This document shows, in pieces, positions 1 through 64,000 of a stretch of 64,000 nt of DNA. Numbering within the stretch: position 1 is the stretch's first letter; every line of letters begins with the position of its first letter. The position numbers were made by a program, and so were the translations under genes. The stretch comes from Propioniciclava coleopterorum (GTDB taxonomy: Bacteria > Actinomycetota > Actinomycetes > Propionibacteriales > Propionibacteriaceae): the NCBI RefSeq assembly GCF_011393335.1, contig NZ_CP049865.1:2932722-2996721 (forward strand), written 5' to 3'. The notes beneath the pieces are model-generated. The model was not told where the DNA came from. It ran no database searches and was given only the letters and a program-made list of their open reading frames with translations.

Positions 1-10
1 TGTATAGTCT
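1..10. promoter_or_regulatory. possible GntR operator half (partial)
   Basis: The window opens with TGTATAGTCT. Its first seven bases, TGTATAG, are the exact reverse complement of CTATACA at 3162-3168 in the deoC/kinase divergent promoter. A shared site just upstream of the regulator and at the operon it flanks would fit autoregulation plus local control. The site is cut by the window edge, so its full form cannot be seen. Confidence 0.35.
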
Positions 11-41
11 TTTGGGACGCCGTTGGGAAGAGGGTTCGAGA

Positions 42-836
42 GTGGCCGAACAACGCGTGGCGCGGTACAAGGAGATCGAGTCCTGGCTCCGGGCGAAGTG
101 TCAGTCCTCGGCGCCCGGGACGCTGCTGCCGCCCGAGCTCGAGCTGGCCGAGCAGTTCCAGGTGAGCCGCATGACGGCGCGGCAGGCGGTGCAGAACCTG
201 GCTCAGGAGGGGCTGATCGAGCGGCGCCGCGGCGTCGGCAGCTTCGTCGCGGCCCAGCCGCTGCACCGGGCGGACGCCGTCCTGTACTCCTTCACCCAGG
301 ACATGACGCGCCGTGGCCTGCGCCCCACCTCGAAGGTGCTGGCCGCCGCCGTGGGGACAGCCCCGGCCGAGGCCGAGGCGCTGGGCCTGCCCTCGACCGC
401 GTGGGTGGTGCGCATCGACCGCATCCGCTACGCCAACGACCTCCCGGTGGCGCGCGAGCGGGTCACGCTGCCCGGCGACTACGCCGGGGTGCTGGAGTAC
501 GACCTGGCCGCGGGCTCGCTGCACGCCGCCCTGGCCGACATGGGGCGCGTCATGGCGCGCGCGAGCGGGTACGTGATGGCGCGGCTCGCCACGGGGGAGG
601 ACGCCAAGCTGCTCGACCTCGAACTGCCGGCGACCCTGCTGGTGGAGACCAGGCTCATCACCGACGTGGAGGGGCGCCCCGTGGAGCGCACGGAAACCTC
701 CTACGTCGGCTCGCGCTGGGTGATCGACACCGGGTCCTACGTCCCGATGCCCGACGGCCTGCCCGCCCCGGACGCCGCCAGCGCCGCCCCGATCGCGCCC
801 GCCCAGGACCCCAGCGCCGCGGGGACGACCGAGTAG
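42..836 (+). CDS. GntR/HutC-family transcriptional regulator with UTRA domain
   Basis: The protein has about 264 residues. It shows an N-terminal winged helix of GntR type (roughly residues 8-70, including the recognition segment VSRMTARQAVQNL and a wing ending in RRRGVGSFV) and a UTRA-like effector domain (about 85-235). HutC-subfamily proteins usually sense sugar phosphates or related metabolites and repress neighbouring catabolic genes. I chose the GTG at 42, which begins VAEQRVARYKEI, because GntR homology starts there; an upstream TTG at 12 would add ten unlike residues. Its last 100 bases overlap the convergent ROK kinase gene. The tail after about residue 235 is Pro/Ala rich and unlike the family. 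It probably controls the aldolase-SDR-kinase operon to its right. Confidence 0.85.
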   Translation: MAEQRVARYKEIESWLRAKCQSSAPGTLLPPELELAEQFQVSRMTARQAVQNLAQEGLIERRRGVGSFVAAQPLHRADAVLYSFTQDMTRRGLRPTSKVLAAAVGTAPAEAEALGLPSTAWVVRIDRIRYANDLPVARERVTLPGDYAGVLEYDLAAGSLHAALADMGRVMARASGYVMARLATGEDAKLLDLELPATLLVETRLITDVEGRPVERTETSYVGSRWVIDTGSYVPMPDGLPAPDAASAAPIAPAQDPSAAGTTE

Positions 837-1642
837 GACTCCGGGGGCGGCAGCGGCGCCATGCGCCGCAGGGCCTCCTCGATGGGGCGCAGCAGGATCG
901 AGCCCGCCTCCGCCACGCCGCCGCCGATGAACACCCGCTCGGGCTGCAGCAGCGTGACCGCGTTGGCCAGCCCGTGCCCGAGGTGGGCGGCCGCCTCCTC
1001 CAGCGCCGCCCGGGCGCGCGGCTCCCCGGCGCGGGCGGCCTCGACCGCCTCCACGATCGTCGCGGTGCCGGCGCGGGCGGCGATGACGCCCGAGCGGGCC
1101 AGCGCCTCCAGGCAGCCGCGGTTGCCGCAGCCGCACGGCGGGCCGTCCGGGACGAGGACCTGGTGGCCGATCTCGCCGGCGCCGCCGCCCGCGCCCGTGT
1201 GGAGCCGGCCGCCGACGATGACGACGCCGCCGATGCCGGTGCCCAGCACGATCCCGATGGCGGTGTCGGCGCCCCGGGCCGCCCCGAGTTCGAGCTCGGC
1301 CAGCCCGAAGGCGCGGGCGTCGTTGATCAGGGTGACCGGGCGTCCGGCCGCCGCCGCCACGGGGGCGACGATGGGTTGGCCGCCCCAGGAGCCGGGCAGG
1401 TTGGGCACGACCACGGCGTTCCCGTCGGCGTCGAACAGCCCCGGGATCGTGATGCCGACGCCGGCGATGCCGGGTTCGCGCCCGACCCGGGCGGCCACGA
1501 CGTCGGCCAGCCCGGCGACCGTCGCCGGCGCGCCGCCGCGCACCGTCGGCACCGTGGCCCGCTCGCTGACGACGCCGTCGCGCAGCAGGACGACCTTGAC
1601 CAGGGTGCCGCCGAGGTCGACGCCGAGCCAGGGGCCGCTCAC
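737..1642 (-). CDS. ROK-family sugar kinase
   Basis: 301 residues. It has the ATP phosphate-binding motif DLGGT (residues 9-13), the catalytic Asp in NDARA (Asp108), the glycine-rich LGTGIGG, and the ROK zinc signature with His160 and CGCGNRGC (170-177), so it looks like a complete sugar kinase or glucokinase relative. The start is GTG at 1642, in a GTGA overlap with the stop of the SDR gene, so the two are translationally coupled. The substrate is unknown. Next to a deoxyribose-phosphate aldolase it may phosphorylate the sugar that feeds the aldolase, but this is inference. Its 3' end runs 100 bp into the convergent GntR gene; the overlap includes the normal ROK C-terminal LGSWAGAIGAALA, so it is real coding sequence. 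Confidence 0.87.
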   Translation of the reverse strand: MSGPWLGVDLGGTLVKVVLLRDGVVSERATVPTVRGGAPATVAGLADVVAARVGREPGIAGVGITIPGLFDADGNAVVVPNLPGSWGGQPIVAPVAAAAGRPVTLINDARAFGLAELELGAARGADTAIGIVLGTGIGGVVIVGGRLHTGAGGGAGEIGHQVLVPDGPPCGCGNRGCLEALARSGVIAARAGTATIVEAVEAARAGEPRARAALEEAAAHLGHGLANAVTLLQPERVFIGGGVAEAGSILLRPIEEALRRMAPLPPPESYSVVPAALGSWAGAIGAALAASGAGRPSGIGT

Positions 1643-2385
1643 GAGACGCTCCAGCCGCCGTCCACCGCGACCACCTGGCCGGTGACCTGCCGTGTGGAGA
1701 GCAGCCACACGCACGCCGAGGCGACCTCGTCGGGGTCGACGAAGCCGCCCGGGGCGAGCGGCTGCTTCCGGGTCGCGAACGCGACGACGTCGGGGTCGCC
1801 CTGCGCCCGCGCGGCCATCGGCGTCCGGGTGAGGCCCGGGGTGACCGCGTTCACCTGGATGCCGTCGGCGGCGTAGTGCGCCGCGGCGGCGCGCACCAGC
1901 CCCTTGATCCCCGCCTTGGCGAAGGCGTAGGCGTGCGTGGCGAAGCCGGGCGCGGGGTGGCCGCCCAACACGCTGCCGATCAGGACCGCGCCGGCCGGAC
2001 GCTGCGGCCCGGCCGCGCGGACGAAGCCGCCCAGCCCGAGCAGGGGCGGCAGGGCGTTGAGGTCGAGCGTGCCCCGGACGGCCTCGGTGCTCAGGGTGTC
2101 GGCCGGGCCGTCGCCCAGCCGGCGCCCCGAGCCGCCGGCGACGCCGACGAAGCCGTCGAGGCCGCCCATGGCCGCGCGCGCGGCGGCCAGGGCGGCGTGG
2201 GTGGCCGCGCCGTCGGTGAGGTCGACGGCGGCGTGGGGGACGCCCAGGTCCGCGCCGAGGGCGGCCAGGCGGTCGGCGTCCACGTCGAGCAGGTGGACGG
2301 CGGCGCCGGCGGCGAGCGCGCGCCGCGCGACGGCCTCGCCGATCCCGCCCGCGCCGGCGATGCAGACGTGGCGTCCCGTGAGCAT
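1639..2385 (-). CDS. short-chain dehydrogenase/reductase (SDR)
   Basis: 248 residues, the usual size for a classical SDR. A Rossmann nucleotide-binding motif, AGAGGIGEA, lies at residues 9-17. The catalytic Ser138, Tyr153 and Lys157 are present (GSV and YAFAK), and the C-terminus ends in the typical VVAVDGGWSV. It should oxidise or reduce a hydroxyl or keto group with NAD(P). It starts in a TGATG overlap with the stop of deoC and ends in a GTGA overlap with the ROK kinase, so the three form one transcript. A role in oxidising a sugar or sugar acid of the same pathway is likely; the substrate cannot be read from the sequence. Confidence 0.85.
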   Translation of the reverse strand: MLTGRHVCIAGAGGIGEAVARRALAAGAAVHLLDVDADRLAALGADLGVPHAAVDLTDGAATHAALAAARAAMGGLDGFVGVAGGSGRRLGDGPADTLSTEAVRGTLDLNALPPLLGLGGFVRAAGPQRPAGAVLIGSVLGGHPAPGFATHAYAFAKAGIKGLVRAAAAHYAADGIQVNAVTPGLTRTPMAARAQGDPDVVAFATRKQPLAPGGFVDPDEVASACVWLLSTRQVTGQVVAVDGGWSVS

Positions 2386-3080
2386 CAGCGGCCGAACCGG
2401 CGCTCGTACTCGTCCAGGATCGCGGCGGTGGCGGTCGCGCCGCTGCGGTCGGCACCGGCCTCGCGCATCTCGAGCAGGGCGTCGAGCGTCCGGACGCCGC
2501 CGGCGCACTTCACCTTCACCCGCTCCGAGACGGTGGCGCGCATCAGGGCGACGTCCTCCAGGGTGGCGCCGCCCGGGGCGAAGCCGGTCGAGGTCTTCAC
2601 GTAGTCGGCCCCGGCCTCCTCCACGGCGCGGTAGGCGGCGACCTTCTGGTCGTGGTCGAGGTAGGCGTTCTCCAGGATCACCTTGACGAGGTGGCCGTCG
2701 GCGGCGGCGACGACCGCGGCGATCTCGTCGCGCACCCGGTCGACGAGCCCGCTGCGCAGCCAGCCGATGTTGACGACCATGTCCAGCTCGGTCGCGCCGG
2801 CCTCGACCAGCGCACGGGCCTCGGCGACCTTGACCGAGGTGAGCGTGCTGCCGTGCGGGAACGCGATCACGCTGCCCACAGCGACGTCCGTGCCGGCCAG
2901 CGCCTCGACGGCCAGCGGCACGTCCGCGGGCCGGACGCAGACCGAGGCGACGTCGTAGCGGGCGGCGAGCGCGCAGCCGTCGGCGACCTCCTGCAGCGTG
3001 AGCTCCGGCCGGAGCAGCGAGTGGTCGATCGTCTTGGCCGCGGTGCGGTAGTCGGGGGTCCGTGCGGGAGGGGTCGCCAT
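2385..3080 (-). CDS. deoC: deoxyribose-phosphate aldolase (DERA)
   Basis: 231 residues in a TIM-barrel class I aldolase family. The Schiff-base lysine lies in VKTSTGF (Lys162), the second active-site lysine in VKCAGGVRT (Lys191), and the proton-relay Asp in ELDMVVN (Asp100). The enzyme cleaves 2-deoxyribose 5-phosphate to glyceraldehyde 3-phosphate and acetaldehyde. I chose the ATG at 3080, which follows AAAGGCGGA, over an upstream in-frame ATG at 3134 that adds residues outside the family. It is the first gene of the operon with SDR and ROK kinase. The context suggests a deoxysugar or related sugar route rather than nucleoside salvage, because no nucleoside phosphorylase or phosphopentomutase is nearby. 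Confidence 0.88.
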   Translation of the reverse strand: MATPPARTPDYRTAAKTIDHSLLRPELTLQEVADGCALAARYDVASVCVRPADVPLAVEALAGTDVAVGSVIAFPHGSTLTSVKVAEARALVEAGATELDMVVNIGWLRSGLVDRVRDEIAAVVAAADGHLVKVILENAYLDHDQKVAAYRAVEEAGADYVKTSTGFAPGGATLEDVALMRATVSERVKVKCAGGVRTLDALLEMREAGADRSGATATAAILDEYERRFGR

Positions 3081-3150
3081 GGTCGAAGGTCCGCCTTTCG
3101 CGCCCGCGGGCGCCGTCGAGAGTCGAGGCCGCACCGGGCGGCATGCCGCC

Positions 3151-3181
3151 AGGCTAGATGTCTATACAAAATGTGTCTACA
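3151..3181. promoter_or_regulatory. divergent promoter region with GntR-type operator
   Basis: The segment 3159-3181 contains two similar direct elements, TGTCTATACA and TGTGTCTACA, in an AT-rich patch that stands out from its surroundings. Reading the minus strand, TAGACA (3179-3174) and TAGCCT (3156-3151) are 17 bases apart and could form the deoC promoter. Reading plus, TATACA (3163-3168) could be a -10 for the kinase gene at 3221. CTATACA here is the reverse complement of TGTATAG at the window start. A GntR-type regulator bound here would block both directions. The promoter assignment is by eye only. Confidence 0.5.
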
Positions 3182-3220
3182 GCCCTTCCTTTCCCCGGTC
3201 GCTCCCGGGATGATGGCCCC

Positions 3221-4102
3221 ATGCCCGAGTCCACGCTCGCCGGCGTCGACGCCGGCGCGACCAAGACGCACCTGCGCGTGGAGCGGGCCGGCGCCGTGCT
3301 GCTGGACGAGGTGGTCCCCACCGGCGCCTGGCGCCGCACGCCCACGTCGGTGGGCCCCGAGGACGCCGCCGCGCTGTGGTCGGCGCTCGGCTCCCCGGAG
3401 GGCCCGGTCCGCCTGGTGGTCGGTGCGCACGGCATCGACACCGCCGACGCGGCCCGTGCGCTGGCGTCCGGACTGGCGGCCCACTGTCGCGGTTCGGTCT
3501 CGGTTCACAACGACGCGGTCCTGCTGGGGCCCGCGGCCGGGTCGCGCGGGGTCAGCATCGCGATCGTCGCCGGCACCGGCGCGATCGTGCTGGCCGCCGA
3601 CGGCGCCGGGGTGCTGGCCACGCGCGGCGGCTACGGGTTCCTGCTCGGCGACGAGGGGAGCGCGGCCTCGCTCGTGCGCGACCTCGCCGTCGCCCTCACG
3701 CGCGCCGCGGACGCCGGGGCGCAGGATCCGGTCGCCCTCGAAGCGCTCGCGGCGTCGCTGGGCGTCCCGGCCGGTGCGGACCGGCTCGCCGCCGTCGCGC
3801 TCGCGCTGCACGACCGGGCCGCCCCCGCCGTCTGGGGGCGGCACGCGCCGGCCGTGTTCGACGCCGCGGCGTCCGGGTCGGCGTCCGCGGCGGGCGTGAT
3901 CGCGGCGCACGCGGCCGTGCTGGGCGGGCACGTCGCGTCCCTGGTGGCCGCGGGCCACGCGCCCGACGTGGTGGTGGCCGCCGGCGGCGTCGCGACGCAC
4001 CAGCCGGGCTTCGTCGCGGCGGTGCAGGAGGCGGCGCGCGCGGCCGGGGCGGCCGTGACGATCGAGGTGTTGCGGCGGGCGCCGGTGGCCGGGGCCATCT
4101 AG
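3221..4102 (+). CDS. BadF/BadG/BcrA-type ATPase, probable N-acetylglucosamine-like kinase
   Basis: 293 residues of the actin-like ATPase fold. Phosphate-binding motifs are DAGATKT (residues 10-16) and GTGA (118-121), and the segment LLGDEGSA (141-148) is typical of N-acetylglucosamine kinase relatives; NDA at 97-99 is the likely catalytic Asp region. It should phosphorylate an amino sugar or similar sugar in the cytoplasm. I prefer the ATG at 3221 to one at 3158, because the upstream stretch overlaps the promoter/operator. A SIS-domain protein follows after 27 bp. Kinase plus SIS isomerase is a common pair in amino-sugar catabolism. The true substrate is not evident. Confidence 0.78.
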   Translation: MPESTLAGVDAGATKTHLRVERAGAVLLDEVVPTGAWRRTPTSVGPEDAAALWSALGSPEGPVRLVVGAHGIDTADAARALASGLAAHCRGSVSVHNDAVLLGPAAGSRGVSIAIVAGTGAIVLAADGAGVLATRGGYGFLLGDEGSAASLVRDLAVALTRAADAGAQDPVALEALAASLGVPAGADRLAAVALALHDRAAPAVWGRHAPAVFDAAASGSASAAGVIAAHAAVLGGHVASLVAAGHAPDVVVAAGGVATHQPGFVAAVQEAARAAGAAVTIEVLRRAPVAGAI

Positions 4103-4129
4103 TTGGCCCGGCGCGGAGAGGACTGAACC

Positions 4130-5098
4130 ATGGAGACCATCGCCTTCGCCGACGCCATCGCGCGGCAGCCCGCCACCCTGCGCGCGGCGCTGCGGGCCGT
4201 CCGCGACGGGCTGCCCGGTCTGCCCGCCGTCACGGCCGACCCGACGGCGCGCCTGGCGATCCTCGCGATGGGGGCGAGCGTCCACGCGGCGCAGGCGCTC
4301 ACCGCGTACGCCACCGCCGCGGGCCGCTCGGTGGCGAACCACGACGCCTCCCAGGTCGGGCCGGCCACGACCGTGGCCGACTGGTACCTGGCGATCAGCG
4401 AGTCGGGGCGCAGCCCCGAGCCCCTGGCCGCGCTCGCGGGCCGGACGCCCTCGGTCGCGCTCACCAACGTGCCCGAGTCGCCGGTCGGGCGGGCCGCCGA
4501 CGCCGTCCTCTCGCTCGGCGGGTTGCCGGACGCCGGCGTCTACGTCACCGGGTACACCGCCACCGTCGCGGCGCTCGCGCTGCTGGGGGAGCGCGCCGGG
4601 CTGCCCGGCGCCGCCGCCGGCCTGGACGAGGTGCCCGACGCCGTCGCGGCCCTGCTCGCCGGCCCGCACGCGGCGCTGGAGCGACTCGCCGACGCGGCGC
4701 CCCGCTGCGTGGAGTCGGTCGGCGGCGGCGTCAGCTTCGCGGCGGCGTCCGAGCTGGCGCTGCTGATGCGGGAGGCCGCGCGCACGCCGGGGGCGGCCCA
4801 CACGCCCGCCACGTTCGTGCACGGCCCCGCCGAGAGCCTGGAGCGCTCCGACCTGCTGGTGCTGTGGGGTCCCGACCCGCTCGGGATCGCCGACCGGTTC
4901 GCCGGGGAGGTGCCGACCCTGCGCGTCTCCGCCGCCCCGGACGCCGACCTGCGGCTCCCCGACCTGCCGCCGATGGCGTCGGCCGTCCTGGAGGGGGTGG
5001 CGGCCCAGTTGATCGTCGCCCCGCTCGCCGGCCGCGGGTTCGACGTGGGGACGTTCCGGCACGAGTTCTCCGCCACCAAGCTGCGCCCGGGCGCCTGA
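4130..5098 (+). CDS. SIS-domain protein (sugar isomerase / deaminase-like)
   Basis: 322 residues with two SIS repeats related to the isomerase half of GlmS. The first half has the loop region around ILAMGASVHA (about 45-54) and SESGRSPE (about 88-95), the usual phosphosugar-binding serine segment. Such proteins bind phosphosugars and often act as aldose-ketose isomerases or amino-sugar phosphate deaminases. It lies 27 bp after the BadF-type kinase, so the kinase product is its probable substrate. It lacks a glutaminase domain, which makes an amidotransferase role unlikely. No further gene follows in the operon; 375 bp without a gene come next. Confidence 0.72.
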   Translation: METIAFADAIARQPATLRAALRAVRDGLPGLPAVTADPTARLAILAMGASVHAAQALTAYATAAGRSVANHDASQVGPATTVADWYLAISESGRSPEPLAALAGRTPSVALTNVPESPVGRAADAVLSLGGLPDAGVYVTGYTATVAALALLGERAGLPGAAAGLDEVPDAVAALLAGPHAALERLADAAPRCVESVGGGVSFAAASELALLMREAARTPGAAHTPATFVHGPAESLERSDLLVLWGPDPLGIADRFAGEVPTLRVSAAPDADLRLPDLPPMASAVLEGVAAQLIVAPLAGRGFDVGTFRHEFSATKLRPGA

Positions 5099-5473
5099 GT
5101 CCCGCCTCTCCCCAAGCGGGTCTCGGCCCCGGCGACCTCGGCACCGCGACCTCCGCGCCCGAACCTCGCCGCCGGCACGCCGGCCCCGGGGCCGAGCCGT
5201 CCGCGCGACGGCGCCGGCGACCGCGAACCCGCCGCTGAACCATCGCGGCCCCCTGTCCTGAAAGCCGGTTGCCACGACCCCACCGACAGCCGCCCTGAAC
5301 CCCTTGAACGCCCTTGATGCGGCCTTCCGCGCGCGCGGGCAAGAGCGGTGACAAGGGGCGTCGCCTCACACGTTCCGATTTGTGAACCGCCCATCTCGCA
5401 TAGTGTCACATCACCCGAAACGGGTGAGGCGGAGTAGTGTGCCGTCGATTCAGCCGTTCGCAAGGGGGAGAAC
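5099..5473. other. intergenic region upstream of the AroM operon
   Basis: This 375-bp stretch carries no convincing gene. It contains a perfect 14-bp GC palindrome at 5181-5194, a possible terminator stem for the SIS gene with no T tract. In its last 100 bp it becomes less GC rich and holds a possible weak promoter: TTGTGA at 5380-5385 and TAGTGT at 5401-5406, only 15 bp apart. That is directly followed by the inverted repeat at 5409-5429. The Shine-Dalgarno AAGGGGGAG lies just before the ATG at 5474. Confidence 0.5.
5409..5429. promoter_or_regulatory. inverted-repeat operator CATCACCC-N5-GGGTGAGG
   Basis: CATCACCC (5409-5416), a 5-base spacer GAAAC, then GGGTGAGG (5422-5429). Seven of eight positions of the second arm match the perfect inverted repeat. 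The same 8-5-8 layout appears at 40000-40020 (perfect) and 44971-44991 (six of eight). Here it lies 45 bp before the AroM start and overlaps or follows the probable -10, a position suited to a repressor. The protein that binds it is unknown. Confidence 0.6.
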
Positions 5474-6139
5474 ATGGCGAAAATGGGGGTTGTGACGATC
5501 GGGCAGGCGCCCCGAACGGACATGGTTCCGGAGATGGCGCGGCACTGGTCGCAGATCGACGTGGTCGAGCGCGGCGCGCTCGACGGGATGACCGCGGACG
5601 AGATCGCGGCGGTCCCGCGGCGCGACGGCGACGAGGTACTCACCTCGCGCCTGGTCGACGGCACCGCCGCCGTCTTCGGCCGCGACCTGGTGCTGCCGCT
5701 GCTGCAGCAGCGCATCACCGAGCTGGAGGCGTCCGGGGTGGACGCGGTGCTGCTGGTCTGCACCGGTGAGTTCCCTCCCTTCGAGCACTCCAAGCCGCTG
5801 TTCACCGCCTCGCCGCTGCTCACCGGCGGCGCGCGCGGCCTGACGCAGGGGACCATCGGGGTCATCTGTCCGCTGCCCGAGCAGCAGGACGACTCGGTCC
5901 AGAAGTTCGCCCCCGCCGACGTCGCGACCGCCGTGGCGAACCCGTACGGCGGCTCCCGGGACGACTTCGAGGCCGCCGCCGCCGCGCTGGCGGGCCAGGG
6001 CGCCGAGCTGATCGTGCTCGACTGCATGGGCTACAACGAGGAGCACCGCGGCTGGGCCCGCGCCGGCGCCGGCACCATCCCCGTCGTGGTGGCGCGCTCC
6101 CTGGTGGCCCGCCTCGTCGCCGAGGCGGTGGAGGCATGA
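5474..6139 (+). CDS. AroM family protein
   Basis: 221 residues. The N-terminus GVVTIGQAPRTDMVPEM is the hallmark of the AroM family (named from an E. coli gene regulated with aroL; biochemical function unknown). The fold is expected to resemble the aspartate/glutamate racemase superfamily; a cysteine occurs in LVCTGEFPPF (about residue 96) and another in LDCMGYNEEH (about 182), spaced as in two-cysteine racemase-like enzymes. It opens a tight six-gene operon and its stop overlaps the start of a true racemase-family gene (ATGA). A lyase, racemase or isomerase role on a small amino or carboxylic acid is a reasonable guess. Confidence 0.82.
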   Translation: MAKMGVVTIGQAPRTDMVPEMARHWSQIDVVERGALDGMTADEIAAVPRRDGDEVLTSRLVDGTAAVFGRDLVLPLLQQRITELEASGVDAVLLVCTGEFPPFEHSKPLFTASPLLTGGARGLTQGTIGVICPLPEQQDDSVQKFAPADVATAVANPYGGSRDDFEAAAAALAGQGAELIVLDCMGYNEEHRGWARAGAGTIPVVVARSLVARLVAEAVEA

Positions 6140-6788
6140 TCGGCCTGATCCGGGTCGTCTCGACCCTCACCGACGACCAGCTCGCCCTGCACGCGCGGGC
6201 GATCCAGCACCTCGTCGGCGAGGAGGAGATCGTCACCCGCGCCATCGCCGACCAGCCCAACGGCATCCACGACGACGAGACGTTCGATCGGGCCGTGCCC
6301 AAGATCGTCGCGCTCGGACGCGAGCTGGCCGCCGAGGGCGCCCGGCTCCTCATCGTGTCGTGCGCGGCCGACCCCGCCGTGCCGGAGCTCCGCGAGGCCG
6401 TCGACGTCCCCGTCGTCGGGCCGGCTCCGCGGGGGCCTCGCTGGCGCTGGCCGCCGGCGGCACCGTCGGCGTCCTGGGGATCACCCCGGACGTCCCGCAG
6501 GCCGTCCTCGACGTGCTCGGCGACCGGTTCGTCGCCGACCGCGTGCCCGAGGGCGTCGCCTCGACCATCGACCTGATGCAGCCCCAGGCGCGCGAGCGCG
6601 CCCTGGTGGCGGCGGAGGAACTGAAGACGGCCGGCGCGCAATGCGTGCTGTTCGCCTGCACCGGCCTGACCACCATCGGTCTGGCCGCCGAGGTCATCGA
6701 GCGGACCGGCCTGCCGGTCGTCGACGCCGTCATGGCGGCCGGCGCCGCGACGGGCCTCATCCTGCACCCCGCCCCGACCCTCACCTGA
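6136..6788 (+). CDS. Asp/Glu/hydantoin racemase family protein (frame broken by one missing G)
   Basis: Read as one gene with a 1-base correction it gives about 217 residues. The first part (from ATG 6136) contains the first catalytic-type cysteine in IVSCAADP. The second part, in the other frame, contains LGITPDVPQ, the second cysteine in FACTGLTT, and a normal C-terminus ending at 6788. The break is at the GGG run 6418-6420; one more G restores VPVVGAGSAGASLAL. Family members interconvert or cleave amino acids or hydantoins using two cysteines. It overlaps aroM-like by ATGA and precedes the OPT transporter by 19 bp. The break matches six others in G/C runs of this window, so I regard the gene as intact in the cell. 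Confidence 0.75.
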
Positions 6789-6807
6789 TTTCCCGAAAGG
6801 CCCACCC

Positions 6808-8493
6808 ATGTCTCAACAAGCGGCGGAGCCGCGCGGCCACTCCGCGGACGCGGCCCATCCCCGGACGTTCGAACCGTCCATGGTGGTGGTGCTCGTCATC
6901 ACGTCGATCCTCGGCGCGATCATCGGCATCCAGATCCTGACCACGCTGGGCGTCACGCCCAACACGGCGATCATCGGCGTCCTCGTGGCGATCGCGCTGA
7001 GCCGCATCCCCCTGGCCGCGCTGAAGAAGTTCCGCTCGGTGCACCGGCAGAACCTCGTGCAGTCCAACATCTCGACCGCGACGTTCGTGGCCGCCAACTC
7101 CCTGCTGCTCCCCATCGCGATCCCGTGGGTGATGGGACGCCCCGAGCTGGTCTGGCCCCTGCTGATCGGCGCCGCCGCGGCCGCGCTCATCGACTTCCTG
7201 ATGCTGTACTGGATGTTCGACTCCCGCGTCTTCCCCGGCAAGGAGGCGTGGCCGCCCGGACTCGCCGCCGCCGAGGCCATCAAGGCCGGCGACCGGGGCG
7301 GCCGCCGCGCCGGCCTGCTGGGCATCGGCACCCTCGTCGGCATCATCGGCTCGGCCATCGGCGTCCCGATGTCGGCGTTCGGCGTCGCGTTCATCGGCAA
7401 CATCGTCGCCCTGACCATGTTCGGCGTGGGCCTGCTCATCCGCGGCTACTCCATGCCGATCGCCGGGATCGACATCAACGCGATGTACATCCCGCACGGC
7501 TTCATGATCGGCGCCGGCATCGTGGCGCTCTTCCAGGCCGTGTGGACCATCGTCGGACGCCGCAAGGCGACCGCGCACGCCGTCGCGACGGGCGCGAAGA
7601 CCTCGGAGCTCTCCCGTGTCATCGAGGAGGGCGAGGTGGCGCCTCCGGTCGTCGTGGACCGCGGCGAGCTGACCCGCAGCGAGGAGGCCGTCAAGATGGC
7701 GCTGACCCGTGGCGCGGTGCTGTACGCGATCGCGGCCGCCGTGCTGGCGGTCGTCAGCGGCCTGCTCGCCGAGATGGGCATCGGGATGCTGATCCTGTGG
7801 GTGCTGTTCGCGACGTTCGCCTGCATCGCCGCCGAGTTCATCGTCGGCCTGTCGGCGATGCACTCGGGCTGGTTCCCGGCGTTCGCCACCGCGCTGATCT
7901 TCCTGTCGCTGGCGCTGATCGTCGGGTTCCCGCCGGTCGCGGTCGCCCTGGTCACCGGCTTCATCGCCGCCGGCGGACCCGCGTTCGCCGACGCCGGCTA
8001 CGACTTCAAGACCGGCTGGATCCTGCGCCGCCACGAGAGCCGCGCCATGGAGATCGAGGGCCGCAAGCAGCAGTTCTTCGCCGGCGTCGTCGGCATGGCC
8101 GTCGCCCTGGCGGTCGTGGCCATCGCGCACCCGATGTACTTCGCCAACGAGCAGTTCCCGCCCGTGGCGAAGGTCTTCGTCGCCACCATCCAGGCGGGCG
8201 TCGACCCCGCGCTCATCACGACGCTGGCGCTGTGGGCGATCCCCGGGGCGATCATCCAGGCCATCGGCGGCCCCAAGCGCCAGATGGGCATCCTGCTCGC
8301 CACCGGCATGCTGATCTCGAACCCGGCGGCCGGCTGGGCCGTCCTGGTCGGCATCGCCCTGCGCATCCTCTACACCCGCCTCCGCAAGGACAAGGACGCG
8401 GCCGAGAGCGAGATGACCATCGCCGCCGCCGGCTTCATCGCCGGCGATGCCCTGTGGAGCTTCGGCAACTCCATGTACAAGCTCGTCAAGTAA
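6808..8493 (+). CDS. OPT-family transporter
   Basis: 561 residues, almost entirely hydrophobic helices (at least twelve segments), with the oligopeptide-transporter (OPT/YSL) family style loops such as NLVQSNISTATFVAANS and PGKEAWPPGLAAAEAI (about residues 137-152). OPT proteins are proton-coupled importers of small peptides, peptide-like molecules or metal chelates. Here it sits in the middle of an operon with a dipeptidase and racemase-like enzymes, so it likely imports the starting substrate. Its start has a fair ribosome site (GAAAGG). It is followed after 10 bp by the DUF1177 gene. Confidence 0.83.
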   Translation: MSQQAAEPRGHSADAAHPRTFEPSMVVVLVITSILGAIIGIQILTTLGVTPNTAIIGVLVAIALSRIPLAALKKFRSVHRQNLVQSNISTATFVAANSLLLPIAIPWVMGRPELVWPLLIGAAAAALIDFLMLYWMFDSRVFPGKEAWPPGLAAAEAIKAGDRGGRRAGLLGIGTLVGIIGSAIGVPMSAFGVAFIGNIVALTMFGVGLLIRGYSMPIAGIDINAMYIPHGFMIGAGIVALFQAVWTIVGRRKATAHAVATGAKTSELSRVIEEGEVAPPVVVDRGELTRSEEAVKMALTRGAVLYAIAAAVLAVVSGLLAEMGIGMLILWVLFATFACIAAEFIVGLSAMHSGWFPAFATALIFLSLALIVGFPPVAVALVTGFIAAGGPAFADAGYDFKTGWILRRHESRAMEIEGRKQQFFAGVVGMAVALAVVAIAHPMYFANEQFPPVAKVFVATIQAGVDPALITTLALWAIPGAIIQAIGGPKRQMGILLATGMLISNPAAGWAVLVGIALRILYTRLRKDKDAAESEMTIAAAGFIAGDALWSFGNSMYKLVK

Positions 8494-8503
8494 AGGAGAA
8501 CCC

Positions 8504-9439
8504 ATGTCCCTCACGCACGTTCTGACCGCCTACGACCTGCTGGACGATCCCGCCGTCACCGGCGACGCCGTGGTGGCGTGGCTCGCGGAGCAGGGCGCCA
8601 CCGAGGCCACCTCGCGCACCATCGAGGGCCCCCGCGGCAGCACCGACTTCATCCGGATCGTGATCCCCGGCACCCGCGGGAAGGCGTCCGGCGGCGACGC
8701 CCCGACGCTCGGCCTGGTTGGACGCCTCGGCGGGCTCGGCGCCCGTCCGGAGCGGATCGGCTTCGTCTCCGACGGTGACGGTGCGCTCACCGCCGTGGCC
8801 GCCGCGGCGAAGCTCGCGCAGATGGCGCAGCGGGGCGACACGCTCGAGGGCGACGTCATCATCACCACGCACATCTGCCCCGACGCGCCGACCCGCCCGC
8901 ACGAGCCGGTCGCGTTCATGGACTCCCCGGTGGACATCGACACGATGAACAGCGAGGAGGTCGAGGAGGCGATGGACGCCGTCCTGTCGGTGGACACCAC
9001 CAAGGGCAACCGCATCGTCAACCACCTCGGCTACGCCATCTCCCCGACGGTGAAGCAGGGCTGGATCCTGCGCGTCAGCGAGGACCTGCTGCAGATCTAC
9101 GCCGACTCGGCCGGCATCCCGCCGGTCGTCCTGCCGATCACCATGCAGGACATCACGCCGTACGGCTCGGACGTCTACCACGTGAACTCGATCCTGCAGC
9201 CCTGCGTCGCGACGTCCGCGCCGGTCGTCGGCGTGGCGATCACGACCGAGACGGCGGTGCCGGGCTGCGGCACCGGCGCCACGAACCCGCTGGTCGTCGA
9301 GGGCACCGTCCGGTTCTGCATCGAGGTCGCCAAGGCGTTCGGGCAGGGCAAGGTGTCGTTCTTCGACGAGGCCGAGTTCGGCGAGCTCGTCTCGCGTTAC
9401 GGCGAGATGAGCGTCCTGCAGACGCTCGGGCGCGCCTGA
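8504..9439 (+). CDS. DUF1177 protein
   Basis: 311 residues covering the DUF1177 family from end to end. It is a soluble protein without signal peptide. Segments such as THICPDAPTRPHEPVAFMDSP (about 125-145) contain a Cys, two His and Asp residues that could form a metal or catalytic site; this is a guess from composition, since no activity is established to my knowledge. A strong ribosome site AAAGGAGAA precedes the ATG at 8504. It ends in a TGATG overlap with the DUF917 gene, so the two are produced together. Confidence 0.8.
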   Translation: MSLTHVLTAYDLLDDPAVTGDAVVAWLAEQGATEATSRTIEGPRGSTDFIRIVIPGTRGKASGGDAPTLGLVGRLGGLGARPERIGFVSDGDGALTAVAAAAKLAQMAQRGDTLEGDVIITTHICPDAPTRPHEPVAFMDSPVDIDTMNSEEVEEAMDAVLSVDTTKGNRIVNHLGYAISPTVKQGWILRVSEDLLQIYADSAGIPPVVLPITMQDITPYGSDVYHVNSILQPCVATSAPVVGVAITTETAVPGCGTGATNPLVVEGTVRFCIEVAKAFGQGKVSFFDEAEFGELVSRYGEMSVLQTLGRA

Positions 9440-10473
9440 TGCGGCGGCTCACGGCGGACGACGCCCGGCACGCCGTCGTCGGGGGACTGATCCTCGGCGG
9501 TGGCGGGGGCGGCCACGCGGACCTGGGGCTGGATCTCGCCGAGGCGGCGCTCGCCGCGGGCGAGGTGATGCTCGCGGGCGTCGACGAACTGCCGCCCGAC
9601 GCCGTCGTGGCGATCTGCGCCGGCGTCGGCGCCCCCGGCGCGCCCGAGGGGCACGTGTCGAAGGCGGACTTCACGACCAGCCTGCAGCACCTGGACGCCG
9701 AACTGCAGCGCCGCGGCCAGGGGCCGATCGTCGCCGTGGCGACCAACGAGAACGGGGCCATGGGCACCGTCAACGGGTGGCTGCAGGCGGCCACCACCGG
9801 GCTGCCGGTGCTCGACTGCCCGTGCAACGGGCGCGCCCACCCGACCGCCCTGATGGGGTCGCTGGGGCTGCACCGGGACGCCGACTACGTGGCGATCGCC
9901 GGCTACGCGGGCGGCAACGAGGCGCACTACACCGAGGGCGTCGTCGTCGGCTCGCTGGCCACGGCCTCCCAGGGCATCCGTGCCCTGTCGGTCGTGGCGG
10001 GCGGCCTGGTCGCCGTCGCGCGCAACCCGGTCCCGCTCTCCTTCCTCGCCGAACGCGGCGCGCCGGGGGGCATCACGCAGGCGATCGAGGTCGGTCGCGC
10101 GCACGAGCAGGGCGGCGTCCAGGCGGTCGCGGACCTGCTGGGCGGGCGCATCCTGGCGTCCGGGCCGGTCACGGGCTTCGGGATCGAGCAGGTCTCCGGG
10201 TTCGACGTCGGCGCCCTCAGCGTCGGCGACGTCGACCTGACCTTCGTCAACGAGTACATGGGCGCGGTGCAGGCGGGGGAGCAGGTCGGTTCGTTCCCCG
10301 ACCTCGTCATGACCTTCGACGCCGCGACGGGCGAGCCCGTCGTCTCGGCGGACCTGGCCGACGGCCGGGGGATCACCGTGCTGTGGGCGCCGCGGTCCTC
10401 CCTGCTGCTCAGTGCGACGATGGACATGCCCGAGCTCATGGAGGCCATCGGCGACCTGGCGACGGCCGGATAG
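9439..10473 (+). CDS. DUF917 protein (S-methyl-thiohydantoin desulfurase-like)
   Basis: 344 residues, full length for DUF917. It has the family's glycine-rich start VGGLILGGGGGG (about 15-26), a conserved ATNENGA segment (about 96-102), and DCPCNGRAHPTALMGSLGL (about 122-140). Some annotated relatives are called S-methyl thiohydantoin desulfurase, and others sit beside hydantoinases. A role on a cyclic imide, hydantoin or related amide is therefore possible, and the racemase-family neighbour agrees, but the real reaction is not known. It starts inside the DUF1177 stop (TGATG), and pepE follows after 6 bp. Confidence 0.8.
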   Translation: MRRLTADDARHAVVGGLILGGGGGGHADLGLDLAEAALAAGEVMLAGVDELPPDAVVAICAGVGAPGAPEGHVSKADFTTSLQHLDAELQRRGQGPIVAVATNENGAMGTVNGWLQAATTGLPVLDCPCNGRAHPTALMGSLGLHRDADYVAIAGYAGGNEAHYTEGVVVGSLATASQGIRALSVVAGGLVAVARNPVPLSFLAERGAPGGITQAIEVGRAHEQGGVQAVADLLGGRILASGPVTGFGIEQVSGFDVGALSVGDVDLTFVNEYMGAVQAGEQVGSFPDLVMTFDAATGEPVVSADLADGRGITVLWAPRSSLLLSATMDMPELMEAIGDLATAG

Positions 10474-10479
10474 GAAGCC

Positions 10480-11160
10480 ATGGAACTGCTGCTGCTGTCC
10501 AACTCGACCAACTTCGGGTCGACCCCCTGGGCGCACGCCCGGGAGATCGCCCGGCCCCTGGTGGAGGGCCGCACCGTCGTGTTCGTCCCGTACGCGCTGG
10601 CCGATCACGACGCGTACACCGCGAGCATCGCCGAGGCGTTCGCGCCGATGGGGGCCGACGTCGTCGGCCTCCACACCCACGACGACCGGGCCGCCGCCCT
10701 GGCGTCCGCCGAGGCCGTCTACGTGGGCGGCGGGAACACCTGGCGCCTGTTGAAGACGCTGCAGGACGGCGGGCTGCTGGCGCCCCTGCGCGAGCGCGTC
10801 CTGGCCGGCATGCCGTACCTGGGCGCGTCGGCGGGCACCAACCTGGCCTGCCCGACGATCCGGACGACCAACGACATGCCCATCGTGGAGCCCGCCGGGT
10901 TCGCCGCGCTGGGGCTGATCGGCTTCCAGATCAATCCGCACTACCAGGACCCGCCCGCCGGGAGCCGCCACATGGGCGAGACCCGCGAGACCCGGATCCG
11001 GGAGTTCCACGAGGAGAACGACATCCCCGTGCTGGGCATCCGCGAGGGCGGCTGGCTGCGCGTCAGCGGCGACTCCACCGAACTCGGTGGGGCCACGGCG
11101 CGGCTGTTCCGCGCCGGCGAGGACCCGGTGGAGCTGAGCCCCGGACCGGTCCGGATCTGA
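10480..11160 (+). CDS. pepE: dipeptidase E (peptidase S51 family)
   Basis: 226 residues. The family's catalytic serine is Ser117 in GASAGTN, with Asp132 in NDMPI and His154 in INPHY. The spacings Ser-Asp 15 and Ser-His 37 equal those of the E. coli enzyme (Ser120, Asp135, His157 from memory). The motif GGGNTWRLL is at 83-91. Peptidase E hydrolyses dipeptides with an N-terminal aspartate. As the last gene of the operon it suggests that the imported compound is an aspartyl peptide or yields one. No leader peptide, so cytoplasmic. Confidence 0.88.
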   Translation: MELLLLSNSTNFGSTPWAHAREIARPLVEGRTVVFVPYALADHDAYTASIAEAFAPMGADVVGLHTHDDRAAALASAEAVYVGGGNTWRLLKTLQDGGLLAPLRERVLAGMPYLGASAGTNLACPTIRTTNDMPIVEPAGFAALGLIGFQINPHYQDPPAGSRHMGETRETRIREFHEENDIPVLGIREGGWLRVSGDSTELGGATARLFRAGEDPVELSPGPVRI

Positions 11161-11270
11161 TGCGGGCGGCGGCCCCGCGCCGGGTGCGTGGGGCCGCCGC
11201 CCCGCAGCCGCCGTCGCCTCCCCGCGGGTGTTGGCTCCCGGATCCGAGCGCTGGGCCGTACGCTCGGCAC

Positions 11271-12296
11271 ATGGAAGCTCGAGCCGGTTTCGCGCTCGCG
11301 GACCTGAGGCGCCCCCTGATCGCGGCACCGATGGCCGGCGGGCCGACGACGCCCGCCCTGGTCGTCGCCGCGGGCGCAGCCGGCGGTCTCGGGTTCCTCG
11401 CCGCCGGCTACAAGTCCGTCGCGGCGGTCGCCGACGAGGTGGACCGGGTGCGCGCGGCCGGAACCGACGCGTTCGGCGTGAACGTATTCGTCCCCGACCC
11501 GGCGCCGACCGACCTGGAGGCGGCCCGCAGCTATCGCGACGCCCTGGCCGCCGAGGCGCGCCGCCGGGGCGTCGACCTGCCCGACCCGCGTCCGGACGAC
11601 GACGGGTTCGCCGAGAAGCTCGCCCTGCTGCTGGACGCCCGCGTGCCGGCCGTCTCGTTCACGTTCGGGTGCCCGGACGCCGACGCGGTCGCGCGGCTGC
11701 GCGGCGTGGGGACGCTCACCCTCGCGACCGTGACCTCCGCCGACGAGGCGCGCGTCGCCGTCGCCGCGGGCGTCGACGCCCTCGTGGTGCAGGGGCCGGC
11801 CGCCGGCGGGCATCGCGCGACGTTCGACGTGGCCGCCGCGCATCCCACCGCCTCCCTGGCCGACCTGCACGCGGAGATCGCCGTCCACACCGACCTCCCG
11901 CTGGTCGTCGCCGGCGGCCTGACGGCGCCGAAGGAGGTGGCGCCCTGGCTCGACAGGGCGGCGGCCGTCCAGGTCGGGACGGCCCTGCTCGACACCGACG
12001 AGGCCGGCACGAACCCGGCCCACCGCGCCGCGCTGCGTGATCCGCGATTCACCCGGACCCGGGTGACGCGGGCCTTCTCCGGGCGCTGGGCCAGGGGGCT
12101 GGCTAACCGGTTCGTCGAGGAGTTCACCGACCTCGCCCCGGCCGCCTACCCGGCGGTCAACCAGCTCACGGCCCCGCTGCGCGCGGCGGCGGCGCGCGCC
12201 GGGGACGCCGACGGGCTGGCGCTGTGGGCCGGCACGTCCTGGCGCGCGACGCCGCGCGGCAGCGTCGCGGAGGTCTTCGAAGGGCTGATCGGATGA
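11271..12296 (+). CDS. nitronate monooxygenase / 2-nitropropane dioxygenase-like FMN enzyme
   Basis: 341 residues of a TIM-barrel FMN protein. It begins with the family pattern LRRPLIAAPMAGGPTTP (about 10-26), has AGAAGGLGFLAAGY, the phosphate-binding loop VQGPAAGGHR (about 178-187) with the conserved His, and VVAGGLTAPKEV (about 211-222). These flavoenzymes oxidise alkyl nitronates such as propionate 3-nitronate, giving protection from plant and fungal nitro toxins, although many family members have unproved roles. It begins 110 bp after pepE, so probably its own transcript. Its stop overlaps the start of the LCP gene (ATGA). Confidence 0.8.
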   Translation: MEARAGFALADLRRPLIAAPMAGGPTTPALVVAAGAAGGLGFLAAGYKSVAAVADEVDRVRAAGTDAFGVNVFVPDPAPTDLEAARSYRDALAAEARRRGVDLPDPRPDDDGFAEKLALLLDARVPAVSFTFGCPDADAVARLRGVGTLTLATVTSADEARVAVAAGVDALVVQGPAAGGHRATFDVAAAHPTASLADLHAEIAVHTDLPLVVAGGLTAPKEVAPWLDRAAAVQVGTALLDTDEAGTNPAHRAALRDPRFTRTRVTRAFSGRWARGLANRFVEEFTDLAPAAYPAVNQLTAPLRAAAARAGDADGLALWAGTSWRATPRGSVAEVFEGLIG

Positions 12297-13921
12297 GCGG
12301 GGAGTCCGCGCCGTCGCGCCCCCACGACGCCGAGCGCGCCATCGTGCCCCGGCCGCGTCGGCGCGCGCGGGGACGAACCTTCGGCTCGGCGAGCGCCCTG
12401 ACCATCGCGAGCGCGCTGGTCCCCGGGCTCGGCCTGGCCTGGACGCGGTGGCGATCCTTCGGGCTCGTGCTGACGCTCATCGCCGTGGGTGCGGCCGTCG
12501 CCGTCGCGCTGGGCGCGACGGTCGCGCGCGGCTGGGGCCTGTCGGTGATCGCGAGCCCGACCTGGCTGTCGGGGCTGGCGTGGGCGCTGGCGGCGTTCGG
12601 CCTGGCGTGGGTGATCGCGATCGTCGCCACCCAGCTTCTCACGCGCCCGCGTCCGGCGCGCTGGTGGCAGCGGCTGTTCGGCGCGCTCCTGGTCGGGGTG
12701 CTGTCGTTCGCCGTGGTGCTGCCCAGCGCGTACGGTGCGCGCACCCTGTTCGACACCTCGCAGTTGGTGCGCGACGTCTTCCAGGACCCCGACGACCCCG
12801 GAGGCGTCGTGGTCCCGACGTTCGGGAACTCCGCGGATCCGTGGGCGCACAAGCCACGCCTCAACGTGCTCATCCTCGGCGCCGACACCGGCGACGACCG
12901 GGTCGGGACCCGCACCGACACCGTCATGGTCGCCTCGATCAACACCCGCACCGGCGACACGGTGCTGTTCGGCCTGCCCCGCCAGACCGAGCGCCTCGTG
13001 TTCCCGCAGGGGAGCGGGCTCGCCACGATCTGGCCCAACGGCTACCACCTGGCCGGCGAGCCGGACGGCGAGCAGATGCTCAACGCGATGTACGAGAACG
13101 TCGTCAATCACCCCGGTGCCAAGGAGCTCATCCCCGCATCCAAGGATCCCGGCGCCAAGGTGCTCGAACTCGCCGTCGGGGCCTCGCTCGGGCTCGAGAT
13201 CGACTACTACGTCATGGCGAACCTCGAGGGCTTCGTCGAGATCATCGACGCGCTGGGCGGCGTCACCGTGAACATCAACAGGCCCGTCCCGGTGGGCGGC
13301 AAGAACCCCAGCGGCGGCGACCCTGGCTTCCCGCCCGACCGCTGGCTGCCCCCGGGGCCCGACCAGCACCTCAACGGCTTCGACGCCCTGTGGTACGCCC
13401 GCGGCCGCTACCACACCGACGACTACGACCGGATGCGGCGGCAGCGCTGCGTCATCAAGGCGCTGAGCCGCCAGGTGAACCTGACGACGGTCCTGTCCAA
13501 CTACGAGGCGCTCACCCAGGCGGGGCGCACGGTCGTGCAGACCGACGTGCCCAACAGCCTCCTTCCCGCGCTGCTCGACTTGGCGACCAAGGTGCGGACC
13601 GCGCCGCTGCGGTCGGTGTCCTTCCAGGACGGCCACGAGGGCTTCTCGACGGGCAACCCCAAGTGGGACGTCGTGCGGGAGCGGGTCGTGGCATCCCTGG
13701 ACCCACCCGCCGTGGCGCCGTCGGGGGCCCCCACGGCCTCCGCGTCGCCGTCCGGCGCGCCCACGGCGTCCCGGACGCCGACGCCGGCCCGCACCACGCC
13801 GACGCCGGCCCGCACCACCGCCACGCCCAGCGCCGGCGGAACGGCGACGCCCGGCACCGCCACGCCGGGCACCCCGGCCCCCGGCGCCGGCGACGAGTGC
13901 TCCTACAACCCTGAGGCCTGA
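12293..13921 (+). CDS. LytR-CpsA-Psr (LCP) family cell-wall glycopolymer transferase
   Basis: 542 residues. The N-terminal 140 residues hold about four hydrophobic segments, more than the single one usual for LCP proteins. The LCP domain spans about 170-400: DTVMVASIN with conserved Asp and preceding Arg, GLPRQTERL, a DALGGVTVN segment, and the Arg-rich DDYDRMRRQRCVIKAL. These enzymes attach polymers such as arabinogalactan or teichoic acids to peptidoglycan. The last 70 residues are a low-complexity Ala/Pro/Thr/Ser tail with repeated TPTPARTT, perhaps a wall-spanning or glycosylated linker. The ATG at 12293 overlaps the previous stop. Confidence 0.84.
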   Translation: MSGESAPSRPHDAERAIVPRPRRRARGRTFGSASALTIASALVPGLGLAWTRWRSFGLVLTLIAVGAAVAVALGATVARGWGLSVIASPTWLSGLAWALAAFGLAWVIAIVATQLLTRPRPARWWQRLFGALLVGVLSFAVVLPSAYGARTLFDTSQLVRDVFQDPDDPGGVVVPTFGNSADPWAHKPRLNVLILGADTGDDRVGTRTDTVMVASINTRTGDTVLFGLPRQTERLVFPQGSGLATIWPNGYHLAGEPDGEQMLNAMYENVVNHPGAKELIPASKDPGAKVLELAVGASLGLEIDYYVMANLEGFVEIIDALGGVTVNINRPVPVGGKNPSGGDPGFPPDRWLPPGPDQHLNGFDALWYARGRYHTDDYDRMRRQRCVIKALSRQVNLTTVLSNYEALTQAGRTVVQTDVPNSLLPALLDLATKVRTAPLRSVSFQDGHEGFSTGNPKWDVVRERVVASLDPPAVAPSGAPTASASPSGAPTASRTPTPARTTPTPARTTATPSAGGTATPGTATPGTPAPGAGDECSYNPEA

Positions 13922-14180
13922 CACCCGGAAGAGGCCGGCGGCGGCCGACCGCCGGTGACGAGGCGCCTCCGCGTCCGCCTTCCCGGGCAGCGACGGCGCG
14001 CCCCCACGCCGCCTCCCGGAGGCGCGGGTGAGCGCCCCGCGTTGGTCTCGTGGCGCTGCTGTTGAGCGCCCGCATTGATCCTCCTGGCGCCGCTGCTGAG
14101 CCCCCCGCAGTTCGCGTCCCGAGGCCCCGTTCCTGCCGCCCCCGCGGGCCCCGATGCCCTCGCCGAGCCGCGGCAAATTT

Positions 14181-14198
14181 CGTGGAACCGGTTCCACG
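14181..14198. promoter_or_regulatory. LacI-type operator, perfect 18-bp palindrome
   Basis: CGTGGAACCGGTTCCACG reads the same on both strands, with the central CG of LacI-family operators. A related site, CGTGGAAGCGGTTTA at 26282-26296, lies before the locus's own LacI gene and matches the first 13 positions at 12. This makes the LacI-DUF6807 protein the likely binder. The site lies 107 bp upstream of the -35-like hexamer at 14305. Confidence 0.65.
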
Positions 14199-14299
14199 GT
14201 GCGTCGCGGTCAATGCCCCAGTCAGGCCGCGAATCGCGGCCCCGATCCGCCTTTCACGAGCGTTCCTCCAAGTGGGAGGGTGTTATGGAATCTTCGGAG

Positions 14300-14333
14300 A
14301 GCGCTTGCCAAGCACTGTTTCCGCCTGTAGCTT
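14300..14333 (+). promoter_or_regulatory. probable promoter with overlapping inverted repeat
   Basis: TTGCCA (14305-14310) and TAGCTT (14328-14333) are 17 bp apart, a plausible housekeeping promoter for the ABC operon starting at 14413. The -35 is embedded in AGCGCTTG-C-CAAGCACT (14300-14316), an inverted repeat with seven of eight paired positions. Its centre resembles LacI/CcpA-class sites but differs from the 14181 palindrome, so a second regulator such as a global sugar-response factor may act here. Confidence 0.5.
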
Positions 14334-14412
14334 CATCCGCAACCGGTCCCCCAGGAATCCGTCGGAACGAGCGCATCCCTGGCGACCATGCGATCGATCG
14401 AAGGGCACGACG

Positions 14413-15405
14413 ATGACGTCAGAGATCCACGACAGCGTGGCGACTGCGGAATCTGCTCCGCCCGCGCTGCCGGCCATCGAGGTGGCGCCGGCGCCGGCTC
14501 CGCGGAAGGGACGGCACCCCCTGCTCCGGCACAAGACGCTGTACCTGATGGCGCTGCCGGGCATCGTGTACTTCCTGATCTTCAAGTACGCACCCATGGG
14601 CGGACTGGTGATCGCGTTCCAGAACTACATGCCGGCGCTGGGGATCGGCGGCAGCAAGTGGGTCGGCTTCCAGCACTTCGTGCGGTTCTTCAGCCAGGAC
14701 ACGTTCATGCAGTTGCTGGTCAACACCATCACGGTGTCGCTGCTGCTGCTCATCTTCTCGTTCCCGATGCCGATCATCCTCGCGCTGCTGCTCAACGAGG
14801 TCCGCGGCAAGGTCTTCAAGCGCAGCGTCCAGACGATCATCTACCTGCCGCACTTCATGTCGTGGGTCATCGTGGTGTCGATCTTCTACGTGCTGCTCAC
14901 CATCGACGGCGGCGCGGTCAACAACATGATCGTCTCCGCGGGCGGGCAACCGATCCCGTTCCTGACCGACCCGAACTGGCTGCGTCCGATGTACGTCGTG
15001 CAGGAGATCTGGAAGGGCGCGGGCTGGGGGACCATCGTCTACCTCGCGGCGATCACGGCCGTCGACATGGAACTGTACGAGGCCGCCGAGATGGACGGCG
15101 CGGGCCGCCTGCGCCAGACCTGGCACATCACGCTCCCGGCGATCCGGCCCACCATCATCGTGATGTTCATCCTGGCGATCGGCGACTTCCTGGAACTGGG
15201 CTTCGAGCACATGTTCCTGGTGCTCAACTCGCTGAACCGCGAGGTCGCCGACATCTTCGACACCTACGTCTACATCACCGGCATCCAGAACGGACAGCTC
15301 AGCTACGCGACGGCGGTGGGCCTGTTCAAGGGGCTCGTCGGCCTGTTGCTCGTGGTGATGGCCAACAAGCTCGCCAAGCGCTTCGGCGAGGAAGGCGTCT
15401 ACTGA
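14413..15405 (+). CDS. carbohydrate ABC transporter permease, LplB/YtcP-type
   Basis: 330 residues with about six membrane segments after a 45-residue Ala/Pro-rich cytoplasmic start. The cytoplasmic loop EAAEMDGAGRLRQTWHITLP (about 222-241) is the EAA motif that docks to the ATPase. The sequence style (LMALPGIVYFLIFKYAPMGG) is that of the LplB/YesP branch used by Bacillus for pectin-derived oligosaccharides. It pairs with the permease at 19475. No ATPase gene is present, so a shared MsmX-like ATPase elsewhere probably energises the importer. The start ATG at 14413 is the first in the conserved frame after the regulatory region. Confidence 0.88.
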   Translation: MTSEIHDSVATAESAPPALPAIEVAPAPAPRKGRHPLLRHKTLYLMALPGIVYFLIFKYAPMGGLVIAFQNYMPALGIGGSKWVGFQHFVRFFSQDTFMQLLVNTITVSLLLLIFSFPMPIILALLLNEVRGKVFKRSVQTIIYLPHFMSWVIVVSIFYVLLTIDGGAVNNMIVSAGGQPIPFLTDPNWLRPMYVVQEIWKGAGWGTIVYLAAITAVDMELYEAAEMDGAGRLRQTWHITLPAIRPTIIVMFILAIGDFLELGFEHMFLVLNSLNREVADIFDTYVYITGIQNGQLSYATAVGLFKGLVGLLLVVMANKLAKRFGEEGVY

Positions 15406-15436
15406 GCCCCCGGGCCCGGTCGACGAGGTGCGCGAC

Positions 15437-16135
15437 ATGTTCTCCTTCGAGGCGTTCCAGCGGTTCGAGAACTGGATGCGGGCGATCTACCGCCTCATCG
15501 GGCTCAACCTGCTCTGGACGGCGACGACCGTCCTGGGGCTGGTGGTCGTCGGCGTCGGGCCGGCGTCCTACGCCCTGGCCCGCTACCTGGACCGCTGGGT
15601 GCGGCACGGCGAGACCCCGCCGCTGCTGCCGACCTGGATCGGCTTCCTGCGCGAGCGTCCCGGGCGCTCGGCCGGGGTGGGCGCCCTGCTCCTGGCGGTC
15701 GGCGCGGTGGTCGTCACCAACATCTTCCTCGTGCCCAACTGGTACGTGCAGTTCGTCAACGTGCTGGCGCTGGCCGTGCTGGGGATCCTCACCGCCTACG
15801 TCTTCCCCCTCATGGGCGCGACGCGCTTCGAGAAGCTGCCGCAGCTGTTCGCCGGGGCGCTGCTCATCGGCCTGGGTTCCCTGCACTGGACCATCCTCGG
15901 CGCCACCGGCTCCGCGCTGGTGCTGTGGCTGATGTGGCAGGTCGCCCCGCTGCTGGCCGGTGTGTTCGGCGTCGCCGTTCCGGCCCTGGCCGTCGCCCTC
16001 GTGACCCGCGTCGCCTTCCGCGACCTCCGCACCACCCCGGACGGCGCCGCCGTCCTCCCGCAGTCCCGCCGACGCACCCGCGCGGCGATCCAACCACCCA
16101 CAACGCAGCCCACCACGAAAGGACTGGCGCGATGA
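15437..16135 (+). CDS. DUF624 (YesL-type) membrane protein
   Basis: 232 residues with about five hydrophobic segments. The start MFSFEAFQRFENWMRAIYRLIGLNLLW matches the YesL/DUF624 family, which is found in operons for rhamnogalacturonan and related oligosaccharide import, though its function is unknown. I chose the ATG at 15437, preceded by GAGGT about seven bases away, rather than the GTG at 15428. The stop overlaps the ATG of the binding-protein gene (ATGA). The last 40 residues are a polar Arg/Thr-rich tail. Its place between permease and binding protein suggests an accessory role in uptake. Confidence 0.82.
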   Translation: MFSFEAFQRFENWMRAIYRLIGLNLLWTATTVLGLVVVGVGPASYALARYLDRWVRHGETPPLLPTWIGFLRERPGRSAGVGALLLAVGAVVVTNIFLVPNWYVQFVNVLALAVLGILTAYVFPLMGATRFEKLPQLFAGALLIGLGSLHWTILGATGSALVLWLMWQVAPLLAGVFGVAVPALAVALVTRVAFRDLRTTPDGAAVLPQSRRRTRAAIQPPTTQPTTKGLAR

Positions 16136-17661
16136 CACCCAACAAGTTCGGTAAGCGAGGCATCAAGGCAGCTGCCCTCGCCGCCGCGGCGGCGATGGCG
16201 CTGACCGCGTGCGGCACCGGCGGCAACGACGGAGCGACCACGCTCGGGACCGCCGAGAACCCCATCACCTGGATGGCCGGCCTGCACACGGCCAACACCC
16301 CGGATCCCAACGGCCCGATCATGGCCAAGCTCGAGGAGCTCACCGGGACGCAGTTCGACATGCAGTGGTACCCCGATGCCTCCAAGGAGGAGAAGGTCAA
16401 CGCGGCGCTGGCGTCCGGCTCGATGGCCGACATCGTCTCGCTGTCGATGATCAACAGCACCTCGGTGCGCGGCGCCATGACCTCGGGCGTGTTCTGGGAG
16501 GTCGAGGAGTACCTGAAGGACTACCCGAACCTGTCCAAGATCCCCGCCGCGACGATCGAGTCGGGCAAGATCGACGGCAAGCTCTACGGCGTCCCGTTCG
16601 TGAAGCCGGGAGCGCGCTACGGCGTCCTGGTGCGGCAGGACTGGCTCGACAAGCTCGGGCTGGAGGCGCCGCACACCATCGAGGAACTGGGCAAGGTCGC
16701 CGAGGCGTTCACCACGCAGGACCCCGACGGCAACGGCAAGAACGACACCGTCGGCTTCTACGACCGCCAGGAGAGCTTCCTCGTGGGCTTCCGCTCGCTC
16801 GCCGGCTACTTCGGCGCCGGCCAGCGCTTCCAGGTGACCCCCGACGAGAAGGTCGTCCCCGCCTTCGCCAGCGACGAGTTCAAGCAGGCGATGGAGTGGT
16901 ACCGCGGGATGTTCACCAAGGGCGCGGTGAACCAGGAGTTCATCACGGTCCAGAAGAAGAACCAGCAGGACGGCCTCGCCCGCGGCAAGGGCGGCATCGC
17001 CGTCACCGGCCTGTTCGAGGCGAAGAACTACCTGTCGCTGGCCCAGAGCGCCGACCCCAACACCCCGATGAAGTGGGCGCTCATCAACGACATCACGTTC
17101 GAGGACGTCCCGCGCCGCATCCTCACCGACACCAACGGCGGCATGGGCGGCTGGATGGCCATCCCGAAGTCGGAGGTCAAGACCGAGGCCGAGCTGAAGA
17201 TCGTGCTGAACTTCCTCGACAAGCTCAGCTCCGAGGACGGCTTCAAACTGATGACCAACGGCATCGAGGGCACCCACTACACCGTGGACGGCTCCGGGGT
17301 CGTGAAGATCAGCGACCAGGCCCTGTGGGAGCAGCAGGTGCAGCCCTACGGCAGCTCGCGCCCCAACGAGAACGTCATGACGTTCAAGAGCGCGGCCCCC
17401 TACGTCGACGAGGCCAACGAGCTCATGAAGGACAACGAGCAGTACGTCGTGACCGACCCGTCGCTGTCGCTGACGTCGCCCACCGCCGACGCGCAGTGGT
17501 CGATGATCGAGCAGAAGGCCAACGACGCCTACAACCGCTACATGAGCGGGCAGCTCGACATGGCGGGCTACGAGGCCGCCATCAAGGCGCTCGACGGGCA
17601 GGGCCTGAGCGAGATCGTCAAGGAGTACACCGAGGCGTACGCCAAGGCCAAGAAGGCCTGA
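16132..17661 (+). CDS. extracellular sugar-binding lipoprotein (LplA/YtcQ-type)
   Basis: 509 residues. A signal peptide ends in a lipobox ALTAC with the lipidated Cys27. The mature part is a large family-1-type solute-binding protein with Asp/Asn/Gly loop DPDGNGKNDT (about 198-207), a calcium-binding-like segment common in the LplA/YtcQ group. It should capture oligosaccharides outside the cell and deliver them to the permeases at 14413 and 19475. ATG at 16132 overlaps the DUF624 stop; the ribosome site is GAAAGGA. The adjoining GH28 implies galacturonan oligosaccharides as ligand, by inference. Confidence 0.88.
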   Translation: MTPNKFGKRGIKAAALAAAAAMALTACGTGGNDGATTLGTAENPITWMAGLHTANTPDPNGPIMAKLEELTGTQFDMQWYPDASKEEKVNAALASGSMADIVSLSMINSTSVRGAMTSGVFWEVEEYLKDYPNLSKIPAATIESGKIDGKLYGVPFVKPGARYGVLVRQDWLDKLGLEAPHTIEELGKVAEAFTTQDPDGNGKNDTVGFYDRQESFLVGFRSLAGYFGAGQRFQVTPDEKVVPAFASDEFKQAMEWYRGMFTKGAVNQEFITVQKKNQQDGLARGKGGIAVTGLFEAKNYLSLAQSADPNTPMKWALINDITFEDVPRRILTDTNGGMGGWMAIPKSEVKTEAELKIVLNFLDKLSSEDGFKLMTNGIEGTHYTVDGSGVVKISDQALWEQQVQPYGSSRPNENVMTFKSAAPYVDEANELMKDNEQYVVTDPSLSLTSPTADAQWSMIEQKANDAYNRYMSGQLDMAGYEAAIKALDGQGLSEIVKEYTEAYAKAKKA

Positions 17662-17721
17662 CGCCGAACCGGGTGGGGCGCCCGCCGGCGCCCCACCCCC
17701 ACCCAGATCGAGGAGATCCCT

Positions 17722-18999
17722 GTGACCAGCACCGACACCGTGGACGGCCGCACCGCCGTCCTGGAGACCGCCGACCTGCAGGCGGCGATCGACGCCGCCG
17801 GTTCGGCCGGCGGCGGCAGGGTGGTCGTGCCCGCCGGCGTCCATCGCACCGGTTCGCTGCGGCTGCGGTCCCACGTGGAGCTCCACCTCGAGGCGGGGGC
17901 GGTGCTGCAGTTCGTGGCCGACCCCGCCCTCTACCCGCCGGTCCAGGCCCGCTGGGAGGGGGCGCCCACGCTCATCCACCAGCCGTGCCTGTACGCGTCC
18001 GGCGAGGTGAACGTCTCGCTCACCGGCTTCGGCACGATCGACGGCGGCGGCGAGCCGTGGTGGCGCGCGATGCGCGACGACGCCGCCCCGCTGGAGCATC
18101 CGCGCCCCACGCTGATCGGCCTGCACGGCTGCGAGCGGGTCACGATCCGCGACGTCACGCTGCGCAACTCGCCGGCCTGGACCGTGCACCCGCTGCTGTG
18201 CACCGGCGTCACGATCGACAACATCGTCATCGTCAACCCCGCGGACTCGCCCAACACCGACGGCATCGACCCCGAGTCGTGCCGCAACGTCCACATCAGC
18301 AACTGCCACATCGACGTCGGCGACGACTGCATCGCGATCAAGGCCGGCACCGAGGCCTCGCCCGAGCGGGTGCCGTGCGAGAACATCACCATCACCAACT
18401 GCACGATGGTGCACGGCCACGGCGGCGTCGTGATCGGCTCGGAGATGAGCGGCGGCGTCCGGGACGTCGTCATCAGCAACTGCGTCTTCGAGGGCACCGA
18501 CCGCGGCATCCGGATCAAGTCCCGGCGCGGCCGCGGCGGCGTCGTCGAGGACATCCGGGTCACCAACATCGTGATGCGCGGCGTGATGTGCCCGCTCGTG
18601 GTCAACCCCTTCTACTTCTGCGGCCCCGAGGGCAAGCAACCGAAGGTGGCCGACCGGAACCAGCACCCCGTGGACGCGGGCACCCCGGCCTTCCGCCGCA
18701 TCCACATCTCCCACGTCACGGCGCGCGACGTGCACGCCGCCGCCGGCTTCCTCTACGGGCTGCCGGAGGCGCCCCTGGACGAGCTGACCGTCCACGACGT
18801 GATGGTCTCCTTCGCCGAGGACCCCGTCCCGTTCGTCCCGGCGATGGCGACCGGGGTGCCGCGCATGACGCGGGCCGGGCTGCTCGTCGGCTTCCTGACC
18901 GACGCGACCCTGTCCGGCGTCCGGATCGTCGGCGCGGCCGGCGACGCGGTCACCGCCGAGGCCAGCCCCGGGCTGGACACCAGCCAGGTGGCGTCGTGA
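17722..18999 (+). CDS. glycoside hydrolase family 28 (polygalacturonase / exo-galacturonosidase-like)
   Basis: 425 residues forming a right-handed beta-helix. All four GH28 signature sites are present: NTD (178-180), DD (201-202), GHG (232-234) and RIK (264-266), so the enzyme should be catalytically competent by the inverting mechanism. There is no signal peptide, which points to cytoplasmic action on imported galacturonides or rhamnogalacturonides. The start is GTG at 17722 with GAGGAG seven bases before. The gene ends in a GTGA overlap with the next gene. Confidence 0.9.
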   Translation: MTSTDTVDGRTAVLETADLQAAIDAAGSAGGGRVVVPAGVHRTGSLRLRSHVELHLEAGAVLQFVADPALYPPVQARWEGAPTLIHQPCLYASGEVNVSLTGFGTIDGGGEPWWRAMRDDAAPLEHPRPTLIGLHGCERVTIRDVTLRNSPAWTVHPLLCTGVTIDNIVIVNPADSPNTDGIDPESCRNVHISNCHIDVGDDCIAIKAGTEASPERVPCENITITNCTMVHGHGGVVIGSEMSGGVRDVVISNCVFEGTDRGIRIKSRRGRGGVVEDIRVTNIVMRGVMCPLVVNPFYFCGPEGKQPKVADRNQHPVDAGTPAFRRIHISHVTARDVHAAAGFLYGLPEAPLDELTVHDVMVSFAEDPVPFVPAMATGVPRMTRAGLLVGFLTDATLSGVRIVGAAGDAVTAEASPGLDTSQVAS

Positions 19000-19478
19000 T
19001 CGCCCAGCAGCAGCCGGGCGTCTTCGCCGCCGAGGCCGCCGCGCCCCCGGTGCGCCGCCGTGCCGAGCTGTGGATCGCCGGCATCGGCGCCGCGCTGTCG
19101 GCGGTCTTCCTCGGCGGCTTCTCCAGGGTCCTCGGCAGCGTCGACCTGGCCGAGTTCACCGCGTCGCTGTACCCCTCGCTCCTGGCCGCCACCGGCACGG
19201 ACGCGGCCGCGCTGCCGCCCGAGGCGGCCTTCGAGACCGCCCGCACGCTCGCGAGCTGGTTCGGCTTCACCCTCGTCGGCGTCCTGCTGCTGACGGCGGC
19301 CGGCTGGTGGCTCGCGCGCCGGCGTCCCCAACGGCGCGCGACGGGCTGGCTCTTCGCGGCCGCCGGGCTGGTGTGCCTGCTGGGCACCCAACTGATCCTG
19401 TTCCCGGTCGCCTTCCTCTTCTTCGTCACCGCGGGGCTGTTCGCCCTGCGTCCCACCACCCAAGGGAGCCCGTCATGA
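18996..19478 (+). CDS. small membrane protein in the sugar importer operon
   Basis: 160 residues, four hydrophobic segments (about 29-48, 84-105, 116-136 and 138-152). I do not firmly recognise it; the pattern of a short Arg-containing N-terminus followed by WIAGIGAALSAVFLGGF resembles DUF4064-type proteins. It begins with GTG in a GTGA overlap with the GH28 stop and ends in an ATGA overlap with the second permease, so it is produced in fixed ratio with both. An accessory role for the transporter is likely but unproved. Confidence 0.6.
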   Translation: MIAQQQPGVFAAEAAAPPVRRRAELWIAGIGAALSAVFLGGFSRVLGSVDLAEFTASLYPSLLAATGTDAAALPPEAAFETARTLASWFGFTLVGVLLLTAAGWWLARRRPQRRATGWLFAAAGLVCLLGTQLILFPVAFLFFVTAGLFALRPTTQGSPS

Positions 19479-20389
19479 CCCAGACCACCGTGAAGCCCGC
19501 GGCCCGGCGCGCGCGGGGCGGCCGGAGGACTTCACCCGGCGCCCGCGTCTTCCAGGTCGTCAACGTCATCCTGCTGTCGGGGTTCGCCCTGGTCTGCCTG
19601 CTGCCGTTCGTGCACGTGCTGGGCAGTTCGCTCGCCACGCCGGGAGAACTCGCCACCACGGACTTCCTGCTCATCCCGCAGACGTTCACCCTGGACGCCT
19701 ACCGCTACATCCTGTCGACCTCGACGATCTTCCGCGCCATGGGGGTGTCGGTGTTCGTGACGGTGGTGGGCACCTTCCTCAGCCTGCTGGTGACGTCGTT
19801 CATGGCGTACGCGCTCAGCAAGAAGTTCCTGCCCGGCCGGCGCGTGCTCAACTTCCTGGTGGTCTTCACCATGCTGTTCAGCGGCGGCATGATCCCGTCG
19901 TTCATCGTGGTCAACGCCGTGGGCCTCATGAACTCGCTGTGGGCGCTGATCATCCCGGTGCTCATCAACGCGTTCAACCTCATCATCATGCGCAGCTTCT
20001 TCCAGGGCATCCCCGACAGCCTGGAGGAGGCGGCCCGCATCGACGGCTGCTCCGACTTCGGGGTGTTCTGGCGGATCGTCCTGCCGCTGTCGGCCGCCTC
20101 GATCGCGACGATCGGCCTGTTCTACGCCGTCTACTACTGGAACACCTACCAGTCGGCGATCCTCTACATCAACGACTCGACCAAGTGGCCGATCCAGGTG
20201 CTGCTGCGCCAGATCGTCATCGTGGCGTCCGGCATGAACGCCGACGCCGGCGCGGTCGACGTCGTGCCCCCGGCACAGTCGGTGAAGATGGCCGTCATCT
20301 TCGTCGCGACCCTGCCGATGCTCATCGTCTACCCCTTCGTGCAGCGCTACTTCGTGAAGGGAGCGATGATCGGCTCCGTCAAGGGCTGA
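19475..20389 (+). CDS. carbohydrate ABC transporter permease, LplC/YesQ-type
   Basis: 304 residues with six membrane segments and the EAA loop EEAARIDGCSDFGVFWRIVLP (about 186-206). It ends VKGAMIGSVKG, the usual C-terminus of LplC/YtcP-type permeases (VKGvmiGavKG). It is the partner of the permease at 14413. The ATG overlaps the stop of the small membrane protein. It ends the plus-strand operon; a hairpin at 20429-20460 follows. Confidence 0.9.
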   Translation: MTQTTVKPAARRARGGRRTSPGARVFQVVNVILLSGFALVCLLPFVHVLGSSLATPGELATTDFLLIPQTFTLDAYRYILSTSTIFRAMGVSVFVTVVGTFLSLLVTSFMAYALSKKFLPGRRVLNFLVVFTMLFSGGMIPSFIVVNAVGLMNSLWALIIPVLINAFNLIIMRSFFQGIPDSLEEAARIDGCSDFGVFWRIVLPLSAASIATIGLFYAVYYWNTYQSAILYINDSTKWPIQVLLRQIVIVASGMNADAGAVDVVPPAQSVKMAVIFVATLPMLIVYPFVQRYFVKGAMIGSVKG

Positions 20390-20428
20390 CCCACGGACGG
20401 GGGCTGGAGGCCCGTTACCCACCCCCAG

Positions 20429-20460
20429 CGAGGCCGGTGCCGCGTGCGGTGCCGGCCTCG
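20429..20460. terminator. candidate bidirectional terminator hairpin
   Basis: CGAGGCCGG (20429-20437) and CCGGCCTCG (20452-20460) pair perfectly around a 14-base loop, between the convergent ends of the ABC operon (20389) and the minus-strand operon (20563). No T tract follows on either side, as is common in high-GC actinobacteria. Confidence 0.5.
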
Positions 20461-20562
20461 CGCCATCTCGTTGCTTCTCGCCGGTTCCCGGCGGTTCCGG
20501 TCGCGCCGGCCCTCGGTCCCGCGGTCGGACGCCCCGGAGCGTCCCGTCCTCGGTGCCGGTTC

Positions 20563-21951
20563 TCAGGCCGCGGCGTAGCTGCCGGAGCCGTTCCAGCCGG
20601 GGGCCAGCGCCTCGCAGTAGCCCTGCCGCCGCACCGTGAGCGCCGCGCCGTCGACGACCAGGCGCAGCCGCAGCACCGCGAGTTCGTCGCCCGTCACGTC
20701 GACGCGCAGGTCGAGGGTGCCCGGCGCGGACCAGCCCGCGGTCACCACGGCGGGGCCGCGCACGCCCGTGGCGCGGGCCAGGTCCGGCGCGGGCAGGGTG
20801 GTGGGGCGGCCCAGCGCGAACGGCAGCGTCCAGCCTTCCGGGCCCTCGGACGCCAGCGTGCCGCCCTCGGCGTCCACGTCGAGCAGGAGGGCGGCGTCCC
20901 CGAGCGTGCCGCCGGCCTCGGGCAGCCAGCGCCCCGGGGCGGGCACTGCGTGCGCGGCGGCGTGCGGGGGAGCGGGCCATTCGAGATCGCCGTCGGCGTC
21001 GCCCGGTTCCGGCCCCGACGCCGGGCCGCCCGCGTCGTGCTCGCGGACCCAGGCGTCCGCGAGCCGCCCCAGCACGAGATCCACCAGTTGCTGGTCGCCC
21101 TGTGGGCAGGCCTGGGTGTCGGCGGTGATGACGATCGACAGGTCGCGGGTGGGGTCGCCGTGCACGATCTGGCCGCCCAGGCCGAACATCAGCCACCCGC
21201 CCGACCGGGGCAGCCAGGTCTGCAGGCCGTAGCCGCCGGCGAGTTCGTCGCCCCACCCCTGCAGGGAGGTGTCGGCCTGGGGCGAGGTGGCCTGGGCCAC
21301 GAAGTCGGCCGGCACCACCTGCTCACCGTCGTGCCGCCCGCCGGCGAGCAGCAGCCCTGCCAGGCGGCGCAGGTCGTCCGGGGTGCAGATCAGGCCCGAA
21401 CCGCCGGAGGCGAAGCCGTCCGCGCCAGGCAGGACCCTGATGCCCGGCGAGGCGCCGATCGGGTCCAGCAGCCGGGGGCGCAGGTAGTCCACCAGCGGCA
21501 CGCCGGCCGTCCGCTCGACGAGCGCGGCCAGGGTGTAGCTCCCCGACGTGTCGTAGGTGAACAGCGTGCCGGGCCGGTGCGTGGGCGGCACGCGGAAGTA
21601 CGACTCCAGCCAGGGCCCGTCGTAGCGCTTGTAGGTCGTGGAGGGGTGGGGCCCGCGCATCGCCAGCGCGTCCCGCACCGTGGTGGCCGCGACGAACGGG
21701 TGGAACGGAGCCAGGTCGGGGAAGTGGTCGCACAGCGGCTGGTCGAGCGCGAGGCGTCCCTCCCCGGCCAGCAGGCCGATCGCGAGCCCGGTCAGCGTCT
21801 TGGTGACCGAGTACATCCGCTGGGGCGTGCGCAGGGTGAGCGGCGCGCAGGCGGCCTCGACCACCGACTGGCCGGCCCGGTGCACCTGGACGGTGTGCAG
21901 CGCGATGCCGCGCCCGGCGGCGAACCGGCGCAGGCGCCGCAGGGCGGTCAC
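20563..21951 (-). CDS. serine hydrolase of the beta-lactamase / class C esterase family
   Basis: 462 residues. The catalytic SxxK motif is SVTK (48-51) in the setting RMYSVTKTLTGLAIGLL, and FTYDTSGSY supplies the second-motif tyrosine. The first 330 residues form the hydrolase domain; the remaining 130 form a beta-rich extension. No signal peptide is seen, so a resistance enzyme is unlikely. As the last gene of a pectin esterase operon it may remove acetyl or other ester groups from oligosaccharides; this is inferred from context. The GTG start at 21951 overlaps the stop of the preceding esterase gene (GTGA). Confidence 0.8.
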   Translation of the reverse strand: MTALRRLRRFAAGRGIALHTVQVHRAGQSVVEAACAPLTLRTPQRMYSVTKTLTGLAIGLLAGEGRLALDQPLCDHFPDLAPFHPFVAATTVRDALAMRGPHPSTTYKRYDGPWLESYFRVPPTHRPGTLFTYDTSGSYTLAALVERTAGVPLVDYLRPRLLDPIGASPGIRVLPGADGFASGGSGLICTPDDLRRLAGLLLAGGRHDGEQVVPADFVAQATSPQADTSLQGWGDELAGGYGLQTWLPRSGGWLMFGLGGQIVHGDPTRDLSIVITADTQACPQGDQQLVDLVLGRLADAWVREHDAGGPASGPEPGDADGDLEWPAPPHAAAHAVPAPGRWLPEAGGTLGDAALLLDVDAEGGTLASEGPEGWTLPFALGRPTTLPAPDLARATGVRGPAVVTAGWSAPGTLDLRVDVTGDELAVLRLRLVVDGAALTVRRQGYCEALAPGWNGSGSYAAA

Positions 21952-23512
21952 GGGGTCACCCCCGCGGCCCTCAGCCCCGCGGCGACCAGGCGCGCGACCA
22001 CCAGCGCGCCCTCGCGGGACAGGTGCGTGTCGTCCCGCTCCCCGGCGGGGTGTCCCGGCCAGCGTCCGGGCTCGAGCCACAGGAACGAGGCCCGCGAGCC
22101 GTCCTCACCCTGCTCCTGCCACAGCGCCCGGCTGGCGACGGTGAGGTCGACCAGCGGGACGCCCTCCTCCGCGGCGACCCGGCGGACCGCCTGCGGGTAG
22201 GGGCCGTGCGTGGACCGCGCGCGGCCGTCGACGAACGTGCGCCGCTCGACCGGGGTGAGCAACACCGGGAGGCCGCCCCGGGCACGGACGCCGCCGACGA
22301 CGCGGCGCAGGTGCGCCGGGTAGGCGCGGTACGGATCGGCGTGCCGCTCGTCGTCCTTGGCGTCGTTGTGACCGAACGCGATCAGCACGAGGTCGCCGGG
22401 TGTCACCGTGGCGAGCGCGCGCCCCAGCGTCCCGGACGCGATCAGGCTGGTGGTGCTCATGCCCGAGACGGCATGGTTGCGCACCTCGCGCCCGGTCACC
22501 TCGCCGAAGACCTGCCCCCAGCCCGTGCGCGGGGCCCGCTCCGGCGGGTAGTCGCTGGCGGTGGAGTCCGAAAGCACGTGCACCCGCCCGGACGCCGCGG
22601 GCGGCCCGTCCCACCCGGCCAGGTGGGTCGCCGCCTCGGCGGTCGCGGGGCGACGGTGGGCCGGTGCCGCCGGGACCGCACCGGGGGCCAGCACCGAACC
22701 GGACTCGCCGAACCGGCCGCCGTCGGACCAGGAGTGGCCGCCCATGTCGGCCCAGCGGTCGGCGGCGACGTGCGGGCCGATCGTGCAGCCGACGAACTGG
22801 GCGGACCCGACCGACTCGGGACGGCCGCCCGGATGCCACGGGCGCGCCAACCGGACGCTGCCCGGCGCGACCCCGTCGGCCGCGGTGAGGGTCACCCCGG
22901 CGAAGCAGAACCCGCCCGGGTGCTCGGCGGCCGTGCTGGGTGCGGCGACGCAGCCGGAGCCCACGCTGCGGATCTCGCCCCCTCGATGAGGGCGGTCGCG
23001 GCGCCGTAGACGAAGTCGACGTCGCCCTCGATGAGGCAGTCGGTCAACCGGACGTGGCGGACCTGCGCCGGCGAGGGGGAGTCGAGCAGCACGGTGTCCT
23101 GGCGCCCCAGGAGGCGGCAGCGCTCGACCCGGATCCGGGTGCCCCGGGTGCGCAGCGCCAGCGCCTGGGAGTCGGGGACGTCCGCGCCGGCCGTCTTGTC
23201 GAACGTGTTGCGGACCGTGACGGCGCGCAGGGTGACGTCGTCGGCGTCCAGGGTGATGGTCGCGCAGTCCTGGACCACCGGCATGCCGGAGGCGCCGCGG
23301 TCGCCCTGGCGCAGGTCGAAGGACAGGATCACGTCGCGCGGGTCGTCGGTGGCCGAAGTGATGAGGAGCGGCCGGGCGCGCGGCGCGACCACCACCTGCT
23401 CGACGTAGGTGCCGGGCTCGAGGACGATGACCTCGGCGTGCGGGTCGGCCAGCGCGAGCGACAGGCTGGGCAGCAGGCCGGCGTCGTCGCCGACGCGGAG
23501 TTCGCGGGGCAT
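21948..23512 (-). CDS. pectinesterase (CE8) fused to GDSL rhamnogalacturonan acetylesterase (CE12-like); frame broken by one missing G
   Basis: With a 1-base correction the gene codes for about 521 residues. The N-terminal part is a CE8 pectin methylesterase beta-helix: GRQDTVLL, DVDFVYG and ARPWHPGG carry the usual Gln, two Asp, Arg and Trp. The C-terminal part is a GDSL/SGNH esterase with SDSTASDYP (nucleophile Ser), SGMSTTS, GHNDAKDD, and the DTHLS Asp-His pair. One enzyme would thus remove methyl and acetyl groups from pectic oligosaccharides. The break is in the C5 run at 22978-22982 (G5 on the coding strand; six expected). No signal peptide. It starts 13 bp after the DUF6807 gene and overlaps the next gene by GTGA. 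Confidence 0.82.
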
Positions 23513-23525
23513 GGGATCCGTTCGG

Positions 23526-24341
23526 TCAGGGGGCGGGTGTCGGGGGTGCGTCGGCGAGGTCGGCCACCAGGCCGAGGCGGACGGTGGCGCCGGCGGCGAG
23601 GGCCAGTGGCGCGGCGAAGGCGAGGGCGGGGCCCGCCCCGGCGTAGCCGGCGGCGCGCACGAACCAGGGGAAGGTCGGTCCCGTCCGGGTCAGCGTGACC
23701 CGCCACGCGCCGGCGTCCTCGACGCGCAGCCACGGCGACGTCGAGCCGTGGACGCCGTCCTCGCCCGTGGCGTCGGCGGTCGTGACGACCGCGGCGTCCG
23801 GGAGGACCGGGAAACGCCAGAAGATGCCGCCGTAGCCGGCGCCGGCGCGTCCCTTGGTCGCGGAACTCTCGACGAGCAGGTCCGTCGCGGCGGTGAGGTC
23901 GCTGTCCCAGCCGAGCTCCCAGCCGGCCTCCGTCAGCCGCGCCGTCAGGGTGCGCTCCTCGGTGAGCAGCGTGGCGCCGTCCGGGTCGCGCCACGCGAGG
24001 CGCTGCCGCAGGACGCCGCCGTCGAGCTCGGCCGCCAGGACGCGCTGCGTCCCGTGGTTGGCCAGCATCGTCGAGCCGACGCCGCGGACGTAGGTGCGGC
24101 CGCCCCAGAAGGTCGTCCCGTTGACCGAGGACACCGCGAAGGACAACCCGTGGTGGTGCGGGTGGTCGACGGGGGCGTCCGCGGTGAGGTCGCGGCCCCC
24201 GAGCGTGCGGACGGGGTGCAGGAAGGGGCGGGGCGCGTGCTCGGGGCTCAGGTGCGAGCCGGGGGAGCACCGCGCCAGCAGCGCCTCTCCGCGGCGCAGC
24301 TCCCAGCCGTCCCCGGCCTCGCTCCAGAGCGGGGCGCTCAC
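23526..24341 (-). CDS. DUF6807 ('PmoA family') protein
   Basis: 271 residues covering the DUF6807 family: RPFLHPVRTLGG, DHPHHHGLSFA and FWGGRTYVRG. The His-rich DHPHHHG is the family hallmark and may bind a metal or sugar. Despite the database name PmoA these proteins are not methane monooxygenase subunits; they occur in sugar-degradation loci of actinobacteria and Bacteroidetes and have no firm function. It is a paralogue of the second half of the adjacent LacI fusion. It starts with GTG in a GTGA overlap with that gene and lies in one operon with the esterases. Confidence 0.8.
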   Translation of the reverse strand: MSAPLWSEAGDGWELRRGEALLARCSPGSHLSPEHAPRPFLHPVRTLGGRDLTADAPVDHPHHHGLSFAVSSVNGTTFWGGRTYVRGVGSTMLANHGTQRVLAAELDGGVLRQRLAWRDPDGATLLTEERTLTARLTEAGWELGWDSDLTAATDLLVESSATKGRAGAGYGGIFWRFPVLPDAAVVTTADATGEDGVHGSTSPWLRVEDAGAWRVTLTRTGPTFPWFVRAAGYAGAGPALAFAAPLALAAGATVRLGLVADLADAPPTPAP

Positions 24342-26220
24342 GCGTCGGCCCCCAGGGCGGCGGCCTCGGCGGCGTCCACGGCGCGGTCGAGGATCGTGGC
24401 GCGCAGGCCGAAGGCGAGCCGGTCGCCGGGGGCCAGGCGGACCGGGGCGTCCCACACCAGCGACGGACAGACCGCCAGGTAGTTGGAGCAACGCACGTGC
24501 CAGCGCACCGCCGGCCCCGTGGCCCGCAGCACCACCGACCACGGCGCGGTGGGGTGCACCAGCGCCAGCCAGGGTGAGGCGCTGCCGTGCGCGGTCGCGC
24601 CGCCCTCACCGTCCGCGGTGAGCACCGTCACGCCGTCCGGGCCGGGGAGGCGCCAGAACAGGCCGCCGTAGTGGGCGTCCTCGCGGCCCTGGTCGCTCGG
24701 GCTGGCGAGGACCAGCGGGCCGGACGCGGGCGTCAGCGTGCTGGACCAGGTCAGCTCCCAGCCGTCGCCGTCGGCGCGCAGCCGGGCCGTCACCGCCCGG
24801 TCCTCCTCGATCTGCGGCGTCCCGTCGGTGGCGCGCCACTGCAGCCGCTCCTCCAGGTCGCCGCCGGACGCGCTCAGGCTCCGGCTCGCCTGGGTGCCGT
24901 GGTTGGGCAGCAGCGTCGGCCCGAGCCGGTCAGGTAGGTGCGGCCGCCCCAGTAATTGGTGCCGTTGACCGAGTCGAACACCACCGAGACGCCGTGCTGG
25001 TGCCGGTGCGGGGCGTTGTTGGCGTCGGTGATGGCGCGGCCCGCGAGCGTGTAGAGCGGATGCAGGTACGGCCGCGGGGCGTAGACGTCGGGCATCACGG
25101 GTCGGCGCTCGTAGCGCGCGAGCAGGTCGCGCCCGGCGGTCAGCTCCACGTCGAGATCGTCGTCGTCGCGGTGCCAGGCGAAGACGCTCGGGGCGGTGTC
25201 CGGGGCGACGGTGATCCGGTCGCGCGGCGCCGGCCCGGTGCTGCCCCGCTCCACCAGCCGGGGAGCGAAGGTGAGCGTCCCGAGCTCGGTGTCGCCCGCC
25301 AGCATCCGCTCGACGGCCTCCCAGGCGTGCCGCCCCAGGTCGCCCTTGGGGGTCGAGACCGTGGTCAGGGACGGCGTGACGTACCGGGCGAACGGGATGT
25401 CGTCGTAGCCGGCGACCGAGATGTCCTCCGGGACGGTGACCCCCACCTCGTTGAGCCGGCCGAGCAGGCCGATGGCGATCACGTCGTTGTAGCAGATGGC
25501 GGCGGTGGCCCCCGAGGCGAGCACCGCCCCGGAGGCGGCGTAGCCGTCCTCGATCGTGGGTCCCGCCTGGATGGTCGTCAGGGTGACGCCGTCGTGCTCG
25601 CGGGCCAGCGAGCGCAGCGCGAGTTCGCGCTGCTGATTGGTGCGGCTGTGCGGGGGACCCGACAGGTACACGAAGGCGCGGTGGCCCTGCCGCATCAGCC
25701 GCCGCATCAGCGCCCGGCTGCCCTCGGCGTAATCGACCGTGACGGCCGGGGCGCCGCCCGCGTCCTCGGCCCGGTTGATGAGGACGACGGGCTCGGTGAC
25801 GCTGAGGACGCGGCGCAGGTCGCGCGACGACATCCGGGGCGAGCAGAGGATGAGGGCGTCGCAGCGGCGGCGCAGTTCGATGGCCAGCCCGGCCTCGGCG
25901 TCCACGTCCTCGACGGTGTCGCTGACCAGGATCCGGTAGCCGGCGTCCGCGGCGGCGCGGCTCGCCCCGCGCAGCACGAGCTGGAACATCGGATTGGACA
26001 GATCGGGCATCAGGAACGCCACGGTCCGGGTGCTGCCCAGGGACAGGCTGCGGGCGGTGTTGCTGGGCACGTAGTCGAGCCGCTCGGCCGCGTCCATGAC
26101 CCGCTTGATGGTCTCCGGCTTGACCGCCGGGTTGCCGTTCATCACCCGCGACACGGTCGACGCCGACACGCCCGCCAGGCGCGCTACGTCGTCGATGTTG
26201 GTGCTGCGTGGGCCGGCCAT
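24338..26220 (-). CDS. LacI-type repressor fused to a DUF6807 domain; frame broken by one missing G
   Basis: Corrected length is about 627 residues. Residues 7-55 are the LacI helix-turn-helix and hinge (VARLAGVSASTVSRVMNGN), 60-330 the periplasmic-binding-like sensor domain, and from about 345 a full DUF6807 domain (RPYLHPLYTLAG, HRHQHGVSVVF, YWGGRTY). The break is at CCC 24920-24922; one more base restores TGSGPTLLPNHGTQ and the rest of the domain. ATG at 26220 follows GGGGAGG. It likely represses the locus through the 14181 and 26282 sites. The fused C-terminal domain may sense or process the ligand; this is inference. It heads the minus operon with a second DUF6807 protein and the esterases. 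Confidence 0.82.
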
Positions 26221-26281
26221 CGCGCCTCCCCAGATTCGAGCGGAGGGGACTCTCCCCGCCCCCGGCGAGTCTACTCCAGGG

Positions 26282-26296
26282 CGTGGAAGCGGTTTA
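26282..26296. promoter_or_regulatory. probable LacI operator upstream of the LacI-DUF6807 gene
   Basis: CGTGGAAGCGGTTTA matches 12 of the first 13 positions of the perfect palindrome at 14181-14198 and lies 62 bp upstream of the repressor's ATG. This fits autoregulation of the esterase operon by the same repressor. The second half of the site is degenerate. Confidence 0.55.
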
Positions 26297-26376
26297 GTCG
26301 GCACGCTGGGCACACGCTCGTGAACCGCTCCCATGGAGCGCCTGTGGTGACGTCCGGGTCCGCGGGGATCGGCGGC

Positions 26377-28737
26377 TCAGGCGCGTGGGTGCGCGCCCGG
26401 GAACGCGTGGGAGAAGTCGCCCTCGTCGTCCAGCGCGGCGGTCAGCGTCCCGGCGGGGGAGAGGACGCACACGCGGGCGCCCGCGGGACCGCGGAGCCGC
26501 AGCCGCGTGGGGACGCCGTCGCGCCAGGCCAGGTCGACGGTCAGGCCGCCGCGCGCCCGCAGCCCGCGCACCTCGCCGGTCGGCCACGCGGAGGGGAGGG
26601 CGGGCAGCAGCCGCAGTTCGCCGCCCCAGGACTGCACCAGCAGTTCCAGCACCGCGGCGGCGCCGCCGAGGTTGCCGTCGATCTGGAAGGGCGGGTGCGC
26701 GTCGAAGAGGTTCGGGTAGGCCAGCCGCGGGCCGACCAGGTCGCGCAGGATGCCGTGCGCCCGCTCCCCGTCGCCCAGCCGCGCCCACAGGCACGCGCGC
26801 CAGGCGGTGCCCCACCCGGTGGCGCGGTCGCCGCGCTGGTCGAGGGTGACGCGGGCCGCCTCGGCGAGGTCGGGGGTGTCGCGCACGTTGACCTGCTCGC
26901 TCGGGTAGACGGCGTACAGGTGCGAGACGTGCCGGTGGTGCGGCTCGGGAGCGTCGGCGTCCCAGTCCTCGAGCCACTCCTGCAACTGCCCGGTGCCACC
27001 CACCCGGTCGGGCGCGAGCCGGCCGCGCAGGTCGTCCAGGAGCGTGGCGAAGGCCTCGTCGCCGCCGACGACGCGGGTCGCGGACGCCGTGGCGGCGAAC
27101 AGGTCCCGGACGATCTGGCGATCCATCGCCGGGCCGACGCACAGCGTGCCGCCGTGCGGGTGGTGGTTCTCCGGCGACATCGACGGCGAGGTGACCAGGC
27201 CGCGGCCCCCGGCGTCCGGGCGGAGGGTGTCGACGAAGAACTCCGCCGCGCCGACCAGCAGGGGGTGCAGCCGGCGCAGGAACGCCGGGTCGGGGTCGTA
27301 GGTCCAGTGGTCCCAGGCGGTGACCGCGAGCCACGCGCCGCCGGTGGGCCACAGCCCCCACTTCGCCGCGCCCAGCGGGGCGGTGCTGCGCCACAGGTCG
27401 GTGTTGTGGTGGGTGACCCAGCCGCGCGCCCCGTAGGTGTCGCGCGCGGTGATGGCGCCGCGCTCGGCCAGTCCCTCCAGCAGCGTCAGCAGCGGCCCGA
27501 ACGCCTCGGGAAGGTTGGCCGGGTCGAGCGGCCAGTGGTTCATCTGGGTGTTGATGTTCGTGGTGTAGTTGCTGCTCCAGGGCGGGTTGGTGCCCTCGTT
27601 CCACAGCCCCTGCAGGTTCATGGGTTCGCCGCGCCGCGAGGACGCGATCGCGAGGTGGCGCGCGTACGCGACGTAGAGCGCGGTCAGTGCCGGGTCGTCG
27701 ACTTCGGCGGCGGCGCGCAGCCGGTCGTCGGTGGGCAGGTCGGTGCGGCCGGACCCCAGGTCGAGGCTCATCCGCCCGGCGGGTTCGGCGTGGTCGGCCA
27801 GGTGCTCGGCCAGCAGGGCGGCGTGCCCGCGCGCGGCCGCGGCCTCGGTCCGGGCGCGCACGGCGGCCACGGGGTCGCCGCTCACGTCGTCGAAGCGCAC
27901 GAAGCTGGTGGCCGCGTCGACGATCAGGGTGACGTCGGTGGCCCCGGTCACGGTGAGCCCGTCGGGGTCGGCGGTGATCGTGCCGTCGCCGAGGGCGCGG
28001 ACGCGCAGGGCCACCCGGAGCCGGGCGGGGATCGCGCCGTCCTCGCCGTCCTCGTTGGCGCCGGTGAGCAGCCACGCCGCGGGGCCGTCGGGCGCCCCGT
28101 GCCACCCGGGCGTCGCGCGGGGGTCCTCGCGGAGCCACCACTGGGGCGCGGACGCCGTCGCGGGGGTGGCGGGCTCGGTCGAGGACGCCGCCGCGTAGTG
28201 CGCGCGCCCCGGGCCGCGGTGGGTCAGGCGGACGCCGAACGGGGCGTCGGCCTCGAGCCGCACGACGACCACGTCGCCCGGGGCCGTGGCGAACACGCTC
28301 CGGCGGTGGCGGACGCCCGCCAGCGTGAACGCGGTCGTCGCGACCCCGGTGGCCAGGTCCAGCTCGCGGCGGTGCTCGGTCGGCGCGCCGGGGGCGTCGT
28401 CGCCCCGGCCGGGGAGCAGGTCGAGCAGCAGGTCGCCCAGCGTCCCGTAGGCGGGGACGCGCGTCGGGACCGCGATCACCTCGGCGTCCGCGAGGGCGTG
28501 GGCCTCGGCGATGCGGCCCTCCTCCACGAGCGCCCGCACGCGGGGTAGCGCGGCGCCGGCTCCCGGGTTGTCGGCGGTGAAAGGGCCGCCGGCCCACAGC
28601 GTCTCCTCGTTGAGCTGGATCCGCTCCTGACCGACGCGCCCGAAGACCATCGCGCCGAGGCGTCCGTTCCCCACGGGGAGCGCCTCGTTCCAGGTCGCGG
28701 CCGGGCGGGGGTACCACAGGGTCAGGTCGTCGCTCAT
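26377..28737 (-). CDS. glycoside hydrolase family 95 (alpha-L-fucosidase / alpha-L-galactosidase type)
   Basis: 786 residues, the typical length. It has the N-terminal beta domain starting [29 protein letters not shown], the barrel core with [32 protein letters not shown], where the two Asn of NINTQMN position the water, and a C-terminal beta domain. Family members release alpha-1,2-L-fucose from plant xyloglucan or alpha-L-galactose from rhamnogalacturonan II-type chains. There is no signal peptide. The gene stands 176 bp downstream of GH43 on the same strand, and its 3' end lies close to the operator of the LacI gene. ATG at 28737 gives the family start; the same frame remains open upstream but is not coding there. 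Confidence 0.88.
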
Positions 28738-28913
28738 GGGCCTCGACCCTAGTGGCCCGCCGGCCGCACCGGCCGTGGGTTGCCACCCGGTCGCCGCGGC
28801 CCCCGTTGTCGTTCTGGTGCCACCAGTGCGGCGCGCCGGGGCCGCGACCAGGGGTGATGCCGCCGGCCCCGGCGACGCGGGGCACCGAAACGACGCGTGC
28901 GGCGGCGCCGTGC

Positions 28914-30360
28914 TCAGGAGGGGGCGTACCGGAACCGGCGCACCGTCACGGGTCCGTCGCCCGCCTGGACGCCCACGGTGCGCCCGGTGAACCCGCCGGC
29001 CACCTCGGTCGAGACGTAGCGGCCGTCGACGGTCGCCAGCGGGGTTTCGCGGCCGTCCAGGACGATCCCGAAGGTGATGAGGTCGGCGGCGTGGGCGTCC
29101 GGGGTGCCGCGCTCGGGGAGCCGGGCGGAGATCCGCAGGGTCACCGAGGCCGGGTCGCCGGCCGGCGCCTGGCCGAACACCTGGTGGAACGGACCCGCGT
29201 TCCCCACGGCGCGCACCGTCGGCATCGGCCTCGACGGCGTACCAGTGGGCGTCGTCGAGGCGCAGCACCAGTCGGCCCGTGCCCCGGCGGACGTCGAGCG
29301 TCGCCGTCGCGGTCCAGGCGAGGTCCGGGACGCGCACGACCACCGGACGCCCCGGCAGCAGCGCGAGGCCGTCCGGCCCGGGCGTCGCGTGCGCGAGGTC
29401 GCCGTGCGGGCTCACCCAGCGGGGCCCCAGCGCGGTCGCGAACGACTCGTCCAGACGCGTGTCCACCGGCCTCGGGGCGGCGAGGTCCTCCCGGAGGACC
29501 GGCCACTCGTCCACCCACTCGACCGGGCAGATGAACGTCTCGCGCCCGAGCACGTGCTGGCCGGGCGTGCGCCCGTGCGGCCGCACGCCGTGGAAGCAGG
29601 CCCACCACCGACCGTCCCACTCCAGGAGGTCGGCGTGGCCGACGGACTGGACCGGGTGGTCGGTCGAGCGGTGCGTGAGGATCGGGTTGCCGGGGTGGGG
29701 CTCCCACTCCGCGTCCGGGGCGTCGGGCCGGCGCGCCCGCGCGATGGTCACGCAGTGCCCCTTCTCGGTGCCGCCTTCGGCGAGCAGGAGGTACCACCAG
29801 TCGCCGACGCGGTACAGGTGCGGCCCCTCGGGCGCCTTCATCGTGCCGGTGCCGGCCCACACGTACCGGATCGGCGAGAGCCGCTCGCCGGTGAGCGGGT
29901 CGATCGTGACCTGGCCGCGCCCGTGCGGGTAGTGGTTCCAGGTGAGCAGGCACGCGCCTTGGTCGTCCCAGGCGAGGTCCGGGTCGATGCCCGGCGTGCC
30001 CGCCACGAAGACGGGCCCGGTCCAGGGGCCGGCGGCGTCGGTGGCGTGGAAGATCGCCTGTCCCCGCTCGAACTGGCCGACGTTGGTGGTGACGAACCAG
30101 AACCGGCCCGCATGGTGGCGCAGGGTGGATCCGTAGACGCCGCCGGAGGGGGCGTCCAGCGTCGACAGGTCGAACTGGTCGTCGCGATCGATGATGTTGC
30201 CGATCTGCTCCCAGGTGGCCAGGTCGGTGGAGCGGAACAGGGGCGCCCCGGGGAAGTACTCGAACGAGGAGTGCGCCAGGTAGACGGCGTCGGGTCCGGC
30301 GCACCAGGTGGGGTCGGGGTGGAAGCCGGGGATCGCGGGTTCGGTGTTTGGGAACTCCAT
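28914..30360 (-). CDS. glycoside hydrolase family 43 (arabinofuranosidase / xylosidase type), frame anomaly near 29226
   Basis: About 482 residues when joined. The five-bladed propeller has the catalytic base in GFHPDPTW (Asp16), the pKa-modulating Asp in GIDPDLAW, and the general acid Glu in KAPEGPHL. It is followed by a C-terminal beta-sandwich common in GH43 enzymes acting on arabinan or xylan side chains. The frame changes at about 29226: AHWYAVEAD is in one frame and [15 protein letters not shown] in another. The shift equals one extra or two (or five) missing bases, unlike the simple single deletions elsewhere. No signal peptide. A leaderless-type -10 precedes the ATG. Confidence 0.83.
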
Positions 30361-30368
30361 GCGCAGTG

Positions 30369-30374
30369 ATCCTA
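30369..30374 (-). promoter_or_regulatory. leaderless-type -10 of the GH43 gene
   Basis: TAGGAT on the minus strand ends nine bases before the first base of the ATG at 30360. Transcription would start at or within a base or two of the ATG, giving a leaderless message, a frequent arrangement in actinobacteria. There is no clear Shine-Dalgarno in the few bases between. Confidence 0.4.
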
Positions 30375-30732
30375 GGCAGGCCCGGCCGACGCGGCCGGGC
30401 GGACCCAGGGGAAGCGGGTCGGTGGTGATGGCCACCAGGGCGGTCTGCGGCGCGCCGCCCGCGAGGCGCACGGGCTGCGCGGACCCGGCGGCGCGGACCG
30501 TGCAGGAGGCGGACGGCAACAGCGCCGCGCATTCGGTCGGGGCGGAATGCGGATGCAGAAATGATCGTCCGGGCGCGGCCGCGCGAATGATGGGGCCGGT
30601 TTGATTCGAGAATCGCGCAGAAACCCGATCCGCCTCCTCGGCGGAATCGGTGAAAGAACGTGAACGAATGAAAGGTGAGGCCGGGGAATGCGGCCGATCG
30701 CGTCCGAAGGGAAGCGACCGATGCCGCCGGCG
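30375..30732. other. intergenic region between GH43 and the beta-helix gene
   Basis: No convincing gene. It is less GC rich than its surroundings around 30590-30690, with a short inverted repeat GATTC-GA-GAATC at 30602-30613. This may be an upstream control region for GH43. I see no LacI-type palindrome like that at 14181. Confidence 0.4.
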
Positions 30733-30758
30733 GCCCCGGCCCGCGCGCGGGCCGGGGC
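30733..30758 (-). terminator. terminator hairpin of the beta-helix gene
   Basis: A perfect 26-bp palindrome with half-site GCCCCGGCCCGCG begins 7 bp after the stop of the minus-strand gene. Such a long uninterrupted GC stem directly after a stop codon is a likely transcription end, although no T tract follows. Confidence 0.55.
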
Positions 30759-30765
30759 GTCGGAA

Positions 30766-31761
30766 TCAGGAGCAGCCGATGTTGCTGAGCTTGGAGGAGG
30801 CCATGTGGGGCACCTGGTTGCTGCAGGTGACCACGTTGTTCCCCGCGTTGTTCGTCACCTTGATGCCGTACCCGCTCCAGTAATCCCAGATGGTGTTGGC
30901 GTCGATGACGTTGCCGTCGTTGCTGTAGGTCTTGATGCGGTGCGTCTGGATGCCGTCGACGTTGGCGCCCCGCGGCTGGCCGATCGTGTTGTGGCCCACG
31001 TACCAGTAGTTGCCCTTGACGTCGATCGCCGAGTCGGCGGAGGTGTCGCCGCTCGTGCCGGTGCGCTCGAAGAGGTTGTCGGTGAGCCGGCCGCCGTAGG
31101 TGCCCTCCTTCAAGTCGGCCCCCTCGGCCGTGGTGTCGCGGATGGTGTTGTGGTGGATGTTGTTGTTGTTCGACTGGTCCATGCCGCCGTTGCAGGCGTA
31201 GCCATCCGAGCCCCACTTGGTCTCCGACGAGCCGACGTAGACGCCCTCGCCGAAGCCCGGCTGGGCCTTGCCGGTGCCCTGGATCAGCGACCACTTCAGC
31301 TCGTTGTCGCTGCTGCACCGCATGAAGTGCACCGCCTCGTCGCCGACGTTGGTCACCGTGATGTAGTCCAGGACCGTACGGTTCGAGCCGTCCAGCACGA
31401 CGCCCTTGCTCGAGTTCTGCAGCGTGACGTGGTTGACGACCCACCAGTCGCCGGTGATGGTCAGGGCGGTGCCGGACCCCTTGTTCGTGCTGCCGGTCTG
31501 GAGGAAGACGCCCTCGCGCCACTCGCCCTGGATCTTGATCGGGTTGCCGGCGGAGCCGTTGTTGCTGGCGCGGAACTGGCCGGTGTAGGTGCCGGCGTGG
31601 AGGTAGATCGTGTCGCCCGGTCCGGCGCTGCTCAGCGCGGAATGCAATTGCCCGGAATTGTAGACATCGTGCCAGGTGGCCGCCTGGGCGTTGGGGGCCA
31701 CAATGGTGGCCGCAAGAATCGTCGCCCCGAGGACGGCTGCGCATCGTTGCGTTGTTTTCAT
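30766..31761 (-). CDS. secreted right-handed parallel beta-helix protein (pectate-lyase superfamily)
   Basis: 331 residues with a clear signal peptide (about 1-27, ending in APNAQA before ATW). The remainder has repeating beta-helix coils with Asn ladders such as NGSAGNPIKIQG, SSKGVVLDGSN, NNNNIHHNTIRDTT, DGNVIDANTIWD. The opening GDTIYLHAGTYTG is typical for pectate-lyase-like or DUF1565-type helices. Cys pairs occur near the middle and C-terminus (TCSN, IGCS). Substrate is probably a pectic polysaccharide because of the locus, which would make this the only clearly secreted enzyme of the set. No lyase active-site Arg/Lys pattern is obvious, so the activity is uncertain. Confidence 0.75.
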   Translation of the reverse strand: MKTTQRCAAVLGATILAATIVAPNAQAATWHDVYNSGQLHSALSSAGPGDTIYLHAGTYTGQFRASNNGSAGNPIKIQGEWREGVFLQTGSTNKGSGTALTITGDWWVVNHVTLQNSSKGVVLDGSNRTVLDYITVTNVGDEAVHFMRCSSDNELKWSLIQGTGKAQPGFGEGVYVGSSETKWGSDGYACNGGMDQSNNNNIHHNTIRDTTAEGADLKEGTYGGRLTDNLFERTGTSGDTSADSAIDVKGNYWYVGHNTIGQPRGANVDGIQTHRIKTYSNDGNVIDANTIWDYWSGYGIKVTNNAGNNVVTCSNQVPHMASSKLSNIGCS

Positions 31762-32102
31762 TTCTGGATCATGGCACCGGGTCTGCGGCTCCGACAACCC
31801 CTTTCGCGGCCAGCGGCGAATGTCGAAGGCGGCGGCGTCGTGGAATGAATCGATGAAAATAGTCCGATTCACGCTCAACCGGGGATGGCGCTTACCCACC
31901 CCGCGGTGGCCGGATCCGCCGAGGCAACACCGTGCAACCGGCCGGGGTCGACGGCCGGACCGAGGGTGCGTGGGCGGGTGCAGTACGAGGTGCGTGGGCG
32001 GGTGCAGCGCGGGGTGCGTGGGCGCGCAGTTCGGTGTGCGGCGCACGGGCGGGGACGTGGAAAGACCCCCGACCAGGTGGAAGCTGATCGAGGGTCGATC
32101 CG
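31762..32102. other. intergenic region between the beta-helix gene and tRNA-Leu
   Basis: 341 bp without a convincing gene. The part next to the beta-helix gene (31762-31900) is moderately AT rich and should hold its promoter, though no strong hexamers stand out. The part next to the tRNA contains a 24-bp tandem repeat at 31966-32033. Confidence 0.45.
31966..32033. repeat. 24-bp tandem repeat, about 2.8 copies
   Basis: Units start with GTGCGTGGGCGGGTGCAG and are at 31966-31989, 31990-32013 and a shortened copy from 32014. The first two units differ only in their last six bases. The function is unknown; the repeat lies between the 3' end of the tRNA gene and the secreted protein's promoter. 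Confidence 0.7.
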
Positions 32103-32188
32103 TGCGCGAGAGAGGACTTGAACCTCCACGCCCTAATACGGGCACTAGCACCTCAAGCTAGCGCGTCTGCCAATTCCGCCACCCGCGC
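32103..32188 (-). tRNA. tRNA-Leu (anticodon GAG)
   Basis: The minus strand begins GCGCGGGTGGCGGAATTGG and folds as a class II tRNA of 86 nt. The acceptor stem GCGCGGG pairs with CTCGCGC (one G-U), the anticodon stem CTAGC/GCTAG encloses loop TTGAGGT with anticodon GAG, a long variable arm follows, and the T arm contains GGTTCAAGTCC. The discriminator is A and the CCA end is not encoded. It reads CUC and CUU leucine codons. Confidence 0.95.
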
Positions 32189-32269
32189 AAGGTGTCGGCC
32201 GGGTCTCCCCGGCAGCCCCGCAACTATAGCGCGCCGCGGGGATCGTGTCGAAACGGGGGTGCGCGCCGC

Positions 32270-33265
32270 TCAGGACGCGTCGCGGGCCTCGTTCGGGCCG
32301 CCCGAGACGTCGTCCAGCGCCCGGGCGATCTCGTCGGGCAGCGTCATCTCCTCGGCCTCCAGGTAGGGGGCCAACTGGGCGGCGGTGCGGACGCCGAGCA
32401 GCGGGGCGGTGACGCCGGGGGCGTCGCGGACCCACAGGTACGCCACCTGCAGCGGCGTGATGCCCAGGCCGTCGGCCGCCCGCGCGACGGCTTCGACGAC
32501 GGCGCGGGAACGGGGCTCCAGATACGGCTCGACGTACCACTGGAAGTGGCGTGTGGCGCCGCGGGAGTCCCGGGGGACGCCGGTGCGGTACTTGCCGGTG
32601 AGGACGCCGCGTCCGAGCGGGGACCAGGGGAAGAACCCCATGCCGAAGTGCTGCAGCGCCGGCAGCACCTCCACCTCGGCGCGGCGGGCCAGCAGGGAGT
32701 ACTCGACCTGGTTGCTGACCAGCGGGGCGCGCCCCGGGACGGCGCGCTGCCAGGTGGCCGAGGCGGCTGTCTGCCAGCCGACGAAGTTCGACAGGCCGAC
32801 GTAGCGGGCCATCCCGGAGGCGACGGCGAAGTCGAGGGCCGCCAGCGTCTCCTCCAGGGGCGCGTGCCCCCAGGCGTGCACCTGCCACAGATCGACGTGG
32901 TCGGTGCCGAGCCGCTCCAGCGAGCCCCGCAGGTCGTCCAGCAGGGCATGGCGCGAGGTGTCCACCGTCCGGGCACCGTCGCGGAAGACGAAGCCGGCCT
33001 TCGTGGCGATGACCAGGTCGGAGCGCGCGACGTCGGCGCGCAGCAGCCGCCCGAGGATGCGTTCGGCGTCCCCGCGGGCGTAGGCGGGCGCGGTGTCGAT
33101 CAGGGAACCGCCGGCGTCCACGAAGCCGCGCAGGACGCCGCGGGCGTCCTCGGCCCGGGTGTCGCGGCCCCACGTCATCGTCCCCAGCCCGAACCGGGAG
33201 ACGGTCAGGCCGCTGAACCCGACCTGCCGTGTGCGCTGCGGGGCGGTCTTCGTCGCGGGCGCCAT
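32270..33265 (-). CDS. aldo/keto reductase
   Basis: 331 residues with the full AKR tetrad: Asp57 and Tyr62 in DTAPAY, Lys89 in ATKAG and His130 in QVHAWG. The N-terminus LTVSRFGLGTMTWG is that of the AKR11/12-like or YghZ-like group with broad NADPH-dependent carbonyl reductase activity. It begins 2 bp after the uppP stop, so it is co-transcribed with it; the same gene neighbour pair occurs widely in actinobacteria as far as I recall. Substrate unknown. Confidence 0.88.
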   Translation of the reverse strand: MAPATKTAPQRTRQVGFSGLTVSRFGLGTMTWGRDTRAEDARGVLRGFVDAGGSLIDTAPAYARGDAERILGRLLRADVARSDLVIATKAGFVFRDGARTVDTSRHALLDDLRGSLERLGTDHVDLWQVHAWGHAPLEETLAALDFAVASGMARYVGLSNFVGWQTAASATWQRAVPGRAPLVSNQVEYSLLARRAEVEVLPALQHFGMGFFPWSPLGRGVLTGKYRTGVPRDSRGATRHFQWYVEPYLEPRSRAVVEAVARAADGLGITPLQVAYLWVRDAPGVTAPLLGVRTAAQLAPYLEAEEMTLPDEIARALDDVSGGPNEARDAS

Positions 33266-33267
33266 GC

Positions 33268-34110
33268 CTAGACCGGGGTGACCACGCCGGCGACCAGCAG
33301 GCCAGCGATCAGGATCGCCAGCACGATCCGGTAGATCACGAACGCGGTGAAGTTGTTGGACGCCACGAACTTCAGCAGCCACGCGATGGACACGTAGGCC
33401 ACGACGAACGACACGACGATCCCGATGATGGTGGCGAGCCACCCGACCCCGCCCGGGGCGGAGATGTCGGACGCCGCCGAGACCGCCTGGTAGCCGCCGG
33501 CGGCGACCAGCGTCGGGATGCCGAGGAAGAAGCTCATCCGGGTGGCGGTGACGCGGTCGATGCCCAGGAACAGCGCGCCGGAGATGGTGGCGCCCGAGCG
33601 GCTGACGCCCGGGATGAGCGAGAAGCACTGGATGAGGCCCAGCAGGGCGCCGTCCTTCCAGGTGATGGAGTCCTCGCCGCGGTCCTGCTTGCCGAACCGG
33701 TCCGCGGCGAACATCACCACGCTCCACACGACCAGGCCGCCGACCACGAACCACAGCGACCGCAGCGGCCCCTCGATCAGGTCCTTCAACGCGAAGGCGA
33801 TGACGGCCGTGACGGCGAAGCCGGCGATGATCGCCCAGCCGAGCTGGAAGTCGGCGCCGCGCTTGGCGCGGTCGGCCAGGCCGGCGAACCAGGCGCCCGC
33901 GATGCGGACGATGTCCTTCCAGAAGTACACGATGGAGGCGAGCATGGCCCCGATCTGGATGATGGCGGTGTACGCGGTGACCGACGGCGCGTTGATGGGC
34001 AGCCCCATCAGCTTCTCGGCGACGGTGAGGTGGCCCGTGGAGGAGATCGGGAGGAACTCCGTCACGCCTTCGATGATGCCGAGGATGACCGACTGCCACC
34101 ATTCCAACAT
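33268..34110 (-). CDS. uppP: undecaprenyl-diphosphatase (bacitracin resistance BacA/UppP)
   Basis: 280 residues, about eight membrane segments. The two signature motifs are [14 protein letters not shown] (about 15-28), with the catalytic Glu and Ser, and [10 protein letters not shown] (about 168-177), with the catalytic Arg. It removes one phosphate from undecaprenyl diphosphate to recycle the lipid carrier of wall synthesis. The start at 34110 matches the family start [19 protein letters not shown]. The aldo/keto reductase gene follows directly; mshC is divergent 110 bp away. Confidence 0.94.
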
Positions 34111-34220
34111 GCGTGTGCTCTCCGTTCGTTCGCCGAATCAGACGCCCCAGCGTAGCCCGCTCGCCGCCCGTTAGGCTGGCCGGGTCGCGGCACCGCGCCG
34201 CCCCTGTGCGAGGAGAACCC

Positions 34221-35462
34221 ATGAAGGCATGGTCCGGCCCGGACGTCCCCACCCTGTCTCCGGACCCGACCCTGCCCCGCGTGTACGACACCGCCTCGCA
34301 GGCCCTGGTGGAGGTCGGTCGCGAGGACGCCCCCGCCCGCTTGTACGTCTGCGGGATCACCCCCTACGACGCCACCCACCTCGGCCACGCGAACACCTAC
34401 CTGGCCTTCGACCTGCTGCAGCGGGTGTGGCGCGACGCGGGCAGGGAGGTCGTCTACACCCAGAACGTCACCGACGTGGACGACCCGCTGCTGGAGCGCG
34501 CCGAGGCCACCGGGGTCGCGTGGGAGGACCTCGCGGAGGGGCAGGTGGAACTGTTCCGCACCGACATGGAGGCGCTGCGCGTGATCCCGCCGCAGCACTA
34601 CGTGGGCGCCGTCGAGTCGATCCCGCTGGTGGTCGACCTCATCGAGCGGCTGCTGCCGACCGGTCTGGTCTACCAGGTGGACGACCCCGAGCACCCCGAC
34701 TGGTACTTCGCCTGCTCGCAGGCCCACGACTTCGGCGAGGTGTCCAACCTCGACCGCGCCACCGCCGTGGCGCTGTTCGGCGAGCGCGGCGGCGACCCGG
34801 ACCGCCCCGGCAAGCGCGACGCGCTGGACTGCCTGGTGTGGCGGATGGCCCGCGACGGCGAGCCGAGTTGGGACTCCGCGCTGGGACGCGGCCGTCCGGG
34901 CTGGCACATCGAGTGCACCGCGATCGCGCTGCAGTTCCTGGGGGAGACGTTCGACGTGCAGGGGGGCGGCTCCGACCTGATCTTCCCGCACCACGAGATG
35001 TGCGCCACCGAGGCCCGGGCGGCCACCGGCGAGGCGTTCGCGGACGCCTACGTGCACGCCGGCATGGTCGGCTACGAGGGCGAGAAGATGTCCAAGAGCA
35101 AGGGGAACCTGGTCCTGGTGTCGCGGCTGCGCGAGCAGGGCGTCGACCCGATGGCGATCCGGCTGGTGCTGCTCGCGCACCACTACCGCGAGGACTGGGA
35201 GTACACCGACGCCGACCTGGCCCGCGCGCAGGAGCGGCTGGCGGCGTGGCGGGGCGCGATGAACGACGCCACGGGGATGCCGGCCGGGGAGACCGTCGCC
35301 GCCGTGCGGGCCGCGCTGCGCGACGACCTGGACGCGCCCTCGGCCCTGGCCGCCGTGGACGCCTGGGTGGCGGCGTCGGCGGCCATCGACAGCGATGACA
35401 CCGACGCCCCCGGCGATATCCAGCGCGTGGTGGACGCGCTGCTGGGCGTCATCCTGGCCTGA
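34221..35462 (+). CDS. mshC: cysteine:1D-myo-inosityl 2-amino-2-deoxy-alpha-D-glucopyranoside ligase (mycothiol synthesis)
   Basis: 413 residues, the usual MshC length, shorter than cysteinyl-tRNA synthetase from which it evolved. Zinc-site Cys lies in [24 protein letters not shown], rather than CGPTVYD, is typical of MshC. The HIGH-like motif is HLGHA and the KMSKS loop is [10 protein letters not shown]. It joins cysteine to GlcN-inositol in the making of mycothiol, the main thiol of actinobacteria, and thus marks the lineage. AGGAGAA lies before ATG 34221. The 3' end overlaps the convergent CPBP gene by 14 bp. Confidence 0.95.
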
Positions 35463-36558
35463 CGGCCGACTCCAGCGCCGCCTTCGCGGCCGCCCGCTCC
35501 TGCTTGGCGCGGGCGACCTCGGCGCGCGCCGTCGACCACGAGCGCCAGCGGCCGCGCCGCACCGCGAGCACCGTCAGCGCGACGCCGGCCGCCAGCCCGA
35601 GCGCTATCACGACGACGGAGCCCTCCATGCCCACCGTCCCTCCGGACAGCCAGTCCGGCCCGGCGAGGTGGCCTTCAAACAGGCCGCGCCCCGACCCGGA
35701 GCCGGAGACGTCGGTGCCGAAGACGGCCGACTGCATGGCGTTCCAGGCGAAGTGGATGCCGATGGGCAGCCACAGCCTCCCCGTCAGGATGTAGGCGACG
35801 TTGAGCAGCAGGCCGGCGCTGATCATGATCGCGACCGCGCCGTAGACGCCGGCGCCGCCGTTGCTGACGTGCACCAGGCCGAAGACGACGGTGAGGGCGG
35901 CCACGGCGACGGTCGAGCCGAAGCGGGCGTCCAGCAGGCGGAGCAGGAAGCCGCGGAAGAACACCTCCTCGCCGAAGGCGGCGCCCACGCCGAGCATGGT
36001 CCCGATCAGGATCCCGCCGTGGAGGGCGGGGTCCGTGCCCCGGTACACGCCCAGGGCGAGCAGGATCAGGCCGCCGACCCCGATGAGCCCGGCGCCGAGC
36101 ATGGTGCCCGCGGACAGTTCCCCCACGATGCCGCGCCGGCGGAACGTGTCGTGGAAGTCGGCGCGCGCGAACGCCCGCAGCAGGAGGGCGAAGCCGATCA
36201 TCGACACGACCGCGTAGGTGCCGAAGTAGACCGTGGCGGCGGCGGGGTCGCCCAGCAGGAGCTGCATGCCCTGGCTCGGGTCGATGGTCCCGCCGTCGCC
36301 GCGGAGCCGGTCCAGCATGGTCAGGGCGATCACGGCGCCGCCGGCGAGTCCGGCGAACAGTTGGGCGACGAAGAACAGGACGGCGCCGAGGAGGGCCTGG
36401 AGCAGCGGCAGCCGCCCGCCCGGTCCGACCGGCAGGGTCGGCGGGCCCGGTGGTGCGACCGGAAGGTGCTGCGGGATCGGGGCGGGCTGCGCCGCCGGGG
36501 TGTGCTGACGGGGGGTGGGTTCGGGCCGCGACGAGGGGCCGGACGGGGTGAACGTCAT
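35449..36558 (-). CDS. CPBP-family intramembrane metalloprotease
   Basis: 369 residues. A Pro-rich cytoplasmic start (about 1-45) precedes eight or so membrane helices. The CPBP/Abi motifs are GEEVFFRG (EExxxR), a His in GLVHVSN, and IHFAWN. Such proteases process lipid-anchored or prenylated substrates or act in stress control; the role here is unknown. The C-terminal 30 residues are charged ([16 protein letters not shown]). It lies convergent to mshC with a 14-bp overlap and divergent to hisE. Confidence 0.85.
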
Positions 36559-36651
36559 GCCCCGCACACTAACCCCACGTCCGGAGGCGTCCCAGCGTTC
36601 GGACGCGCGTCCGCCCCGATCGCGTTCGACCCGGGGCGTCGGGCGCCGCAC

Positions 36652-36657
36652 TAGACT
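36652..36657 (+). promoter_or_regulatory. leaderless-type -10 for hisE
   Basis: TAGACT ends nine bases before the first base of the GTG start at 36666, so transcription would begin close to the GTG. No Shine-Dalgarno precedes the GTG, which supports a leaderless message. Confidence 0.5.
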
Positions 36658-36665
36658 TCCCCCAC

Positions 36666-36929
36666 GTGAAGACGTTCGAGGAGCTGTTCGCCGAGTTGAC
36701 CGCGAAGGCGGAGGCGCGACCCGAGGGGTCGGGCACCGTGCAGGAGCTGGACGCCGGCGTCCACTTCATCGGCAAGAAGATCGTGGAGGAGGCCGCCGAG
36801 GTGTGGATGGCCGCCGAGTACCAGTCCGACGCGGAGGCGTCCGAGGAGATCAGTCAGCTGCTGTACCACGTGCAGGTGATGATGATCGCCAAGGGGCTCA
36901 CGCTGTCCGACATCTACCGCTACCTGTGA
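36666..36929 (+). CDS. hisE: phosphoribosyl-ATP diphosphatase
   Basis: 87 residues, full length for a stand-alone HisE. It has the MazG-like metal-binding helices with [16 protein letters not shown] (about 37-52), Glu residues for magnesium, and [11 protein letters not shown]. It catalyses the second step of histidine synthesis, removing diphosphate from phosphoribosyl-ATP. The GTG start at 36666 is probably leaderless. hisG follows after 8 bp, as in most actinobacteria. Confidence 0.93.
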
Positions 36930-36937
36930 GGGGAACC

Positions 36938-37798
36938 GTGAACGACCGCCCGCTGCTGCGCATCGCGCTGCCGAACAAGGGCTCGCTCGCCGAGTCGACC
37001 CAGGCCATGCTGCGCGAGGCCGGGTACGCCCAGCGCGTCGACACCAAGGACCTCGTCCTGCTCGACGAGGCCAACGGCGTCGAGTTCTACTACCTGCGCC
37101 CGCGCGACATCGCGGTGTACGTGGGGGAGAAGACGCTCGACCTGGGCTTCACCGGCCGCGACATGCTGCTCGACTCCGGCGCGGACGCCGAGGAGGTGCT
37201 GGCGCTCGGCTTCGGCGGGACGCGCTTCCGCTTCGCCGCGCCCGGGGCGTCCGGCTGGACGGTCGCGTCTTTGGACGGCAAGCGGATCGCGACCTCCTAC
37301 CCGGGGCTGCTGGGCGGCTACCTGGCCGAGCGCGGGGTCGAGGCGCGCCTCATCAAGCTCGACGGCGCTGTGGAGAGCGCCGTGCGGCTGGGCGTCGCCG
37401 ACGCGATCGCGGACGTGGTCGAGACGGGCAGCACCCTCAAGCGCGCCGGCCTCGAGGTCTTCGGGGACCCGATCCTGACGTCCGAGGCGATCCTCATCCA
37501 GGGTGCGGGCGTCGACAAGCCGGCTGGACTGGACCTGCTGCTGCGCCGCCTGACCGGCGTGATGACCGCCCGCAACTACAAGATGGTCGACTACAACATC
37601 GACGCCGCCAAGCTCGACGCCGCGATCGCGATCACGCCCGGCATCGACAGCCCGACGGTGTCCCACCTGGCCCGCGAGGGCTGGCTCGCGGTGCGCGCCA
37701 TGATCCCCGCCAAGCAGGCGCCGAGCATCATGGACGACCTGTGGGACGCCGGCGCGGAGGGCATCCTCGTCACCGACATCGCGGCGTGCCGGCTGTGA
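36938..37798 (+). CDS. hisG: ATP phosphoribosyltransferase (long form)
   Basis: 286 residues, the long HisG form with a C-terminal regulatory ACT-like domain that responds to histidine. N-terminal ALPNKGSLAE, the PRPP loop DVVETGSTLKRAGL (about 159-172), and GFTGRDML are characteristic. First enzyme of histidine synthesis. GTG 36938 with GAGGGGAA before it. It is coupled to hisE and overlaps the next small gene by GTGA. Confidence 0.95.
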   Translation: MNDRPLLRIALPNKGSLAESTQAMLREAGYAQRVDTKDLVLLDEANGVEFYYLRPRDIAVYVGEKTLDLGFTGRDMLLDSGADAEEVLALGFGGTRFRFAAPGASGWTVASLDGKRIATSYPGLLGGYLAERGVEARLIKLDGAVESAVRLGVADAIADVVETGSTLKRAGLEVFGDPILTSEAILIQGAGVDKPAGLDLLLRRLTGVMTARNYKMVDYNIDAAKLDAAIAITPGIDSPTVSHLAREGWLAVRAMIPAKQAPSIMDDLWDAGAEGILVTDIAACRL

Positions 37799-38259
37799 GC
37801 GCCGCCGAGAAGCCGACCGCGGGCGTCCCCGAGCAGTTCGAGGCGCACCCGCACCTGCTGCGGCGGCAGGCGGTGCTGTGGACGATCGTCATGGGCGGCG
37901 CGGCCCTGCTGGGCTGGTTCATGCTGCCCGCCACGATCCGGGCGATGTTCACCCTGCCGCAGATCCTGACGCTGGCGTTCTTCCTGGTGTTCATGCTGGG
38001 CGTCGTGTGGACGGTGGCCTCCGGCTGGGTGCGCGCGGACGCCTCGGGGCTGTCGGGACGCAACGGGCTGCGCAGCTACCGGATCGGGTGGGACGAGATC
38101 GAGTCGATCCGCTACCGCGACGGCGACCACTGGGCCTTCGTCGAGCTCAACGACACCACCGACCGGCCGCTGCTCGGCATCATGCGCTCCGACGGTGAGA
38201 TGGCCGACGACAAGGTCGAGGAGCTCCGGGCGATCGCCGCCCGCCACATCCCCCGCTGA
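37795..38259 (+). CDS. PH-domain-like small membrane protein
   Basis: 154 residues. Two hydrophobic segments (about 30-50 and 58-76) are followed by a bacterial PH-like domain, with SGRNGLRSYRIGWDEIESIRY. Such proteins are common after hisG in actinobacteria and have no known function. The GTG at 37795 lies in the stop of hisG (GTGA), so translation is coupled. Confidence 0.75.
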   Translation: MSAAEKPTAGVPEQFEAHPHLLRRQAVLWTIVMGGAALLGWFMLPATIRAMFTLPQILTLAFFLVFMLGVVWTVASGWVRADASGLSGRNGLRSYRIGWDEIESIRYRDGDHWAFVELNDTTDRPLLGIMRSDGEMADDKVEELRAIAARHIPR

Positions 38260-38322
38260 CGGACCGCCGGCCGGCGGCCACCCCGGACCGGTCCGGCGCG
38301 CCCGCCCGGATCCGGACGCCCC

Positions 38323-39888
38323 CTAGAACGGCCAGATGAGCGGCACCAGGCCGATGCCGACGAGCCCGTAGAGGGCCAGGAGGACCAGGCCGAGCCGCCA
38401 GTAGTCGCCGAACCGGTAGCCGGCGGCCTCCATGACCACGAGGTTGGCCGGCGTGGCGACCGGGGTCAGCAGCGCCGCCGCGGCGAACACCGCGATGGCG
38501 ATGAGCACCGGCGTGGCCGAGACGCCCATGTCGGCGGCGGCCGCCGCGCCGATCGGCAGCACGATGAACGCCGTGGCCATGTTGCTGATGAGCTGGCCCA
38601 GCACCGCGGTCACGATGAAGAGCCCCAGCAGCAGCGCGTGCGGCCCCAACGGACCCACGATCCCGACGAGAGCGTCGGCGAGCTGGTCGGCGGCCCCGCT
38701 GCCCACCATCGCGGCCGACAGCGACATCAGACCGCCGACGAGGATGACGGTGGTCCAGCCGATCCCCGCGTAGACCTGGCGGACGCTCAGCACGCCCGTG
38801 GCGATGATCGCCAGCGCCGCGAGCAGGCCCGCGACGGCCGCCGGCACCACGTTGGTCGCCAGCAGCACGACCATGACGGCGAGGATCACCAGCGTCCTGC
38901 GCGCGCCCCGCCCGAGCGGGACGGCCTGTCGGCGCAGCGGCTCCGGGGCGTCCACCGCGACGATGTCGGGGTCCAACGCGGCGGCGTCGACCGCCTCCCA
39001 GCTGCCGGTGAACAGCACGGTGTCGCCGACGTGCAGGTCGTGCCCGGTCGTGACCGCGCGGCCGGCGTGCTGCACCGCGGTGACGACCAGCCGGCCGCTC
39101 TCGGTCGGCATCCCGGGGAAGACGTGGTCCCCGATGAAGCGCGAGCGGGGCGGGATCAGCGCCTCCAGGACGCCGTCGGCGGGCCCCAGCCGCACCGCCC
39201 CGTCCTTCGGGAGGTCGTAGTGCTCCGACAGGACGGCCGCGTGGTCGCCCAGGTCGCGCAGCGCGCGGGCGGCGTCCCGGCGGGGGATGAGGCGGGGTCC
39301 CAGCAGCAGGACGATGACGACCGTGCCGAGCACCATGGCGACGCCGGTCAGGGTCAGCGTGAACAGCCCGATGGCGGGCAGCCCGAGCTGGGCGGCGTAG
39401 TCGGCCACGACGAGGTTCACCGGGGAGCCGGTCAGCAGCAGCAGCGAGCCCGCGTGGGCGCCGAACGCCAGGGGCATGAGGAGTTCAGAGGGGGAGCGGC
39501 CGGCCCGGGTGGCCAGCACGACCACCACCGGGGTGAGGGCGGCGACCGATCCGTTCGGGGTGATCACGGCGGTCAGCACGGCGACCATCGCCAGGATGAT
39601 GAGCACGAGCCGGACCCGGCTCTCGCCCGCCAGGCGCATCGCCAGGTCGCCGACCCAGGTCGTGACGCCCGTCTCGTCCAGAGCCTCGCTCACCACGAAC
39701 AGCGCCGCGATGAAGATGACGGTCGGGTCGCCGAAGCCGGTGAACGCCTCGGGCAGGCTCAGCACGCCCGTCGCCCACAGGGCGACGGGGACCGCGAGGG
39801 CCACCAGCATGACGGGGAACCGGTCCCAGATGAAGACGGCGACCGTGGCGGCCAGGACCAGCAGCGTGAGGACGGCCGGTGTCACCAT
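38323..39888 (-). CDS. SLC13/DASS-type transporter with RCK_C domain
   Basis: 521 residues: two halves of membrane helices joined by a soluble domain (about 210-300) with RSRFIGDHVFPG and HDLHVGDTVLFTGSWEAV, which is a TrkA C-terminal (RCK_C) fold. Signature loops with Pro and Asn, TPNGSVAALTPVVVV and TPVATPANLVVM, are those of sodium- or proton-coupled dicarboxylate/sulfate carriers. Substrate cannot be assigned. I chose ATG 39888 because GGAGG precedes it; an upstream frame continues to 40068 through the control region and is not coding. It is divergent from pepA with the palindrome between. Confidence 0.83.
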   Translation of the reverse strand: MVTPAVLTLLVLAATVAVFIWDRFPVMLVALAVPVALWATGVLSLPEAFTGFGDPTVIFIAALFVVSEALDETGVTTWVGDLAMRLAGESRVRLVLIILAMVAVLTAVITPNGSVAALTPVVVVLATRAGRSPSELLMPLAFGAHAGSLLLLTGSPVNLVVADYAAQLGLPAIGLFTLTLTGVAMVLGTVVIVLLLGPRLIPRRDAARALRDLGDHAAVLSEHYDLPKDGAVRLGPADGVLEALIPPRSRFIGDHVFPGMPTESGRLVVTAVQHAGRAVTTGHDLHVGDTVLFTGSWEAVDAAALDPDIVAVDAPEPLRRQAVPLGRGARRTLVILAVMVVLLATNVVPAAVAGLLAALAIIATGVLSVRQVYAGIGWTTVILVGGLMSLSAAMVGSGAADQLADALVGIVGPLGPHALLLGLFIVTAVLGQLISNMATAFIVLPIGAAAAADMGVSATPVLIAIAVFAAAALLTPVATPANLVVMEAAGYRFGDYWRLGLVLLALYGLVGIGLVPLIWPF

Positions 39889-39999
39889 CCACCTCCGGGG
39901 TCGTCCGGGATGGTGCTCATGCCGTTGCGTCCTCCGCTCTCGCCCAGGACGGCCGCCCGTCCACGGTCTTCCAGCGTGCTTCCCGGCCCACCCCCGGCA

Positions 40000-40020
40000 C
40001 ATCACCCCCGTTGGGTGATG
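40000..40020. promoter_or_regulatory. perfect inverted-repeat operator CATCACCC-N5-GGGTGATG
   Basis: CATCACCC (40000-40007), spacer CCGTT, GGGTGATG (40013-40020): eight-base arms pair perfectly. It lies 111 bp before the SLC13-type gene and 89 bp before pepA and could serve both. Two more sites with the same 8-5-8 layout are at 5409-5429 and 44971-44991. Confidence 0.65.
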
Positions 40021-40109
40021 TTCGCGACGGCCGCGACTTTTAGCATCGTGACAAGCCACTACACGCATGCCCGGGCATGGGGTCCGGGCGACCTATCGAA
40101 TGGAAACCA

Positions 40110-41600
40110 ATGGCGCACCCAGCTCCGTACCCACGCTTCACCCTTCCCGCCCGCAGCCTGGCCACCGCGATCGGGGACGCCGTCCCCGGCGGCGCGGAGG
40201 CGGTGGCCCACCTGGTCTTCGCCGGCGAGGAGCTGCCGGCCATCACGGGCATCGGGCCGGAGCGGTCCGAACTGCTGGGCTTCAGCGGCGCGACCGGCTC
40301 GGCCCTGACCCTCCCGACCAGCGAGGGCCCGCTGCTCATCGCGGTCGGCGCCGGGCCGCGCGCGGAGGTCTCCACGGCCGCGCTGCGCGACGCCGCGGCC
40401 GCCGCGGCGCGCGCCGTCATGCGGGTCGGCGAACTCGCGATCGTCGTCCCGGAGACCGGGCTGCCGGATGAGGAGGTCTCCGCGGCGCTGCTCGAGGGCG
40501 CGGCGCTGGCCCGCTACGTGCACCGGATCGGGAGCGACGCCGAGACCACCGCGCTGACGAACCTCACGCTCATCGCCGACGCGGCGCGCCACGACGCCCT
40601 GCAGGACGGCCTCACCCGCGGCCACGTCACCCTCGCCGCGGCCGAGCTGGCCCGCGACCTGGCCGGGACGCCGGGCGGCATCCTGACCGCGACCCGCCTG
40701 GGCGAGGTCGCCCAGGAGTACGGCGAGCGCGCCGGGCTGACCGTCGAGGTCTTCGACGAGGAGCAACTCGTCGAGATGCGCCTCGGCGGCCTGCTGGGGG
40801 TCAACCTGGGCAGCCACGAACCGCCCGTGATGATCAAGCTGCGCTACGAGCCGGCCAAGCCCACCGGGCACGTCGCCCTGGTCGGCAAGGGCATCATGTA
40901 CGACTCCGGCGGCCTGGCGCTCAAGCCGGCGGACGCGGTGCACGCCACGATGAAGAACGACATGACCGGCGCCGCCGCCATCCTGGGCGCCATGACGGCG
41001 CTGCGCGATCTGGGCTGCACCACGGCCGTCACCGGCTACCTGATGTGCACCGACAACATGCCCGGCGGCAAGGCGATGCGCCTGGGCGACATCATCGTCA
41101 TGCGCGACGGCCGGACCGTCGAGGTCACCAACACCGACGCGGAGGGGCGCCTGGTGATGGCGGACGCGCTGGTCCTGGCCACCGAGGAGCCGGTGGACGC
41201 CGTGGTCAACATCGCGACCCTGACCGGGGCCGCGATGCGCGCCCTGGGGATGGAGATCGCGGCCGTGCTGGGCAACAACGACGGGCTGATCACGATGGTG
41301 AAGGCCGCCGCCGACCGGGTCGACGAGCCCGTGTGGGAGCTGCCGTTGGACCGCCGGTACCGGGCCGAGCTCGACTCGCCGATCGCCGACATCCGCAACA
41401 TGGGCGGCCCCAACGCGGGCGCCATCACCGCCGCGCTGTTCCTGGAGACCTTCGTCAAGGACCGCCCGTGGGCGCACCTGGACATCGCGGGGACCGCCCA
41501 GTCCGAGCGCGCGCAGCGCTGGCACAACCAGGGCACGACCGGGTTCGGCGCGCGCCTGCTCGTCGACCTGGCGATGCGGTTCGATGCGGGGGTGCTCTGA
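40110..41600 (+). CDS. pepA: leucyl aminopeptidase (M17)
   Basis: 496 residues. The C-terminal catalytic domain has the M17 metal and active-site signatures KGIMYDSGGLALKP (about 259-272) with the conserved Lys and Asp, and NTDAEGRLVMADAL (about 341-354), with Asp, Glu and Arg. It releases N-terminal residues from peptides and needs two metal ions. ATG 40110 is the family start (MAHPAPYPRF); a further in-frame ATG at 40077 is less likely. TGATG overlap with the AbgT gene implies that it works with an imported peptide or acyl-amino acid. Confidence 0.92.
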   Translation: MAHPAPYPRFTLPARSLATAIGDAVPGGAEAVAHLVFAGEELPAITGIGPERSELLGFSGATGSALTLPTSEGPLLIAVGAGPRAEVSTAALRDAAAAAARAVMRVGELAIVVPETGLPDEEVSAALLEGAALARYVHRIGSDAETTALTNLTLIADAARHDALQDGLTRGHVTLAAAELARDLAGTPGGILTATRLGEVAQEYGERAGLTVEVFDEEQLVEMRLGGLLGVNLGSHEPPVMIKLRYEPAKPTGHVALVGKGIMYDSGGLALKPADAVHATMKNDMTGAAAILGAMTALRDLGCTTAVTGYLMCTDNMPGGKAMRLGDIIVMRDGRTVEVTNTDAEGRLVMADALVLATEEPVDAVVNIATLTGAAMRALGMEIAAVLGNNDGLITMVKAAADRVDEPVWELPLDRRYRAELDSPIADIRNMGGPNAGAITAALFLETFVKDRPWAHLDIAGTAQSERAQRWHNQGTTGFGARLLVDLAMRFDAGVL

Positions 41601-43251
41601 TGGCGGAAGCCTCCCCGGAGGTCGAGGTCTCCGAGGAGCCGGGCGGGGGGTTCCTGGGCGCGATCGAGAAGATCGGCAACAAGGTGCCCGCCCCCGCCCT
41701 CATGTTCGCCTACCTGGTCCTGCTCGTCATCGTCCTGTCCTGGCTGTTGAACCTGGCCGGGGTGGGCATCACGGAGAAGATCACGGTGCCGGTCGTGGAC
41801 GGGGTGGTCCAGCTCGACCACTTCGAGGACACCACGCAGCCGGGCGTCGTGGTCCCGCCCGCCTACGGCGAGGACTGGACGATCGTCGAGCAGACGGTCG
41901 AGATCCGCAGCCTGCTGTCGGTCGACGGGCTCCGGTTCATCTTCTCCTCGTTCGTCGACAACTTCGCGGGGTTCGGCGTCATCGCGGTGATGTTCATCGC
42001 GATGCTCGGCGCCGGCATCGCTGAGGAGTCGGGGCTGCTCGGCTCGCTGATCCGCAAGCTGGTGGGCTCGGCCCCGCGCTGGGCGCTGAGCTTCCTGCTC
42101 ATCCTGGTCGGCGTCCTCTCGTCGGTCGCGTCCGACGCCGGCTACCTGATCCTCATCCCGCTCGCCGCCGCGGCCTTCGCCAGCGTCGGCCGGCACCCGC
42201 TCGCCGGCCTGGCGAGCGGCTACGCGGGCGTGGCGGTCATCTTCATGGTCAACCTGTCGCCCACGCCCGTGGACGCCATGATCACCGAGGTCGCGAACGA
42301 GGCGATCGCGCTGGCGGGGGCGAGCCGATCACGATCGTCGCCAACTACTACTTCATGATCGCGATGTCGTTCATCCTGGCGTTCGTCGCCGCGGTGGTGA
42401 CCGAGCGGATCGTGGAGCCCCGCCTGGGCCCCTGGGAACCCGAGGAGGGGTCGTTCGGGCATCAGGAGACGCTCGAGGTCGCGCCCGAGGCCGACCGCCG
42501 CGGGTCGCGTTTCGCCCTGATCGCGTTCCTCGTGGTCACGGTCGTCGTGGCGTTGGCGACACTGCTGCCCGGGGCGCCGCTGCGCGATCCGGAGTCCGGC
42601 GCGATCATCGGGAACACGCCGTTCATGGACAGCCTGCTGTTCATCATCACCATGCTGTTCGGGGTCGCGGGCGTCGCCTACGGCGCCGGCGCCGGGACGA
42701 TGAAGGGCAGCGGCGACGTGATCGCCGCCATCACCAAGACGTTCTCCGGCCTGGCCGGCATGGTCCTGATGCTGCTGATGATCGCCCAGTTCATCGCCTA
42801 CTTCAACTGGACGAACATGCCGGCGGTGCTGGCGGGTTCGCTGGCGGAGATGCTCGGCCGGGCCGACATCGGGCCGGTGCCGCTGCTGCTGGGCTTCATC
42901 GTGGTCATCACCCTGCTCGACTTCATCATGCCGGGTGCCCTGCCCAAGTGGGCGATCTTCGCCCCCATCTTCGTGCCGCTGTTCATGCGGCTCGGGGTGG
43001 CGCCCCAGACCCTGCTCGCGGCCTACCGCGTCGCCGACTCCCCGGTGAACGCGCTGACGCCGCTGATGGTCTACCTGCCGTTCATCGCGACGGTGGCGCA
43101 GCGGTACCAGAAGAAGGCGGGCATCGGCACGGTCGTGGCGTTGATGATGCCCTACTCGATCGCGATCTTCCTCGTGTGGACGGTCCTGTTCATCGTGTGG
43201 TTCGTGCTCGGCATTCCGCTGGGCCCGGGCTACCCGACCTCGATGCCGTGA
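41600..43251 (+). CDS. AbgT-family transporter; frame broken by one missing G
   Basis: Corrected length about 550 residues with many membrane helices. The first frame covers residues 1 to about 238, up to EAIALAG; the second resumes at GEPITIVANYYFMIAMSF. The break is at the G5 run 42316-42320, where six are expected. The family was named for p-aminobenzoyl-glutamate uptake in E. coli; other members export sulfonamides. It overlaps pepA by TGATG, so import of a folate breakdown product or peptide and its cleavage by PepA is plausible. The last half has the family motif FSGLAGMVLMLLMIAQFIAYFN. Confidence 0.83.
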
Positions 43252-43273
43252 TGCCGGCACCCGGGGCGCCGCG

Positions 43274-44418
43274 ATGACGGCGCACGACGCCGGCGCGACG
43301 GCGCCGCCTGAGCCCCGCCCGGGCCCGGCGGCGCCGTCGGCGGTGCCCGCGGCAGGTGCGTCGCCCCGGGAGCCCCGCGCGGGGCGCCGGGTGGGCGCGC
43401 TGCTGGTGGGGACCGCGCTCGTCGCGGGCGGCGTGGGCGGGGGAGCGGTCTACGGGCTGGGCCGGGCGGTCGCCCCCGACACCTGCGACGTGGCCGGGGT
43501 GGCGCGCTCGGTGCTGCCGGGGGTGGTGACCGTCCTGGTGGACGGCGCCGTCGGCAACGGCTCGGGGAGCGGCGCGATCCTGACCCGGGACGGCACCATC
43601 GTCACCAACGACCACGTGATCGCCGCGGCCGCCGCCGGGGCGGCCGCCTCAGCGTCGTGCTGTCCTCGGGCGAGACCGAGGAGGCCACCCTGGTCGGCAC
43701 GGACGCCAAGACGGACCTGGCGGTGCTGCGCGTCGAGGCCACCGACCTGCCCACGGTCGCACTCGGCGAGCCGACGGCGTTGAGCGTGGGCCAGCAGGTC
43801 GTGGCCCTGGGCGCCCCCTTGGGCCTGTCCGGCACGGTCACCAGCGGCATCGTCAGCGCCCTGGACCGCGACATCAGCGCGCCGACGGCGTCCGGGGGCA
43901 CCACGGTGCTGGCCGGGACGATCCAGACCGACGCGTCGATCAACCCGGGGAACTCGGGCGGGCCGCTGGTGGACTGCGCCGGCCGCCTCGTCGGGATCAA
44001 CACCGTCATCGCGACGGTGCCGGACGCCTCGGGCACGGCGGGCGGGGGCAACGTCGGCATCGGCTTCGCGGTGCCCGCCGGCACCGTGCGTCGCATCACC
44101 GACGAATTGGTCCAGCACGGGCGCGCCACGCACCCGTGGCTGGGTCTGACGCTGCGGGAGATCCCCGCCGAGGTGCTGCCGCCCGGCGTCGAGGGCGGGT
44201 TGTTCGTCCAGGGGGTCACCGCCGGTGGGCCGGGCGCGAAGGCCGGCGTCGCGCCGGGCGACGCGATCGTGGCGATCGGGGGCGGGCCGGCCACCTCGTT
44301 CACCAAGGGCAGGCTCCTGGCCACCGCGGCCGTGGGCGATCCGGTCGAGCTCACGATCCTGCGCCAGGGCGCCCGGGGCACGGCGTGGGTGACGCTGGCC
44401 GAGGCCCCGGGCGCCTGA
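43274..44418 (+). CDS. HtrA/DegP-like S1C serine protease with PDZ domain; frame broken by one missing G
   Basis: Corrected length about 381 residues. One membrane anchor (about 42-62) follows an Ala/Pro-rich start. The trypsin-like domain has His in NDHVIA, Asp in TDLAVL and the nucleophile in GNSGGPL; a PDZ domain occupies the end (GLTLREIP to GTAWVTLAE). The break is at the G4 run 43637-43640; one more G restores AAGGGRLSVVLSSGETEE. It should act outside the membrane in protein quality control. It lies 22 bp after the AbgT gene and may be in the same transcript. Confidence 0.85.
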
Positions 44419-44424
44419 GCGGCC

Positions 44425-44904
44425 TCAGGCCAGCTCGTCGACGAGCGCGAGCTCGTCCTCCTCCGACAGCGAGGTCTGCAGTACGGTGCCGCCGAACTCG
44501 CTCATACCGGCCGCGAACTTGTCGTCGGTGACCTTGCGGGCGAGGATCACGACCGCCGCGTGCCCGGGCTCCAGCATCCCGTCGACGCGCTCCTTGAACG
44601 AGCGGTCGATCCCGGACTGGCCCAGGCGTCCGACGAGCGCCCCCCAGGCCCCTCCGAGCAGCATGCCGATGGCGGGGCTGAGGAACAGCAGGCCGAACAG
44701 CATCCCCCACAGGGCGCCGGACGCCACGGAGCCACCCACGATCCGCGAGGGGGTGTCGACGTGCTTCTTGCCGTCGACGTCCACCCGGATGAGGGCCACT
44801 CCCGACAGGTCGAGGATGAAGTCGCGCTGCAACTCCAGCACGCGCTCGTACGCGCGCCCCGCCACCGTCTCCTCGTCGTAGCCGATGATGATCAACTCGG
44901 ACAT
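44425..44904 (-). CDS. DUF1269-type protein
   Basis: 159 residues. It starts SELIIIGYDEETVAGRAYERVLELQRD, the usual opening of DUF1269 proteins. The central part (about 55-90) is a Gly/Ala-rich hydrophobic stretch with two helices joined by GG turns, and the C-terminus is soluble and acidic. Function unknown. The palindrome at 44971-44991 lies 66 bp before its start, so it may belong to the same regulon as the AroM operon and pepA. It ends 6 bp after the convergent protease gene. Confidence 0.78.
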   Translation of the reverse strand: MSELIIIGYDEETVAGRAYERVLELQRDFILDLSGVALIRVDVDGKKHVDTPSRIVGGSVASGALWGMLFGLLFLSPAIGMLLGGAWGALVGRLGQSGIDRSFKERVDGMLEPGHAAVVILARKVTDDKFAAGMSEFGGTVLQTSLSEEDELALVDELA

Positions 44905-44970
44905 TCGCTTCCTTCCCGGCCGCCCGGCGGCGGTCCGCAGCCAGCCTGTGTCGCCCCTCGCCGGTGCACA

Positions 44971-44991
44971 TCACCCGGTGGGGGTGGCGCC
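44971..44991. promoter_or_regulatory. imperfect inverted repeat CATCACCC-N5-GGGTGGCG
   Basis: The first arm is identical to those at 5409 and 40000; the second arm matches six of eight positions, with the same 5-base spacer (GGTGG). It lies 66 bp upstream of the DUF1269 gene and just after the stop of the LuxR gene. As the weakest of the three sites it could be a coincidence. Confidence 0.45.
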
Positions 44992-44993
44992 GA

Positions 44994-47807
44994 TCAGGAG
45001 CCGGGCTGGCCGCGGGGGACGAGGTTGAGCCGCCTCGCCATCCGCACCGCGTCGCGTCTCGACGTGACGCCGAGCTTGCGATGGATGGACTTCAGGTGCT
45101 GCTTCACCGTGTTGACCGAGATGCCGAGTTCGTCGGCGATCTCGTCGTTGGAGCGCATCGTGGCCAGGTACGCGAGCACGACCCGCTCGCGCTGGGTCAC
45201 CGCCTCGACCTGCGCCGGCACGGGCGGCTCGGGGTCCTCCGCGCGGGCGTCCATCAGCCACTCGACCAGGTCGGGGTGCGTCCCCACGACGGCCGCGTGG
45301 TGGGCCAGCAGGACGCCGACGCGCGGGTCGTGCCGCAGGAAGGGACGCATCAGGCCCTCGGTCGCGGCCAGGTCGAGGGCGCGGGCGAAGGCCATCAGCG
45401 AGCGGTGCTCCTCGCCGGACGCGTCCGCGGCCAGCGCGAGCTCCACCCACGCCTCGCCGGCCACGGAGTCGTCGCGACCCAGCAGCGGGGCGACCAGGTC
45501 CTCGACCTCGCCGGGGCGGCGCCGCGCCCGAGCGGTGCGCGACGCCACGAGCAGCAGGTCGGCGGGCAGGCGGCCCTGCTCGCGCGCGCGGTCGAGCAGG
45601 TCCTGGGCCCGGTCGACCGATCGGCGCGCCAGCTCCGCCTCGACGCGCAGCGCGGTGTGCAGCCGGCTCAGCGCGGGCTTGGTGCCGCGGGCGAGCCGGC
45701 GCTCGACCTCGCGCAGGATGGCCTCGGCGCGGGCGACCTCGTCGGTCTCGAGGCGGCGATCGGCCTCGGCGAGCCGGAAGGCGATCGAGACGAACGGATC
45801 CTCCTCGCGGTTGGACATCTGGCCCTGGGTGACGGCGGTCGCGGCGAGCGCAGGGTCGCCCTGCAGCAGCGCGATCCGGGCGAGCGCCAGCCAGCCCATC
45901 GCCGCCTGTCCGGGGCGGGCGCGCCGGCCCTCGGCGACGGCGTCCTCGGCGTGCCGCCTGGCCCGCCGCAGCCGGCCCATCTCGGTGAGCGCGAGTGCGC
46001 GCAGGCCGTTCCAGAACGCGTCCGGACGCGCGGCCTCGGTGCCGCCGCTCGCCGCCGATCCGGTGAGGGACTCCAGCAGGTCCAGCGCGGTCTGAGCGTC
46101 GCCGGACCAGAGCTCGCCCACCGAGAGCAGGCGGCGGACCGCGCCGAGGTCGCCGACGCGGGCGAGCACGCCCGCCTCGAGGCGGCTCGCCTCGAACAGG
46201 GCCCGCTCGGACGCCTCCACCAGCGCGGGGGCGTCCCCGCGGCACCGTGCGACGCCGGCCTGGATCGCCGCGTGGCACACGACCGCGACCGCACGTTCGC
46301 GGTCGGGCATGGCCGGGATGAGCGTCGAGGCCCAGCGCAGCCGGGCCGAGGCGGTCGCGTGGTCGCGGTGTTGCGCGGCCTCGTGCGCCAGCGCCAGCTG
46401 GAGTTGCGCCCGTCCCAGGACCACGGGTGCCGGGACGTCGGAGAGCCGCAGCGGGATCGGGAGCCCGCGCACCTGCAGCACGTTGGCCGCCACCGCGTCG
46501 AGGACCAGCCCGGCGACCAGGTCCCAGTCCTGCGAGGCGACCGCGCTGTCGACCGCGCGCTCCAGGTCGCCCTGCTCCTCGAACCAGGCGGCCGCGCGCC
46601 GTGACAGTTCGCTGGCCCGCAGGGGCGCGGTGCGCACCAGGTGGGCGCGCAGGGCCTCCAGCACGAGCGGTTGGGGATGCCACCAGCCGCGCTCGTCGGC
46701 CACGTAGTAGTTCGCCTGCGTCATCGCGCCGAGCGTGTCCGCGACGCCGGGGTCCGCGGTGAGCGCGGCCGCGAGCGGGGCGTTGACGGCGTCCACGACG
46801 CTGGTGAACAGCAGGGTGTCGCGCTGTCGCGGCTCCAGCCCGTCGAGTTCGGCCACGACGTAGGAGCGGACGAGTGGGTCGCGTCCGGTGAACCGGGAGG
46901 CCGCCTGCAGCGGGTCGCGGGCGCGCCCCAGCGACAGCGCGCTCAGCGCCAGGGCCGCCGGCCAGCCGCCGGTGGCCTCGGTGAGGCGCTGCACCTCGAC
47001 CGGGGGCAGCGTGAACCCGCGCGAGCGGAACAGGTCGTCGGCCTCGTCCACGGTGAAGGTCAGGTCGGTGACGTGCACCTCGCCCAGTTCGCCGGCCACC
47101 CGCAGCCGGTGCAGCGACAACGGGGGACGCCGGCGCGCCAGCAGCACCAGGTGCAGGCCGAGCGGCGGGCGTCGCAGCACGTTCTCCAGTTCGTCGGCCG
47201 CCTCGTCGTTGCAGGCGAGGTCGCAGTCGTCCAGGACGAGGACCGCGCCGCGTCCGGCCATGGCCTCGAGCAGGTCGCCGAGCGCGTCGGCCGACTCACC
47301 CGCGGGGATCACCGAGTCGCCGAGCGTGGCGGCGGCGGCCTCGCGCACGAGCCGGACGAGGCGCGCCGGCGTCGCGTCGCGCCCGGTCAGCGACACCCAG
47401 CACACGGGGCCGTGGGGTGTTCCGGCCCGCGCCCACTCCGCCAGAGCCACGGTCTTCCCGGTGCCCGAACCGCCCAGGACCAGCGTGACCGGGTGGCGCA
47501 CCACCTCGTCGAGGAGGGCGTCGATCCGCGGGCGCGGCACGATCGGGGTGTGGAAGCTCGGGATGCTCGCGCGGCTCGTCCGCGCGTCGCCGGGGAACGG
47601 CACGCCGTCGTGCGGCGGCGGGTTGGCCGGCCCGGGCGGGACGACCGTCGTCGCGCGGGCGCGCCGAATACCGTCGGGTCCGTCGGGGGCTAGCGGATCT
47701 TCGTCATCGATCGCGGCGCGGAGCGCGGGATCGACGTGCATTCCGTCCCGCGTCGAGACGCGGGGCTCCGCGGAACCCTGGGGTTCCGGGCACGGCGCCG
47801 TTGCCAT
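44994..47807 (-). CDS. MalT-type LuxR-family regulator with NTPase domain
   Basis: 937 residues. The N-terminal region has a Walker A GGSGTGKT (112-119) and Walker B VLVLDDCD (about 197-204), a winged helix and a long helical TPR-like section (about 430-860), and the last 65 residues are a LuxR HTH (TQRERVVLAYLATMRSNDEIADELGISVNTVKQHL). Such STAND regulators switch on when a ligand and ATP bind. The first 85 residues are a low-complexity extension; ATG 47807 follows a TATCCT six bases away, so the message may be leaderless. Target genes are unknown; an adjacent target is common for the family. Confidence 0.88.
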   Translation of the reverse strand: MATAPCPEPQGSAEPRVSTRDGMHVDPALRAAIDDEDPLAPDGPDGIRRARATTVVPPGPANPPPHDGVPFPGDARTSRASIPSFHTPIVPRPRIDALLDEVVRHPVTLVLGGSGTGKTVALAEWARAGTPHGPVCWVSLTGRDATPARLVRLVREAAAATLGDSVIPAGESADALGDLLEAMAGRGAVLVLDDCDLACNDEAADELENVLRRPPLGLHLVLLARRRPPLSLHRLRVAGELGEVHVTDLTFTVDEADDLFRSRGFTLPPVEVQRLTEATGGWPAALALSALSLGRARDPLQAASRFTGRDPLVRSYVVAELDGLEPRQRDTLLFTSVVDAVNAPLAAALTADPGVADTLGAMTQANYYVADERGWWHPQPLVLEALRAHLVRTAPLRASELSRRAAAWFEEQGDLERAVDSAVASQDWDLVAGLVLDAVAANVLQVRGLPIPLRLSDVPAPVVLGRAQLQLALAHEAAQHRDHATASARLRWASTLIPAMPDRERAVAVVCHAAIQAGVARCRGDAPALVEASERALFEASRLEAGVLARVGDLGAVRRLLSVGELWSGDAQTALDLLESLTGSAASGGTEAARPDAFWNGLRALALTEMGRLRRARRHAEDAVAEGRRARPGQAAMGWLALARIALLQGDPALAATAVTQGQMSNREEDPFVSIAFRLAEADRRLETDEVARAEAILREVERRLARGTKPALSRLHTALRVEAELARRSVDRAQDLLDRAREQGRLPADLLLVASRTARARRRPGEVEDLVAPLLGRDDSVAGEAWVELALAADASGEEHRSLMAFARALDLAATEGLMRPFLRHDPRVGVLLAHHAAVVGTHPDLVEWLMDARAEDPEPPVPAQVEAVTQRERVVLAYLATMRSNDEIADELGISVNTVKQHLKSIHRKLGVTSRRDAVRMARRLNLVPRGQPGS

Positions 47808-47879
47808 GGCCGCAGGATACCCCGTCCGGGGATGAATTGGGCAGGGACTGCCCGGGGTGGGGGAGCGGAGGGGCCGCGC

Positions 47880-48389
47880 TCAGTTGATGCCGCGCTTGCG
47901 CAGCAGCTCGCTGATCTCGTCGAACTCCGAGTCCTGCGCCGGCGCGCCGCCCTTCTGCGCGGGGGCGGGTGGCGCCGCAGGGGCTGCGGGTGCCGCGGGC
48001 CGCGGCTCGAGGGCGCCGCCCGTGGAGCCGCTCCGGGCGGTGCGCGCCGCCTTGCGCTCGGACTTGGCGAGCTCGCGCCGGTCCTTGGCGGACTCGGACG
48101 GGATCAGCCGGCTGCCGAGCAGCAACAGGGTGCCGAGGCCGGCCAGCACGAGGCCGACCCACTCCATCGGGGTGAAGTCGAGCCCGTTCCACCAGGAGTA
48201 CAGGGTGCGGGCCGCGCCCTCCGCCGCGCCGCCGAGCCCGGCGAGGTAGATCGCCATCGGCAGCAGGGTCAACCCGATCCACCAGAAGACGGTCTTCACC
48301 TGGGCGCGTTTCCAGATCACCGCGGTGACGATGACGCACGCGACGGTGGCCACCCCGGCGATGATCAGATGGGTGAGGTTCGGGTCCAT
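47880..48389 (-). CDS. membrane protein of unknown function
   Basis: 169 residues with three hydrophobic segments in the first 95 (about 7-28, 36-54 and 74-93), then a charged Ser/Lys/Arg segment and an Ala/Pro linker, and a final acidic amphipathic helix DSEFDEISELLRKRGIN. I do not recognise a family. Start ATG 48389 is the first in the conserved-looking frame. It is divergent from the SseB-like gene by about 60 bp. Confidence 0.6.
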   Translation of the reverse strand: MDPNLTHLIIAGVATVACVIVTAVIWKRAQVKTVFWWIGLTLLPMAIYLAGLGGAAEGAARTLYSWWNGLDFTPMEWVGLVLAGLGTLLLLGSRLIPSESAKDRRELAKSERKAARTARSGSTGGALEPRPAAPAAPAAPPAPAQKGGAPAQDSEFDEISELLRKRGIN

Positions 48390-48449
48390 GCCCGCAAGCG
48401 TACGGGGTCCGTTTGGGCCCGGCGCCGCACGTGTGCGAGCGTGGAGGCC

Positions 48450-48965
48450 ATGAGGACGCTGGGACAGCCGAACGCAGCCTTCGCCGGAGACCGTGGCGAG
48501 CCGGATCCCGCCCTGCGCGCGATCCTGGCCCGCGCCTACGACGGCGAGCAGAACTATCCGCGCGCGGTCGCCGCGTTGTGCACCGCGCGGCTGCTGCTGC
48601 CGATCGTCGCCGAGGGGGACGAGGGCGGCGACGCCCCCGACCCCGACCGGCACGCCGAGATGGCGGCCGTCCTGGTGCGCTCGGCCGCCGGCGACACCGC
48701 GGTCCCCGTCTTCACGGGGCTGGACGCGCTGACCTCCTGGAACCCGAAGGCCCGCCCCGTCCCCTGCACGCTCGACGACGTGGCGGCCACCGCGATCCAG
48801 ACCGGCTCCATGGCCGTCCTCATCGACCTGCCCGGCCCGCACCCATTGGTCATCGAGCGCGGCCTGATCGACGAGTTGGCCCAGGGGCGCCGCCTCGTGG
48901 AGCTCCCCGACGGCGGCTTCGGCTGGATGTTCCGGGACCCGGACGCGGAGACCGCCGGGTCCTGA
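48450..48965 (+). CDS. SseB-family protein
   Basis: 171 residues resembling the N-terminal domain of SseB: AVLVRSAAGDTAVPVFTGLDALTSWNP and the later DLPGPHPLVIERGLIDELAQG. Such proteins are frequent next to infC in actinobacteria and have no settled role. There is a Shine-Dalgarno GGAGG before ATG 48450. No signal peptide or membrane helix. Confidence 0.7.
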   Translation: MRTLGQPNAAFAGDRGEPDPALRAILARAYDGEQNYPRAVAALCTARLLLPIVAEGDEGGDAPDPDRHAEMAAVLVRSAAGDTAVPVFTGLDALTSWNPKARPVPCTLDDVAATAIQTGSMAVLIDLPGPHPLVIERGLIDELAQGRRLVELPDGGFGWMFRDPDAETAGS

Positions 48966-49039
48966 GGTTGTATCCCTGCCGGGGGATCCGACGTCCATGA
49001 GGTGTCGGACGGAACGTCCCCCGGCGGAAGGAGAGCGAC

Positions 49040-49255
49040 ATGAGGCGGAACGAAGGGCCGATCGACCGAGGCATCCGTGCGGCGCTGGGCGTGGTCGCGA
49101 TCGTCGGCGGGATCCTCGCCGGCGGCGTCCCGGCGGTGCTGCTGTACGTGGTCGGCGCCGTGCTGCTGGTGACCGCGGCCGTGGGTTGGTGCCCGCTGTA
49201 CCGGGTGCTGGGCGTCAGCACCTGCCCGGTGCCGCGGCAGCCGAGCGAGAGCTGA
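49040..49255 (+). CDS. DUF2892 small membrane protein (YgaP-C-like)
   Basis: 71 residues with two hydrophobic helices (about 14-30 and 32-48) and a C-terminal WCPLYRVLGVSTCP with two cysteines, the pattern of DUF2892. In E. coli the same domain anchors a rhodanese; here it stands alone. AAGGAGAG precedes ATG 49040. It lies 4 bp before the sigma factor gene and is probably co-transcribed with it. Confidence 0.82.
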   Translation: MRRNEGPIDRGIRAALGVVAIVGGILAGGVPAVLLYVVGAVLLVTAAVGWCPLYRVLGVSTCPVPRQPSES

Positions 49256-49259
49256 TGCG

Positions 49260-50054
49260 ATGAGCGTGCAGGAGGACGGCGGCCCGGTCGGGCTCGGCGA
49301 CGACCTGGCGGACCGCATCCCGGCGCTGCTCCGGTACGCCCGCGCGATCACCGACCCGGTCACCGCCGACGACCTGGTGCAGACCACGCTGCTCAAGGCG
49401 CTCGAGCACGGGCACACCTTCCGCGGCGACGCCGCGCTGGGCACGTGGCTGCACCGGATCCTGCACCACGCGTTCGTCGATCACCTGCGTCGGCAGCGCG
49501 AGGTGCCCGGCGGTGACCTGTGGGACGCCGTGGAGAGCCGGTGGCGCGAGTCCGACTACACGGTGGACGCCGCCGTCGTCGCGCTCCGGGCCGGCGAGGC
49601 GGGGGCCCTGCGCGACTCGCTGACGCGTCTCCCGGTCCGCTACCGCAGCGCCGTCGTCCTGCACGACATGGAAGGCCTGACCGGCGCGGAGGTCGCCGAG
49701 GTCCAGGGGGTGAGCCTGCCGGCGGCCAAGCAGCGGATCCGGCGGGGCCGGATGATGCTGGTGGACGCCCTGGCCGGTGCCGATGCACGACGACGCGCGA
49801 CGAAGGGCGTACCAATGGACTGCTGGGACGCTCGCGCGCTGGTCTCGGACTACCTCGACGCTCACCTGGACCACGACGCGGCGCGCGCGCTGGAGACGCA
49901 TCTGGAGGGCTGCCCGACCTGCCCGCCGCTGTACTCGGCGCTGGTCGCCTCGCGGGGTGCCGTGTCGCACCTGCGCGCCGCGGACGCCGTCATCTCCGAC
50001 GAGGTCGCCGACCGGTTGCGCGACCTGGTGTCCGGGACCGACGCGTCCGCATGA
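49260..50054 (+). CDS. ECF sigma factor fused to a C-terminal zinc-finger anti-sigma-like domain
   Basis: 264 residues. Region 2 (about 20-80) includes DDLVQTTLLKALEHGHTFRG; region 4 (about 118-170) includes LPVRYRSAVVLHDMEGLTGAEVA and the HTH VSLPAAKQRIRRGR. From about 186 a ZAS-type domain follows: His214, Cys218 and Cys221 in HLEGCPTC, preceded by AHLDHD. Anti-sigma domains of this type are normally separate proteins that release their sigma factor on oxidation or loss of zinc. Here both are in one chain without a membrane helix, so regulation would be intramolecular. The segment before ATG 49815 looks like a former gene junction. No stop or break separates the halves. Confidence 0.78.
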   Translation: MSVQEDGGPVGLGDDLADRIPALLRYARAITDPVTADDLVQTTLLKALEHGHTFRGDAALGTWLHRILHHAFVDHLRRQREVPGGDLWDAVESRWRESDYTVDAAVVALRAGEAGALRDSLTRLPVRYRSAVVLHDMEGLTGAEVAEVQGVSLPAAKQRIRRGRMMLVDALAGADARRRATKGVPMDCWDARALVSDYLDAHLDHDAARALETHLEGCPTCPPLYSALVASRGAVSHLRAADAVISDEVADRLRDLVSGTDASA

Positions 50055-50074
50055 GGCGCGGCGGGGACGCCGGG

Positions 50075-50104
50075 TTGGGGATCGACGGGCGGATCCGATA
50101 GTAT
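50075..50104 (+). promoter_or_regulatory. probable promoter of the infC-rpmI-rplT operon
   Basis: TTGGGG (50075-50080) and TAGTAT (50099-50104) are 18 bp apart and lie about 200 bp before the infC start, leaving a long transcribed leader with the attenuator-like hairpin at 50234. Confidence 0.45.
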
Positions 50105-50233
50105 GGAGAGGTTCGACCACCCGGAAGGGTGCGTCCTCGACAAGCGGAGTCTCCAAGTCTCCCACCTGATCGACCTCGTGTCGGCAGGTTCCAGGTGCCC
50201 CGGATCCAGGTCCGGGTGAGCGCCGTCGGCTTG

Positions 50234-50261
50234 GGCCTCCGCGTCGCGCGGGGGCCTTTTT
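50234..50261 (+). terminator. attenuator-like intrinsic terminator in the infC leader
   Basis: GGCCTCCGCG (50234-50243) and CGCGGGGGCC (50247-50256) pair with one wobble around a TCG loop, directly followed by TTTTT (50257-50261). It lies 40 bp upstream of infC, inside the probable leader, where premature termination could regulate the IF3/L35/L20 operon as in other bacteria. T-tract terminators are otherwise rare in this window. Confidence 0.7.
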
Positions 50262-50300
50262 CGTGTATCGAACACCCGTTTCACACTTATGGAGGAACCC

Positions 50301-50990
50301 ATCAGCACTGAACCGCGCATCAACGAGCGCATTCATGTGAACGAAGTCCGCCTCGTCGGCCCCAACGGCGAGCAGGTGGGCATCGTCCGCATCGACGACG
50401 CCCTGCGCCTGGCGCGCGAGGCGGATCTCGACCTGGTCGAGGTGGCCCCGATGGCCCGGCCGCCGGTCTGCAAGCTCATGGACTACGGCAAGTTCAAGTA
50501 CGAGTCCGCACAGAAGGCGCGCGAGAGCCGCCGCAACCAGGTGAACACGGTCATCAAGGAGATGAAGCTCCGCCCGAAGATCGACGCCCACGACTACGAG
50601 ACGAAGAAGGGCCACGTGGTCCGCTTCCTCCGCGGCGGCGACAAGGTGAAGATCACCATCATGTTCCGCGGCCGCGAGCAGAGCCGCCCGGAGTTGGGCT
50701 TCAACCTGCTCAAGAAGCTGGCCGAGGACGTCGCCGAGGACGGCACCATCGAGTCCCAGCCCCGCCAGGACGGCCGCAACATGCTCATGGTGCTGGCCCC
50801 GACCCGCAAGAAGGCCGAGGCCCGCGAGTGGGAGAAGGCCGAGAAGGCCGACAAGGCCGCCAAGCGGCAGGCCGACGCGGACGCCGAGGCGCAGGTCCAG
50901 GCCGACATGCGCGCCGCGCACCAGGCCAAGTCCGAGCCGAAGAAGAAGCGCGGGCCGGCCGACAACCTCGATCCCGACATCGACCTGTAA
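50301..50990 (+). CDS. infC: translation initiation factor IF-3, probable AUC start
   Basis: 229 residues from the ATC at 50301: [10 protein letters not shown] then [11 protein letters not shown], the standard IF-3 start. GGAGGAA (50291-50297) is ideally placed before this ATC, whereas the ATG at 50289 has no ribosome site and would be part of the same SD sequence. An AUU or AUC start for infC is known from other bacteria and lets IF-3 limit its own synthesis by rejecting non-AUG starts. The N- and C-domains are typical ([19 protein letters not shown]). The C-terminal 60 residues are a long charged Lys/Ala tail. Confidence 0.93.
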
Positions 50991-51057
50991 GGGATCGTCC
51001 CAGAACCGGGCTTCGGCCCATGAACGCGAGTTCACGAGAAGAAAGAGAGCGGCGACC

Positions 51058-51252
51058 ATGCCGAAGATGAAGACGCACTCCGGTGCCAAGAAGCGGTTCC
51101 GGGTCACCGGCAGCGGCAAGATCATGCGCCGCCAGGCGGGCAAGATGCACCTCAACGAGCACAAGCCCACCAAGCGCACCCGCCGGTTGGACGGCGACGT
51201 CGTCGTGAGCCCCGCGGACGTCAAGGCCGTGCGCAAGCTGCTCGGCAAGTGA
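51058..51252 (+). CDS. rpmI: 50S ribosomal protein L35
   Basis: 64 residues, [21 protein letters not shown] start typical of L35. GAAAGAGAGC lies before the ATG at 51058. It is between infC and rplT in the usual order. Confidence 0.97.
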
Positions 51253-51292
51253 GCCGGCACACCACCTAAGCATTTAAGAAGGAGATTCGATC

Positions 51293-51658
51293 ATGGCTCG
51301 CGTCAAGCGCGCAGTGAATGCGGCGAAGAAGCGCCGTGAGGTGCTGGACAAGGCGTCCGGCTACCGGGGGCAGCGTTCGCGCCTCTACCGCAAGGCCAAG
51401 GAGCAGATGCTCCACAGCGCGACGTACAGCTACGCGCACCGCAAGGACAAGAAGGGCGACTTCCGCTCGCTGTGGATCCAGCGGATCAACGCCGCTGCGC
51501 GCGCGAACGGCATGACGTACAACCGATTCATCTCGGGCCTCAAGGCCGCTGGCGTTGAGGTCGACCGCAAGATCCTGGCGGACCTGGCCGTGACGGACGA
51601 GAAGGCCTTCGCCACTCTCGTCGAGCTCGCCAAGGCGAACCAGCCTGCGGCTGCCTGA
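51293..51658 (+). CDS. rplT: 50S ribosomal protein L20
   Basis: 121 residues, [37 protein letters not shown], the conserved L20 N-terminal extension, and a typical C-terminal domain. AAGGAGA precedes ATG 51293. In other bacteria L20 binds its own leader; here the leader hairpin before infC could be the place for this, but no L20 binding site is evident to me. Confidence 0.97.
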
Positions 51659-51678
51659 TCAGGGCACATCTCGACGCT

Positions 51679-51715
51679 GCGCGGCAGCCCCGGCCATGGC
51701 TGGGTGCTGCCGCGT
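51679..51715 (+). terminator. candidate terminator of the infC-rpmI-rplT operon
   Basis: GCGGCAGC (51681-51688) and GCTGCCGC (51706-51713) pair perfectly, enclosing a second near-palindromic GC-rich section around CCATGG. It follows the rplT stop by about 25 bp. No T tract. Confidence 0.45.
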
Positions 51716-51768
51716 TCGCGTGCCGTCCGCTGTGGCAAGGTGTTGACGTTGGGTGAAAGGGAAGAACG

Positions 51769-52605
51769 ATGAGCGAGGAACGCCTGGAACTGGACGAGCC
51801 GAGCAAGGCCGTCCTCCGGGAGGCGCGGGCGCTGCTGCGCGCCAAGGAGCGCCGCGCGAGCGGGCGGTTCCTGGTGGAGGGGCGCCAGGGCGTCCGGGAG
51901 GCGCTTGAGCGCCCCGGCGTCGTGCAGTGGCTGTTCGTCCGGTGGGCGAACGCCCACGACAACCTCGACCTCATCGCCCTGGCCCGCGAGACCGGCGTGC
52001 CGGTGTACGCGGTCAGCGAGCAGAACCTCGCCACCATGTCGGACACCGTCTCGCCCCAGGGCGTGACCGCTGTCGCGAACGCCGTCGGCGTCCCGCTGGA
52101 GCAGGCGCTCGCGCCGCGTGAGGACGGCCGTCCCGTGCGGCTCGTGGTCGTGTGCGCCCAGATCCGCGACCCGGGCAACGCCGGCACGGTGATCCGGTGC
52201 GCCGACGCGTTCGGCGCCGACGCCGTGATCATGTCGACCGACTCGGTCGACCTGCACAACCCCAAGGTCGTGCGCGCGAGCGTGGGCAGCATGTTCCACC
52301 TGCCGATCGTGACCGGCGTCGAGCTGACCGCAGCCCTGGACGCCTGCCGCGCGGCCGGCCTGACGGTGCTGGCGACCGACGGCGAGGCCGACACAACGCT
52401 GCTCGACGTGGGTGACGACCTCGCGCGCCCCACCGCCTGGGTGATGGGCAACGAGGCGTGGGGCCTGCCGACCGAGCACCTGGCGCTGGCCGACCGCAGC
52501 GTCGCCGTCCCGCTCTACGGGTCGGCGGAGTCGCTCAACCTCGCCACCGCCGCGGCGATCTGCCTCTACACCTCCGCCACGGCGCAGCGCGCCGCCGCGA
52601 ACTGA
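51769..52605 (+). CDS. SpoU/TrmH-family RNA 2'-O-methyltransferase
   Basis: 278 residues with an N-terminal L30e-like RNA-binding domain (about 18-100) and a C-terminal SPOUT knot domain. The three motifs are [10 protein letters not shown] (about 135-144), [10 protein letters not shown] (about 224-233) and [13 protein letters not shown] (about 258-270). It methylates a ribose in rRNA or tRNA using SAM. Location next to rplT and pheS is widely conserved. GAAAGGGAAG precedes ATG 51769. Confidence 0.9.
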
Positions 52606-52622
52606 CTCGACAAGGAGGGCCC

Positions 52623-53732
52623 ATGTCCGGGCCGAACGACAACTACGACCCCAAGCAGGTCGCGGCGCTCAGCGCCGACGCGCTGGACGCGACCGTGGCG
52701 CAGGCGCTGGCGGCGTTCGCCGCCGCCAGCACGACGGGGGAGCTGAAGGCGGCGCGCCTGGCGCACACGGGCGAGAAGTCGCCGGTCGCCCTGGCCAACC
52801 GCGAGATCGGCGCCCTGCCGCCCGCCGCGCGCAAGGACGCCGGGCAGCGCATCGGACGCGCCCGCGGGCAGCTCAACCAGGCGCTCGCCGCCCGGCAGGC
52901 CGAGCTCGAGGCGTCCGAACTGGAGGCCGCGCTGGCGTCGGAGGCCGTCGACGTGACGCTGCCCGTCGCGCTGGCGCCCGAGGGGGCGATCCACCCGATC
53001 ACCGGCCTGATGGACCTGATGGCTGACGTGTTCGTCGCGATGGGCTGGGAGGTCGCCGAGGGGCCCGAGGCCGAGGCCGAGTGGCTCAACTTCGACGCGC
53101 TCAACATCGGCGCCGACCACCCGGCGCGCGGCGAGTCCGACACCATCTTCCTGGCGCCGGCCGGCAGCCACCGCGTCCTGCGGACCCACACGTCCCCGGT
53201 GCAGATCCGGTCGATGCTCGACCGCGAGCCGCCGCTGTACGTGGTGTGCCCGGGCAAGGTGTACCGCGCCGACGAGTTCGACGCCACCCACGTGCCGGTG
53301 TTCCACCAGATCGAGGGGCTGGCCGTCGACAAGGGCATCACGATGGCCCACCTCAAGGGCACGCTGGAGCACCTGGCGAGGTCGATGTTCGGAGACGTGA
53401 CGATGCGGTTCCGGCCCAACTACTTCCCGTTCACCGAGCCCAGCGCCGAGATGGACCTGGAGTGCTTCGTCTGCCACGGCGCCTCGGTGGGCGACCCCGA
53501 CAACCCGTGCCGCACCTGCCGCAGCGAGGGCTGGATCGAGTGGGGCGGCTGCGGCGTGGTCAACCCGCGCGTCCTGCGCGCCGCGGGCATCGACGCGGAT
53601 GTCTACTCGGGCTTCGCCTTCGGCATGGGGATCGAACGCACGCTGATGTTCCGCAACAACGCCACCGACATGCGCGACATGGTCGAAGGCGACGTCCGGT
53701 TCAGCCGGGCGCTGAAGGGAGAGGCCCGATGA
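52623..53732 (+). CDS. pheS: phenylalanyl-tRNA synthetase alpha subunit
   Basis: 369 residues. The N-terminal coiled coil (about 20-105) includes [16 protein letters not shown] and is followed by the class II core: motif 2 [21 protein letters not shown] and motif 3 [13 protein letters not shown]. The insert [31 protein letters not shown] contains two CxxC pairs, a zinc-type feature of the alpha chain in many bacteria. Forms the alpha2beta2 enzyme with PheT. AAGGAGG precedes ATG 52623 and the end overlaps pheT by ATGA. Confidence 0.95.
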
Positions 53733-56289
53733 GGGCGACGAAGAGCTGGATCGCCGAGTACGCCGCGCTGCCCGCCGGGCTGAGCGGACGCGAGCTGGGC
53801 GAGGCGCTGGTCCGTTCCGGGCTGGAGGTGGAGTCGGTCGAGACCATCGGCGGCGACGTCACCGGCCCCGTCGTGATCGGGCGCGTGCTGGGCTTCACCG
53901 ACGAGCCGCAGAAGAACGGCAAGACCATCCGCTGGTGCCACGTGGACGCCGGAGCGGCGCACGCGCCCGCCGACGCGCCCGCGCCGCTGGTCAAGGGTGG
54001 GGTCACCGAGCCCGTCGTCGCCGACGGCGGACAGTACTGGCCGCGCGGCATCGTGTGCGGCGCCCACAACTTCGCCCCGAGGACCTGGTCGTGGTGGCGC
54101 TGCCCGGCAGCGAGCTGCCCGGCGGCTTCGGCATCGCGTCGCGCAAAACCTACGGCCACGTCTCCGACGGCATGATCTGCGCCGAGGACGAGCTGGGGCT
54201 GGGATCCGATCACGACGGCATCATCGTGCTCGGTGAGGCCGACGCGGCGGGGGAGCCGTGGGTCATCGGTGCGCCCGCTCTGGACGCGATGGGCGTCGTC
54301 GACGACGTCCTGGAGATGCCGATCACCTCCGACATGGGCTACTGCCTCAGCGTCCGCGGCCTGGCCCGCGAGGCCGCGCAGTCCCTCGGCGTCGCCTACA
54401 CCGACGTCGTCGCGCTCGAGACGCCGGCCGCCCACGAGGGCGGGTACCCGGTGCGCCTCGAGACCGCGGGGGCCGACCTGTTCGTCGCGCTGACCGTCGA
54501 GGGGTTCGACCCGTCGGCACCGTCGCCGGACTGGCTGCGGCAGCGGCTGGCCGCCGCGGGGATGCGCGCGCTGTCGCTGAGCGTCGACGTGTCGAACTAC
54601 GTGATGCTCGAGACCGGGCAGCCCAACCACTGCTACGACGCCGACGCGCTGCGCGGCGCCATCGTCGTGCGGAACGCCGCCCCCGGCGAGCGCCTCGTCA
54701 CGCTCGACGACGTGGACCGCGCCCTGGACGCCGCCGATCTGGTGATCGCCGACGACCGCGGCCCCATCGGGCTGGCCGGCGTCATGGGGGGCGAGGACAC
54801 CGAACTGCGCGACACCACCACCCGCATCGTGATCGAGGCGGCGCATTTCGACCCCGTCGCCATCGCCCGTACCTCGCGCCGGCACAAGCTCGGCAGCGAG
54901 GCCTCCCGGCGCTTCGAGCGCTGGGTCGACCCGGGCGCGGCCTACAGCGCCGCCCGCCGCGTCGCCGACCTGCTCGTCGAGCTCGGCGGCGGGACGCTGG
55001 TCGCCGAGACCGTCGTCGGCGCCGTCGCGTCCATGCCCGGCCAGACGATCGACGGCCGCCTGCCCGAGCGGGTGCTCGGGATGCCGGTCCCGGTCGAGCG
55101 GGCGGTCGAGGTGCTCACGGCGTCCGGCGTCGCGGTGGCCCGCGACGGCGACACGCTCACCCTAGCGCCGCCGACGTGGCGCTACGACCTCGTCGACCCC
55201 TACGACTACGTCGAGGAGGTCGGCATCAAGGTCGGCTACGACCACCTGCCCTCGGTCGTGCCGCCGGCCCCGGTCGGCCGCGGCCTGACCCGCGAGCAGT
55301 CCGCGCGCCGCGCGCTGGGCCGCGCGCTGGCCGCCGCCGGGTTCGTCGAGGTGCTCACGTTCCCGTGGGCCTCCGAGGCCGACCTGGACGCCCTGGGCGT
55401 CCCCGCCGACGACCCGCGCCGCGCCGCCGTGCGGCTGGTCAACCCGCTGGCCGACACCGCGCCGCTGCTGCGCACGACGCTGCTGCCGGGCCTGATCGGG
55501 GCGCTGCAGCGCAACGCCTCCCGTGGCGCCGACGACCTCGCGCTCGTCGAGACCGGCCGGGTGTTCTTCAACGCCGGTGAGGAGCCCACGCCGGAGCCCG
55601 GCGTCGCGGGGCGTCCCACCGCCGAGGAACTCGCCGGGATCGAGGCGACGCTGCCGCGGCAGCCGCGGCACCTGGGCGCCGTCGTCGCGGGCGCCTGGCG
55701 TCCGGCCGGCTGGGACGGCGCGGCGCAGGCCGCGGGCTGGCAGCAGGCGCTCGGGCTGGCCGAACTGACGGCCCGCACGGTCGGCGTCCGGCTGGAGCGC
55801 CGGGCCGACGCCACGGCCCCGTGGCACCCCGGTCGCTGCGCGGCCCTCGTCGTGGACGGCTCGGTGATCGGGCACGCGGGCGAACTGCACCCCGCGGTCA
55901 TCAAGGCCTTCTCCCTGCCGCCGCGGACCGCGGCGCTGGAGCTCGACCTGGACGCCCTGCTGGCCCACGTCGGCGCCCCCGGATCGCTGCCTCCGGTCTC
56001 GGCGCACCCCGTCGCCAAGGAGGATGTCGCCCTCGTCGTGGACGAGTCCGTGACGGCCGCCGACCTCGAAGCGGCGCTGGTCGCCGGCGCCGGCGACCTG
56101 CTGGAGTCGGTGCGGCTGTTCGACATCTACCGCGGCGCGCCGGTGCCCGAGGGCCACAAGTCCGTGGCGTTCGCTCTCCGGTTCCGCGCCCCCGACCGGA
56201 CGCTCACCGCCGACGAGGTCAACGCGGCCCGCGACGCCGCGGTCTCCCACGCGACCCAGCAGGTGGGCGCCCAGCAGCGCGCGGTGTAG
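53729..56289 (+). CDS. pheT: phenylalanyl-tRNA synthetase beta subunit; frame broken by one missing C
   Basis: Corrected length about 853 residues. The first frame gives [16 protein letters not shown] and the tRNA-binding (EMAP-like) domain to CGAHNFAP; the second resumes [16 protein letters not shown] and continues through the B3/B4 editing domain, B5 and the C-terminal anticodon-binding domain (about 765-850). The break is at the C4 run 54075-54078, where five are expected. The gene is essential and single copy in bacteria, so a true null is not credible; this is the best evidence that the other run-length breaks in the window are also sequencing errors. Confidence 0.93.
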
Positions 56290-56423
56290 CCCCGTGGCGG
56301 CGTCCCTGCTCGGGACGCCGCCGCGCCGGCCCAGGGCGCTGGCGCTCGTTCGGACGGGCAGCCCGCTCGTCCGCGCGTCGCCCGCTGGGTGACCAGTCGC
56401 CCTCGGGGTGTGGCGCCCTGGTC

Positions 56424-57430
56424 GGAGCCGCCCCCATTTGTGACGAGGGGCCCCGTTTGTGACGGTTCGCCCGCGTTTGCGACGAGCCGCCCCTTTTTGC
56501 GACGAGCCGCCCCTTTTTGCGACGAGCCGCCCCTTTTTGCGACGAGCCGCCCCTTTTTGCGACGAGCCGCCCCTTTTTGCGACGAGCCGCCCCCTTCTGC
56601 GACGTGCCGCCCCTTCTTGCGACGAGCCGCCCGCGGTTGCGACGAGTCGCCCCCGTTTGTGACGAGTCGCCCCCGGTCGGGTCAGTTGCCCCCGTTCCTG
56701 CGGGGGCGTCTGGCACTAGAGGGGGCGACTGGAAGCGAGGTCCGGCTGTGATGGCCGTACCTCGTCGCGTTGAACCCGCTTCTGCGGCGAGCCGCCCGCT
56801 GCTGCGGCGAGGCGCCCCCTTTGTGACGAGTCGCCCCCGTTTGTGACGAGTCGCCCCCGGTCGGGTCAGTTGCCCCCGTTCCTGCGGGGGCGTCTGACAC
56901 TAGAGGGGGCGACTGGAAGTGAGGTCCGGCTGTGTTGGCCGTACCTCGTCGCGTTGAACCCGCTTCTGCGACGAGCCGCCCGCTGCTGTGACGAGGCGCC
57001 CCCTTTGCGACGAGCCGCCCCCGCTTGTGATGAGTCGCCCCCTTCTGCGACGAGCCGCCCGCGGTTGCGACGAGGCGCCCCCGTTTGTGACGGGCCGCCC
57101 CCGTTTGTGACGAGTCGCCCCCGGTCGGGTCAGTTGCCCCCGTTCCTGCGGGGGCGTCTGACACTAGAGGGGGCGACTGGAAGCGAGATCCGGTGTGTTG
57201 GCCGTACCTCGTCGCGTTGAACCCGCTTCTGCGACGAGCCGCCCGCTGCTGTGACGAGGCGCCCGCTGCTGTGACGAGGCGCCCCTTTTTGCGACGAGCC
57301 GCCCGCGTTTGTGACGAGTCGCCCCATTTTGCGACGAGCCGCCCGCGGTTGTGACGGGCCGCCCCCGTTTGTGACGAGTCGCCCCCGGTCGGGTCAGTTG
57401 CCCCCGTTCCTGCGGGGGCGACTGACGCAA
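56424..57430. repeat. nested tandem-repeat block: 20-bp units in larger modules
   Basis: From 56461 to 56680 eleven units of 20 bp run in exact phase. The type unit is GACGAGCCGCCCCTTTTTGC, with five identical copies at 56481-56580. Beyond, the units alternate with longer modules whose shared anchor GTCAGTTGCCCCCGTTCCTG occurs at 56681, 56865, 57129 and 57393 (spacing 184, 264 and 264 bp; the difference of 80 is four units). The modules also share TGGCCGTACCTCGTCGCGTTGAACC. Long open frames exist on both strands only because the unit lacks stops; the 20-bp period rotates the frame, so I do not read them as protein. There is no spacer diversity, so this is not CRISPR. Confidence 0.85.
56665..56730. 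repeat. structured module of the repeat block (copy 1)
   Basis: AGTCGCCCCC (56665-56674) and GGGGGCGACT (56721-56730) are perfect 10-bp complements. Inside lies a smaller perfect stem, GCCCCCG (56688-56694) and CGGGGGC (56701-56707) around TTCCTG. The same nested double stem is repeated at each of the next copies (around 56865 and 57129), and in the last copy the base change in the inner flank (GACTG for GTCTG) improves the pairing. Such layout suggests a folded RNA or cruciform DNA element. Confidence 0.6.
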
Positions 57431-57463
57431 GAGGGGGCGTCTGGGAGGGATGCCATCGACAAG

Positions 57464-57518
57464 GCGTTACGACAAAGCGTCACGACAAAGCGTCACACCA
57501 GGCGTCACGACCAGGCGT
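57464..57518. repeat. 13-bp tandem repeat
   Basis: GCGTTACGACAAA, GCGTCACGACAAA, GCGTCACACCAG and GCGTCACGACCAG follow each other from 57464 to 57514, then GCGTC. Four degenerate copies of a 12-13-bp unit unrelated to the 20-bp unit. The 180 bp from here to 57693 holds nothing else that I recognise. Confidence 0.65.
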
Positions 57519-57693
57519 CTGCCGTCCAGACCCGGCGTCCAGAGCCACGCATCGACGACGTGCTGGGTGCCCATCAGCCCGGACACCAGCGGACGGATCG
57601 CCCCGCGACGATGTCCCGTCGCCGTTCAGGACTCCGGCGAACCCAGTCAGCCGCGCTTCCGCCTCCAGCGCGAAGACCCGGGCGACCGGGCGC

Positions 57694-58554
57694 TCACGGC
57701 GCCGGACGCGTGCCGAACGGTACGCCGAGCATCGCCCCGGCGGGCACGTCGACGCCCAGCACTGCCAGCACGTGGGCGGCGACGTCGGCGTGGTCCACGC
57801 CTCGCCCGGACGCCGCGGTGATCCCCGGGCCGGACGCCGCGATCCACGCCAGCCGCTCCTCGTCGGAGTCGCCCCCGTGATGGCCCTCGTCGCGGTGGCC
57901 GTGGTCGGTCAGCACGATCACCGTCCATTCCTCCTGAGCGCGCCCCGGACGCGCCGCGATGGCCGCCAGCAGCACCCCGAGCTGGTCGTCGCAGGTCTCG
58001 ATGGCCGCGCGGTAGAGCGGGGTGACGCCCTGGTCGTGGCCGACCATGTCGGGCAGCACGAGGTAGGCGAACACCAGCGCGTGGTCGCGGGTCAGCAGTT
58101 CGGCGGCGCAGCGTCCGGTGGTGGCCTCGTCGAGGGCGAGCAGCGTGGGGCCGTCCTCGATCAGGACGCCGGGCGCCGGCCGGTACGCGCTCCGGGGGAA
58201 CAGCGGCCCACCGTCGGTCGCGGTGAACAGCGGCGGCCACTGGCCGGCGGCGAAGGCCGTCGTCTCCGGACGCGCCGCCAGCAGCCGGGTGATGAAGTCG
58301 GGATGCTCGCGGTAGCGGTGGCCGCGGAAGTCGTTGTCGCGGACGCCGTGGGCGTCGCTGTACACCCCGGTCGCGACCGTCGACCAGACCGGCCCGGAGA
58401 TGGTGGGGTTACGGGCGTCCACGCGGACGGTGCTCAGGAAGCCGCGGGCGGCGAGCGCGTCCAGGTGCGGCGTGGCGGCCGCCCGGCGTTCGTCGTCGCG
58501 GACCCCGTCCCACGCGACGACGAGGACGTGTTGGCGCGCGGGGGACCCGGACAT
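57694..58554 (-). CDS. alkaline-phosphatase-superfamily phosphodiesterase / nucleotide pyrophosphatase
   Basis: 286 residues. The metal and nucleophile sites of the superfamily are visible: WDGVRDDE (Asp), NPTISGPVWSTVATG (Thr nucleophile), PDMVGHDQG (Asp, His) and LTDHGHRDEGHHGG (Asp, His, His). It should hydrolyse phosphodiester or pyrophosphate bonds with two zinc ions. No signal peptide, so cytoplasmic, unusual for extracellular family members. Start ATG 58554 follows CAGGAG. Confidence 0.85.
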   Translation of the reverse strand: MSGSPARQHVLVVAWDGVRDDERRAAATPHLDALAARGFLSTVRVDARNPTISGPVWSTVATGVYSDAHGVRDNDFRGHRYREHPDFITRLLAARPETTAFAAGQWPPLFTATDGGPLFPRSAYRPAPGVLIEDGPTLLALDEATTGRCAAELLTRDHALVFAYLVLPDMVGHDQGVTPLYRAAIETCDDQLGVLLAAIAARPGRAQEEWTVIVLTDHGHRDEGHHGGDSDEERLAWIAASGPGITAASGRGVDHADVAAHVLAVLGVDVPAGAMLGVPFGTRPAP

Positions 58555-58657
58555 GGCGACGACTCCTGGATTCGAGGACGCCGGAACTCTAGCCAGCCGG
58601 ACGCCCCGCGTCGTCGTTCCCGGCGGCCCGGCGCCCGCGTGAGACGATGGGGCGGAC

Positions 58658-61182
58658 ATGACGCTGATCCCTTTCTTCCCGACCGGTGCCGAGCGCACGG
58701 ACCCCGACGCCCTGTACGACGGCTTCACCGCCTGGGCCGGCCGCGGCGGCCTGGAGTTGTACCCGCACCAGGACGAGGCGCTGCTCGAGATCCTCACCGG
58801 GGCCAACCTCGTCGTCACGACGCCGACGGGCTCGGGCAAGTCGCTCATCGCGACCGGGGCCCACTTCGCGGCGCTCGCGGCCGGGGAGCGCAGCTACTAC
58901 ACCGCCCCGATCAAGGCGCTGGTCAGCGAGAAGTTCTTCGCCCTCGTGGACGCCTTCGGCGCCGAGGCCGTCGGCATGGTCACCGGCGACGCGTCGGTGA
59001 ACCCCGAGGCGCCGATCGTTTGCTGCACCGCCGAGATCCTCGCCAACATCGCGCTGCGGGAGGGCCGGGACGCCGACGTCGGGCAGGTGATCATGGACGA
59101 GTTCCACTTCATCGCCGACCCCGACCGCGGCTGGGCCTGGCACGTCCCGCTCGTCGAACTGCCGCAGGCGCAGTTCATCATCATGTCCGCGACGCTGGGC
59201 GACGTGAGCAGGCTCGCGGACCGGCTGACCGCCACCACCGGACGCGACACCGCGGTCATCGGCGGCGCCACCCGCCCCGTCCCGCTGACGTTCTCCTGGT
59301 CCCTGGAGCCGATCCACGAAACCATCGGGAACCTGGTGGCGACGCACCAGGCGCCCGTCTACGTCGTGCACGGCACGCAGGCGGCCGCCGTCGAGCGCGC
59401 CCAGGCCCTGCTCAGCCAGGGGGTCGCCGGCTCGGCGCACCGGGAGGAACTCGCCGAGGAACTGCGGGGCTTCGGGTTCGCCAGCGGGTTCGGCACGAGC
59501 CTGGCCAAGCTGCTGCGGGCCGGCATCGGCGTCCACCACGCGGGGATGCTGCCGCGGTACCGCCGCCTGGTCGAGCGCCTGGCCCAGCGCGGCCTGCTGG
59601 CCGTCATCTGCGGCACCGACACGCTCGGCGTCGGGATCAACGTGCCGATCCGGACGGTGCTGTTCAGCGCCCTGACCAAGTTCGACGGACGCCGGCAGCG
59701 CGTGCTGCGCAGCCGCGAGTTCCACCAGATCGCCGGACGCGCCGGGCGCGCCGGCTTCGACACCGTCGGCTACGTCGTCGCGCAGGCCCCCGACCACGAG
59801 GTCGAGAACGCACGCATCGTCGCCAAGTTCGCCGACGACCCCAAGAAGCTGCGCTCGGTGCGGCGCAAGAAGGCGCCCGAGGGGTTCGTGAACTACGGCG
59901 AGGGCACCTTCGCCAAGCTCATCGAGTCCGAGCCCGAGGAACTCCACCCGCGCCTCACGATCAGCCACGGGCTGCTGCTCAACCTGCTGCAGCGCGACGA
60001 GGACACCGGAGCGGCGGTCGTCCGCCTGATCGACTCGATCAACCCGGACGCCGCCACGCGCCGCCGGCTCGTCCGGCGGGCGGCTCAGCTCGGGCGCTCG
60101 CTGCTGCGCGCGGGCGTCGTCGAGCGGCTGCCCGAGCCCACCCCGGGCGGACGCCGGCACGCCCTCGCCGTGGACCTGCAGCGCGACTTCGCCCTCAACC
60201 AGCCCCTGTCGGCGTTCGCCCTGGCCGTCATCGAGACCCTGGACCCGGAGGCGCCGGAGTACGCCCTCGACGTCGTCAGCGTCATCGAGGCGACGCTGGA
60301 GGACCCGATGGTCATCCTGCTGCAGCAGCAGTTCGCCGCCCGCGGCGAGGCGGTACAGGAGATGAAGGCCGACGGCATGGAGTACGAGGAGCGCATGGAC
60401 GCCCTCGACGAGATCACCTGGCCCCGCCCGCTGGCCGACGTCCTCACCCGGACGCACCAGATCTACGCCGCGCTGCACCCGTGGCTCTCAGAGACCCCGG
60501 TCAAGCCCAAGTCGGTGGTCCGCGACATGTACGCCCGCGGCATGCGGTTCGGCGAGTTCGTGGCGCATTACAAGGTGCAACGCAGCGAGGGCCTGCTGCT
60601 GCGCTACCTCTCGGACGCCTACCGCGCGCTGCGCCAGACCGTGCCCGAGGCGTCCCGCACCGAGGAACTCGCCGACCTGATCGCTTGGCTGGGCGAGGTC
60701 ACCCGCCTGGTCGACTCCTCGCTGATCGACGAGTGGAACCGGCTCGCGGCGCTGTCCGACACCGACGCGCTCGAGCCGGACGCCGCCCCGAGCCGTCGCG
60801 CCCGGTCACTGGCAACGCCCGCGCGTTCCGCGTCCTGGTGCGCAACGCGATGTGGCGGCGCGTCGAGCTGATGGCCGACGACGACCTGGACACGCTGGCG
60901 TCCCTGGAGACGGCGCAGCCGGTCGTGATGACCCGCACCCGCTGGGACGAGGCGCTGGGCGACTACTGGGACGAGCACGACGAGATGCTCACCGACGCGG
61001 ACGCCCGCGGGCCGGTGTTCTTCGCCGTGGAGGAGAAGGGCCGCACCTGGCAGGTGCGCCAGATCATCGCCGACCCCGACGGGAACCGGGACTGGGCCTT
61101 GCACGCCTGGGTCGACCTGGATGAGTGCGACGAGGCCGGCGACCTGGTGCTGCACGTCACCGACCTCAGCCGGCAGGACTAG
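58658..61182 (+). CDS. DUF3516-containing DEAD/DEAH-box RNA helicase; frame broken by one missing C
   Basis: Corrected length about 841 residues. Walker A TPTGSGKS (about 54-61), motif II MDEFHFI (DEFH type), motif III SATLGD, and motif VI QIAGRAGRAG are present. This is the Ski2-like helicase group found across actinobacteria with a C-terminal DUF3516 extension. The break is at the C4 run 60786-60789; one more C restores PEPSRPVTGNARAFRVLVRNAMW and the last 125 residues. RNA processing is the likely role. The gene begins 103 bp from the divergent phosphodiesterase. Confidence 0.88.
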
Positions 61183-61263
61183 GGCTCACCTTCCAGCCGG
61201 GGCGGGGCGGTGGCGGGGCGTGGGCGGACGATCGCCGGACGCGAACCCGCACCCGGACAGGGG

Positions 61264-62046
61264 TCAGCCGAAGATCCGCTTCCACCAGGGGCGGTCGTCG
61301 GTCTCGCCCCGGCCCTCGCCCGAGGGGCCGGACTCGTGCGCGGAGTGGTCGGTGGGCTGGTCGTCGGGGTCGTCCTCGTCGTCGGACGCATCGGGCTCGC
61401 GCCGCTCCTCGACCTCCAGGTCGAGGTGGACGCCCAGCAGGCGCCCGTCCGTGTCGTAGCTGGCCAGCAGGGAGTAGCCGCCGTCGCCGTAGCCGGAGCT
61501 GGCGAGCGCGATGTTCTCGCCGGCGGTCGCCAGCGGCAGCACGATCAGGGCGGAGCCCTCGCCGTCGTCCAGGCGGGTGAACCAGTCCTGCTCGCCGGGA
61601 TCGTCGCTCTCGAAGTACGTCTCGTACCAGTCGACGCCCGCGGGCATGCCGTTCATCAGGGCGCCGACGTCGACGAACGCCACCGTGCCCGCGTCCACTC
61701 CGACCCAGGCGTCCTTCCCGCCGGTGGGCTCGACGCCGGCGGCCACGTCGTCGCGCATGAGCGGGCGCACGCGGGCCACCTCGCCGTCGGCGATCACCAC
61801 GCTGAGGTAGGAGTTCACGTCCTCACCGCCGTCGGGCTCGTCGGAGACGTCCGCGATCGTCACCTTCACCGGATAGGCACCCGGCGGCAGCTGGACGCGG
61901 ACGCCCGAGCCGAGGCTGGTGAACGGGTCGCTGGCCTCCAGGACGCCGGTGGGCAACTGCAGGACGCCGAGGTCGACGACGCGGTGGTGGTACTTCCAGC
62001 CGGGGACGGTCCCGGTCGCCAGGGCCAACAGGTCGGGGGTTTCCAT
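61264..62046 (-). CDS. DUF4241 protein
   Basis: 260 residues. LGVLQLPTGVLEASDPF and LPPGAYPVKVTIADV are the conserved parts of DUF4241. The last 60 residues are a strongly acidic linker (EPDASDDEDDPDDQ) ending in DRPWWKRIFG, a short amphipathic end that may bind a membrane or partner. Function unknown. The gene lies 11 bp downstream of the NADAR gene stop region on the same strand, so a joint transcript is likely. Confidence 0.75.
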   Translation of the reverse strand: METPDLLALATGTVPGWKYHHRVVDLGVLQLPTGVLEASDPFTSLGSGVRVQLPPGAYPVKVTIADVSDEPDGGEDVNSYLSVVIADGEVARVRPLMRDDVAAGVEPTGGKDAWVGVDAGTVAFVDVGALMNGMPAGVDWYETYFESDDPGEQDWFTRLDDGEGSALIVLPLATAGENIALASSGYGDGGYSLLASYDTDGRLLGVHLDLEVEERREPDASDDEDDPDDQPTDHSAHESGPSGEGRGETDDRPWWKRIFG

Positions 62047-62057
62047 GGGCGAGGAGT

Positions 62058-62636
62058 CTACGGCGTGGCGCGCTCGGCGCGGAGCCGGTCGCGAGCGGCC
62101 ATCAGCGCGAACCCGAGCAGGTTGCGGCCGCGCCAGCGGCTCGGGGTGGCGGCGTCGGGGGCGTCGGCCGCCAGCCCGATGCCCCACACGGCGTCCACGG
62201 GGCTCGCCTCCACCAGGACGGCGTCCCCGGTACCGAGCAGGAACGCCCCGAGTTCGCGGTTCTGCCCGAACTTGGCCACGTTCGCGGTGACCACGGCCGG
62301 GTAGCCGGCGGCGTCCCAGGCGGCCGGGTCGAAGCCGCGCACCCGCCGGCCGAGCGCCTTGGCGTCCGCCGGCGTCGCGGCGGCCAGGATCGCGGCGAGA
62401 GCGTCCTCGTCGCCGAACAGGCGCGCCTTGGCGGCCATCATGAAGTGCTCGGCGCTGGGGTAGGTCACGCCCTCCACCTCGAACGGGGCGACGAACCACT
62501 GGCTCAGGCACGCCTGCGTGACGGCCCCGGCGCGCGCCGAGTGGCCCCAGAAGTGCAGCAGTGGCGGCAGGTCGCCGGCCCGCTCGCGCTCCACGAGCGC
62601 GGCGAGCGCGGCGGTGGGGTCCTGGTCGGTCGCCAT
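62058..62636 (-). CDS. NADAR-family protein (YbiA-like)
   Basis: 192 residues: FWGHSARAGAVTQACLSQWFVAPFEVEGVTYPSAEHFMMAAKARLFGD is the signature of the NADAR/YbiA family, and NRELGAFLLGTGDAVLVEASPVDAVWGIGL completes the fold. E. coli YbiA and plant relatives are N-glycosidases acting on early riboflavin intermediates, and other NADAR proteins reverse ADP-ribosylation of guanine in DNA. AGAAGGAG precedes ATG 62636; an upstream frame start at 62732 is rejected for lack of a ribosome site. Confidence 0.87.
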   Translation of the reverse strand: MATDQDPTAALAALVERERAGDLPPLLHFWGHSARAGAVTQACLSQWFVAPFEVEGVTYPSAEHFMMAAKARLFGDEDALAAILAAATPADAKALGRRVRGFDPAAWDAAGYPAVVTANVAKFGQNRELGAFLLGTGDAVLVEASPVDAVWGIGLAADAPDAATPSRWRGRNLLGFALMAARDRLRAERATP

Positions 62637-62756
62637 GGGGGGCTCCTTCTGGGTCGCGTGTCGGGGGTTCGCGTCGCTGCAGTGTAGGCGTCGGCCGCCG
62701 ACCGGGTCCGGCGTCCGTATCGCACAGCGCACCGCGGTCGCCGGCCGGGACGAGGG

Positions 62757-64000
62757 TCAGTCGTTGTCCTCGTAGACGTCCGGGATGCCGTCGGCGTCGG
62801 CGTCCACGGCGTCGGCGCGCGCGATGGCGGCGTAGCGCCGGTTGCGCGGGATCAGCACGGCGGACGCCGCGAGCGCGGCCAGCAGCGAGGCCAGCAGGAC
62901 GCCGACCTTGGCGGCGTCGTTGAGCGGACTGCCCAGCCCGAAGCTGAGCTCGCCGACCAGCAGCGAGACGGTGAACCCGATCCCGGCCAGCAACCCGACG
63001 CCGATCAGGTCGATCCAGCGCACGGCGTCGTCCAGGGTCGCGCGGGTGAAACGCGTGAGGGCCCACGTGGCCGACACGATCCCCAGCGGCTTGCCCAGAA
63101 CGAGCCCGACGATGATGCCCAGGGCCACCGGGGAGGTGGCTGCCGAGACGAGCCCGTCCCAGCCGCCGACGGCGACGCCGGCGGAGAAGAAGGCGAACAC
63201 GGGCACGGCGATGCCGGTGGACAGCGGGCGGTAGCGGTGCTCGAACACGGTCGTGAGGCCGCGGGTGGCGCCGCGCGCGACGCGGGCCGGGACCACCAGG
63301 CCCAGCACCACGCCCGCGATGGTGGCGTGGATCCCCGAGGCGTGCAGCAGGCCCCAGGCGGCGAGGCCCAGCGGCAGCAGGAACACCCAGGCGGCCCAGG
63401 CGTGCCGCTCGAAGAACGCCGGGAACCGCTGGACGCAGAACGCGTACACCGCTGCGGGCACCACGAACAGCGCCAGCGCGAGGAAGTCGATGTCGCCGGA
63501 GTAGAACACGGCGATGATGAGGATGGCGATCAGGTCGTCCACGACGGCCAGGGTGAGCAGGAAGAGCCGCAGCGCGCTGGGCAGGTGTGTGCCGATGATG
63601 GCGAGCACCGCCACCGCGAACGCGATGTCGGTGGCCGCCGGGATCGCCCAGCCCTGCAGGCCCTCGGGGGAGCCGAGGTTGACCAGCGTGAACAGCAGCG
63701 CCGGCACCGCGACGCCGGCGGCGGCCGCCACGACAGGGACCATCGCCTTGGAGGGGTCGCGCAGGTCGCCGGCGACGAGTTCGTTCTTGAGTTCGAGCCC
63801 GACCAGGAAGAAGAACACGGCCAGCAGTCCGTCGGCGGCCCACGCGCCCAGGCTGAGGTTCAGGTGGAGCGCCTCGGGCCCCACCGTCAGGTCGCGCAGC
63901 CCGAAGTAGCTGCCGGCGGCGGGCGAGTTCGCCCAGATGAGGGCGATGACGGCCGCCGCGATCAGCAGCATCCCGCCGGTCGTCTCGCGGCGGAGGATCT
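62757..64000 (-). CDS. nhaA: Na+/H+ antiporter NhaA (5' end outside the window)
   Basis: At least 414 residues: the frame stays open to the window edge, with ILRRETTGG before the internal Met at 63971, which is the usual NhaA N-terminal segment, so the true start lies beyond 64000. The transport-site pair [15 protein letters not shown] (two Asp) is intact, as is [16 protein letters not shown]-type text ([11 protein letters not shown]). It exchanges sodium for protons. The last residues [15 protein letters not shown] form an acidic loop that resembles calcium-binding thrombospondin type-3 sequences, unusual for this family. Confidence 0.92.

Follow-up and report, generated by a model that had tools for sequence, protein, structure and literature searches.

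A conserved gene set around DUF1177 in Propioniciclava coleopterorum, a possible module for the catabolism of cyclic dipeptides

The question raised by this locus is what kind of compound is handled by a run of six genes in Propioniciclava coleopterorum, i.e. AroM, a racemase homologue, an OPT transporter, DUF1177, DUF917 and S51/PepE, all on the + strand. The window analysed is the whole stretch of 64,000 nucleotides in which the run lies. A sequence-only reading had described a single-direction run with ATGA and TGATG overlaps and gaps of 6-19 bp, and the families, coordinates and spacings agree with this description: from gene 1 to gene 6 the spacings are -4 (ATGA), 19, 10, -1 (TGATG) and 6 bp (Table 1).

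Table 1. Features of the six-gene run, numbered from the first letter of the window
Feature	Position	Strand	Basis
Perfect inverted repeat TCACCCG-AAA-CGGGTGA, possible operator	5411..5427	.	Sequence pattern
AroM-family protein, 221 aa, Asp/Glu/hydantoin-racemase fold (predicted)	5474..6139	+	PF07302, structure model, Foldseek, alignment
ORF, N-terminal racemase half with first catalytic-type Cys (ISCAADP), then out of frame	6136..6576	+	PF01177 profile 20-96, 39.7 bits
Overlapping ORF in another frame, C-terminal racemase half with second Cys (FACTG)	6360..6788	+	PF01177 profile 99-207, 35.4 bits
OPT-family transporter, 561 aa	6808..8493	+	PF03169, 96.5 bits, cut-off 25.8
DUF1177, 311 aa, predicted M28/M17-like metallo-aminopeptidase fold	8504..9439	+	PF06675, 445.8 bits; Foldseek of model
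DUF917 / S-Me-THD-like protein, 344 aa, putative cyclic-amide-acting enzyme	9439..10473	+	PF06032, PF20906
PepE, alpha-aspartyl dipeptidase, S51, 226 aa	10480..11160	+	NF003642, solved PepE, alignment

The inverted repeat, a candidate for the single operator that had been claimed for the run, lies 46 bp upstream of the AroM start; it does not recur beside the other fetched copies of the cluster. With up to 3 mismatches allowed, the palindrome occurs twice in the window, where 0.21 occurrences would be expected; as many turned up in 5 of 100 shuffles. The pattern was found in a single one of 129 fetched loci (L094), within another gene about 7 kb from the cluster of that locus, and the exact window motif is absent throughout L094 at up to 3 mismatches. 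An operator common to the cluster copies was thus rejected. No RNA element reached the gathering score between positions 5000 and 11400, and a scan for promoters and terminators gave no result.

The AroM-family protein passes the Pfam model PF07302 with an E-value of 2.9e-69 (233.4 bits, gathering score 23.8) and stays under the cut-off of NCBIfam PRK10481 (189 bits, cut-off 198), which we take to be the model of E. coli AroM. Foldseek matched its structure model (pLDDT 96.3) best to 2eq5 (E 5e-8, TM 0.70), the 'hydantoin racemase' of Pyrococcus horikoshii, a protein deposited as hypothetical that is also very close to the racemase of a Thermococcus copy of the cluster; further matches were MurI, allantoin racemase and OpaE (9qbx). 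Cys96 and Cys184 are invariant across 30 aligned sequences. By its predicted fold and these two catalytic-type cysteines AroM belongs to the Asp/Glu/hydantoin racemase superfamily.

The second gene (6136-6788), which codes for an Asp/Glu-racemase homologue, does not keep to one frame, i.e. no single ORF includes both cysteines in this assembly. The racemase cysteines had been described as intact; both codons do exist, but in different frames. All 14 aligned relatives have one continuous frame, and the C-terminal half is 63% identical over 94 residues to its one-frame relative in L088. The split is likely to be an assembly indel, since pheT, of which a sole copy was found in the genome, is broken in the same manner; a programmed frameshift was rejected in view of the one-frame relatives and of pheT.

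By its sequence, gene 6 encodes a true PepE. It scores 277.4 bits against the equivalog model NF003642 (cut-off 156) and matches the solved PepE structures 1fy2 (E 4e-58) and 7c9b (E 1e-62). Ser117, Asp132 and His154, presumably the catalytic triad by their positions in solved PepE, are invariant in 12 aligned sequences, so the earlier claim of intact catalytic residues holds for this S51 alpha-aspartyl dipeptidase.

Structure prediction of DUF1177, which had been suggested earlier, pointed to a zinc aminopeptidase fold, that of amide-bond hydrolases: the model (pLDDT 90.7, pTM 0.92) was matched by Foldseek to the Streptomyces griseus aminopeptidase (E 5e-9, prob 1.00, TM about 0.5-0.6). DUF1177 agrees in predicted fold with the M28/M17 zinc aminopeptidases but differs from them in the absence of a match at the sequence level, i.e. 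there is no Pfam peptidase (M28) match and no profile match to solved structures in the PDB. A profile-profile comparison with M28 by hhalign, a weak test with 4 M28 sequences only, gave a nil score, and no HxD or EE motif was seen among the invariant columns.

DUF917 aligns nearly full length with the (S-methyl) thiohydantoin desulfurases (NF058529 and NF058532), but its scores are less than half of the curated cut-offs (213.7 versus 440 and 207.3 versus 450 bits). Judged by these scores it is related to that group without belonging to it. It also has a profile match to 2o3i (E 5.5e-35); nothing useful on thiohydantoin desulfurases was found among the literature matches listed. The OPT protein shares 43-65% identity with 17 relatives encoded in loci of this kind, and no solved structure matched it in the profile search.

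Is the combination peculiar to this genome? We compared the loci of the best 80 of 399 DUF1177 relatives, a set that leans to close relatives and in which DUF1177 is present throughout by choice of the query; the flanks reach the full 8.5 kb in 54 loci and are shorter in 26. Within 8.5 kb of DUF1177 there is AroM in 60, OPT in 40, a racemase in 40 and DUF917 in 37 of the 80 loci. The five families are complete in 22/80 loci and in 17/50 genus-level groups (taken from record titles, each unnamed metagenome bin counted as its own group), none of them actinobacterial. Beyond the 80, all five were found in one locus only (G072/L088), which also has PepE and is the only other locus with exactly the six families of the window. 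DUF917 is missing in 43/80 loci, including all 14 actinobacterial ones. PucR regulators occur in 29/80, nitroreductase-family genes resembling cyclodipeptide oxidases (CDO) in 3/80 and HyuA-like genes within 8.5 kb in 3/80; a cytosine/purine/allantoin-type permease family is present in some of these loci. The labels PucR, IclR, Dpp, HyuA and EamA were each checked on a single representative. At the genome level, in a comparison that included 34 DUF1177-negative genomes hand-picked from those listed, an OPT match was obtained in 9 DUF1177-positive genomes, and in 7 of these the gene is distant from DUF1177 or on a separate contig (one of them has short contigs); such counts are lower bounds, the OPT near DUF1177 in G114 (L090) having been found only by a profile of our own.

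Clustering of these genes exceeds chance and is strong across phyla and distant lineages, Thermococcus included. A co-occurrence search across genomes had been put forward as a check of the sequence-only reading, which a lack of conserved clustering would refute; the clustering proved to be conserved, and this refutation fails. What lies in the window is one copy of an undescribed gene set that is widespread among bacteria and archaea, and the module has probably spread horizontally.

The importers and the peptidases are the parts that change between lineages. Peptide-type importers are found in 69/80 loci (OPT 40, Dpp 33, both 4), and the representatives checked by Pfam are oligopeptide/dipeptide-type ABC parts. 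A locus tends to have either OPT or a Dpp-type importer. Strict exclusion was rejected: counting DppB only there is 1 shared locus, while any of DppA, DppB or DppC gives 4/80 (5 within 11 kb), three Kribbella loci included. A peptidase (M29-like, M20, S33-like or S51) lies near DUF1177 in 62/80 loci. As for the M29-like label, a match to Peptidase_M29 (E <= 1) was obtained for 17 of the 20 members, and the best solved relative of the group is a dihydroxypyridine dioxygenase, followed by M29 aminopeptidases. PepE does not belong to the general set: within 11 kb of DUF1177 it occurs in 14/14 actinobacterial loci versus 0/66 others, i.e. it is a frequent actinobacterial neighbour instead. It is on the opposite strand in 12 of these 14 loci, and among 11 further loci of the actinobacterial phylum it is near DUF1177 in 5 and missing in 6. 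To our knowledge, PepE has not been reported from an operon of this kind.

A peptide-catabolic module is well supported, and the earlier claim that a peptide-like or cyclic-amide compound is taken up and degraded finds support as well. From the families, the predicted folds, the conserved residues, the clustering and the exchange of transporters and peptidases we infer a substrate, a ring-opening enzyme and an order of steps. We tentatively suggest that the compound taken up is a short peptide, ring-closed and/or epimerised, and most likely a 2,5-diketopiperazine (cyclic dipeptide), which would contain Asp where PepE is present. The compound would enter via OPT, or elsewhere often via a Dpp-type ABC importer. 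AroM and the second racemase homologue, as two-cysteine acid/base enzymes, would then invert alpha-carbons and make the LL form available, and DUF1177 and/or DUF917 may hydrolyse one lactam and open the ring. In the last step PepE would release Asp and X from the linear Asp-X dipeptide, a role that M29-like, M20 or S33-like peptidases may play in other lineages. Of the options considered in the sequence-only reading we would, with some reserve, prefer cyclic dipeptides to hydantoins or cyclic imides.

Breakdown of cyclic dipeptides is supported by the clustering, the peptide-type importers, the nearby peptidases, the constant presence of PepE in the 14 actinobacterial loci and the true PepE of the window, as well as by the fold and cysteines of AroM and the predicted amide-hydrolase fold of DUF1177. 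There is also a precedent in NozR, an Asp/Glu-racemase homologue that isomerises cyclo(Trp-Trp) and whose cysteine mutants failed (PMC10156859). NozR (likened here by family) and OpaE belong to the Asp/Glu-racemase family like the module racemases; both are biosynthetic and act on diketopiperazine or peptide-derived rings. The racemase of the Thermococcus cluster matches 2eq5 (E 5e-113) and OpaE 9qbx (E 1e-9), which together with NozR counts in favour, as does the hydrolysis of cyclo(Asp-Phe) and cyclo(Asp-Asp) by Paenibacillus chibensis, a report that, in the parts consulted, does not identify the enzymes (PMC3852281). Degradation of cyclo(Asp-Phe) is reported for P. chibensis DSM 329, Streptomyces flavovirens DSM 40062 and Rhizobium sp. 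DSM 24917 (PMC3852281).

The same proposal is weakened by the lack of a sequence-level M28 link for DUF1177, the rarity of CDO-like genes, the loci without DUF917, the 6 further loci without PepE, the PucR regulators, which are named for purine catabolism, the distant OPT genes in 7/9 genomes and the broken racemase in this assembly. Apart from NozR-type racemases, we know of no member of these families with a cyclic-dipeptide activity. In a paper on caprolactamase it is other genes, of the oxoprolinase/hydantoinase type, that are suggested as possible cyclic-dipeptide hydrolases, which counts against our proposal (PMC6061476).

A rather unlikely alternative is the salvage of linear damaged peptides, in which D-Asp, isoAsp or succinimide peptides are imported, epimerised and cut by PepE or M29/M20, with DUF1177 as an unusual exopeptidase. 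The peptide importers, the several exopeptidases in the loci, the true PepE and the predicted aminopeptidase fold of DUF1177 are all consistent with it, and the many loci without DUF917 imply that the route can at times do without a ring enzyme. However, it gives DUF917 no role where this gene is present, and we know of no Cys/Cys racemase of this family that epimerises residues inside linear peptides.

It is unlikely, too, that the pathway is one for hydantoin, thiohydantoin or allantoin, with the racemase and DUF917 acting on a 5-substituted hydantoin and the peptidases only cleaning up the product. Hydantoins are favoured by the relation of DUF917 to enzymes acting on hydantoin-type rings and by the HyuA-like genes beside it in four fetched loci (f27); the allantoin-type permeases and the closeness of AroM and the racemase to hydantoin, allantoin, Asp and Glu racemases point the same way. 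Yet HyuA-like genes are as rare as noted above, DUF917 is often missing, the importers are mostly of peptide type and it is hard to see what a dedicated Asp-X dipeptidase would do in a hydantoin route; among the operon genes of the window Pfam revealed no HyuA/HyuB-type hydantoinase gene.

Among the literature matches listed we found no described pathway with this gene set, as had been stated earlier, but part of the set has already been noted beside CDO genes, without DUF1177: non-CDPS CDO clusters are enriched for PF01177, AroM, DUF917, OPT/ABC peptide importers, EamA and peptidases, and CDOs also occur in Blautia, Clostridium and Thermococcus (PMC11055893, Nat Commun 2024). This enrichment counts for cyclic dipeptides too, as do the nitroreductase-family genes near DUF1177 in 3/80 loci; the paper itself defines the clusters by CDO genes, does not mention DUF1177/PF06675 in its main text, proposes purine or secondary metabolism and favours a hydantoin pathway. 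The window differs from these clusters, with no CDO nitroreductase-like gene within 8.5 kb. A role outside nutrition, in which a peptide natural product is modified or detoxified, would fit the families shared with those clusters, but it is improbable given the dominance of importers and peptidases and the many phyla, including Thermococcus.

If cyclic dipeptides are indeed the substrate, DUF1177 could be the missing diketopiperazine hydrolase, a new metallo-aminopeptidase-fold family whose metal site is rearranged, and the surrounding module a general bacterial and archaeal recycling pathway for ring-closed and epimerised dipeptides; we regard this as doubtful. Peptides give rise to cyclic dipeptides spontaneously, and such compounds are frequent among natural products. 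A study of peptidases and strains from 2013 left unclear which enzymes hydrolyse them (PMC3852281), and a paper from 2018 could only suggest oxoprolinase-like genes (PMC6061476). The conserved module offers a small gene set in which the hydrolysing enzymes can be sought, and, if the proposal is true, DUF1177 and AroM would gain a function.

The module of which the operon in the window is one form is very probably of a peptide-type catabolic nature. The six genes (AroM, racemase homologue, OPT, DUF1177, DUF917, PepE), which the sequence-only reading had placed in a tight unidirectional unit, do lie on one strand with spacings of -4, 19, 10, -1 and 6 bp, and their Pfam matches are AroM, Asp_Glu_race (as two partial matches), OPT, DUF1177, S-Me-THD_N/C (the current Pfam name for DUF917) and Peptidase_S51. 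The only part of that reading to fail is gene 2 as one open frame, since the halves of this racemase homologue lie in different frames. A gap of 110 bp separates the operon from the following gene, which encodes a nitronate-monooxygenase homologue. Among the fetched loci, the closest relatives of the window proteins are mostly actinobacterial.

Positions of features (window coordinates unless a locus is named)
Feature	Position	Remark
Upstream cluster	57-5098	GntR/UTRA regulator, ROK kinase, short-chain dehydrogenase, DeoC-type aldolase, BadF-type ATPase/kinase, SIS protein
Perfect 7+7 inverted repeat	5411-5427	
Six-gene operon	5474-11160	
Gene 2, first half	6136-6576	one of two family-typical cysteines
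Gene 2, second half	6360-6788	other frame; other family-typical cysteine
pheT, first part	53729-54172	model 1-72
pheT, second part	54091-56286	model 93-798
Second, related locus of the window genome	L094:7786-13349 (C1, ~900.8-906.3 kb)	IclR (divided between two ORFs), OPT, M29-like, S33-like, AroM; no DUF1177
AroM near DUF1177 in G003	L089:6905-7284	left only as pieces in different frames

The break in gene 2 is probably an assembly indel, or possibly a true mutation. All 14 aligned relatives have a single frame, and one ORF of L088 (genome G072) matches both halves. In the window the essential pheT gene (phenylalanyl-tRNA synthetase beta) is also split over two frames, and a search of the genome, a single contig (C1) of 3.67 Mb in which the window spans 2932722-2996721, found no second pheT; this is a sign of indel errors in the assembly. 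The IclR gene of the second locus is likewise split.

PepE scores 277 bits against the curated PepE model (cut-off 156), matches solved PepE structures and retains Ser117, Asp132 and His154, i.e. the catalytic residues are intact, as had been claimed. The AroM model (pLDDT 96.3) contains two invariant cysteines and matches 2eq5 (TM 0.70) as well as glutamate, aspartate and allantoin racemases. The cluster racemase of a Thermococcus locus (L057) matches 2eq5, a solved "hydantoin racemase", at E 5e-113 and OpaE at 1e-9. DUF917 has one clear solved relative, the uncharacterised 2o3i; its kinship is with the thiohydantoin desulfurases, although its scores stay under half of their cut-offs. For the DUF1177 model (pLDDT 90.7, built from 58 of the 88 family members collected), the best 50 of 249 matching chains (E <= 0.001) include M28 and M17 aminopeptidases as well as glutaminyl cyclases; sequence methods gave no kinship. 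Judging by topology, the SDGD motif (Asp90/Asp92) may correspond to the bridging Asp of M28 and Asp164 (IDTTKG) to a second ligand, and His123 would presumably occupy the position of the M28 Glu pair.

A scan of genome contigs gave 399 DUF1177 relatives, the best 80 of which were retained, and partners within 8.5 kb were counted using profiles built from these loci. AroM was found in 60/80 loci, an M29-like peptidase in 47, OPT and the racemase in 40 each and DUF917 in 37, followed by the regulators IclR (32) and PucR (29), DppA (31) and DppB (30) of the dipeptide-type ABC importer, M20 (29), S51 (11), S33-like (6), and nitroreductase-like and HyuA-like proteins (3 each); one locus, L041, had none of them. 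AroM (54/60), OPT (38/40), the racemase (38/40) and DUF917 (36/37) mostly share the strand of DUF1177. AroM, racemase, OPT, DUF917 and DUF1177 occur together in 22/80 loci and 17/50 genus-level groups (12 of the 54 loci having full flanks), in lineages that include Bacilli, Clostridia, Synergistota, Chloroflexi and Thermococcus. A nameless conserved family of ~275 aa, f14, occurs in 10/80 loci (L007, L018, L026, L027, L032, L049, L066, L067, L076, L078) and adjoins DUF1177 or AroM in nine; in a scan of two members, neither matched Pfam or NCBIfam at E 0.01.

The 80 loci include 14 from Actinobacteria; these lack DUF917 in the neighbourhood, and the five-gene core is therefore absent from all of them; AroM is present within 8.5 kb in 14, OPT in 13 and the racemase in 6. 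All 14 carry PepE no further than 11 kb from DUF1177 (11 of them within 8.5 kb, the three Kribbella loci at ~10 kb), and 12 have it on the opposite strand; in the other loci it is this close in 0/66. Among 11 further loci of the phylum it is near DUF1177 in five (L088-L092) and not in six (L093, L095-L099). All six families occur together in 0/80 loci and in one of these 11, L088, where PepE and IclR are oppositely oriented. The window thus unites, in a single direction, a core that is otherwise mostly non-actinobacterial with the actinobacterial PepE. In four of the f27 genomes (L096, L097, L098, L099), DUF1177 and an M29-like gene lie near a HyuA-like/DUF917 pair, with a carbon-nitrogen-hydrolase gene in 3/4.

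DUF1177 is sporadic (7/197 genomes of the family and 9/396 of the phylum, the window genome included in each). Partners were searched in all 15 positive and 34 negative genomes: AroM occurs in 9/15 (one fragment; one weak and distant, E 1.4e-4) versus 0/34, DUF917 in 11/15 versus 1/34, and OPT in 9/15 versus 4/34 (two of these under the cut-off). By position, AroM is near DUF1177 in 7/15 (the window genome G000, G003 as a fragment, G072, G102, G114, G183, G524) and DUF917 in 9/15; OPT is distant or on another contig in 7/9 OPT-bearing positives (the contigs of G097 are short), and in G114 a nearby OPT was added by the profile built from these loci. Among the 197 genomes, the window genome alone in its genus carries DUF1177, and this protein shares more identity with those of Actinocatenispora (71%) and Kribbella (68-69%) than with the proteins at three loci within its own family (57-64%), and 63-65% with the three Thermococcus proteins (L009, L047, L057) across domains. 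Horizontal spread is therefore likely from these sequences.

As to the substrate, the importers point to a peptide-like solute, the Cys/Cys racemases to an acidic alpha-carbon as in ring-closed amides, the kinship of DUF917 to a ring amide, the DUF1177 fold to amide hydrolysis, and PepE to Asp-X as the final intermediate in the window. A cyclic dipeptide would satisfy all five points and the rivals fewer, for which reason we tentatively suggest cyclic dipeptides, which would be imported, epimerised and ring-opened. NozR, a racemase of the same family, is known to act on such rings (PMC10156859). Salvage of linear damaged peptides agrees with the importer, DUF1177 and PepE but gives DUF917 no role, and is doubtful. 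A hydantoin, thiohydantoin or allantoin pathway is unlikely: hydantoins fit the racemase and DUF917 and fail on the peptide importer and Asp-X. PMC11055893 describes the surroundings of non-CDPS cyclodipeptide-oxidase genes, where racemases, AroM and DUF917 are found together with importers of peptides and with peptidases, and proposes hydantoin or allantoin chemistry there. With respect to cyclic dipeptides, the enzymes hydrolysing them are stated to be unclear in PMC3852281, and one sentence of PMC6061476 says that some oxoprolinase-annotated genes may be such hydrolases. Titles and abstract starts among the matches listed, mostly non-subscription literature, held nothing else relevant, and a description elsewhere is possible; DUF1177 itself had only an unrelated mention among the matches listed.

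Importers and peptidases are exchanged between loci. OPT (40 loci) and Dpp-type ABC importers (33) co-occur in 4/80 and 11/80 have neither (Fisher p ~1e-8, uncorrected for kinship). AroM is present in 38/39 loci with OPT and no DppB versus 14/29 with DppB and no OPT, and M20 shows the opposite (6/39 versus 20/29). The constant theme is peptide import together with an exopeptidase, and the choice of each is lineage-specific.
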